Shown here in pieces: positions 1-37,030 of a stretch of DNA of 37,030 bases (within the stretch, counting starts at the first letter, position 1; each line of letters opens with the position of its first letter). Made by a program: the position numbers and the translations under genes. Under the pieces are notes generated by a model, which was given only the letters and a program-made list of their open reading frames with translations, did no database searches and was not told the DNA's origin. Origin of the DNA: Rheinheimera sp. (GTDB lineage Bacteria; Pseudomonadota; Gammaproteobacteria; Enterobacterales; Alteromonadaceae); the NCBI RefSeq assembly GCF_030824435.1, contig NZ_JAVBXS010000087.1, positions 1 to 37,030 on the forward strand, written 5' to 3'.

Positions 1-64
1 ACCATAACAACAGCACCACCAACGCCACCATACACAAAGCGGCTAAGCTTAATTGCAGCAACAT
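1..64 (-). CDS. ccmI: CcmI N-terminus (partial, runs off window)
   Basis: Only the first 21 codons are present. The start ATG (64-62) overlaps the ccmH stop as TAATG, the same coupling seen at ccmE/ccmF and ccmA/ccmB. The visible residues (starting MLLQLSLAALCM and ending LLLW) form one hydrophobic segment, as expected for the N-terminal membrane anchor of CcmI, the TPR-containing apocytochrome c chaperone of the System I heme-ligation complex. The identification rests on position directly after ccmH and on this anchor; no TPR sequence is in the window. A fused or unrelated membrane protein cannot be excluded from 21 residues. Confidence 0.6.
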   Translation of the reverse strand, partial: MLLQLSLAALCMVALVVLLLW

Positions 65-645
65 TAATCCGGCTCCCTGGCTGATTGGTGTTTCGTTTGG
101 TTTGTCTGGCTTGTCTGGTTTGTTTGGTTCAGCATGGCCTGATTAATCAGCGCCTGTAACTGTTGTTCCAGTTCTTGATCCGCCGCCATTATCTTGCCAG
201 CGCCCTGCTCCCCAGCATCACTTTGTGCTTTACGCTGTTTTTGCAGCATCACAAAAAACAAACCCGCCACCAACAACAAAGGTGCCAGCCATAACCAGAT
301 GGTGCTCCACTGCACCGGCGGCTGATAATGCACAAAGTCGCCATAACGTTGTTTCATAAAATCAATGACTTGTTCTTTGTTTTGCCCTTGCTGCACCAGC
401 TGATAGGTTTTTTCACGCATATCCACCGCCACTACAGCGTTGGAGTCGGCAATATTCTGGTTTTGGCATTTAGGACAACGCAGTTCAGCCGTCAGCTCAC
501 GATAAAGCGCCTGCTGCTGTGCGTCTTTAAACTGCATCAGCTCTTCTGCGGCGCTAGTTGTAAAAGGCGTTAATAAAACCAACGACAACAGCAGCGTTTT
601 AAGCCACTGCAATTTTTGTAGCTTGCTTTGAAACTTAGTTAGCAT
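64..645 (-). CDS. ccmH: Cytochrome c maturation thiol-oxidoreductase CcmH
   Basis: CcmH keeps the apocytochrome CXXCH cysteines reduced for heme ligation by CcmF/CcmI. The diagnostic LRCPKCQNQNIADSNA block is present, with the redox cysteines near residues 57 and 60. It has an N-terminal signal/anchor (about residues 14-32) and a second membrane helix (STIWLWLAPLLLVAGLFFV, about residues 112-130), which gives a periplasmic CcmH domain. I chose the ATG at 645 (193 aa) because GGAG lies 7 nt upstream. A longer in-frame start at 705 would overlap ccmG by about 70 nt and add a non-signal Gln/Leu-rich stretch. The C-terminal tail is odd: low-complexity NQTNQTSQTNQTKHQS, encoded by a degenerate short tandem repeat. 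CcmH is separate from CcmI here, unlike the fused E. coli form. Confidence 0.93.
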   Translation of the reverse strand: MLTKFQSKLQKLQWLKTLLLSLVLLTPFTTSAAEELMQFKDAQQQALYRELTAELRCPKCQNQNIADSNAVVAVDMREKTYQLVQQGQNKEQVIDFMKQRYGDFVHYQPPVQWSTIWLWLAPLLLVAGLFFVMLQKQRKAQSDAGEQGAGKIMAADQELEQQLQALINQAMLNQTNQTSQTNQTKHQSAREPD

Positions 646-1264
646 AAGCAGCTCCGGCAGTTGTTGCAGCTTCAGCTGTTGGCTTGTGTTCAGCAGCTTC
701 TTCAAGCAAAGCCTGATATTGCGCCCCTAAAGCCGGCCAGTTTTGCGGGTTAATATCCCCCACATGATGGGCACGGATTTGGCCTTTAGCGTCAATTAAA
801 AAAGTTTCAGGTGCGCCTGTTACCCCTAAATCAAAAATCAGGCTGCGTTTTTCATCAAGAATATTCAGCCGGTAAGGGTCGCCTTGTTCCTGCAACTTCT
901 TCACTACATCCTGTTGCAACTTGGTTAAATCAAAACTTTCACCAAAAGCGCTGTCTTGCGGTTGCACATAATACAAACCAACAATATCAATGCCTTGCTT
1001 CCGAAGTTCAGTTAAAAAACCAAGTTCAGCATTACAAGTCGGACACCAGAGCCCCCAGACATTCAGTAAATACACTTTGCCTTTAAGTTTTTCAGCGTTG
1101 TAAAGCGTTGTTGGCGCCATTAAATCCGGTAATTCAAAGGCAGGCAGGGTTTTACTGACCAGTGCAGAGCCATGTTGGCGCGGGTCAGAAAATAAACCAC
1201 TGAATAAAAATGCTGCCAGCGCTATAAAAAGCACAAAAGGAATAAAAAACAGAAACTTACGCAT
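635..1264 (-). CDS. ccmG: Thiol:disulfide interchange protein CcmG/DsbE
   Basis: This is a membrane-anchored periplasmic thioredoxin-like reductant for cytochrome c maturation. It has an N-terminal anchor (about residues 3-23), then the thioredoxin fold with WCPTC (C74, C77) in the context NVWGLWCPTCNAE. The GAPETFLID strand with its cis-Pro region is typical of DsbE/CcmG. The start overlaps the ccmF stop by 8 nt. At 209 aa it is longer than the usual 180-190; the extra length is an Ala/Thr-rich C-terminal tail. The last codons of that tail carry the ribosome binding site and start of ccmH, so the tail may be tolerated for its RNA content (inference). Confidence 0.93.
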   Translation of the reverse strand: MRKFLFFIPFVLFIALAAFLFSGLFSDPRQHGSALVSKTLPAFELPDLMAPTTLYNAEKLKGKVYLLNVWGLWCPTCNAELGFLTELRKQGIDIVGLYYVQPQDSAFGESFDLTKLQQDVVKKLQEQGDPYRLNILDEKRSLIFDLGVTGAPETFLIDAKGQIRAHHVGDINPQNWPALGAQYQALLEEAAEHKPTAEAATTAGAAYAN

Positions 1265-3239
1265 GTTCTACTCCGGCAATTTCTGCTGTTTTTTCACGAA
1301 CTTTCACTGTGCTGCTGCGGTATCTTTTATCTAACAGCGCCAGCAAAGCACCAAAGGCCATCAACACACCGCCCAGCCAAATCCAGCGCACAAAAGGTTT
1401 GACATACACCCGCATGGCCCAGGAAGGCCCGCTCAGTTCTTCACCAAGCGCCACATATAAATCACGGCTTAAACGTGCATGCACAGCAGCTTCGGTCATC
1501 ACGGTTTTTTGCAGCGGATAAAAACGTTTTTCCGCATGCAGATGGGTGACTTTTTCACCCTCGCTATACACTTCCAGCTCTGCCGCCTGACCACCATAGT
1601 TCGGGCCATTCAGTGCATAAACGTCGGTCAGGGTAAAGTGGTAACCGTTCAGCTCCACTGTGTCACCAATTTTCATCCGCACGTCTTTTTCCACACTCAG
1701 GGTTTTGGTCATAGCAACACCAATCACCAGCACGGCAAAACCAATATGCGCGAATGTCATGCCCCAGTGACTGGCCTGTAACCTGCTGATACCTGAGCTA
1801 AAACCACCCAGCTGCTGCGCACGCTGATACACTTCACCAATAGCCGACATGCCGACCCAGGCACCCAGCAAACAACCTAATAACGCCAGATTGGCAGCCA
1901 GCGACTGCGTGGCCGCCAGATAACCAATAGCAATAGTTAACGCCAGCAGCGCAACCAAAGTCAGAGGTTTTAACAAAGGGGGCAGCTGTTGTTGTTTCCA
2001 GCGCACCCAGGGGCCAAGACCAAGCAACAAACTAAAAGGGATCACCAGATAATAAAACAGCTGGTTAAAAAACGGCTCACCGATGGAAATAGAACCCAGG
2101 CCTAATTCTTTGTGAAACAGCGGATACAAGGTGCCTAAAAACACCACCAGCGTGGCTGTCAGTAAAAACACGTTATTGCCCCACAACAACACTTCACGGC
2201 TAAACAGCTGATACCTTGCCTGCGAGCGCACAGCATTCATGCGCAGCGCATACAAAAATAACGAACCGCCGACCACCAGCAGTAAAAACGCCAATAAATA
2301 CAAACCACGGCTTGGGTCGGACGCAAAAGAATGTACCGAAACCAGCACACCGGAGCGCACTAAAAAGGCGCCCATTAAACTTAAGGAAAATGCGGCAATT
2401 GCCAATAACACAGTCCAGGATTTAAAGGTGCCGCGTTTTTCAGTAACAGCCAGCGAATGCAGCAATGCAGTGCCAACCAGCCAGGGCATAAAAGAAGCGT
2501 TTTCCACCGGATCCCAGAACCACCAGCCGCCCCAGCCGAGTTCGTTATAAGCCCACCAGCTGCCGAGCATAATGCCAAGGGTTAAAAACAACCAGGCCGC
2601 CAGCGTCCACGGTCGCGCCCAACGTGCCCAGGTGCTGTCAAATTTACCGCCCCAAAGTGCAGCAATAGCAAAAGCAAAAGAAACGGCAAAACCAACATAA
2701 CCGACGTACAACAAAGGCGGGTGTACTATCATGCCAAAGTCTTGCAGCAGCGGGTTTAAGTCACGGCCTTCCACCGGAAAAAACGGCAGGCTGCGCTCAA
2801 ACGGATTTGACATAAACAACGAAAAGGCAATAAAACCCACACAAATAAACCCAAGCACCGCCAGAATACGGCCTTGCATCAGCAGTGGTAATGATTTGGA
2901 AAACACCGCCACCAGCGCTGTCCAGAAGGTCAGAATAGTGACCCACAGCAGCATAGAGCCTTCGTGTGAACCAAAACTGGCGGTCAGCTGAAAATACCAG
3001 GGCAGCATGCTGGACGAGTTACTGGCCACGTTAATCACAGTAAAGTCGCTGTGATAAAAAGCGTACATCAGGCAGGCCATAGCTATGGCGCTGAATAAAA
3101 ACTGACCTATGGCCAAAGGTTTAGCCAATAACAAAGCCCGGACATTGCCGCTGTAACTGCCGTATACCGGCACCAGCGCCAGCAGCACCGACAAGGCAAA
3201 AGCAAATATCAAGGAGAGCTGACCAATCTCAGGCATCAT
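1257..3239 (-). CDS. ccmF: Heme lyase subunit CcmF
   Basis: A large polytopic inner-membrane protein of 660 aa, the normal CcmF length. It joins heme from holo-CcmE to apocytochrome c together with CcmH and CcmI. The heme-handling WWD domain is clear (WGWGGWWFWDPVENASFMPWL region, about residues 234-254). It is flanked by conserved periplasmic-side histidines in IVHPPLLY (about H173) and ALLHSLAV (about H261), and SHWGMTFAHIG lies further on. Many hydrophobic helices run along the whole length, with a periplasmic loop near the C-terminus (about residues 520-620). The start MMPEIG overlaps the ccmE stop as TAATG, implying translational coupling. Confidence 0.96.
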   Translation of the reverse strand: MMPEIGQLSLIFAFALSVLLALVPVYGSYSGNVRALLLAKPLAIGQFLFSAIAMACLMYAFYHSDFTVINVASNSSSMLPWYFQLTASFGSHEGSMLLWVTILTFWTALVAVFSKSLPLLMQGRILAVLGFICVGFIAFSLFMSNPFERSLPFFPVEGRDLNPLLQDFGMIVHPPLLYVGYVGFAVSFAFAIAALWGGKFDSTWARWARPWTLAAWLFLTLGIMLGSWWAYNELGWGGWWFWDPVENASFMPWLVGTALLHSLAVTEKRGTFKSWTVLLAIAAFSLSLMGAFLVRSGVLVSVHSFASDPSRGLYLLAFLLLVVGGSLFLYALRMNAVRSQARYQLFSREVLLWGNNVFLLTATLVVFLGTLYPLFHKELGLGSISIGEPFFNQLFYYLVIPFSLLLGLGPWVRWKQQQLPPLLKPLTLVALLALTIAIGYLAATQSLAANLALLGCLLGAWVGMSAIGEVYQRAQQLGGFSSGISRLQASHWGMTFAHIGFAVLVIGVAMTKTLSVEKDVRMKIGDTVELNGYHFTLTDVYALNGPNYGGQAAELEVYSEGEKVTHLHAEKRFYPLQKTVMTEAAVHARLSRDLYVALGEELSGPSWAMRVYVKPFVRWIWLGGVLMAFGALLALLDKRYRSSTVKVREKTAEIAGVEHA

Positions 3240-3796
3240 TATTGGGTTCCGCCTTCTGTTGCTGCTTTATCTGCTTGTTGTTCAGTTGCAGTCGCCGCAT
3301 CAGGCCTGGCAGCAGCATTACCTGCTGCCGGATAAGTATATTTGGGCGCCACATGTTTAATGCCTTTTACCGCTTCAGCCACTTCAGGTGGCATATATTC
3401 TTCATCATGTTTGGCCAGCACTTCAGTGGCCTGAATATTAGTGGCGTCCATTAAGGTGCCTTGTGCCACTATGCCCTGCCCTTCGCGGAACAAGTCCGGC
3501 AGAATGCCGTCGTAGTGCACTGTGACTGTTGGGCCGGTGTCCACCAGCGCAAAACTGACTTTTAAGCTACTGTCATCACGTTTTACTGAGCCCGGCACCA
3601 CCATACCGCCAATACGTAACCGCTGACCGGGCACAGGTTTTACCTTGTCTTCGCCTAAACCCTCTAACAGCTGGGTTGGGGTATAAAACAAATCAACGTT
3701 TTCATTCAGCGCATACAACATGGCACCTACAGCACCACTTAATAACAACAAAATGGCACTGACCGCCATCAGCCGCTGTTTACGTCTTGGATTCAT
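3239..3796 (-). CDS. ccmE: Periplasmic heme chaperone CcmE
   Basis: CcmE binds heme covalently through a histidine and hands it to CcmF. The heme-binding motif [10 protein letters not shown] is present. With the start chosen here the His is residue 130, the same number as in E. coli CcmE, and the tyrosine axial ligand lies four residues on. A single N-terminal membrane anchor (about residues 8-30) precedes the OB-fold beta-barrel domain. I placed the start at the ATG at 3796 (185 aa, [12 protein letters not shown]) because GGAAGAAG lies just upstream; an upstream in-frame ATG at 3841 lies deeper inside ccmD. The tail after about residue 145 is Ala/Glu-rich and probably disordered. It overlaps ccmD by 17 nt. 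Confidence 0.95.
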
Positions 3797-4010
3797 TGGC
3801 TTCTTCCTCTTGTTGTTGCTGGGCACGCACCCGTTGTTCACGGCTTTGTTTTTTGGCTAAATCCTGCAAAATACGGTTTTGGCTACGCTGGCTATACCAC
3901 CAAAGACCGAACAACAGGCCGTAGGTACTGCCAAAAGACAACCAGACAAAAAGTGCATAACCGCCCATCTGCCAAAAGGCACTCAAAGACTCAAAATAAA
4001 ATTCCGGCAT
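3780..4010 (-). CDS. ccmD: Heme exporter subunit CcmD
   Basis: This is a small single-span protein (76 aa) that stabilises the CcmABC-CcmE complex and helps release holo-CcmE. It shows the family pattern of an amphipathic start ([20 protein letters not shown]), one membrane helix to about residue 42, then a highly charged Gln/Glu/Arg cytoplasmic tail. It starts inside the ccmC stop (TGATG). Position between ccmC and ccmE agrees with the standard operon order. Confidence 0.93.
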
Positions 4011-4792
4011 CAGACAGTCCGCCCTGCGTTAGTTTGCGGCACATTGCCTTTCTGATCAGACTGCTGCGCCAAAGCCCGTACCCATGGCCTGTGTTGTTCA
4101 TTCAGCAAAATGGCGGTGCGAAGGCGTAAACAGGTCAGCGCCGCCAGCAACAAGGCAAAACCTAAAATACTGAGCAGCAAAGGCCACAGCATCGATGGGT
4201 CAATGGAAGGTTTGGCAAATTTGGTGATAGTGGCGCCCTGATGCAGGGTGTTCCACCATTCCACGGAGAAGTGAATAATGGGCAGATTCACTACCCCCAC
4301 TACAGCCAATAAAGCCGAAGCTTTGGCGCCCATTTGCCGATCGGCAAAAGCGCCGGAAAGCGCAATCACACCTAAATATAAAAATAATAAAATCAGTTCA
4401 GATGTCAGCCTGGCATCCCACACCCACCAGGTGCCCCACATAGGTTTGCCCCATGCCATACCGGTTAAAAGTGCTATCAGCGTATACACAGCACCAATAG
4501 GCGCAATGGCGCCAACAGCCCACTGCGCTACTTTAATTTGCCACACCAGGGCAATAAAAGCGGCAATCGCCATGCTGCTGTAAGCGCCCATAGACCAAAT
4601 AGCGGCAGGCACGTGAATATGAATAATGCGGTAGCTGTCACCTTGCTGGTAATCAGCCGGCGTAAACCCCAAACCCCAGACAGTGCCAAGCAGCAGCGTC
4701 AAAACGGCCAAAGTCATTAACCATGGAAACCACAAACCACAAATACGGTATAAAGTTTCAGGTTTAGCATATGGATCAAGCCACTTAAACAT
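4010..4792 (-). CDS. ccmC: Heme exporter/handling protein CcmC
   Basis: An inner-membrane protein of 260 aa with six predicted helices that attaches heme to CcmE. The WWD motif is visible as WGTWWVWDARLTSELILLFLYLG (about residues 120-142, shown here with its flanks). Flanking periplasmic histidines occur in IIHIHVPAAIWS (about residues 58-69) and IIHFSVEWWNTLHQG (about residues 178-190). The start is 1 nt after the ccmB stop, with GGGGTGAT as ribosome binding site overlapping that stop. Confidence 0.95.
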   Translation of the reverse strand: MFKWLDPYAKPETLYRICGLWFPWLMTLAVLTLLLGTVWGLGFTPADYQQGDSYRIIHIHVPAAIWSMGAYSSMAIAAFIALVWQIKVAQWAVGAIAPIGAVYTLIALLTGMAWGKPMWGTWWVWDARLTSELILLFLYLGVIALSGAFADRQMGAKASALLAVVGVVNLPIIHFSVEWWNTLHQGATITKFAKPSIDPSMLWPLLLSILGFALLLAALTCLRLRTAILLNEQHRPWVRALAQQSDQKGNVPQTNAGRTV

Positions 4793-4793
4793 A

Positions 4794-5453
4794 TCACCCC
4801 ACGTTTAATCTTAACGCTTTTAATACCGCCAGCGGCACCAAAGCGGCTGCCAGACATAACATGGCAGCTAATACGGCTAATTGTGCTGAATAGTCCAGCC
4901 CCAGCGTGGCATTATCCACGGCGGCGCTGGCAAAAATCAGCAGCGGAATATACAAAGGTAAAATCAGTAAGGCCAGCAGAATTCCGCCTTTATCGGCAGA
5001 TAAAGTCAGCGCTGCGCCAAGTGCCGCCAATAAATTTAATAACGGTGTGCCCAGCAGCAAACTCAGCACTATCGCCTGCCAGGCCGCAGCATTAAGCCCA
5101 AGCAATAATGCAATCAGCGGTGATATGAATAACAGCGGCAAAGCCGTGCTGCACCAGCTACTGGTTATTTTGGCCAGCACATAAGCAAATAACGGCTCAT
5201 CCGCCGCCACCAGCTGCTCTAAAGTGCCCTGACGAAAATCTTCTTTAAATAAACGCTCAGCGCCCAACAGCACACTCAAAAGCGCCGCTATCCAGATAAT
5301 ACCTGGCGCAATTTCAGCTAATAAATTCGGTTTGGCACCAATACCCAGCGGGAACAAAGTCAACACTATGACAAAAAACATCAATGGATTCAGCCAATCG
5401 GCTTTTTGTCTGGCGAGTAATCGCCATTCGCGCACAAAAGCGGCTTTAAACAT
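4794..5453 (-). CDS. ccmB: Heme exporter permease CcmB
   Basis: Membrane subunit of the CcmAB ABC transporter, which powers release of holo-CcmE from CcmC. The protein is 219 aa with about six hydrophobic helices and the family-typical N-terminus (FVREWRLLARQKADWLNPLMFF). I prefer the ATG at 5453, which overlaps the ccmA stop as TAATG. An ATG two codons upstream (5459) is equally in frame and would add only Met-Val. Confidence 0.93.
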   Translation of the reverse strand: MFKAAFVREWRLLARQKADWLNPLMFFVIVLTLFPLGIGAKPNLLAEIAPGIIWIAALLSVLLGAERLFKEDFRQGTLEQLVAADEPLFAYVLAKITSSWCSTALPLLFISPLIALLLGLNAAAWQAIVLSLLLGTPLLNLLAALGAALTLSADKGGILLALLILPLYIPLLIFASAAVDNATLGLDYSAQLAVLAAMLCLAAALVPLAVLKALRLNVG

Positions 5454-6103
5454 TACCATCGGTACACCAGCTCCAGGGTACGGCTTTGTGGAAATTGTTG
5501 TTCCATGGCCTGGTGAGTGGTCAGAATAATGGCGCCGCCTTGTTCCAGATGTTGTTTAAATTGTTGTTGCAACAGCTTGATGGCACTTTGATCCAGTGCA
5601 GTAAAAGGCTCGTCTAAAATCCAGAGTTTGGCCTGGGTTAACCACAACCGCGCTAAAGACACACGGCGCTGCTGACCGGCTGATAACATCTGACAAGGAA
5701 TATCTTCAAGACCTGCCAAACCTAAAGTTGCCAGCACGGCATAAGGGTCGGCCTGTTTCAGCTGAAAAGCCGCTTGCCAGAACTCCAGATTTTCAAGGGC
5801 GGTGAGCTGTGGCTGCACACCACTTAAATGGCCGATAAAACATAAAGACTGAGCAAAATCGCTGTGTGGCTGTCTGTGAGAGAGCGGCTCGCCACACCAC
5901 AACACTTCACCTTCGTCAGGCATCGCAAGGCCCGCCAGAATACGTAATAAACTGCTTTTACCGGCGCCATTTTTACCACTGATATGCAATAGCTCACCGG
6001 CCGCCAGTGTCACATCAACAGCGTCGAATAACACCCGGTCTTGCCGGACACAACTCAGAGCAAAAGCGCTTAATAGACTTGTTGTCACCAGAAAAACAGC
6101 CAT
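5453..6103 (-). CDS. ccmA: Heme exporter ATPase CcmA
   Basis: The ABC ATPase of the CcmAB complex. Walker A is GKNGAGKS (about residues 43-50), the signature region is MLSAGQQRRVSLARLWL, Walker B is LWILDEPFTALD and the switch histidine lies in TTHQ. From the ATG at 6103 the protein is 216 aa, close to the roughly 205 usual for CcmA. The frame stays open upstream to 6289, but that would add about 60 residues that do not look like an ABC domain and overlap the fliK promoter and start. No convincing ribosome binding site precedes either 6103 or an alternative GTG at 6088, so the exact start is uncertain. It is the first gene of the operon. Confidence 0.92.
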   Translation of the reverse strand: MAVFLVTTSLLSAFALSCVRQDRVLFDAVDVTLAAGELLHISGKNGAGKSSLLRILAGLAMPDEGEVLWCGEPLSHRQPHSDFAQSLCFIGHLSGVQPQLTALENLEFWQAAFQLKQADPYAVLATLGLAGLEDIPCQMLSAGQQRRVSLARLWLTQAKLWILDEPFTALDQSAIKLLQQQFKQHLEQGGAIILTTHQAMEQQFPQSRTLELVYRW

Positions 6104-6131
6104 CAAAAAAAACAGCGCGCATCTTAACATA

Positions 6132-6160
6132 TTGGCGTTAGAATACGCATGCGCTATAAC
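6132..6160 (+). promoter_or_regulatory. Predicted sigma70 promoter for fliK
   Basis: TTGGCG (6132-6137), a 17-nt spacer and TATAAC (6155-6160) give a good vegetative promoter, with expected transcription start near 6167 and the fliK ATG at 6189. It lies in the 85-bp region between divergent ccmA and fliK. I saw no sigma28 (FliA) motif, which is worth noting for a hook-length type gene. Confidence 0.6.
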
Positions 6161-6188
6161 CTTGATAGCCGCTTTAACAGCCAAAATT

Positions 6189-8180
6189 ATGAACCAGATC
6201 AATCTTGATTCTTTGTTGCACATTGGCAGTACAGTCAACCAGACGGCAACAACAAGCCCGCTGGCACCGCTGAAACTGAGCCCCGACACCCTGTATCAGG
6301 GTTTGTTAAATATTGGCCGTGACGGCAGCAGCCAATTACAAATGAGCACGCCGCAAGGCCCGGTGCAAATTAAGTTAACTCCACAACAAACTGCACTGGT
6401 ACTGGCCGGACAAAACACAACTGCGGTGATGACGCCGCAAGGTGTATCCTCTGGCGAGGGTTCAGCGTCGAATCAAAGCCAGGCGCTGAACCAAAGCGCC
6501 TTATCAGGCTTTCAACAAAACACCACAAACAACGTAGCCGGCCAGATAAAACTGAATCTGGCCATACAGCAGCTGCCATCAGGCCAAATTCAGTTGCAAG
6601 TTCAGCTGCAAACTCAGCCACAACAAACGCCATTCCCCACAGTCGCTTTAACAGCGGCCCAGCTGCTTGATGTGATGGGAGCCAAAGGTGAAAACAACCA
6701 GCTACAACTTGTTGTACAGCTAAAACGGGTGGGCAATCAGCTGTTAGTGCAACTGCCTAATCAGCGCCAGCTGCAACTGCCTTTGAGTTTTTTACCACAA
6801 AGTAAAAACTGGCCGGAGCAACAACCCCTGCAGGCATTGTTACAACTTGAAGTGAAACAACATCAGCTGCAAATCAAATTACAGCTGACAGCTGAGATGA
6901 ATCTTGCTGGCACTGACAAAGCAGCCAACAAAACGCCAACAACTGCTGCAACTATCAGAGATGCAGCGAGCCACGCAGTTGCAAACACAGGCCGGGATAA
7001 CAGCAGCACAAACAGCGGTACAACAGGCAAAGAAGTGTTGTTTAGCTCAGCGCAAAACCGCGAACTGGCGCCTTTATTGGCAAAAGCACTGTTAAACACC
7101 AATTCAGCAGAACTGCCCAAGGCTGTGATGCAGCTGCTGACTGATAAAACCCCTGCCGCTCAGGCAACTAAAGCCCAATGGCAACTACAGGGCGTCAGCG
7201 ATAAAAACCCGGATAAAACCAATTGGCAATTGCAAATAAGCCCGGCCACTGCCAAAACTGCCGTGCTTGAGCTCAGTCCAAACCAGCTAAACCGGCCTTT
7301 GCTCTGGCAAGCCAAAACAACAGAACAGCAGGTAAAAACCACTGTGGATGTTGCGCCTTTATGGCGGCAATGGTTACCGCTTTCCGGCGCCAAAGCAGAT
7401 CCACTTCGTGTTCTGCCCGATTTACCGGCAGCGGTAAATGCGGTTTTAACTGAGTTAAAAACCCAAACCCTGGATGTTGCCCGCCCTATTCAAAGCAGCC
7501 AGCTGGCGCAGCAGCTAAACGCAGCTTTGCAATTTAATCCGCTACAAGCCATGCCAGAAAATATGGCAAGCAGCACCGGGACCAGCGCCGGTACTTTGGC
7601 TGTTGCTTTGCAATTATTGCTGGGAAGACTGGCAGGTTTAACAGGACCGGAGCCCAAAACAGCAACAGCGGCTAAACTGCAGCAGTTGATTGGTCAATTG
7701 GACACCAACCAAAGCAGCAATTTGTTACGGCAGTTATCCAGCCATAGCAGCACCTTGCAGGGGTCGCAGTTTGCAACAGTGGAACAGCAACAACAACCTC
7801 AGCAAAACCAGCAACTTTTTATTCAGTTGCCGTTGCAACAACAAGGCGACAGCCGCTTTGCTGAACTTGCCATCAGCGAGCGTGAAGGCGATGGCAAAGG
7901 CGGCAGCGGCAAAACCAGGCAATGGCAACTGACAATGAAATTTGATTTGGCCGAACTTGGCCCTTTACTGGTGCAGGTACGCTTAACAGGTCAGGACGTC
8001 AGCCTGCAGTTTTATGCCGAGCAGGAAAAAGTGGTGAGCACTGCACAGCAGTTTTTACCGCTGTTTAAAGACCGGCTGAAATTACAGGGGCTCAGTGTCA
8101 GTGAAGCACAATGTCAGCTGGGTAAAATTCCACCGCAGCTATACCAGCGCAGCAATAGTTTATTGGCCATTAAGGTATAA
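6189..8180 (+). CDS. fliK: Flagellar hook-length control protein FliK-like
   Basis: FliK is a secreted molecular ruler that measures hook length and makes FlhB switch export specificity. The C-terminal part (about residues 570-650) fits the Flg_hook domain: LTMKFDLAELGPLLVQVRLTGQDVSLQFYAE and following residues. The rest is low complexity and very Gln-rich (about 45 Gln in the first 250 residues), as is common for the ruler region. I chose the ATG at 6189 (663 aa, MNQINLDSLLHIG) because the in-frame codons from 6132 overlap the promoter. No strong ribosome binding site is visible. The gene is not in a flagellar cluster here; its only flagellar neighbour is the flhB-like gene 2 nt downstream. 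It may be a second or specialised FliK rather than the only one. Confidence 0.8.
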   Translation: MNQINLDSLLHIGSTVNQTATTSPLAPLKLSPDTLYQGLLNIGRDGSSQLQMSTPQGPVQIKLTPQQTALVLAGQNTTAVMTPQGVSSGEGSASNQSQALNQSALSGFQQNTTNNVAGQIKLNLAIQQLPSGQIQLQVQLQTQPQQTPFPTVALTAAQLLDVMGAKGENNQLQLVVQLKRVGNQLLVQLPNQRQLQLPLSFLPQSKNWPEQQPLQALLQLEVKQHQLQIKLQLTAEMNLAGTDKAANKTPTTAATIRDAASHAVANTGRDNSSTNSGTTGKEVLFSSAQNRELAPLLAKALLNTNSAELPKAVMQLLTDKTPAAQATKAQWQLQGVSDKNPDKTNWQLQISPATAKTAVLELSPNQLNRPLLWQAKTTEQQVKTTVDVAPLWRQWLPLSGAKADPLRVLPDLPAAVNAVLTELKTQTLDVARPIQSSQLAQQLNAALQFNPLQAMPENMASSTGTSAGTLAVALQLLLGRLAGLTGPEPKTATAAKLQQLIGQLDTNQSSNLLRQLSSHSSTLQGSQFATVEQQQQPQQNQQLFIQLPLQQQGDSRFAELAISEREGDGKGGSGKTRQWQLTMKFDLAELGPLLVQVRLTGQDVSLQFYAEQEKVVSTAQQFLPLFKDRLKLQGLSVSEAQCQLGKIPPQLYQRSNSLLAIKV

Positions 8181-8182
8181 GC

Positions 8183-8500
8183 ATGACAAAAACCAATAAA
8201 GACAAAGCTGCCATAGCCCTGCATTACGACAACAAAACACCGGGCAAAGCGCCCACTATTGTTGCTAAAGGTCATGGTGATTTAGCCGATGAAATTATTG
8301 CATTGGCCAAAGAACACGGCATTTTAGTGCATGAAGATGAAGAGCTGAGTAAGTTATTAAAACAAATGGAGCTGGGTGACCAAATTCCCAAAGAGCTGTA
8401 TTTATTAGTGGCCGAACTCATTGCCTTTTCTTATGTGCTGCAAGGCAAATTCCCCGACAACTGGCAAAATATCCACGAACGTATTGATTTAAAAACCTAA
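8183..8500 (+). CDS. Stand-alone FlhB C-terminal-domain protein (export switch)
   Basis: At 105 aa this matches only the cytoplasmic C-terminal domain of FlhB/YscU: AIALHYDNKTPGKAPTIVAKG, then LADEIIALAKEHGILVHEDEELSKLL, then GDQIPKELYLLVAELIAFSYVLQ. Full FlhB also has four membrane helices and an autocleaving NPTH loop. Here there are no membrane helices, and the NPTH position reads NKDK (TNKDKAAIALHYD), so it corresponds to the post-cleavage fragment made directly. It follows fliK by 2 nt, which points to a FliK-FlhB partner pair. Related short proteins are often annotated as EscU/YscU/HrcU-family switch proteins or FlhX. Confidence 0.85.
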   Translation: MTKTNKDKAAIALHYDNKTPGKAPTIVAKGHGDLADEIIALAKEHGILVHEDEELSKLLKQMELGDQIPKELYLLVAELIAFSYVLQGKFPDNWQNIHERIDLKT

Positions 8501-8687
8501 CACCAATAAAACCGTAAACCTGCCCTTTTATGAATTTCCCCTGCTTTATTCCGCCGCCACAGAAAAATAAATTTACTGTAAAATAGCTGACTTAGCGGTC
8601 ATTTCAACTGGTCGGAGATCTGTAAAGCGTTTTTCTTCGTCTAACCTGATAAGTCCTAATTGAATATCAACTGAATGAGGTGCGCTG

Positions 8688-8882
8688 ATGAACGTACAAG
8701 ATCTGAAACTCGGCATGTTGTGTCAAAGCAAAAAAGGTGTGGGTATTGTCAGCTGGATAGACGCGCAGGACAGAGCAGTGTATTTATCCGATTTACATGA
8801 TAATGACAAACATTTTGCCGTTAGTTTTGAAGAGCTTCAGGACGAACCACAAATTCACCAGGTATCTGATATTTATTATTAA
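8688..8882 (+). CDS. Small protein of unknown function (64 aa)
   Basis: I do not recognise this gene. It has a strong ribosome binding site (GAGGTG, 5 nt before the ATG) and its own intrinsic terminator 25 nt downstream, which together support a real gene. The 64-residue product is acidic and has no signal peptide or membrane helix. The pattern LKLGMLCQSKKGVGIVSWID with an alternating hydrophobic follow-up (AVYLSDL) suggests a small SH3/KOW-like beta barrel, but this is inference. It lies between the flhB-like gene and convergent rluB. The 187 nt before it contain the palindrome TTTACTGTAAA (8572-8582), a possible operator. Confidence 0.7.
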   Translation: MNVQDLKLGMLCQSKKGVGIVSWIDAQDRAVYLSDLHDNDKHFAVSFEELQDEPQIHQVSDIYY

Positions 8883-8906
8883 ATTCAGTTAAAACAGCTA
8901 AAAACA

Positions 8907-8947
8907 AAAACGCCTGTGGCAACAACCACAGGCGTTTTCTTTTTTTA
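8907..8947. terminator. Bidirectional intrinsic terminator
   Basis: CGCCTGTGG (8911-8919) pairs with CCACAGGCG (8926-8934) around a 6-nt loop. The stem extends through A/T pairs on both sides, followed by a T-run on the plus strand (8935-8946) and an A-run before it that serves the minus strand. It ends the 64-aa gene on the plus strand and probably the rluB operon on the minus strand. Confidence 0.9.
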
Positions 8948-9013
8948 TGTACAGGATGTACGGTACTGTTGAGGTACATACTGTACCGGCATTGCAGCAG
9001 CAAAAAGCCGGTG
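8947..9013. repeat. 67-bp hairpin repeat, copy 1
   Basis: First of two adjacent 67-bp units. It contains a 13-position stem (8949-8961 with 8974-8986) with 12 pairs, one G.A mismatch and a 12-nt loop. A second stem pairs ACCGGC (8985-8990) with GCCGGT (9007-9012). It lies between the convergent 64-aa gene and rluB, probably in the rluB 3' untranslated region. Confidence 0.85.
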
Positions 9014-9080
9014 ATGTACAGGATGCACGGTATTGCTGAAGTGCATGCTGTACCGGCATTGCAGCAGCAAAAAGCCGGTG
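9014..9080. repeat. 67-bp hairpin repeat, copy 2
   Basis: Direct tandem copy of the preceding unit (period 67). It has the same two stems: 9016-9028 with 9041-9053, and ACCGGC (9052-9057) with GCCGGT (9074-9079). Compared with copy 1, the T-A pair 8959/8976 has become the C-G pair 9026/9043, a compensatory change that keeps the stem. The single mismatch stays at the same position (G.A in copy 1, G.G here). Confidence 0.85.
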
Positions 9081-9104
9081 CTGCACAACATCAACTCAAC
9101 GCTA

Positions 9105-10043
9105 TCAGGTACGGGTGCGTTTTTTACCTTTAAAAGCTGGTTTGGCCGGACGGGCCGGTTTTTCCGGTTGATGTGTTCTTTCCGGTTTGGGCGCTTTTTC
9201 AGGATTTTTTAATAAAATCTGATGCTTACGCACTGCCCTTTTAATAGAAGCCATACGGCGGCGACGTTCTTCTTTGTCTTCCGGTTTGGCCAGGGTTTCA
9301 GTTTCGTAATCCATATGCACAACTTTACGCAGATAGTTCACTTCTTCCAGTGCATATTCGGTGTAACCACCGGCCGGTAAATGTTTTGGCAACAATAAAT
9401 CACCATAACGTACCCGGATCAAACGGTTCACCACAGCCCCCTGCGATTCCCACATGCGGCGCACTTCACGGTTGCGGCCTTCGGTCAGGGTGACGTTAAA
9501 CCACTTGTTAATGCCTTCACCACCACTGGCTTTAATCTTTTTAAAAGCCGCTTTACCGTCTTCCAGCTCAACACCGGTGCGTAATTTTTGGATCATAGCG
9601 TCTGTCACTTCACCAAAGACCCGCACCGCATATTCACGTTCTACTTCAAATTTGGGGTGCATTAAACGGTTCGCCAGCTCGCCGTCTGTGGTAAACAACA
9701 ATAAACCTGAGGTATTAATATCAAGCCGGCCTATCGCAATCCAGCGTGAACCACGGATTTTAGGTAAACGGTCAAATACCGTTGGCCGCCCTTCCGGATC
9801 GGTGCGCGAACAAATTTCACCTTCAGGTTTGTGGTATGCAATGACACGGCAGATTTGTTCGGCTTCAGCAGCCAGTTTTACCGGATGACCATCAACCCGC
9901 ACTATTTGCGTTGGGATCACTCTGTCGCCCAGCTGCGCTACTTTGCCGTCCACAGTGACACGGCCAGCACTTATCCAGGTTTCCATTTCACGACGTGAAC
10001 CTACACCAGAACGGGCCAGGATTTTTTGTAACTTTTCACTCAT
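9105..10043 (-). CDS. rluB: 23S rRNA pseudouridine synthase RluB
   Basis: Makes the pseudouridine at 23S rRNA position 2605 (E. coli numbering). An N-terminal S4 RNA-binding domain ([22 protein letters not shown]) is followed by the RsuA/RluB catalytic domain. The catalytic aspartate lies in [14 protein letters not shown] (about D108), and the downstream motif is [13 protein letters not shown]. At 312 aa it is slightly longer than E. coli RluB because of a Lys/Pro/Arg-rich C-terminal tail (from about residue 255). Its start overlaps the scpB stop by 4 nt, so it is the last gene of a minus-strand operon with scpA and scpB, a common arrangement. RluE/RluF are less likely given the neighbours. 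Confidence 0.93.
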
Positions 10044-10642
10044 AAAGTCTCCTCAGTCATCGCGACTGTGTTTAATAAAGACGCGCTATCGAGCGTCATC
10101 GCTGCTTGTGCAGAAAATTCAGTTAAAGCCGGCAAAGCCGACAATGAAGTTAAACCAAAATAATTTAAAAATTCCGGTGTGGTGGCATACAAACCCGGCC
10201 GACCCGGCACATCTTTGTGCCCCACCACTTTCACCCAGTTCCGGTCGAGCAAAGTACGGATGATCTGGCTACTGACCGTCACCCCCCGCACAGCTTCAAT
10301 TTCACCGCGGGTGATGGGTTGACGATAGGCAATAAGCGCCAGAGTTTCCAATACAGCTCTGGAATAACGCGGTGAACGTTCGGGCCAGAGTCTGGCCAGA
10401 TAGTCGCTCCATTCACTTTTGGTTTGAAAACGATAACCCGTTGCCGTTTCCACCAGTTCAATGCCCCTGCCCTGATAATCCTGTTGCAACTGCTTTAGTG
10501 CATCAGCCAGCCGTTTTTTCGACAGCTGAAAATCGGCCAGTACAGTGGCAGTTAAATCGTCCGTGGTTAATGGCCTTTCGCTGGCAAACAAAGTTGCTTC
10601 AAGCAACTGCAATAATTGGCTGTCATTAATTTTGCTGGCCAA
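10040..10642 (-). CDS. scpB: Segregation and condensation protein ScpB
   Basis: Winged-helix partner of ScpA in the bacterial Smc-ScpAB condensin. The family pattern is clear: [17 protein letters not shown] at the N-terminus, then [25 protein letters not shown] (about residues 94-118) and [18 protein letters not shown]. At 200 aa it has normal length. It sits 57 nt downstream of scpA and overlaps rluB by 4 nt. Confidence 0.94.
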
Positions 10643-10699
10643 TAGAACATCCTGTAGGTGGTAAGCCTGTGGTTGAGGGCAGGCGGGAAAACGCCGCCA

Positions 10700-11533
10700 T
10701 TATGCCAATTTCAGATGGATCTGACCATAGGCTTGCACCTGTGTCAGTTGCACCAGTTTTTCTTTGGTGAGCTCTAAGATGGCCAAAAAGCTCACCACCA
10801 CCCCTGCTCTGCCTTCTTCAAGCGAAAAACATTGTTCAAACAATAAATAACCTTGTTTTTCTTTTAGCAACTGTAAAATCTGGCTCATGCGCTCGCGGGT
10901 GGATAATTTTTCTTTAGAAATATGATGATGCTGAAAATCTTTCACTCTTTTCGCCACATCAGCAAGCGCAGCCACTAAATCTGCAAGCGACACTTCGGGC
11001 AAAATCACCAAAGGTGCAAAATTGTCGGCCAGTTCGGTTTTTACCGGAAAAAAGTCACGTTCTTCGCGTGGCAGACCGTCTAAATCAGTAGCAGCTTGTT
11101 TAAACCGTTCATATTCCTGCAAACGGCGAATCAGCTCTGCCCTTGGGTCCAGCTCTTCAGCGGCCTGATGTACATGCACCGGCAATAACAACCGTGATTT
11201 AATTTCCGCCAGCATTGCCGCCATCACCAGATATTCAGCCGCCAGCTCAAAATTCATGCCCTGCATCAGGTCGATATAAGCCATATATTGTTGGGTAATG
11301 TCATTCACCGGCAAATCAACAATATCAAATTTGTGTTTTCGAATCAGGTAAAGCAAAAAATCCAGCGGCCCTTCAAAAGCTTCCAGCAACACTTCCAGCG
11401 CATCGGGCGGAATATATAAATCTTCCGGCCGCTCCAGCACAGCTTCACCACGCACAAAAGCCAACGGTAATGGCGCCTGAATGGTTAAAGGCGCCAGGGT
11501 GGTTTCAACTGTGAGCTCTGTGGTTGGGTTCAT
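10700..11533 (-). CDS. scpA: Segregation and condensation protein ScpA
   Basis: The kleisin subunit that bridges Smc heads. The N-terminal kleisin motif FEGPLDFLLYLIRKHKFDIVDLPV (about residues 53-76) and MAAMLAEIKSRLLLP (about residues 104-118) are diagnostic. The C-terminal part (LSTRERMSQILQLL...FLAILELTKEKLVQLTQ) forms the winged helix that contacts Smc. The first 45 residues are an extra Thr/Leu/Pro-rich lead-in. The ATG at 11533 has a modest AGG nearby. An Smc gene is not in the window. Confidence 0.94.
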   Translation of the reverse strand: MNPTTELTVETTLAPLTIQAPLPLAFVRGEAVLERPEDLYIPPDALEVLLEAFEGPLDFLLYLIRKHKFDIVDLPVNDITQQYMAYIDLMQGMNFELAAEYLVMAAMLAEIKSRLLLPVHVHQAAEELDPRAELIRRLQEYERFKQAATDLDGLPREERDFFPVKTELADNFAPLVILPEVSLADLVAALADVAKRVKDFQHHHISKEKLSTRERMSQILQLLKEKQGYLLFEQCFSLEEGRAGVVVSFLAILELTKEKLVQLTQVQAYGQIHLKLA

Positions 11534-11589
11534 GGCCTGCTTTTGGCAATTGAGTTTTTGGCAATGTCGTTTTTGGAAATCTAGCCCGC

Positions 11590-12210
11590 TTACAAAAACG
11601 GTGCTACCGGGCCAGCGCCCTCGCGGATGATGACGGCGACATCGTCAGATAAATCCACCACTGTGGTTGGATTACCCGGCAACACACCACCGTGCATAAT
11701 CAAGTCCACCTGCCGTTCGAGCTGGTCGCGTAAATCTTCCGGATCGGACTCGGTAAATTCCTGCCCTGGCAAAATTAAACTGCTCGACATTAACGGCTCA
11801 CCTAATTCTTCCAGCAGCGCCAGCGCAATTTTATGATCGGGAATACGTAAACCGACGGTTTTTTTCTTTTCGTTCAGCAAGCGTTTTGGCACTTCTTTGG
11901 TACCACGCAAAATAAAAGTATAAGCACCAGGGGTGTTGTTTTTAATCAACCGGAATGCAGTGTTTTCTACTTTGGCATAAATCGACAGTTCGGATAAATC
12001 GCGGCACATCAAAGTTAAATGATGATCACCACTGATTTGGCGGATTTGTAAAATACGCTCCATCGCCGCTTTATCACCAATATGACAACCCAGCGCATAA
12101 CCACTGTCGGTTGGGTACACTACAACCCCACCTTGTTTAATAATATGCACCGCTTGTTTAATTAAGCGTTGTTGCGGTGTTTCCGGATGCACATAAAAAA
12201 ACTGACTCAT
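11590..12210 (-). CDS. yciO: YciO, Sua5/YrdC-family protein
   Basis: A YrdC-fold protein of the Sua5/TsaC superfamily. TsaC makes threonylcarbamoyl-AMP for tRNA t6A; the role of YciO is less certain. Visible features are GGVVVYPTDSGYALGCHIGD (about residues 25-44), an RXX basic pocket region and TVGLRIPDHKIALALLEELGEPLMSSS. From the ATG at 12210 it is 206 aa, the length I recall for E. coli YciO, and AGGGAG precedes that codon. The in-frame ATG at 12231 is less likely. Its place next to rnm and the trp operon matches the enterobacterial yciO-rnm-trp order and favours YciO over TsaC. Confidence 0.9.
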   Translation of the reverse strand: MSQFFYVHPETPQQRLIKQAVHIIKQGGVVVYPTDSGYALGCHIGDKAAMERILQIRQISGDHHLTLMCRDLSELSIYAKVENTAFRLIKNNTPGAYTFILRGTKEVPKRLLNEKKKTVGLRIPDHKIALALLEELGEPLMSSSLILPGQEFTESDPEDLRDQLERQVDLIMHGGVLPGNPTTVVDLSDDVAVIIREGAGPVAPFL

Positions 12211-12330
12211 AAAGCTCCCTGTCAGCGCCACTTTTCTTAAGATAAATGTCGCTGTTTTTAAATTTTTAGCGTTGCTGTTTTAATCTTTTATTAGCAATAG
12301 CAAGGATTTAGCCAATATTCAAGCAAGCTG

Positions 12331-13266
12331 TTATGGCGGCAAAGGCAAAAATTCTTCAGCAGTTTCGCTGGTTTTAACGCTCGTATCGATGTCCGCATCA
12401 AGGGAAAAATCGACTTCGGTATTGGCAAAGGTTTTAAACTGCCAGTCTTGCCAGATAGGAATAATATCGTCGGTCATATATAAACCGCGCCCCAGCTCAT
12501 TCCATTGGGTTGGCTGGTGAAAATCTGAGCCAACTGAAGCTTTAAGTTCAAATAACTGGCAAAGCCGCCAGATCTCGCGTTTTTGCACCGGCGTTTGTTG
12601 TGGCGACGCCACTTCGGCGGCATCACCACCGGCCAGCGCAAATTCACGCATCAGTTTGGTTAACCATTTTCCATTAAGGTTGTATTTCAGCGGATGGGCC
12701 AGCACAGCCACACCACCGGCGTCGTGGATCCACTGCACAGCTGTGGCTAAATCGACCCAGTTATTCGGCACATAACCAGCTTTGCCACGCGCCAGATATT
12801 TTTTAAACACGTTGTTCATCGAGCTGGCTTTACCAATATTCACCAGATGGCGGGCAAAATGGGTGCGGGTGAGCGCAGCGCCATTGGCAAGTTCCAGCAC
12901 GGCTGGCAAACAATCCGGCACCTGAAATTTGGTTAAACGCCGTGCCATTTCAGTGGCACGTTCCAGCCGTCTTTGTTGCTGGCTTTCAAGCCTTAATAAA
13001 AATTCGCTGTTATTGGGGTCAATCTGCAAACCGACAATATGAATTTCAAATTCGTACCAGGAGGTTGAGATTTCCACACCATCAATCAGCTGCAGCGGCA
13101 GTTGTTGATCTTTGATATAAGCTGCTGCTGCGCCAAGGCCTGCCACTGTGTCATGATCGGTAATGGCCAGCACATTGAGTTTTTTTTCAACGGCGCGCGC
13201 GACTAAATCTTCCGGGCTTAAAATGCCATCTGAGCAAAAAGTGTGGCTGTGTAAATCTATTTTCAT
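12331..13266 (-). CDS. rnm: PHP-domain 5'-3' exoribonuclease / nucleotide 3',5'-bisphosphatase (Rnm, YciV)
   Basis: Metal-dependent PHP phosphoesterase. E. coli RNase AM (YciV) trims 5' ends of rRNAs and hydrolyses nucleotide 3',5'-bisphosphates such as pAp. Metal ligands are visible in MKIDLHSHTFCSDG (H6, H8, D13), AITDHDT (about residues 35-41), DGVEIS, THFARHL, VLAHPLKY and GSDFHQP. The 311-aa length is close to family members of about 290. The gene is divergent from the trp leader, the same arrangement as yciV-trpL in E. coli. The Glu/Ser/Asp-rich C-terminal tail is not part of the fold. Confidence 0.9.
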   Translation of the reverse strand: MKIDLHSHTFCSDGILSPEDLVARAVEKKLNVLAITDHDTVAGLGAAAAYIKDQQLPLQLIDGVEISTSWYEFEIHIVGLQIDPNNSEFLLRLESQQQRRLERATEMARRLTKFQVPDCLPAVLELANGAALTRTHFARHLVNIGKASSMNNVFKKYLARGKAGYVPNNWVDLATAVQWIHDAGGVAVLAHPLKYNLNGKWLTKLMREFALAGGDAAEVASPQQTPVQKREIWRLCQLFELKASVGSDFHQPTQWNELGRGLYMTDDIIPIWQDWQFKTFANTEVDFSLDADIDTSVKTSETAEEFLPLPP

Positions 13267-13473
13267 GGCAAATCTCAGTAAAAACGGCCGTCATTGTGCC
13301 ACAAAAGCAACGTCAGCTGCGGTTATTCTGTTAAAGCTGGCATCACCACAGCATCCGCACGCAGGTATCAACAAAGCTGTACTCACAAAACACAGCTAGC
13401 ACAGCGCTGCTAAAGAAAATCATAGCCATCCAGACTTTTATACGTTTTATTTTGCATTTATGCCAAATCCAGC

Positions 13474-13503
13474 TTGACGAAACATAAGCTTCTGCGGTTT
13501 GAT
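13474..13503 (+). promoter_or_regulatory. Candidate trp operon promoter
   Basis: TTGACG (13474-13479), an 18-nt spacer and TTTGAT (13498-13503) lie 31 nt before the first leader peptide. This would give a leader transcript of about 140 nt to the first attenuator terminator, the usual size. I found no palindromic TrpR-type operator (paired CTAG half-sites) around it. Confidence 0.45.
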
Positions 13504-13533
13504 AGGGGCAGATTTTCGCAGGGTGTACTCAGA

Positions 13534-13581
13534 ATGATGTTACAAACAACCTTAACCAACTGGTGGTGGCATACTCCTTAA
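13534..13581 (+). CDS. trpL: trp operon leader peptide 1 (TrpL)
   Basis: A 15-residue ORF, MMLQTTLTNWWWHTP, with three consecutive Trp codons (13561-13569). AGGGTG (13520-13525) lies 8 nt before the first ATG; the second ATG (13537) could also serve. Ribosome stalling at the WWW block when charged tRNA-Trp is scarce would mask the segment just upstream and switch the RNA to the antiterminator. Placement between the divergent rnm gene and trpE, directly before a strong terminator, fits the trp leader peptide of other gammaproteobacteria. Confidence 0.93.
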   Translation: MMLQTTLTNWWWHTP

Positions 13582-13653
13582 CGGGCGTGTGTTGGTGTTG
13601 TTTACCCTGAATAAACCCCAAGAGCCCGTTTTCACGAAACGGGCTTTTTTTTT
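13544..13653 (+). promoter_or_regulatory. trp attenuator 1 (pause hairpin, antiterminator, terminator)
   Basis: Three competing pairings can be read directly. (1) Pause hairpin: AAACAAC (13544-13550) with GTTGTTT (13597-13603) plus ACCAAC (13555-13560) with GTTGGT (13591-13596), 13 pairs with a 4-nt bulge, holding 13561-13590 in the loop. (2) Antiterminator: AACGGGC (13580-13586) with GCCCGTT (13624-13630). (3) Terminator: AGCCCGTTT (13623-13631) with AAACGGGCT (13637-13645). AACGGGC occurs in both the antiterminator and terminator arms, which is the expected switch design. The leader peptide covers the 5' arm of (1) and its stop codon abuts the antiterminator arm. Confidence 0.92.
13623..13653 (+). 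terminator. Attenuator 1 terminator
   Basis: A 9-bp stem AGCCCGTTT/AAACGGGCT with loop TCACG is followed by nine T (13645-13653), a strong intrinsic terminator. It lies about 190 nt before trpE, inside the operon leader. Confidence 0.93.
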
Positions 13654-13693
13654 GATGTTAAAACGATAAACGAAACAAATTAGGATTAAAAAC

Positions 13694-13777
13694 ATGAGCT
13701 TAGTAGCGTTAATTTCCTGGCGATGGTGGCAGTTTTCTGTCGGGGGCACAGGCCCTGCTTTGGACTATTGTAACTAA
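13694..13777 (+). CDS. Candidate second Trp-rich leader peptide
   Basis: A 27-codon ORF lies between the attenuator 1 terminator and trpE. It starts MSLVALISW and has a WRWW cluster at residues 9-12 (TGG at 13718, 13724 and 13727), ending at TAA 13775-13777. AGGA (13682-13685) stands 8 nt before the ATG, a better site than that of leader peptide 1. Three Trp codons in four positions, in the leader of an operon whose enzymes almost lack Trp, argue for a second stalling peptide. It is followed within 6 nt by a strong hairpin and then a terminator-like hairpin. It could instead be a chance ORF, so this is a candidate. Confidence 0.65.
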   Translation: MSLVALISWRWWQFSVGGTGPALDYCN

Positions 13778-13782
13778 CAGCT

Positions 13783-13832
13783 GCTGATCTTCGCGGCACA
13801 AACCGCAGATCAGCCCCGCCAAGGCGGGTTTT
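13783..13832 (+). promoter_or_regulatory. Candidate attenuator 2 (hairpin plus terminator-like hairpin)
   Basis: GCTGATCT (13783-13790) pairs with AGATCAGC (13807-13814), extended by GCGG (13793-13796) with CCGC (13803-13806): 12 pairs, a 2-nt bulge and a 6-nt loop. Directly after it, CCCGC (13815-13819) pairs with GCGGG (13824-13828) around CAAG, followed by TTTT (13829-13832). GGGGC (13743-13747), inside the second leader ORF just after its Trp codons, can pair with GCCCC (13813-13817), which would break the terminator stem. The T-run is short, so termination strength is uncertain. The trpE ribosome binding site (AAGGAA) follows at 13835. Confidence 0.55.
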
Positions 13833-13846
13833 GTAAGGAAAGACCA

Positions 13847-15436
13847 ATGATTTTCAGCCATATCACCCAACAAGCTGGCCAGGTAGCCAGCATCAGTCAG
13901 ACAGTGCCTTATCAGGCCGATCCGCTGGCTTGTTACCAGCATTTAGCAGGGCAAAGCCGATATTCGTTGCTGCTTGAATCTGCCGAAATTGACAGCAAAG
14001 ACAATCTCAAAAGCCTGATGTTACTGGATGCCGCACTGCGCATTGAATGCAACGGCGGGCAAGTGACAGTTGAGGCCATTACCAACAACGGCAAACTGCT
14101 GCTGCCTTTTTTACACGACAAGTTACAAGGCAAAGCCAGCCTGCGCCTGGCAGATGATGCTTCTGTGTTGATTTGCCAGTTTACCCGCCCCGATCCTTTG
14201 CTGGATGAAGACAGCAAACTGATTGCCGCCAACCCTTTTGATGTTTTGCGCGTATTGCAGCATGAACTTTTTAGCCATAGCAATGAGCCTTTTGCCATCT
14301 TTTTAGGCGGTGTCATTGGTTATGACATGGTGGCCACAGTAGAGCAGCTGCCCGAAGTGCCAACAGGCGCTAACCGCTGCCCGGATTATTTATTTTATGT
14401 GGCTGAAACCTTGTTGGTGCTGGACCATCAGGCGCAACAAAGCCGCTTAATTGGCAATATTTTTTGTGGCGAAAGTGCCATGGCCAATTGTTTTGTGGTG
14501 GGCAACCGACTGGAGCAACTGAGTCAGATGCTGCAAGATCAGGCAACAGCATCCGCACAGCAGGCGGGCGCGCAGCAGGTTGCCGCGGTGCAGGTTGATA
14601 TCGATGATGCCGCTTTTATTGCTCAGGTAGAAAACCTGAAAGAAAACATCGTTGCAGGAGATGTGTTTCAGGTGGTGCCAAGCCGCTGTTTTAGCTTGCC
14701 TTGTGCCAATCCGCTTGCCGCTTATGCCAAACTCAAACAACAAAACCCCAGCCCTTATATGTTTTTCCTGCGTGACAGCACATTCGAGCTGTTTGGCGCA
14801 TCGCCTGAGTCGGCGCTGAAATTTGATGCCAAAAGCCGTCAGGTGGAAATTTACCCTATCGCCGGTACCAGACGCCGTGGTTTTAAAGCCCTGGGCCAGA
14901 TTGACCGCGATTTAGACAGCCGTATTGAGCTGGAGCTCAGACAAGATGACAAAGAAAAAGCCGAACATTTAATGCTGGTGGATTTAGCCCGTAACGACGT
15001 GGCCCGTATCAGCGTACCCGGCAGTCGTTATGTCAAAGAGCTGCTTAAAGTGGACCGTTATTCTTATGTGATGCATCTGGTATCCAGAGTGGTAGGCACA
15101 CTAAAACCTCAGCTGGATGCACTGCACGCGTATCAGGCCTGTATGAATATGGGCACTTTGGTTGGCGCGCCCAAGGTAAGAGCGGCCGAGCTGATTCGCC
15201 AGGTGGAAAGTAAACGCCGCGGCAGTTATGGTGGTGCTGTCGGTTATTTATCCGGTAACGGTGATTTTGACAGTTGTATTGTTATTCGCAGTGCTTATGT
15301 CGAAGCTGGCACCGCCTATATTCAGGCCGGCGCCGGTGTGGTGTATGACTCCATCGCCAAAGCAGAAGCCGACGAAACCCGCAGTAAAGCCCAGGCAGTA
15401 GTGACAGCTATTCTGGCCGCCGGAGGTGCACAATGA
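13847..15436 (+). CDS. trpE: Anthranilate synthase component I TrpE
   Basis: Converts chorismate to anthranilate using ammonia from TrpG, the first committed step of Trp synthesis. It is 529 aa, the normal length. The N-terminal LLLESAEI (LLES about residues 42-45) is the conserved Trp feedback-binding element. The catalytic domain shows PSRCF, FGASPESALKF, PIAGTRRRG, DLARNDV, GTLVGAPKVRAAELI and RRGSYGGAVGYL. AAGGAA precedes the ATG. It contains no Trp residue. TrpG overlaps its stop by 4 nt, implying coupled 1:1 synthesis. Confidence 0.97.
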   Translation: MIFSHITQQAGQVASISQTVPYQADPLACYQHLAGQSRYSLLLESAEIDSKDNLKSLMLLDAALRIECNGGQVTVEAITNNGKLLLPFLHDKLQGKASLRLADDASVLICQFTRPDPLLDEDSKLIAANPFDVLRVLQHELFSHSNEPFAIFLGGVIGYDMVATVEQLPEVPTGANRCPDYLFYVAETLLVLDHQAQQSRLIGNIFCGESAMANCFVVGNRLEQLSQMLQDQATASAQQAGAQQVAAVQVDIDDAAFIAQVENLKENIVAGDVFQVVPSRCFSLPCANPLAAYAKLKQQNPSPYMFFLRDSTFELFGASPESALKFDAKSRQVEIYPIAGTRRRGFKALGQIDRDLDSRIELELRQDDKEKAEHLMLVDLARNDVARISVPGSRYVKELLKVDRYSYVMHLVSRVVGTLKPQLDALHAYQACMNMGTLVGAPKVRAAELIRQVESKRRGSYGGAVGYLSGNGDFDSCIVIRSAYVEAGTAYIQAGAGVVYDSIAKAEADETRSKAQAVVTAILAAGGAQ

Positions 15437-16050
15437 ATGCAACAACAACGACCAGCAAAACCATCGTCTATCTGCTGGATAACAAAGACTCTTTTACCTA
15501 CAACCTGGTGGATGAACTGGCGCAGCTTCATTGTGAATTAAAGCTGTACCGCAATACGGTGCCGGCTGAGTTTATTTTTGCCAAAATGCAGCAAGATGCC
15601 AAAACCAACAAAGTGTTGTTGTTATTGTCCCCAGGCCCCGGCGCTCCGTCCGAAGCAGGCTCTATGCCGGCACTTATTCAGCTTTGCGCCGGTGTGTTCC
15701 CGATGCTGGGCATTTGCCTGGGTCATCAGGCGCTGGTAGAACATTATGGTGGCACAGTCGGGCGTGCAGGTGAAACAGTGCATGGCAAAACATCCCTGAT
15801 TGAGCTGGATGAACATCCGGTGTTTCACAACCTGCCAAGACCTTTTGCTGTGGCGCGTTATCACTCTTTGATGGCCACTCAGGTGCCTGATAGCCTGCAA
15901 GTCATTGCAAGATATCAGCATATTCCAATGGCTATTTATCATGCCGAACACAAGGTGCTGGGTTTTCAGTTTCACCCTGAGTCGATTTTAACGACGCTGG
16001 GTAAACCTTTATTGGCGCAAAGTCTGGCTTTTCTGGGAGGTGCCGAATGA
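15433..16050 (+). CDS. trpG: Anthranilate synthase component II TrpG (glutamine amidotransferase)
   Basis: Class I glutamine amidotransferase that supplies ammonia to TrpE. The catalytic triad is visible: Cys95 in LGICLGHQA, His181 and Glu183 in FQFHPES; the oxyanion region is LSPGPGAPSEAG. At 205 aa it is a free-standing TrpG, not fused to TrpD as in E. coli. It overlaps trpE and trpD by 4 nt each. No Trp residues. A PabA role is possible in principle, but the location makes TrpG the natural assignment. Confidence 0.96.
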   Translation: MNATTTTSKTIVYLLDNKDSFTYNLVDELAQLHCELKLYRNTVPAEFIFAKMQQDAKTNKVLLLLSPGPGAPSEAGSMPALIQLCAGVFPMLGICLGHQALVEHYGGTVGRAGETVHGKTSLIELDEHPVFHNLPRPFAVARYHSLMATQVPDSLQVIARYQHIPMAIYHAEHKVLGFQFHPESILTTLGKPLLAQSLAFLGGAE

Positions 16051-17117
16051 CAACAATCAATCAAGCGACGACCCCAGCTCAGGCTCAGACAGCAGAGAGC
16101 AGCTTTAACGCCCAGCCTTATTTACAGCAATTATTGGCAGGTGAATCGCTTAGTCAGGCCCAAAGTGAAGCCTTTTTTGCCGCAGTGGCCGCTGGTTTAG
16201 TGGAGCCTGTTTTGTTATCGGCAGTATTAATAACACTAAAACTGAAAGGTGAAACAGCCGATGAAATTGCCGGTGCAGCGCTGGCTTTTCGTGCTGCAGC
16301 CACAGTTTTGCCGGTGAATAACAAACACAGTATTGATTGTTGTGGCACAGGCGGTGATGGCAGCAACACCATTAACATCTCCACCACAGCTGCCATAGTG
16401 GCTGCTGCTATGGGCCTGAGCGTCAGCAAACATGGCAACCGCAGTGTGTCCTCCCAAAGTGGCTCGGCCGATTTATTTGAAAAGCTTGGCGTGAATATTC
16501 AGATGAGGCCGGCGCAAGCCGTCAGCGCCCTGGATAAAGCCGGTGTCAGCTTTTTATTTGCGCCTGTGTATCACCCGGGCATCCGTCATGCCATGCCGGT
16601 TCGCACAGCGCTTAAAACCCGCACTTTATTTAACCTGCTCGGGCCTTTATTAAACCCCGCCGCACCGGATTTTCAGCTTTTGGGTGTATACGACGCCAAA
16701 CTATGCAGAGTGATGGCCCAAGCGCTGAAACAGCTGGGTGTTAAACGCGCCTGGGTAGTGCATGGTGCCGGTTGTGATGAAATTGCTTTGCACGGCATTA
16801 CTCAGGTGTGTGAAGTACGGGATGGTGAACTGTATGAATTTACTTTAACAGCCGCCGATTTTGGCCTGGCACCCCAACCACTGAGTGCACTCAAAGGCGG
16901 CGACCCCAGCCACAACGCGGCAGCCAGCCTTGCTATTTTAAATGGCACAGCACCGCAGGCGCATCAGGCTGCTATTGCCGCTAATGTCGCCGCTATGCTG
17001 AAAATTTGTGGCCGTGGTGAAGACTTAGTCGCCAATTGCCAGCAAGTTTTAGCGCTTTTACAAACAGACGCAGCCATGCGACCCCTAGCGTTGTTACAGG
17101 AGGCCAGTTATGGCTAA
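16047..17117 (+). CDS. trpD: Anthranilate phosphoribosyltransferase TrpD
   Basis: Transfers the phosphoribosyl group from PRPP to anthranilate. The PRPP-binding motif CCGTGGDGSNT is at about residues 98-108. KHGNRSVSSQSGSADLFEKLG, HPGIRHAMPVRTALKTRTLFNLLGPLLNP (given here by its ends) and a later VVHGAGCDE are family hallmarks. 356 aa, with a Thr/Gln-rich N-terminal extension of about 20 residues. Its end overlaps the trpCF start by 8 nt and carries the strong ribosome binding site AGGAGG for it. Confidence 0.96.
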   Translation: MTTINQATTPAQAQTAESSFNAQPYLQQLLAGESLSQAQSEAFFAAVAAGLVEPVLLSAVLITLKLKGETADEIAGAALAFRAAATVLPVNNKHSIDCCGTGGDGSNTINISTTAAIVAAAMGLSVSKHGNRSVSSQSGSADLFEKLGVNIQMRPAQAVSALDKAGVSFLFAPVYHPGIRHAMPVRTALKTRTLFNLLGPLLNPAAPDFQLLGVYDAKLCRVMAQALKQLGVKRAWVVHGAGCDEIALHGITQVCEVRDGELYEFTLTAADFGLAPQPLSALKGGDPSHNAAASLAILNGTAPQAHQAAIAANVAAMLKICGRGEDLVANCQQVLALLQTDAAMRPLALLQEASYG

Positions 17118-18498
17118 TGTGTTAGAAAATATTATTAACCACAAAAGGTTAGAAGTAAGCGAGCGCAAAATAACTCAGCCGCTTGAGACTTTTATTGCCG
17201 ATGTAAAACCAACATCACGCAAATTTTTGCAGGCGCTGTTGCAGCCCGGAGCCCGTTTTATTCTGGAGTGCAAAAAAGCGTCGCCTTCCAAAGGCTTAAT
17301 CCGCGCCAATTTTGATTTAGACGAAATTGCCGTTGTGTATGGCAAATATGCTGACTGTATTTCGGTGCTGACCGACGAAAAGTTTTTTCAGGGAAGTTAT
17401 ACGTATTTAGCAAGCATGCGGCAAAAAGTCAGCCAACCGCTGCTTCACAAAGATTTTATTATCGATCCATACCAGATTTATTTGGGCAGGCTAAACGGCG
17501 CCGATGCAGTGCTGCTGATGTTGTCGGTATTAACAGACGACGAATATCAAAAGCTGGCCAAAGTTGCACATGAGCTTGGTATGACAGTGCTGACCGAAGT
17601 CAGTAACGAAGCCGAAACCTTCAGGGCAGTGGCACTGAAAGCTGAGCTGATTGGCATTAATAACCGCGACTTACGCACTTTAACCACCAACTTAGACACC
17701 AGTTTCCGCCTCGCCAGGCTGATCCCGCCCGGTACCCTTGTCGTATCTGAATCCGGTATTTATTTTAATCCGCAGGTGCGAAAGCTGCGTAAAGTGGCCA
17801 AAGCCTTTTTGGTCGGCAGCGCTTTAATGGCAGAGCCGGATCTGGAAAATGCGGTACGTGCTTTAGTGCTGGGCACGCATAAAGTTTGTGGTTTAACCAC
17901 TGCAGAGCAGGCACAAACTGTGTATCAGGCCGGAGCTTATTATGGCGGCTTGATTTTTTATCCGGCCTCGCCACGTGCAGTGAATTTGGCACAGGCGACC
18001 AGCATCATTGCAGCTGCGCCACTGAATTTTGTTGGGGTTTTTGTGAACGAAACAGCGGAACAAGTGGCGATGACAGCTCACGAGTTAGAGTTAAGCGCTG
18101 TGCAGCTGCATGGTGATGAAGACGATGAATACCTTTTTAAACTCAGAGCCTTATTGCCTAAAACCACAGCCATCTGGAAAGCCTACAGAGTCAAAGACAA
18201 ACTGCCTGTTTTTACTCAGCTTGCCGACAAAGTGGTGCTGGACAGTTATCAACAAGGTTTACCAGGCGGCACCGGCGTGCGTTTTGACTGGGCGCTGTTG
18301 CAACAGCAGTTCGCCCGGGATTTCGACAACAAACTGCTGCTCGCCGGCGGTTTAAGCCCGGACAATGTCATCGAAGCCCTGCCGCTGCCGGTGGCCGGTC
18401 TTGATATGAACTCAGGCCTGGAGAGCGCCCCTGGCGTCAAAGATCCGGCCAAAATTGCCAATGCTTTTCAACAGATCAGAGAATTCAGTTATGACTAA
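17110..18498 (+). CDS. trpCF: Bifunctional indole-3-glycerol phosphate synthase / phosphoribosylanthranilate isomerase TrpCF
   Basis: Two TIM-barrel enzymes in one chain of 462 aa, as in E. coli. The IGPS domain (about 1-255) has [12 protein letters not shown] (about residues 53-64), [18 protein letters not shown] and VSESGI. The PRAI domain (about 256-462) has [11 protein letters not shown] with the catalytic Cys, [15 protein letters not shown] and the catalytic Asp in VVLDSY, then [10 protein letters not shown] and GLDMNSGLE. It overlaps trpD and trpB by 8 nt each. Only two Trp residues. Confidence 0.96.
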
Positions 18499-19741
18499 GC
18501 CTTTATTAAACCCTTATTTTGGTGAATACGGCGGCATGTTTGTGCCGCAATTATTGGTGCCGGCGCTGCGTCAGCTGGAGCAGGCATTTGTTGATGCACA
18601 GCAGGATCCGGCCTTTCTGGCCGAGTTCCAGCATCTGCTGACCCATTATGCCGGCCGTCCCACTCCACTGACGTTGTGCCGCAATATCAGCCCCAACCCG
18701 CTGGTGAAAATTTATTTAAAACGCGAAGATTTATTACATGGCGGCGCCCATAAAACCAATCAGGTGTTGGGACAGGCTTTACTTGCCAAAAGGATGGGCA
18801 AAAAAGACATTATTGCCGAAACCGGTGCCGGCCAGCATGGTGTAGCCACAGCTTTGGCTTGTGCCCTTTTGGGGCTTAACTGCAAAATTTATATGGGTGC
18901 CAAAGATATTGAACGCCAGGCACCCAACGTGTTCCGGATGAAACTGATGGGCGCGACTGTGATTCCGGTCACTGCAGGCTCAGGCACTCTAAAAGATGCA
19001 GTGAATGAAGCCATGCGCGACTGGTCAGCAAGTTATGCCACCAGCCATTATCTGCTCGGCACAGCGGCCGGCCCGCACCCTTTCCCGACCATAGTACGGG
19101 AATTTCAGAAAATGATTGGCGAAGAAGCCAAACAACAAATTCTTGAAGCTGAAGGCAAATTGCCGGATGCAGTTTTGGCTTGTGTCGGTGGTGGCTCCAA
19201 CGCCATAGGTATCTTTGCCGACTTTATTCCCGATGAAGAAGTGAAACTGATTGGTGTAGAACCTGGTGGCATGGGTATCAATACCCATCAGCATGGCGCT
19301 GCGCTTTCAACCGGCAGTTTTGGTATTTTGCACGGCGCTTATACCGCCATAATGCAAACAACGGATGGCCAGATTGAAGAATCTTATTCTATTTCCGCAG
19401 GTTTGGATTACCCTGCCGTTGGCCCACAACATACTTATTTAGCTTCTATTGGCCGCGCTCAGTATGTCGCCATTAACGATGATGAAGCTTTGGCGGCCTT
19501 TCAGCTGCTGGCCAAAACCGAAGGTATTATTCCGGCGCTGGAAAGCTCGCACGCTTTAGCCCATGCACTAAAAATGGCCGAAGCCGCCACCGAGCCTACT
19601 GTGCTTTTGGTGAATTTATCCGGTCGTGGTGACAAAGATTTAGGCCATGTGATGACAGTGCTGGCTGAACATCAGGCGGCAGAAATTGCCCAAAGGCAAC
19701 TGAATGAACAGGCCAATGATCGTCAGCATCAGGGCAAATAA
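18491..19741 (+). CDS. trpB: Tryptophan synthase beta subunit TrpB
   Basis: PLP enzyme that joins indole and serine to make Trp. The PLP lysine is in GGAHKTNQ (K88; K87 in E. coli), the phosphate-binding loop is VGGGSNAIG (about residues 229-237), and [10 protein letters not shown] and GVEPGG are present. I chose the ATG at 18491 (416 aa, [15 protein letters not shown]) because it aligns with the family N-terminus and overlaps trpCF by 8 nt. The frame is open from 18455, but that would lie entirely within trpCF. The short Gln-rich tail ([15 protein letters not shown]) is extra. Confidence 0.97.
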
Positions 19742-19755
19742 ATAAAGGATTGAAT

Positions 19756-20562
19756 ATGTTACGTTATGATTTGATGTTCAGGCGTTTAAAAGAAGCTAAC
19801 CAGGGTGCCTTTGTACCTTTTGTCACTATCGGCGATCCTTCGCTGGATTTGTCTTTTGCCATTATCAAAACGCTGATCGACAACGGCGCTGACGCTTTAG
19901 AGCTGGGCATTCCGTTTTCCGACCCTATTGCCGATGGCCCGACCATTCAAAACGCCAATATCCGCGCTTTGGCGGCCGGGGTTACGCCAGCACAATGTTT
20001 TGATTTAATTGCCAAAATCCGCGCTTATGATGCCGATATTCCAATTGGTTTATTGTTGTACAGCAATCTGGTGATGGCGCGTGGTATCGGGCATTTTTAC
20101 CAACAAGCCAAAACTGCCGGTGTGGATTCAATACTGATTGCTGACGTGCCGCTGCATGAAAGCCAGATGTTCAGAAAGGCAGCGCAACAGCATGATATTG
20201 CGCAGATTTTTATTGCTCCACCTAATATTGACGCTGATGGTTTAAATGAACTGGCAAGTTATGGTCGTGGTTACACTTATTTGTTAAGCCGCGCCGGCGT
20301 GACAGGTACAGAAACAGTAGCCACTATGCCAGCGTCACAGTTGGTGCAACAGCTCAAGGATGTGCATGCAGCACCCACTTTGCTGGGTTTTGGTATTTCC
20401 AAACCAGAACATGTCAAAGCTGCTTTGGCCGCTGGCGCCGCCGGTGCTATTTCGGGTTCTGCCATAGTGCAAATCATTGAAAAACATCAGGGTGAGCCAG
20501 CAATACTGCTGGCAGAGCTGGCCGGTTTTGTCGCAGCAATGAAAAACGCAACCCAAAGCTGA
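19756..20562 (+). CDS. trpA: Tryptophan synthase alpha subunit TrpA
   Basis: Releases indole from indole-3-glycerol phosphate and channels it to TrpB. The catalytic residues Glu49 ([12 protein letters not shown]) and Asp60 (IADGPT) fall at the same positions as in E. coli when translation starts at the ATG at 19756. AGGA lies 6 nt upstream of it. A TTG two codons earlier is less likely. 268 aa, the E. coli length. No Trp residues. It is the last gene of the operon. Confidence 0.97.
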
Positions 20563-20598
20563 CGAACTTGTGATCACAGTTAAAAGCCCAACATAAAA

Positions 20599-20625
20599 CC
20601 CGGTAAGTGTCAGGCACTTACCGGG
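20599..20625 (+). terminator. Hairpin after trpA (terminator-like)
   Basis: CCCGGTAAGTG (20599-20609) and CACTTACCGGG (20615-20625) form a perfect 11-bp stem with loop TCAGG, 36 nt after trpA. The following sequence (ACATTATTATTG) lacks a clean T-run, so it may be a weak terminator or mainly protect the 3' end of the trp mRNA. Confidence 0.55.
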
Positions 20626-20649
20626 ACATTATTATTGCAAAAATGTTGT

Positions 20650-20663
20650 AACTTAACTAAGTT
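20650..20663. promoter_or_regulatory. Palindrome upstream of the 20694 gene (possible operator)
   Basis: AACTTA-AC-TAAGTT is a perfect 6+2+6 inverted repeat 31 nt before the start of the exported-protein gene. A TTGCAA (20635-20640) stands 17 nt before TAAGTT, so the palindrome would overlap a weak -10 region. The function is not known. Confidence 0.3.
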
Positions 20664-20693
20664 AGCCTTAACAATGACAATAAGGACAACCTG

Positions 20694-22100
20694 ATGTTAA
20701 GGATAACGGCATCAATTTTTACATTTATGCTTGCACCTGCCTTCGCCGGCGAATTGCCTCCTGTGCTCAGTTATCAACCCAACTGCACTGCGGAAATTCT
20801 GAGCCAGCAAAGTCTGGCCAAGGTGCTGATTCTGACCGACAAAGGTCATCAGCAAGAACGGGATAGGGTTACACAAGAATTAATTCAGCAAATGCGCCAG
20901 CTGGCTGATGATCATCAGGCCGATGCGGTATTGCTCAAGGACATCTCCACTAAAACCCGGCTTGCCAAAAACAGTGGGCAAAGTTCGGTCAGGCGCTTGT
21001 TGCTATCTGCCGATTTGATCCGTTTTTGCACAGATGATCGCAGCCTGTCTGCCCGACCTGCAGCTTTTGATGAAAACGGTGCAGTTCCCAGCAGCATGTC
21101 CAGTCTGAGTTTTGACTTAAGCAGCCAACCAGTCCCAAGCCCAGAGCTGGAACAAGCAGAATTGCCAGTACGTAAGGATGTGTCTTTAGCGCAAGGTGCT
21201 TATGGTTTTTTACCTGGCATCAGTCAGGCGCAGGTGCTGCAATTGGCCGGTGAGCCAGATGTGCGGATCCGGCTGAAAAATGGTCAGCAAGCCTGGGCTT
21301 ATGGCCGTTACCTCTGGCTGGTGTTTAACAACGATCTGCAACAAATCCATTACCAGAACCGGGTATTGTCAGGTTATGGCAGCAATCTGGCAGAGCCGGG
21401 TGGCCGTTTTGACCGGCAATGGCAACTTGACGGTCACTTGCCCTACCAAGCCCCCCTTGCTGACGTAAAGCAATATCTGAACGATAAACAGCAGCCATTT
21501 CAACAAAACAATAAGTCTGAGCTGGTGCTTTCTAACCAGCAACATCAGCTGATCCTGAAGTTTGAACACTATCAGCAGGTACAGAATAAACCGGCACTGC
21601 TCTTATTAACTGAGTTTTCGCTGATGGCAAAAGGTGAACCTTATATTGCACTGCAACCACAACCACTGCCATTACAGCAACTTTTGCCGTTGCTAAGCCC
21701 ACTGGCGCTGCCTCAGCAACAGGCTCCACAGCGAAGTCAGCTTGGCTCTTTGTTAGCATTGCAACAACATCAGGTCGTTGAACGTAAAGAAAAAACCTGG
21801 CAAGTGTTTGGTGATCACCTGCAATTACAGCTAAATGATGATGTGGTAAAAGCGGTGCGTCTGGCACCGGCACTTTTTTTAAATAACGCCAACGCCCCCT
21901 TAAGCAAACAAATGCTGCAAGCTTTGGGGATCCCGGAAAATGGCAAACAAATGCTCAGTCGTTTTGCAGATACCCAGAGTATCGGCGACAAACTACTGCT
22001 GACTTTAAACGCAGAACAGGGCTCCCAGTCAATCGAGCTGACAGTTAATCCTGACAGCGACAATCTGGAGATAGAGCAGGTGTTGATCCGGTATTATTAA
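20694..22100 (+). CDS. Exported protein of unknown function with a BamE-like segment
   Basis: I do not recognise this 468-aa protein. An N-terminal signal peptide ends after AFA (residue 18), so it is likely periplasmic. Residues about 168-215 resemble the SmpA/OmlA/BamE pattern: GAYGFLPGISQAQVLQLAGEPD, a turn, then QAWAYGRYLWLVFNNDLQQI. That is inference from pattern, not a domain hit. The middle part is Gln/Leu/Pro-rich, and the C-terminal part (residues about 385-468) ends in hydrophobic strands. Only two mature cysteines (C31, C112) are visible. AAGGAC precedes the ATG. It is followed 156 nt later by the orphan adaptor gene on the same strand. Confidence 0.75.
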   Translation: MLRITASIFTFMLAPAFAGELPPVLSYQPNCTAEILSQQSLAKVLILTDKGHQQERDRVTQELIQQMRQLADDHQADAVLLKDISTKTRLAKNSGQSSVRRLLLSADLIRFCTDDRSLSARPAAFDENGAVPSSMSSLSFDLSSQPVPSPELEQAELPVRKDVSLAQGAYGFLPGISQAQVLQLAGEPDVRIRLKNGQQAWAYGRYLWLVFNNDLQQIHYQNRVLSGYGSNLAEPGGRFDRQWQLDGHLPYQAPLADVKQYLNDKQQPFQQNNKSELVLSNQQHQLILKFEHYQQVQNKPALLLLTEFSLMAKGEPYIALQPQPLPLQQLLPLLSPLALPQQQAPQRSQLGSLLALQQHQVVERKEKTWQVFGDHLQLQLNDDVVKAVRLAPALFLNNANAPLSKQMLQALGIPENGKQMLSRFADTQSIGDKLLLTLNAEQGSQSIELTVNPDSDNLEIEQVLIRYY

Positions 22101-22256
22101 CCACTGCAGCCGTCTCTTTTGCCCGGGCTGATACCACATAGGCGCTGGATCAGCCTTAGCAGGCGATAAAATAGCCTGACGAACGCCACAATAGCGGTTA
22201 AAATGCCCACTTTTACAGCAGTGCGCCCTGTGCTGCTGTACTGGTGGAGTAGTTGG

Positions 22257-23324
22257 ATGTTGTGCAAAAACAAAAAGGGTGCAGCTGTATTTGCCGTGCT
22301 GGCCTTGGGTATGGCAAGCAGTTTTGCCGTTGATGCCACAACAAAAAAAGTGTCAATTGAACCTGCTTTGCACCATGACAGCGACGTCACTCACACCCTG
22401 CCCTGTGTGGTTGCGGCTCCTATTACATATCGAATTGCCAGCCATGCCAGCGCCGAGCTGATGCAACTGTTGCCCGTTGGCACCTCAGTAAAAAAAGGTC
22501 AGTTGGTAGCAGAGCAGGACGATATTTATCTGAATCAGCAAATCGCCTTGATCCGCACCGATATTGAATCAGCCCGGGTCGCCAAAGCTTTTGCCGCCGA
22601 TGAATTTAACAGAGCCAATATGCTGAGCAAAAAAGGCCTGGCGTCATCGGCTGAGATGAATAAATTTAAACTGCAACTGGACAGTGCCAGCTTAAAAATG
22701 CAACGGCTGGAACTGGAGCTGGAACTGACCGAAGCGCGGCATAAAAGATTAAAACACTATGCGCCTTTTGATGCGCAGGTGATAGCGGTGAACTCTGAGC
22801 CTGGCGCCCAGCTGGCAGAAGGCCAACCTATTTTGCAGTTAATGTCGACACAAAATAAACAGCTTGAGTGTAAATTGCCGGTGCTGGCTTACCAGAACGT
22901 GGTGGCGCTGAAAGGCCATAGATTCGACTTTAATGGCAAACCGCTGAAATTGCGGGAAGTCAGCCAGCGACTCGACAGTACCTCAGACAATCTGATTTTA
23001 TACTTTGACCACCCTGCCAAAGACCGAAGGGATATTCTGGTGGGCTACCGTCAGGAAATTACCATGGCGGTCAAAGCCGACAATATTACCAAAGTGCCGT
23101 CAGATGCCATTGAATTGGAAGGCATTACCTACCATAGCTGGCGGGTGAAAAACAACGGCACTGTGGAGCGGCTGGATGTTGATGTGCTCGGCAGTACCGA
23201 TAGTTATTATATTATTCAGTCTGATATTAAACCTGGCGACCAATTGGTGGTCCGTGGTCAACAAGGTTTAAATAATGGCCAACAGGTAGAATTGATCAGC
23301 CGCGACTCACCCCCGCCGCCTTAA
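22257..23324 (+). CDS. Periplasmic adaptor (HlyD/RND membrane-fusion type), orphan
   Basis: 355 aa with an N-terminal signal/anchor (KNKKGAAVFAVLALGMASSFA). The order fits a membrane-fusion adaptor: a lipoyl-like half (LLPVGTSVKKGQLVAEQDD), a helical hairpin (about residues 85-165, with the RAKA/RANML-type repeat ending in LELTEARHKRLKHY), the second lipoyl half (APFDAQVIAVNSEPGAQLAEGQPI), then beta domains (VPSDAI...IKPGDQLVVRGQQGLNNGQQV). I chose the ATG at 22257 since GGAG lies 7 nt upstream; the in-frame ATG at 22203 lacks a site. No pump or outer-membrane channel gene is adjacent, so its partner is unknown. Confidence 0.82.
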   Translation: MLCKNKKGAAVFAVLALGMASSFAVDATTKKVSIEPALHHDSDVTHTLPCVVAAPITYRIASHASAELMQLLPVGTSVKKGQLVAEQDDIYLNQQIALIRTDIESARVAKAFAADEFNRANMLSKKGLASSAEMNKFKLQLDSASLKMQRLELELELTEARHKRLKHYAPFDAQVIAVNSEPGAQLAEGQPILQLMSTQNKQLECKLPVLAYQNVVALKGHRFDFNGKPLKLREVSQRLDSTSDNLILYFDHPAKDRRDILVGYRQEITMAVKADNITKVPSDAIELEGITYHSWRVKNNGTVERLDVDVLGSTDSYYIIQSDIKPGDQLVVRGQQGLNNGQQVELISRDSPPPP

Positions 23325-23402
23325 AATTTTACAAAAGCGCTATGCTGTGTGCTGCCTGCGTTTCCGTTATCAGCACAAAAGGACAGGCAAAAGCACAAAC
23401 AA

Positions 23403-23428
23403 AAGCCGCTTTTAAAGCGGCTTTTTTT
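23403..23428. terminator. Intrinsic terminator after the adaptor gene
   Basis: AAGCCGCT (23403-23410) pairs with AGCGGCTT (23416-23423), followed by seven T (23422-23428). The A-rich 5' flank allows weaker use on the minus strand for the convergent peptidase gene that ends at 23461. Confidence 0.88.
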
Positions 23429-23460
23429 ACAGGTGAAATAGAGCGGACAATGGCTTTGGC

Positions 23461-25233
23461 TTAACGCTCCAGCAGTACCGGATATTTCAGATAACTCTGA
23501 TCATAAAAAGGTGAACGCTGATAAAACCAGTTGAGTCTGGCACGGCCGTCTTTTTGCAGTTGTACATCGGCTTTTTCGGCTTCTGCAAAAGCTTGTTTAA
23601 GTTTGGCATCGGTTTTTAACTGCTGTTCAATCCACGGAATTAACGCATAAGTTTCAAAATATTCAGTACGTTCGAACATACCGTGGAAAAAACCCCAGCT
23701 AAAAAATGAATCTGGTGCCTGAGGTTGTAACAAAGCAACAGCCAGCGCCCCTAAAGGTTGATCGGTACTGACCCGCACCGAGCCTGCCGGCAAACTGATA
23801 CTTTGCCACTGGGTCTGGAAACTGGCGCTGACACCAAAACGGCCTTCAAAAGGTTTTTCGGCAAACCTGGGATCAGCGGCAACCAGCTGCTGCAGCTCCA
23901 GAGTTTTGTTGCTGCTGATTTTACTCATCTGCACGCCATGCAGCGCAAGCCTGTCTATCACGTCCTGATATTGTGGCGGTATCCAATAAGCTTTGGGCAC
24001 TTCCACTTCCAGTGCAGGCACCTTTTCCCAATATACAGGTAAGTCTTTGTATTCTTTAGGTTCGCCTGTCCATTTTACATAGGTACCTTTGAGAATATCA
24101 CTTTGTGCAAGCTGATAACTGATGCCTTTAAACTGGATAAGCTCGGGCTGCTCTGCCGCTTTAAAAGCCAAAACCTGTTGTTGCGGCCTGGCGTTTTCAT
24201 CAGCTTTTTTTGCCAGTTGTAACACTTTGCCTTGTTCATCCAGCAGTTTCAGCGTTTGTTCCAGCATCACATAGGTGCCAAGCACACGTTGTTTGTATGG
24301 TTTTAAACTATGGTTTTCCACCAGCACAGTGGGCAAATGCCGCACGTCACCATAACCATTGGAGAATCTGGGCGTTGAAGTAGAGCCGGATAAACCTTTA
24401 CTGAAATCCTGTGAGTCAATGCCAAACACCAAAGGCCCGGGAATATGACCCTGGCGGTTTAAAGCTTTATCAATGCCCGGGCGGTACACCTGCGCCAGCC
24501 AGCTGGCACCATTGGGACTTAAGCTGGCAAAAGGTTCGTTAAAACCAAAAGTAATGTCGTATTGATAATCTTCACCATCTGTAACATGAATATCCAGATA
24601 CAAATCAGGTTGATACTGATTGATCACCTTCAGCACTGAGCGTACTTCAGGGCTGTCAATTTTGGCATAATCGCGGTTGATATTCAGATTCTGGGCTGTA
24701 CTGCGCCAGCCCTGAGTTACAGGCCCACGCTGGTTCATTCGGTTATAACTGCCGCGTCTTTCGTGCGCGTCCACCGACAAAATAGGAATAAACAGCAAAT
24801 CGACATTGGCAAGCAAGGCCGCTTTGTCACCCTGCACTATGTCACGCAGCAGCATCATGCCGGCGTCTTTGCCGTCAATTTCACCACTGTGAATACCGGC
24901 CTGCACCAGCAGCGTTGGCCGGCCGGAGCGGCCTATCAAATCAGGCTGGCTGCTGGCTTTGATCAACACTATGTCACGGCCTTGCGGGCTTTGACCTATC
25001 ACTTCAAGCCGCAGCTGCGGCGAGCTTTCCACCAGTTTTTTCAGATAAGCCATAGTGGTGGCATAATCCGGGCTGTCTGTGAGCCCGGTCAGCTCTGCCG
25101 GCGTCACCCAGGGGTGAGCAGGCTGGATCAAGGTTTCAGACGCACCTTGCCAGACGGGCAAAGGAGGCAAATGATCGTCCGCCAGCACAGGCAAAGCCAG
25201 CGCGGCCATTACAGCAAAATAAACAGCTTTCAT
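23461..25233 (-). CDS. Exported M14-family zinc carboxypeptidase
   Basis: 590 aa with a signal peptide (cleavage likely after VLA, residue 18). The peptidase M14 zinc site is visible as GIHSGEID (H115, E118) and the third ligand in LYLDIHVTDGE (H215). The proposed catalytic Glu is in VLVENHSLKPY (E305). NRDYAKID and the Arg-containing QGRD stretch also fit. The C-terminal half (about residues 360-590) has no motif I recognise. Likely secreted or periplasmic, removing C-terminal residues from peptides or cell-wall fragments; the substrate is unknown. Its ATG overlaps the stop of the upstream solute-binding gene as ATGA. Confidence 0.88.
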   Translation of the reverse strand: MKAVYFAVMAALALPVLADDHLPPLPVWQGASETLIQPAHPWVTPAELTGLTDSPDYATTMAYLKKLVESSPQLRLEVIGQSPQGRDIVLIKASSQPDLIGRSGRPTLLVQAGIHSGEIDGKDAGMMLLRDIVQGDKAALLANVDLLFIPILSVDAHERRGSYNRMNQRGPVTQGWRSTAQNLNINRDYAKIDSPEVRSVLKVINQYQPDLYLDIHVTDGEDYQYDITFGFNEPFASLSPNGASWLAQVYRPGIDKALNRQGHIPGPLVFGIDSQDFSKGLSGSTSTPRFSNGYGDVRHLPTVLVENHSLKPYKQRVLGTYVMLEQTLKLLDEQGKVLQLAKKADENARPQQQVLAFKAAEQPELIQFKGISYQLAQSDILKGTYVKWTGEPKEYKDLPVYWEKVPALEVEVPKAYWIPPQYQDVIDRLALHGVQMSKISSNKTLELQQLVAADPRFAEKPFEGRFGVSASFQTQWQSISLPAGSVRVSTDQPLGALAVALLQPQAPDSFFSWGFFHGMFERTEYFETYALIPWIEQQLKTDAKLKQAFAEAEKADVQLQKDGRARLNWFYQRSPFYDQSYLKYPVLLER

Positions 25234-25988
25234 CGGGAAGTTGCGACTCCAATACCAAATAATTTTTGATCAAGACCAGCTTTACGCTGTTTTTTCAGGC
25301 CCAGATTAAATTTGCGGATAATATCAATACAGGGCAAATAGTTACGTGAACATACCAGATAAGCGCTCTGCGCTGTCAAGACGGGTTTCGACAGATACCG
25401 CACTTTCGCCGTTGATGACGGCATTTGTAATAACAGCTGATGGGCAACAACCGGGTCCATCAGTACATAATCCACTTTGCCCGCCAACAAGTTTTGCAGA
25501 TTTGCATAGTCAGACACTGCGGTTTCCAGTGTTAATTCTGCTTTGATCTGGTCAAATTCGACACCATAAAAATAGTTGGCCGTGACCCCAAGCCGGTAAG
25601 GTCTGAGCTCGTCCCAGCGTTTAGGGTTAAAATTTTGTTCAGTACGGCCTATCAGCTGCTGTTTGACTTCGACCAGCACATCAGAAAATAACCAATCCTG
25701 CTCCAGCTCATTGGTTTTAAACCATAAAAAAGAAGCGGTATTGGCTTTTTCAGCAGCTAGCGGCACCTTTTGCCACGGCAAAAACTGCAGTGTGGTTTGC
25801 ACACCACTGCTGTGAAAAGACTGCTGGACCAGCTGAGTCAGCACCCCTTGTGGCTCTGCCAGTTCATCAATATAAGGCGGGTAATTATCGACCACCAGGG
25901 TCAGCGGTTGGTCCTGTGCCAGCGCCAATAAAGGACAACAACATAACAAGGTCATAAAACGACGAAGGGGCAACAACAAAAGCGTCAT
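25230..25988 (-). CDS. Periplasmic solute-binding protein, family 3-like
   Basis: 252 aa with signal peptide (RRFMTLLCCCPLLALA). The mature start LTLVVDNYPPYIDE and later LFSDVLVEVKQQLIGR, LRPYRLGVTANYFYG, LLAGKVDYVLMDP and LGLKKQRKAGLDQKLF follow the order of amino-acid-type bacterial extracellular solute-binding proteins. No ABC permease or ATPase is adjacent, as for many stand-alone members in this group. Translationally coupled to the M14 peptidase, so it may sense or bind a peptide or amino acid related to that enzyme (inference). Start could be 25988 or the ATG at 25955; neither has a strong ribosome binding site. Confidence 0.8.
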   Translation of the reverse strand: MTLLLLPLRRFMTLLCCCPLLALAQDQPLTLVVDNYPPYIDELAEPQGVLTQLVQQSFHSSGVQTTLQFLPWQKVPLAAEKANTASFLWFKTNELEQDWLFSDVLVEVKQQLIGRTEQNFNPKRWDELRPYRLGVTANYFYGVEFDQIKAELTLETAVSDYANLQNLLAGKVDYVLMDPVVAHQLLLQMPSSTAKVRYLSKPVLTAQSAYLVCSRNYLPCIDIIRKFNLGLKKQRKAGLDQKLFGIGVATSR

Positions 25989-26198
25989 CTTGGCTTTGCA
26001 TCCACAAGCACTGTCAGAACAACCAGCCTAAGGCAAGCACAAGCAAATGTATAGCTTGCTTTGGGAAACAAACAGATTCCGTGGGCTGGTTGCGTTATTT
26101 TTCGGCGAAATTGTGGTATTGCCCCAGCCGGATCTTTCTGCTGACATTCAAGCTGTGGTTGTTAACCAGAGCGGCTTTTGTTGTCTTGTGCTGAGCAT

Positions 26199-26229
26199 AA
26201 AAAAAGAGCCTGATGTCAGGCTCTTTTTT
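26199..26229. terminator. Bidirectional intrinsic terminator after the RND operon
   Basis: GAGCCTG (26206-26212) pairs with CAGGCTC (26217-26223), with loop ATGT, six T after (26224-26229) and seven A before. On the minus strand it lies 55 nt past the stop of the RND permease gene. The rest of 25989-26283 holds no gene that I can support. Confidence 0.88.
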
Positions 26230-26283
26230 GCTGTAGTGCCAGCCGGTGACCTGATGTCACTGCGCTGCTTGTTGTGATGTTGC

Positions 26284-29200
26284 TCAGTTTGGTGTTTTGA
26301 TGCGGTAAACCGAACAATATAACAGCGGCAAAAACAACAGAGTTAAGATGGTCGCAAAACCTAAACCAAACATAATCACCACTGCCATACTGGCAAAAAA
26401 GTCGTCACCTACCAGCGGTATCATACCCAGAATAGTGGTAATGGCAGCCATAGCCACAGGCCTGACTCTGCTGACGGCAGAATGGAACACAGCTTCAAAA
26501 GCCGCCCTGCCTTCACTAAGCTCCAGCCGGATTTGATCAACCAGCACAATGCCGTTTTTCACCAACATGCCGGACAAACTTAAAAAGCCCAGTAGCGCCA
26601 TAAAGCCAAAAGGCACACCCACCAGTAGCAAACCTAAAGTGACACCAATAATGGCCAGCGGCACGCAAGCCCAAATCACCAGCGCATCGCGGCTGGAATT
26701 AAACAGCAGCACAGTCACCACAAACATCACCAGATAACCCAGAGGTAAAGAGCCAAACAAAGCTTTTTGCGCTTTGGTCTGGGCTTCCAGCTCACCGCCC
26801 CAACTTAAGCTGTAGCCGGTAGGCAACGGAATAGCCTCAATCTGCGGTTTTATCCTTTTGAGTAAATTGGCGGCAGTGTCGTTGCTTAAAATATCGTGAT
26901 CAGCCATCAGCGTCAGGGTGCGTTTGCGGTCGCGGCGCATAATTTGTGGATCTTCCCACACCAGCTCAAAACTGCTGACCACCTGGCTGATTGGAATATA
27001 ACGGCCAATTTTCGGGCTATATAACTGCAAGTCTTTTAACGCATCAACACTGCTGCGTTCACTGAGCGGTGGCCGGCTGACAATAGGTAATAAATGGGTG
27101 CCGTCGCGGTAAATGCCCACTGTTTTGCCATTCACATGCGTCAGCAAGACATCATCAATATCCTGTTTGCTGATGCCGGCACGCCGTGCCACTGCTTCAT
27201 TAAATACCGGCCTTATCACCTTCACCCGTTCACGCCAGTCATCCCGCACATTCATAGCGCCAGCATCTTTGAGCATAATGGCTTTAGCAGCTTCACCCAG
27301 TTGCCTCAGCACGTCAGGATCAGGACCACTAAAACGCGCTTCAATTTTGGCAGGTGTGGCAGGACCCACTTCAAGACGTTTTAATTTTTGTTGTAATCTT
27401 GGATGCTGCTCTTCGACAAAAGTGCGCAGGCGTAACATCACAGGTTCTAAATCAGCTTTTTGCTGCACCCGCACTATCAGCTGGCTGTAGGATGGAAAAA
27501 TTTTCTCCGGCTGATAGGTCAACATAAAACGGTCAGCACCACGGCCAATGGTGGCTGTGACTGCCGTGACTTCAGGTTGCGCCTGCAAAAAAGCCGACAC
27601 CAGCTGGTTGTCAGCCAGACTCTGGCGAATATCAGTACCGGCCGGTTGCCATAAATCAACCATAAACATTGGCGTGTTAGAGGCCGGAAAAAACACTTGT
27701 TTTACTTTGCCAAAACCGACAATGGCAACCACCAGCATCAGCAACATCACAACATAACTGACAGCGCGCTGACGCAGTACAAAGTTTAATAAAGTGCGGT
27801 AGACATCAAAAATCACACCACGATATAAAGCGTCCTCCTGCGAAGCATTGGTTTCAGCTGGCACAGCCAGCTGTTTTTTAAACAACAGATGGGCAAAAAA
27901 TGGCGTCAGCGTAATGGCTGTTACCCAGCTTAATAACAAGCTGATTAACAACACCCAAAACAAACTACCGGCAAACTCACCCGTTGCGTCACTGGATAAA
28001 CCTATAGGCGCAAAAGCCGTCACAGCAATCACAGTAGCGCCGAGTAAAGGCCATTGGGTTTGTTTGACAATTTGTGATGCTGCATCCTGCAAAGATAAAC
28101 GGCGCTGCATACCAATTAAAATGCCTTCGACGACCACTATGGCATTATCCACCAGCATACCAAGGGCAATAATTAATGCGCCAAGCGACACCCGCTGCAG
28201 TTCAATTTGCATCTGCTGCATAAAAATAAAGGTACCCAGCACGGTCAGCAATAAAATCAGGCCTATTAAAAAACCACTTTTCAGCCCCATAAATACCAGC
28301 AGTACCAGAATAACGATGATGACTGATTCCAGCAGGTTCAGAATAAAACCATCGACAGAAACAGCCACTTCAGCCGGCTGGTTATAAATAGTGCTGACGT
28401 CCATGCCGATGGGTCTGGTGTATTCAAGCTCGGCCAGACGCGCTGCGACTGCCTTACCCACATCCACCACATTCACGCCGCTGCTGAACGAAACGCCCAG
28501 TGTCAAAGCCGCTTTGCCGTCAAAACGCACTATGTGGGAAGGCACTTCCTGACTGGCTCTGTACACTTTGGCCACATCACCAAGGTAAATCAGCTCTTTG
28601 GCCGCCGGATTGCTGATAATCAGCTGCTCCAGCTCTTTGACCGACTGAAATTCACCACTGGGGTAAATCCGCACGCTGTCTGGGCCAACCCTGAGCGACC
28701 CTGCGTTAGACACCACGTTTTGGGTTTGCAACAAAGAAGCAATTTGCGCAGGCGGTATGCCCAAAGACGCCAGGCGGGAGCGGGAAATTTCCACAATCAC
28801 CTGTTCTTGTTGCACCCCACCCACAGAGACTTTGCCAACGCCGTCCACCAGCACCAGTTCACGGCGCAGAATATCCACATAATCACGCAGCTCGTCGTCG
28901 CTGTAACCATCACCACTGATGGCATACAACATGCCGTACACGTCACCAAAGTCGTCGTTTACCATCGGCGGTTTTACACCTGGCGGCAACTGGGGTGTCA
29001 GGTCATTCACTTTACGCCGTAGTTCATCCCAGATTTGCTTCAGTTCTTTACTGCGGTAAATGCCTTTCATCTCCACCATAATTTGCGAGGTGCCGGCAGT
29101 GGAAATAGAAGTGACGTGGTCGACATAAGGCAGCTGCTGAATGGCATTTTCCAGCGGATAACTGACTTCTTCTTCCACCTGCTGTGGCGAAGCGCCAGGG

Positions 29201-29352
29201 TAAGCAGTGATCACCATGGCTTGTTTTAAGGTAAATTGTGGATCTTCCAGCTGACCCAGCCCCAGATAACTCAGGCAGCCACCAACCAATAAAATCAGTG
29301 CCACCAGCCAGGAAGACGTGGTGTTTTTAATAAAATAACGAGCTGCATCCAT
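26284..29352 (-). CDS. RND multidrug-type efflux permease
   Basis: Inner-membrane proton-driven exporter of 1,022 aa, the AcrB-family length. N-terminal helix 1 is followed by a porter domain with AYPGASPQQVEEEVSYPLENAI, then LGALIIALGMLVDNAIVVVEG in TM4 (about residues 388-408), and in the second half SGMLVKNGIVLVDQI in TM10 and VRPVAMAAITTILGMIPL. The TM4 acidic pair of AcrB (Asp-Asp) is Asp-Asn here; the Lys of TM10 is kept. This occurs in some RND subgroups. It is 3 nt downstream of its adaptor gene; no outer-membrane factor is encoded nearby, so it probably shares a TolC-like channel. The substrate is not predictable. Confidence 0.93.
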   Translation of the reverse strand: MDAARYFIKNTTSSWLVALILLVGGCLSYLGLGQLEDPQFTLKQAMVITAYPGASPQQVEEEVSYPLENAIQQLPYVDHVTSISTAGTSQIMVEMKGIYRSKELKQIWDELRRKVNDLTPQLPPGVKPPMVNDDFGDVYGMLYAISGDGYSDDELRDYVDILRRELVLVDGVGKVSVGGVQQEQVIVEISRSRLASLGIPPAQIASLLQTQNVVSNAGSLRVGPDSVRIYPSGEFQSVKELEQLIISNPAAKELIYLGDVAKVYRASQEVPSHIVRFDGKAALTLGVSFSSGVNVVDVGKAVAARLAELEYTRPIGMDVSTIYNQPAEVAVSVDGFILNLLESVIIVILVLLVFMGLKSGFLIGLILLLTVLGTFIFMQQMQIELQRVSLGALIIALGMLVDNAIVVVEGILIGMQRRLSLQDAASQIVKQTQWPLLGATVIAVTAFAPIGLSSDATGEFAGSLFWVLLISLLLSWVTAITLTPFFAHLLFKKQLAVPAETNASQEDALYRGVIFDVYRTLLNFVLRQRAVSYVVMLLMLVVAIVGFGKVKQVFFPASNTPMFMVDLWQPAGTDIRQSLADNQLVSAFLQAQPEVTAVTATIGRGADRFMLTYQPEKIFPSYSQLIVRVQQKADLEPVMLRLRTFVEEQHPRLQQKLKRLEVGPATPAKIEARFSGPDPDVLRQLGEAAKAIMLKDAGAMNVRDDWRERVKVIRPVFNEAVARRAGISKQDIDDVLLTHVNGKTVGIYRDGTHLLPIVSRPPLSERSSVDALKDLQLYSPKIGRYIPISQVVSSFELVWEDPQIMRRDRKRTLTLMADHDILSNDTAANLLKRIKPQIEAIPLPTGYSLSWGGELEAQTKAQKALFGSLPLGYLVMFVVTVLLFNSSRDALVIWACVPLAIIGVTLGLLLVGVPFGFMALLGFLSLSGMLVKNGIVLVDQIRLELSEGRAAFEAVFHSAVSRVRPVAMAAITTILGMIPLVGDDFFASMAVVIMFGLGFATILTLLFLPLLYCSVYRIKTPN

Positions 29353-29355
29353 CTG

Positions 29356-30456
29356 TTACAGACCCCGCTCACGCTGCCATGGCCGAACTTGTTGCCCTTG
29401 TTGCAGTTGCTGGGTGCCTGCTGTCACCACTTGTTCACCAACCGCCAAACCGGCATGAATTTCAATACCTTCAGAGGTTAACTTGCCAGTAGTCACGGCA
29501 CGGCGCTCCACTTGTTGTGTGGTGGGCTGATACACCCAAACAAAACGCTGTTTGCTGTCAAGCGCCTTGTCATTGGCAGCAAACACCGCAGTGGCTGGCA
29601 CCTGCAATACCGCATCCGGCTGACGGGTAAACTGACTTAAATCGGCAATCACATTGGCGGTCATGCCCGATAACACATTAAATTCTTTGGGAGTTGCCAT
29701 ACTGAATACCACTTTAAAACTATTAGTGGCTGGGTCGGCTCTGGTATCCCATTCTTTAATACTGGCTTTGTATTTGTGGTCCGGATAAGAATCAAACACC
29801 ACATCCGGCTGATAAGCGACTTCCTTTTTCACCAGCGCTATCACATCTTCCGGCACCTGAATCACCACATCCACCATATCGCGCAGCTGCAACTCCAGCA
29901 CAGCTTGTTGTGCCTGCACGTTTTCGTGATTTTCCACCAGAGAGCGCGACACTGTGCCGCTAAAAGGCGCCAGCATTTCGGTGTAACTTAAGTTGGTTTG
30001 ACTGGTTTTTAAATCAGCATCAGCCACTTGCAACTGGGCTTTGGCTTCGTCAAACATGGCCTGCGACACCAGCTTTTGGCCAATTAAGCTATTGGCACGG
30101 TCAAACTGTGCTTTTGATAACTGATAACGGGCCTGCGCCTGCTCTACTTTCAGTTTAAAATCGGTGGCATCCAGTCTGGCCAATAATTCACCTTTGTTAA
30201 CCTGCTGGCCGGGACGCACCTTCAGCTCTGTCAGTTTACCGCTGACTCTGAAGGTTAATCTGGCATTTTCAGTAGGTTCGACTAATGCAGGGAATTGCCG
30301 GATCGCCTGACTCTGGTTGTCAATGACCTGATGTAATTTCACTGGCCTTATCACGACGGCATTTTGTTGTTCCGGCGCCTTCTGGCAACCTAATAACGGC
30401 AATGCCAATAAAAAGACCGTTATTTTTAATTTTTTGCCCATCCCCAGTTGCTCCAT
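29356..30456 (-). CDS. RND efflux periplasmic adaptor (lipoprotein)
   Basis: 366 aa from the ATG at 30456 (GAGG 5 nt upstream); the ATG at 30441 (361 aa, GGAG 9 nt upstream) is nearly as good. An in-frame ATG at 30492 is less likely. The lipobox LPLLGC gives lipid anchoring to the inner membrane. Lipoyl halves (LKVRPGQQVNKGELLARLD and APFSGTVSRSLVENHENVQ), a hairpin with RYQLSKAQFDRANSLIGQ, and a C-terminal HAGLAVGEQVVTAGTQQLQQGQQV are typical. Pairs with the permease directly downstream. Confidence 0.9.
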   Translation of the reverse strand: MEQLGMGKKLKITVFLLALPLLGCQKAPEQQNAVVIRPVKLHQVIDNQSQAIRQFPALVEPTENARLTFRVSGKLTELKVRPGQQVNKGELLARLDATDFKLKVEQAQARYQLSKAQFDRANSLIGQKLVSQAMFDEAKAQLQVADADLKTSQTNLSYTEMLAPFSGTVSRSLVENHENVQAQQAVLELQLRDMVDVVIQVPEDVIALVKKEVAYQPDVVFDSYPDHKYKASIKEWDTRADPATNSFKVVFSMATPKEFNVLSGMTANVIADLSQFTRQPDAVLQVPATAVFAANDKALDSKQRFVWVYQPTTQQVERRAVTTGKLTSEGIEIHAGLAVGEQVVTAGTQQLQQGQQVRPWQRERGL

Positions 30457-30527
30457 CAATGCCTCAGACAAATTCAGGCTGGCACTATACAAGCCAGCAC
30501 AATCCGATTAAATTTATATTTTCTGCA

Positions 30528-30541
30528 TATCTATATAAGAT
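30528..30541. promoter_or_regulatory. Candidate LysR-type binding site
   Basis: ATCT-ATATA-AGAT (30529-30541) is an inverted repeat within a T-N11-A frame (T30528, A30540), the LysR-family operator pattern. It lies between the divergent lysR gene and the RND adaptor gene, 7 nt before the regulator start. Confidence 0.4.
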
Positions 30542-30547
30542 TTACTT

Positions 30548-31447
30548 ATGAACATCGCCAGTCTGCATATTCTGGAAGCCATCAGCCAAAGTGACAGCCT
30601 GCAACAAGCTGCGCTTAAGCTGCATAAAACCCAGCCTGCACTCAGCATGGCGCTGAAAAAGCTGGAGCAGCAATGCGGCTTTACTATAGTTGACCGCAGT
30701 CACTACCGCTTAAAGCTGACACCGGCTGGTTTGCGTTTTTACCAGCAAGCAGAGCAACTACTCCATCAACAGGCGCAACTGAAATCACTGGCCAAACATT
30801 TAAGCCGGGGTGCTGAAGCCAGCCTGCGGATTTCTTTTGATGAAGCTGTTGAAGCAGCACCTTTAATGCCGGCGATTTTGCAGGCACAACAACTGTTTCC
30901 GCACACTGAACTGTCCATTAGCTTTGATTACCGTTTGCAGGCACTGGAAAAATTAAAACATCAACAAACCGATCTGGCGATCAGTCCCTGGTTCCCGGTT
31001 TTTATCAGTCTGGGACAATTTGAACCTGTGGCTATTGGTCAGTTTGATATTTTATGTGTGGCAAGCCCAAGGTTATTAGCAAGGCTCGAGGCTCCGCTCA
31101 CCAGCATTCAACAACTGCATGCGCTGCCACAACTGGTGGCCGATTCCAATGCACTGGATTTTGACAGTGGCAAACTGTTGCCATTACAAAGCAGCCAAAG
31201 GCTGAAAATTAATAACAGCCTGAGTATGAAACAGGCGCTACTGGCAGATTTAGGCTGGGGCATGCTGGCCCGGCATCAGGTTGCAGCTGAACTTAAAAAT
31301 GGCAGTCTGCTGCCCATTTTTACCAAAGAAATGCCCTCTGCCATCCAGGGGGAAGTGCATCTGGTGAAACACAGAGACCAGTTACCAGGCCCTGTTGCCG
31401 ACTATTTATGGCAACAATGGACAACACAACAGCTGGTGAGTACCTAA
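30548..31447 (+). CDS. LysR-family transcriptional regulator
   Basis: 299 aa, standard LysR length. The N-terminal winged helix-turn-helix (about residues 1-60) reads HILEAISQSDSLQQAALKLHKTQPALSMALKKLEQ (quoted in part) with the family's LTPAG following. The C-terminal co-inducer domain covers about residues 90-290. Divergent from the adaptor/permease operon with only about 90 nt between starts, the classical arrangement for a local regulator. Effector unknown. Confidence 0.9.
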   Translation: MNIASLHILEAISQSDSLQQAALKLHKTQPALSMALKKLEQQCGFTIVDRSHYRLKLTPAGLRFYQQAEQLLHQQAQLKSLAKHLSRGAEASLRISFDEAVEAAPLMPAILQAQQLFPHTELSISFDYRLQALEKLKHQQTDLAISPWFPVFISLGQFEPVAIGQFDILCVASPRLLARLEAPLTSIQQLHALPQLVADSNALDFDSGKLLPLQSSQRLKINNSLSMKQALLADLGWGMLARHQVAAELKNGSLLPIFTKEMPSAIQGEVHLVKHRDQLPGPVADYLWQQWTTQQLVST

Positions 31448-31468
31448 ACCGGTACATAAAGCCAGGTG

Positions 31469-31574
31469 CTGCATTGCCCTGTACCTTCGTCCGGCCTCCC
31501 GCAGAGCGGAAGGCGCAACGGCGGCAGCACGCCAACAGTTTGGCGTGCTGAGATCCCACTGTCGCCCTGTACAT
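31469..31574. repeat. 106-bp repeat, copy 1
   Basis: First of two direct copies (106 bp each, 15 nt between). It contains an 11-bp perfect hairpin, CAGCACGCCAA (31525-31535) with TTGGCGTGCTG (31540-31550), loop CAGT. GCCCTGTAC occurs near both ends. It lies 21 bp after the lysR stop, in a 362-bp stretch (31448-31809) without a supportable gene. Confidence 0.85.
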
Positions 31575-31589
31575 CACCGGCAATTGCTC

Positions 31590-31695
31590 CTGCATTGCCC
31601 TGTACCTTAGTCCGGCCTCCCGCAGAGCGGAAGGCGCAACGGCGGCAGCACGCCAACAGTTTGACGTGCTGAGATCCCACTGTCGCCCTATACAT
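31590..31695. repeat. 106-bp repeat, copy 2
   Basis: Differs from copy 1 at three positions (103 of 106 identical by my reading). One change (G to A at 31664) puts a C.A mismatch in the hairpin 31646-31656/31661-31671. It ends where the terminator of the outer-membrane protein gene begins. Confidence 0.85.
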
Positions 31696-31719
31696 AAAAA
31701 AGCCCTGCAATAGCAGGGC
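31695..31719 (-). terminator. Intrinsic terminator of the outer-membrane protein gene
   Basis: GCCCTGC (31702-31708) and GCAGGGC (31713-31719) with loop AATA. On the minus strand the stem is followed by a T-run (plus-strand A 31696-31701). It lies about 90 nt past the stop at 31810. Confidence 0.85.
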
Positions 31720-31809
31720 AATCAGCAAGGAACTTAACTACAAGTCACAAAAAACATCAGTTGTAGCAGGCAACAACACTCCCCTCAGAGCGCCATTGCC
31801 AAATTCAGC

Positions 31810-32613
31810 TTAAAAACGGTAGCTGGCGCCAACTTCGTACAAAGTTTCGTCTTCTTCGTCCAGATACTCAACACGTTTTAATGCCGCGTTTAACGCCAGA
31901 TTGGGCAAAGCAAACCACTGACTGCGTACTTCATAAGCATCAGCTTCAGTCTGGAATACACCTTTGGAATCCCATTCATAACCTAAACCGACCGACAGGT
32001 TTTTACCAAAATAGTAGTCAGCACCCACGTTATAGGCTGTCCAGGTTGAGTGGTTAAAATTGCGCATGCCACCTGTTAAAGCAATAAAGTCACCGGTATC
32101 TAAATCCAGCAATTTTTTGGTGCTGGCACCGTATTCCAGATAAGTGCTGCCATCAAAATCTTTCACGTGATAAATATCACCAGTCACTAACCAGTCATTT
32201 TGTACAAAAAAACCAAGTTTGGTCACAGCTTCATAAGCTTTACTGTTGTTGACAAAACGCCAGTCTAACGACGCATAAAAGTCGTGGCGGCTGTCCATAT
32301 ATTCACCACCGACAGACCAGCTGTTGTTGTGGGCTTTAAAACCACCATATTCAAGACTTTCACGGCTGAAAGTGCCATGCACACTGGCCTGACGTTGCAT
32401 AAAAGCAGCTTCGGCTAAAGGCACTGAACCTTCAGTTTGTACCGGTGCTAAATAAAAACGCTGCTTCAGGTTCCATGCCGATAAATCGGCACCTTCAATA
32501 TCAGCCCAACCATAGTTCACATCAGTCTGAGACTGATAAGAACCGGCAACAGCAGTAACGGACGCCACAGATAACAAAGCAGGAACAAGAACTGGGAAAA
32601 GGTAAGATTTCAT
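31810..32613 (-). CDS. Putative outer-membrane beta-barrel protein (porin-like)
   Basis: 267 aa from the ATG at 32613, chosen because GGAGGG lies 8 nt upstream; the frame is open to 32655. Signal peptide MKSYLFPVLVPALLSVASVTAVAG, given here by its ends (cleavage after about residue 24). The mature part alternates polar and aromatic residues in strands (YGASTKKLLDLDTGDFIALTGG, YNVGADYYFGKNLSVGLGYEW) and ends in ...GASYRF; a terminal Phe is the outer-membrane assembly signal. No known porin family recognised. The 207 bp before it (32614-32820) are AT-rich and must hold its promoter. Confidence 0.8.
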   Translation of the reverse strand: MKSYLFPVLVPALLSVASVTAVAGSYQSQTDVNYGWADIEGADLSAWNLKQRFYLAPVQTEGSVPLAEAAFMQRQASVHGTFSRESLEYGGFKAHNNSWSVGGEYMDSRHDFYASLDWRFVNNSKAYEAVTKLGFFVQNDWLVTGDIYHVKDFDGSTYLEYGASTKKLLDLDTGDFIALTGGMRNFNHSTWTAYNVGADYYFGKNLSVGLGYEWDSKGVFQTEADAYEVRSQWFALPNLALNAALKRVEYLDEEDETLYEVGASYRF

Positions 32614-32820
32614 AAAATGCCCTCCGGCTGTAGATAACCGGGGCAAGATTACCAAAAGAAAAATTAATTAAAACTGAATAGAACAAATTTTTTCTATAAA
32701 AAGCAGATAAATGCAAAATATAATTTATTACAATTAAAATTCACTAACTTACAAATTAAGTCTTGCATTTATCTTTTTATAAAAACAGCTGAATATACGA
32801 TTAATCTAAAATAAATCTGC

Positions 32821-34824
32821 TTAAATCTCCAGTAATGCCGCTTTTAACGCATGAACCTGATCGCGCAGCAAGGCCGCCTGCTCGAACTCCAGATTTTTCG
32901 CGTGTTGCAGCATCTGGGTTTCCAATTTTTTAATGTCGGCTTGCACCTGATAAGGTGTTTTACCTTTAATCAGTTTTAAATGTTCAGCCACTTTTTGTTG
33001 TGGTTCGTTATTTTTAGCATCCTGACCCAAATCCATCACATCACCGATCTTTTTCGAAATCTGGGTGGGCGTAATGCCATGCTGTTCGTTGTAAGCCACC
33101 TGTTTGGCGCGGCGTCTGTCGGTTTCATCTATGGCTTTTTGCATGGAACCCGTGATGCGGTCGGCATACAAAATAGCTTTACCTTTGACGTTACGCGCCG
33201 CGCGGCCTATGGTCTGAATCAGCGAACGCTCTGAACGTAAAAAACCTTCTTTGTCAGCATCCAGAATAGCCACCAAAGATACCTCAGGAATATCCAGACC
33301 TTCACGCAGCAGGTTAATGCCGACCAGCACATCAAATACCCCCAAGCGTAAATCGCGGATAATTTCCACCCGCTCGACTGTGTCGATATCCGAATGTAAA
33401 TACCGCACCTTTACATTGTGCTCATTCAGGTAATCGGTTAAATCTTCTGCCATTTTTTTGGTTAAAGTGGTCACCAGAATACGCTCACCCAATTTGGCGC
33501 AGCGATAAGCTTCTGATAACAAATCATCCACTTGTGTTGCCACAGGGCGGATTTCAATCACAGGGTCAATCAGGCCTGTGGGCCGCACCACCTGCTCCAC
33601 CACTTCACCGGCTGACTTTTCCAGCTCATAAGCTGCTGGTGTTGCCGACACATAAATACGTTGTGGTGCTATAGCTTCAAATTCATCAAATTTCAGCGGC
33701 CTGTTGTCCAAAGCGGATGGCAGGCGAAAACCGTAATTCACCAGATTTTCTTTACGGGAACGGTCACCTTTATACATGGCGCCAATTTGTGAAATAGTGA
33801 CATGGGATTCGTCAATAAACATCAAACCATCAGCGGGGAAATAATCCAGCAAAGTTGGTGGTGGTTCGCCTTCAGCACGGCCAGACAAATACCTTGAGTA
33901 GTTTTCAATGCCGGAGCAATATCCCAGCTCCACCATCATTTCTAAATCAAACAAAGTGCGCTGACCAATACGCTGCTCTTCTATCAGCTTATTTTCTGCT
34001 AATAGCTGCGCACGCCTTGCTGCGAGCTCTACTTTAATACGCTCTACTGCTTCGAGGATTTTTTCTCTGGGTGTCACATAATGGGTTTTAGGGTAAATGG
34101 TGTAGCGGGTTACCACTTTTTCCACAGCCCCTGTTAAAGGGTCAAACAGACTGATACGTTCAATTTCTTCATCAAAAAGCTCAAGCCGTACCGCCAGCTC
34201 ATCCGATTCGGCCGGGAAAATATCAATAACATCACCACGCACTCTGTAAGTAGCACGTTCAAAAGCCATATCATTGCGCTGATATTGCAGCTCGGCTAAA
34301 CGCCGTAAAATAAAACGCTGGTCAACAATATCCCCTACTTTCAGATGCAACAGCATCTTCATATAAGATTCGGGGTCGCCCAAACCATAAATAGCCGAAA
34401 CAGACGCGATGATCACCACATCACGGCGCTCCATCAGCGCTTTGGTGGCAGAAAGACGCATCTGTTCGATATGTTCGTTAATCGAAGCGTCTTTTTCTAT
34501 AAAGGTATCGCTGGCCGGCACATAAGCTTCCGGCTGGTAATAATCGTAATAAGAAACAAAATATTCGACCGAATTGTGCGGGAAAAACTCTTTCATCTCA
34601 CCATACAGTTGCGCTGCCAGCGTTTTATTGTGCGCCATAATCAGCGTGGGCCTGTTCAGCTGTGCTATCACATTGGCCATAGTGAAAGTTTTACCAGAGC
34701 CGGTAACACCTAATAAAGTCTGGTGTGCCAGACCGGCCTGCAGGCCATCCACCAAAGCTGCTATGGCTGTAGGTTGGTCACCTGAGGGCTGATAAACAGA
34801 ATTTAATTCAAAATCGCGTGACAT
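32821..34824 (-). CDS. uvrB: Excinuclease ABC subunit UvrB
   Basis: Damage-verifying helicase-like subunit of nucleotide excision repair. 667 aa. Walker A GVTGSGKT (residues 39-46), the beta-hairpin [12 protein letters not shown] that inserts between strands, the DEAD-like box [12 protein letters not shown], helicase motifs [26 protein letters not shown] (in part) and QTIGRAARN, and the C-terminal UVR domain ([24 protein letters not shown], in part) that binds UvrC. AGGGAAGG precedes the ATG. No LexA-type CTGT-N8-ACAG box is seen in the 80 nt upstream. Confidence 0.98.
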
Positions 34825-34874
34825 AAGCCTTCCCTGTTTGTGTGCCGAAGCGCCAGCTCAACCTGATTAAACAC

Positions 34875-34904
34875 CACAATACCGCTTTTAATACGGCTAT
34901 TGTG
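34875..34904 (-). terminator. Hairpin between the MATE gene and uvrB (terminator-like)
   Basis: On the minus strand CACAATA (34904-34898) pairs with TATTGTG (34881-34875) and CCG with CGG inside, with one bulged base. It starts directly after the MATE stop. The T-run afterwards is poor (TGTTTAA), so it may be only a weak terminator and part of the uvrB leader. Confidence 0.35.
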
Positions 34905-34905
34905 C

Positions 34906-36270
34906 TTACAAAGTTTCAGCTCTTTGCAATGTTGCCAAAGTGCTTTTAAACCAGCTAAAAGCAATAGCGGCAATAATTATATTGGCGAGCAAAGCACCAC
35001 TATAGACACCAAGCACACCAAACAGCTTGCCACCCAGCCAGGCCATAGGCACATAAAACACAAAAAGCCGCACCACACTAAGGCCAAGGGCGCGCATTGG
35101 TAAATGCAAAGCGTTAAAAGATGAATTGGTTAGAATCACAATGCCCTGCAAACCATAACCCAAAGGCAAAATCCAGATAAAACTGCGGATAAGTGATATC
35201 ACTTCTGGGTCGTCAGAAAACCAGAGTGCTATCCACCAGGCAGCAACAGCCAACAGCAGATACACGGCAAACTGCCAGGCGATAACAAAACGGATACAAA
35301 GCCGGTAACCGGTTTTGACCCGCTCCAGTTTACCAGCCCCCAGATTCTGACTGACAAAAGGCGGCAAGGTCATGGAAAGTGCCAGCACTACTAAACTGGC
35401 AATACTTTCAATGCGGGCACCTACACCATAAGCCGCCACCGCATGGGCACCGTAACTTGCCATCACTGCTGTTAAGATAGCCATAGCCAAAGGTGTCAGC
35501 ATATTAGCGCCTGCTGCCGGCAGGCCTATATGCAAAATTCGTTTACTAATAGTCAAAAATTCAAAAAACGGCTGATGCCCACTATTGATCAGGCCCCTGC
35601 GATAAATAATCAGGTATAAAATCAGACTAAAACTCACCAGCCAGGAAATCAAACTGGCAATAGATGCACCTTCCACTCCCATAGCAGGCACTGGTCCCCA
35701 ACCAAAAATAAGAATGGGATCAAGCACTGCATTGACTAAACCCGAACAGGCCATCATTAAACTGGGCGTTTTAGTGTCACCGGCAGCACGCAGCACGGCG
35801 TTGCCTATCATGGGTGTAATTAAAAACACAGCGCCAAAAAACCACCAGCTCATATAGTCGTGAATAAAAGGCAAGGTATCTTCTTTGGCACCAAGTAGCC
35901 GAAACAGCGGGTCCATCAGCAAATAACCCGCCAGTGACAAAGCCGCCACCAGATAAGCAGACAACCAGAGCGCCGCCAGACCATCCGCTTTTGCCGCTGA
36001 ACTGTCGCCGCTGCCATGCGCTTTGGCTATTAAAGCTGAAGTGCCGATACTTAAACCTATGGCCAGACTAATTACGGTAAAAGTAACAGGAAAAGTAAAA
36101 CTGACTGCCGCCAGCTCTTTGGTGCCGAGCATACTGATAAAAAAGGTGTCGACCAGGTTAAACGACATTAAGGTGATCATGCCAAACAGCATGGGCACCG
36201 TCATCCGGGTTAAAGTGCTTTGAATATCACCCTGAGTCATATCCATTTTTTTTGAAGCAGTATTGCTCAT
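34906..36270 (-). CDS. MATE-family efflux transporter
   Basis: 454 aa with 12 predicted helices in two bundles. The N-terminal PMLFGMITLMSFNLVDTFFIS, LAAVSFTFPV, GNAVLRAAGDTKTPS, the centre LPAAGANMLTPLAMAIL, and VAAYGVGARIESI follow the MATE pattern seen in both halves. It likely exports cationic drugs or metabolites using Na+ or H+. The start is the only good ATG, but its ribosome binding site is weak. Same strand as uvrB, separated by 81 nt. Confidence 0.93.
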   Translation of the reverse strand: MSNTASKKMDMTQGDIQSTLTRMTVPMLFGMITLMSFNLVDTFFISMLGTKELAAVSFTFPVTFTVISLAIGLSIGTSALIAKAHGSGDSSAAKADGLAALWLSAYLVAALSLAGYLLMDPLFRLLGAKEDTLPFIHDYMSWWFFGAVFLITPMIGNAVLRAAGDTKTPSLMMACSGLVNAVLDPILIFGWGPVPAMGVEGASIASLISWLVSFSLILYLIIYRRGLINSGHQPFFEFLTISKRILHIGLPAAGANMLTPLAMAILTAVMASYGAHAVAAYGVGARIESIASLVVLALSMTLPPFVSQNLGAGKLERVKTGYRLCIRFVIAWQFAVYLLLAVAAWWIALWFSDDPEVISLIRSFIWILPLGYGLQGIVILTNSSFNALHLPMRALGLSVVRLFVFYVPMAWLGGKLFGVLGVYSGALLANIIIAAIAFSWFKSTLATLQRAETL

Positions 36271-36911
36271 AAGCTGAGTCTTGAGGCAAGGGTGCGCTAT
36301 TGTAGTGAAAAGTTGCAGTGAGCTCCATCAACAGCAACAACTTTTATATGTAACACCCTTTGTCTGAGCACTGTTGCCGTTGTTGCGCCTTCAGAACATA
36401 AAATCCGCCTTATTGGGAGCTGTCTTTTAAGGCCTGTAGTTATGCACAGCGCAGCCAAAGATCCCTGTCACAAAGTGGCATAGATCCCGGAACAAAGCAG
36501 AATAAGCGTGCATTTTAGACGGCTATCGCACAAAAACAGTTCACAATTGCCATATTGCCGCAATATCCAGCCAATGCTGTGTGTAATTTGTGCTGCGACG
36601 AAAACAACTTTTCATAACTAATTGTTTTTAAATGAGAAAATATTTTTCATTTTAGATATTGATCTGGCGCTAAGCCGCATTTTTGCTGGCTTCACACAGG
36701 AGTGGCACCTGTCATCCACAAAGATATCCACAGATTCTGTGAGTAAAATGCGCTAGCCCTTACCAGCTATACGTTGTAGCCAGATCGACAATAATGCACT
36801 TTTGGATCCGCCCAAAAATGGCAAAAACAGCCTTCATTTGTTACTTTTTCGACACTTTGGCTAAACAATCGGCAAGTGAATCAGAATCAAAGATTTGTGC
36901 GGGTTTAACTG
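36271..36911. other. Non-coding stretch upstream of tRNA-Asn
   Basis: No ORF that I can support. It must contain the MATE promoter at its left end. It holds an AT-rich tract (36602-36660), two DnaA-box-like 9-mers in direct orientation (TCATCCACA 36712-36720 and ATATCCACA 36724-36732, each one mismatch from TTATCCACA), the inverted repeat CACAG-ATT-CTGTG (36729-36741), and five GATC sites (36460, 36483, 36661, 36783, 36805). These may be chance; I see no known RNA family. Confidence 0.5.
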
Positions 36912-36940
36912 TTGACAGCCTCGAATCAGCGCATTAGTAT
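36912..36940 (+). promoter_or_regulatory. Stable-RNA promoter for tRNA-Asn
   Basis: TTGACA (36912-36917), an exact 17-nt spacer and TAGTAT (36935-36940), followed by the GC-rich discriminator GGCGCCCC. This is the form of growth-rate and stringently controlled tRNA promoters. The tRNA begins about 15 nt after the expected start. Confidence 0.85.
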
Positions 36941-36962
36941 GGCGCCCCGTTGCAGACACAGT

Positions 36963-37030
36963 TCCTCAGTAGCTCAGCCGGTTAGAGCGGCGGACTGTTA
37001 ATCCGTAGGTCGTTGGTTCGAGTCCAACCT
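36963..37030 (+). tRNA. tRNA-Asn (GTT), 3' end beyond the window
   Basis: Begins TCCTCAGTAGCTCAG. The anticodon arm GGACT-GTT-AATCC puts anticodon GTT at 36997-36999, and the T arm GGTTCGAGTC is present. The sequence stops before the closing acceptor strand, about 8-10 nt short of the end. The body closely matches enterobacterial tRNA-Asn. Confidence 0.96.

Follow-up and report, generated by a model that had tools for sequence, protein, structure and literature searches.

Attenuation of the trp operon is a textbook single switch. The stretch of Rheinheimera sp. DNA analysed here (37,030 nucleotides, hereafter the window, whose end truncates a tRNA gene at 36963-37030) raises the question of what the second of two Trp-codon leader ORFs does when both stand in series before trpE. 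An original prediction had proposed tandem attenuation at this locus. Its letters and coordinates for the two ORFs were confirmed, and 22 of 22 genus genomes have both. All features of the trp locus described here lie on the + strand. ORF1 (13534..13581, leader peptide MMLQTTLTNWWWHTP) is found genus-wide at the same position with WWWHTP, and its Trp codons, TGGTGGTGG at 13561-13569, encode WWW. ORF2 with its own AGGA site spans 13682..13777 (AGGA at 13682-13685, 8 nt ahead of the ATG). Its coding part, 13694-13777, specifies the peptide MSLVALISWRWWQFSVGGTGPALDYCN, with a WRWW cluster written TGG CGA TGG TGG at 13718-13729 (Trp codons at 13718-13720 and 13724-13729, CGA at 13721-13723). ORF2 is thus present as predicted, and it is kept in relatives. 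The trpE gene, encoding anthranilate synthase component I, follows at 13847..15436 and matches TrpE loci throughout; its Shine-Dalgarno (SD) sequence, AGGAAA, was read from the sequence at 13836..13841.

A likely trp promoter, TTGACG and TTTGAT separated by 18 nt, was located by eye at 13474..13503; a consensus scan missed it because its -10 rule leaves out TTTGAT. Across six groups of tandem leaders, TTGAC lies at most 120 nt ahead of ORF1 in 114 of 116 cases and in the ORF1-ORF2 interval in 3 of 116. This placement argues that ORF1 and ORF2 most likely share one transcript.

We analysed 273 trpE upstream regions drawn from samples of the family, the order and three more families, which came to 235 once identical ones were merged. 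Sixty of the regions were fetched from a search of 395 family genomes, 5 of 162 loci were dropped because a TrpE match was lacking, family f148 contributed loci from 30 of the 48 genomes with a match, and a class-wide TrpE search, with 2 matches outside the window's own genome, was left out. At least one Trp ORF was found in 211 of the distinct regions and none in 24. At least two, and hence tandem leaders, were found in 118 of the 235 distinct trpE upstream regions in the order. A TrpE tree built from 69 selected rows splits the genus into two clades, for which we use the working labels RheinA (the sister clade, 12 members, support 100/100) and RheinB (the clade of the window, 10 members, 100/98). 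The tandem leaders are distributed over RheinA (12), RheinB (10), Pseudoalteromonas (44, together with one Algicola), f134 (21), f135 (4), f148 (24) and others (2). The Pseudoalteromonas group was bounded by locus number and includes the Algicola leader (L071). Tandem leaders are undercounted in it, as inspection by eye shows another TGGTGGTGG leader, rejected by the filter, in each of L094, L158 and L166; L075 has WGW in its leader. In f134, trpE was found in 24 of 24 genomes, with WRW in 21, a degenerate WR in L259 and L260 and neither in L255.

Relatives that keep the first attenuator and lack a second ORF had been named in the original prediction as evidence against it. Such leaders are common in other genera (one Trp ORF in 93 of the 235 regions) and were found in 0 of 22 members of the genus. 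Rows with a single Trp leader include Alteromonas, Bowmanella, Alishewanella, Arsukibacterium and R. pacifica. Single-leader rows require 5 changes on the TrpE tree, so that an ancestral tandem arrangement with losses and several independent gains are both possible. One further leader stands apart: L199 (genome G022) has a leader ORF, SWFIWWLQPLYAG, at about -102 to -39 of trpE, with no first Trp leader detected, and the ending of its peptide is also found in the second ORF of the tandem leader L208.

Unit 1, the WWW unit, is a classical transcription attenuator, as the original prediction had held. It comprises a short ORF with a run of Trp codons, whose start site scores weak, followed by attenuator 1 at 13582..13653, which was recognized by terminator scan, Rfam match and folding. 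It consists of region 2 (CGGGC, 13582-13586), region 3 (GCCCG, 13624-13628) and an intrinsic terminator at 13620-13648 with its T-run. The Rfam Trp_leader model RF00513 matched unit 1 at 30.7 bits (E 2.2e-4), below the gathering score of 41. In silico, region 3 was held upstream with a probability of 1.00 with the ribosome on the Trp codons versus 0.16 with the ribosome at the stop codon. Here and for unit 2 of the relatives with a terminator, region 3 was modelled on RNA as it is before the second arm of the terminator exists; equilibrium folding of whole terminators left stalled and unstalled states indistinguishable, with a terminator probability near 1 in all. With terminators defined by a stem of at least 5, a loop of at most 18 and at least 6 U of 8, one was found for unit 1 in all 45 Pseudoalteromonas-group leaders, 10 of 12 of RheinA, 21 of 21 of f134, 4 of 4 of f135 and 24 of 24 of f148. 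For RheinB the count is 7 of 10, rising to 10 of 10 at a threshold of 5 U.

ORF2 is also real, judged by its conservation. The core LISWRWWQFS is present in 10 of 10 RheinB leaders; 6 of its 10 codon columns vary and every change is synonymous, while the leader around the core has diverged. When the region after ORF1 of the window's clade was dinucleotide-shuffled, 5 of 400 sequences had a second Trp-cluster ORF (0 to 1.5% of shuffled regions, depending on the group), and the unshuffled regions, read on the opposite strand, gave one in 0 of 10. One reading of these leaders is that unit 2 of RheinB is a decaying relic without function: its terminator has been lost and its hairpins vary between subclades. 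However, retention of the Trp codons in 10 of 10 members and the purely synonymous change of the core within a diverged leader make decay highly improbable.

In 57 of 59 WRW ORFs from four groups, the Arg flanked by Trp is encoded by CGA, a triplet that accounts for 1-9% of the Arg codons in trpE of those groups. The ORF2 peptide or codon string might therefore matter in itself, either because WRW with a rare CGA forms a special stall or because the peptide acts in trans, as has been described for trp leader peptides in Sinorhizobium (PMC7298713). The retention of GGCGATGG in L270 and L272, where the first Trp has gone, points the same way. However, the 57 cases are not 57 independent events because the rows share ancestry, two RheinB members have CGC in place of CGA, and the mechanism is only hypothetical; we regard this reading as very improbable.

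Tandem transcription attenuation as such, the core of the original prediction, does exist, in RheinA and Pseudoalteromonas, by both the terminator rule and folding. An intrinsic terminator follows ORF2 in 45 of 45 leaders of Pseudoalteromonas and the one Algicola and in 11 of 12 of RheinA; restricting loops to at most 10 nt recovered just 14 of the 45, whereas the rule above, with its longer loops, recovers all 45. With a ribosome on the ORF2 Trp codons, region 3 of unit 2 is held upstream at a median of 0.83 in the Pseudoalteromonas group and 1.00 in RheinA, versus 0.00 and 0.35, respectively, with the ribosome at the stop codon. The Trp-minus-stop difference exceeds 0.3 in every one of the 45 leaders of the former and in 10 of 11 of the latter. 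RF00513 scored 24.9 and 33.7 bits on the two units of R. faecalis (L053) and 30.8 and 20.8 bits on those of P. haloplanktis (L062), all below the cut-off, and 0 of 8 tandem loci reached the gathering score. Thus, the unit-2 terminators and the modelled switching between Trp and stop states make tandem attenuation in these relatives well supported.

By the same rule, an intrinsic terminator in unit 2 was found in 0 of 10 RheinB leaders, 0 of 21 in f134, 0 of 4 in f135 and 0 of 24 in f148; shuffled nulls for unit 2 gave 0.00-0.01. The prediction of a second transcription attenuator is thus not supported for the window itself, as RheinB lacks a U-rich terminator at this position. The terminator-like hairpin that had been described after ORF2 exists, as a small GC hairpin (CCCGCCAAGGCGGG, 13815-13828) followed by TTTT at 13829-13832, but the run has just four U and then a G. 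In a scan that returned 4 terminator-like sites in 641 bases, with 0.9 expected from shuffles, it was among the weaker two + strand sites. The element at 13815..13832 is a probable remnant of a unit-2 terminator. A 12-bp hairpin in the ORF2-trpE interval was found where predicted, at 13783..13814; it appears in the folds of L002 and L003 and not in those of L004-L006.

Might unit 2 still be a second, weak transcription attenuator, with the hairpin at 13815-13828 and UUUU terminating partly and stalling at Trp codons relieving termination? The full attenuator at the same place in the sister clade and in all Pseudoalteromonas and Algicola leaders argues for this, as does the remnant itself, whose GC stem of 5 bp and run of 5 U of 8 are retained in 3 of 10 RheinB leaders, namely the window and the two relatives nearest to it (L001-L003). 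However, these three fail the 6-of-8 U rule along with the other RheinB members. The proposed antiterminator, GGGGC:GCCCC, has complementary letters but a pairing probability of 0.00 in all four modelled states (free, ribosome at the first Trp codon, at the last Trp codon and at the stop codon), because GGGGC pairs locally with a GCCC about 5 nt further on (hairpin at 13743..13755 within ORF2; probability 0.74-0.97 across the four states), and it was dropped as a candidate. Similar GGGC..GCCC pairing appears in the folds of RheinB. Folding of the window's unit 2 also gave no Trp-versus-stop switch: region 3 was held upstream at 0.79 in the stop state versus 0.52-0.61 in the Trp states, a modelled behaviour that is the opposite of a working switch. 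The RF00513 search of the window's leader matched unit 1 alone. Finally, L033, L005 and L034 have no room for a unit-2 terminator, because their ORF2 stop lies 15 nt ahead of trpE. A weak second transcription attenuator in the window is therefore unlikely.

Folding instead points to the trpE SD sequence. In the predicted minimum-energy fold of the window, and in its best duplex, UUUCCU at 13713..13718, an anti-SD sequence that ends in the first ORF2 Trp codon, pairs with AGGAAA at 13836-13841. The trpE SD pairs with the first-Trp-codon segment in 10 of 10 RheinB folds read by eye, and in f134 in some folds, not every one. In both groups the best leader:SD duplex is at most 8 nt from the first Trp codon, and its mean energy is -7.9 kcal/mol in RheinB and -7.4 kcal/mol in f134, versus -4.9 to -5.2 kcal/mol in RheinA, Pseudoalteromonas, f148 and single leaders. 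When a ribosome is modelled on the ORF2 Trp codons, the probability that the window's SD is unpaired rises from 0.30 in the free RNA to 0.59-0.61. With the ribosome on the first Trp codon, the corresponding changes are 0.18 to 0.56 in RheinB, with a gain above 0.3 in 6 of 10 leaders, and 0.13 to 0.66 in f134, with such a gain in 14 of 21; elsewhere it is seen in 0 of 12 (RheinA), 2 of 45 (Pseudoalteromonas), 0 of 4 (f135) and 0 of 24 (f148).

Shuffling the 24 nt ahead of the Trp codons raised the mean unpaired probability of the SD from 0.17 to 0.44 in RheinB and from 0.20 to 0.52 in f134, and left it unchanged in the other four groups (RheinA, Pseudoalteromonas, f135 and f148). At the 0.05 level the effect held in 5 of 10 RheinB and 16 of 21 f134 leaders, compared with 1 of 12 in RheinA, 0 of 20 in Pseudoalteromonas (20 of the 45 leaders of that group were taken), 0 of 4 in f135 and 2 of 24 in f148. 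Taken singly, the window scored 0.13, L006 0.62 and L008 0.70; in L006 TCG replaces TCC, which breaks the main anti-SD helix. The effect also depends on how much of trpE is folded. Sequestration of the window's SD was seen when the fold took in no more than 30 nt of trpE and was weak with 60 nt, at which the unpaired probability went from 0.51 to 0.61 in the window and from 0.41 to 0.50 in RheinB, with a gain above 0.2 in 1 of 10; in f134 the gain persisted in 17 of 21. A window-ranking test gave a median of 0.097 in RheinB, with 2 of 10 under 0.05, and its control, f134 ORF1, was also low (0.083, 6 of 21), about like ORF2.

Comparison of the aligned second units, which the original prediction had called for, bore out the Trp codons, kept in 10 of 10 RheinB leaders, but not covariation of the stems: RNAalifold yielded almost no consensus structure, as the spacing is not constant from leader to leader. 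Swapping SD sequences between leaders within RheinB cost nothing (305 of 2,000 permutations were as low), and within f134 33 of 2,000 were as low; with one leader per subclade the counts were 839 for RheinB and 203 for f134. Swaps across RheinB and f134 together gave 0 of 2,000, or 14 of 2,000 with representatives. Covariation thus appears only across the two groups combined; inside RheinB it is absent, and in f134 it is modest. Taken with the folding, modelled support for SD masking is good in f134 and moderate in the clade of the window, where it fades with 60 nt of trpE. We give a probability of about 0.5 to the reading that unit 2 of the window acts as a translational attenuator of trpE.

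The position of the ORF2 stop bears on this reading and on another, in which ORF2 acts by coupling or reinitiation, ribosomes that finish ORF2 restarting at trpE and the Trp codons setting their flow. In L033, L005 and L034 the 15-nt distance would suit coupling, and a terminating ribosome there would cover the SD, which counts against translational attenuation by SD masking; reinitiation at gene-proximal leader peptides has also been proposed (PMC4833913). However, the distance from the ORF2 stop to trpE is 69 nt in the window and ranges over 37-69 nt in the remaining members examined, and stalling would reduce reinitiation (PMC4833913), the wrong sign for a biosynthetic operon. Coupling through ORF2 is accordingly a quite improbable account.

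In f135 and f148, unit 2 shows neither a terminator nor SD masking. Eighteen f148 leaders with a measured site (L189, L197, L198, L264-L268, L274, L275, L277, L279, L280, L282, L283, L285, L286 and L288) have a third small ORF just upstream of trpE whose stop overlaps the trpE start (ATGA), for example MNIGNTHHTQGNAL, an overlap that looks like translational coupling. We considered this third ORF as the target of unit 2 and rejected it, as the effect was inconsistent: the median unpaired probability of its SD was 0.56 free versus 0.44 stalled in 18 of the 24 leaders, 5 of the 24 having no such ORF and 1 no recognized site. In five other f148 leaders (L210, L212, L276, L278 and L281), ORF2 begins FWRWQ..., occupies about -150 to -17 of trpE, encodes 44-45 aa with the conserved tail VTDDDIA.QVI.QIPDD.H and ends 17-19 nt ahead of trpE.

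Under the translational reading of the window's unit 2, one signal seems to check the trp operon at two points, a single leader RNA molecule sensing charged tRNA-Trp twice. The first step would be classical and has strong comparative support: when Trp is low, a ribosome would stall at WWW in ORF1, region 2 would pair with region 3 and transcription would pass the terminator near 13650. In the read-through RNA, the UUUCCU that overlaps the first ORF2 Trp codon would then pair with the trpE SD and hold translation of trpE low, and a ribosome stalled on WRWW would cover UUUCCU and leave the SD free. The window's unit 2 was probably remodelled from a transcription attenuator, because the sister clade has a full attenuator at the same place and the window keeps apparent remnants of one.

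Two such checks may substitute for the TrpR repressor. No TrpR gene was found in the window's own genome, and none of 98 family genomes had a match to the TrpR family PF01371 above its cut-off; 3 weak matches lay below it, and the E. coli control was positive. Among 16 further genomes it was over the cut-off in 3, all single-leader, and in none of the 8 of them that belong to f134, f135 and f148; across both searches, 0 of 15 tandem-leader genomes had a match over the cut-off. Absence of TrpR is no predictor of tandem leaders, because many single-leader genomes lack TrpR too.

Our search of the open-access literature turned up no description of paired Trp leaders ahead of trpE; a survey of proteobacterial attenuators, reportedly by Vitreschak and colleagues, lies outside its scope. 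RF00513 resembles unit 1, and both units of the sister clade and Pseudoalteromonas, in having a Trp-codon ORF, an antiterminator and a terminator. However, it is known as a single unit, whereas here two stand in series and the RheinB unit 2 lacks the U-rich terminator. In erm-type translational attenuation, a ribosome stalled on a leader ORF exposes a hidden SD sequence. The mechanism proposed for the window would share this SD-freeing principle, but the erm signal is an antibiotic and not amino-acid supply.

Other systems recall parts of the arrangement. The mgtCBR leader of Salmonella likewise has two leader ORFs and tandem attenuators in one leader, but its units respond to ATP and to proline, whereas both units of the window carry Trp codons (PMC3641672). 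That paper presents mgtCBR as a singular case of tandem attenuators for different signals, and in it Lee and Groisman describe biosynthetic genes as normally under one attenuator answering one signal. The mefA/msrD leaders (PMC10314930, which also names ermC) have two leader peptides for the same inducer in one operon; unlike in the window, each precedes its own gene, the signal is a macrolide and both act on transcription. In the LEU element of actinobacterial leuA (PMC1262725), the regulatory codons of a leader ORF are predicted to pair with the SD of the gene, as in the window, but that element concerns leucine in Actinobacteria, involves a pseudoknot and stands alone, whereas the window's sits behind a transcription attenuator; the authors leave its mechanism open. 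Further accounts describe a tandem terminator for rimP (PMC2965389), enter Shewanella trpE as RF00513 in a table (PMC2659441) and model the sensitivity of attenuation (PMC1183508).

On a wider scale, and at somewhat less than even odds, much of the order, in lineages in which TrpR was not detected, may place two Trp sensors in series ahead of trpE in one leader RNA, with a proximal WRW/WWW sensor that is either transcriptional, as in Pseudoalteromonas and the R. faecalis type, or translational through SD masking, as in the clade of the window and the distant family f134, the output having changed inside one genus. In lineages in which no TrpR turned up, sensing one signal twice in a row could make control stronger, or effective over a wider range, in the absence of a repressor protein. 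If this is true, the sister clades of Rheinheimera, one with the transcriptional and the other with the presumed translational form, would make the evolutionary change between them testable.
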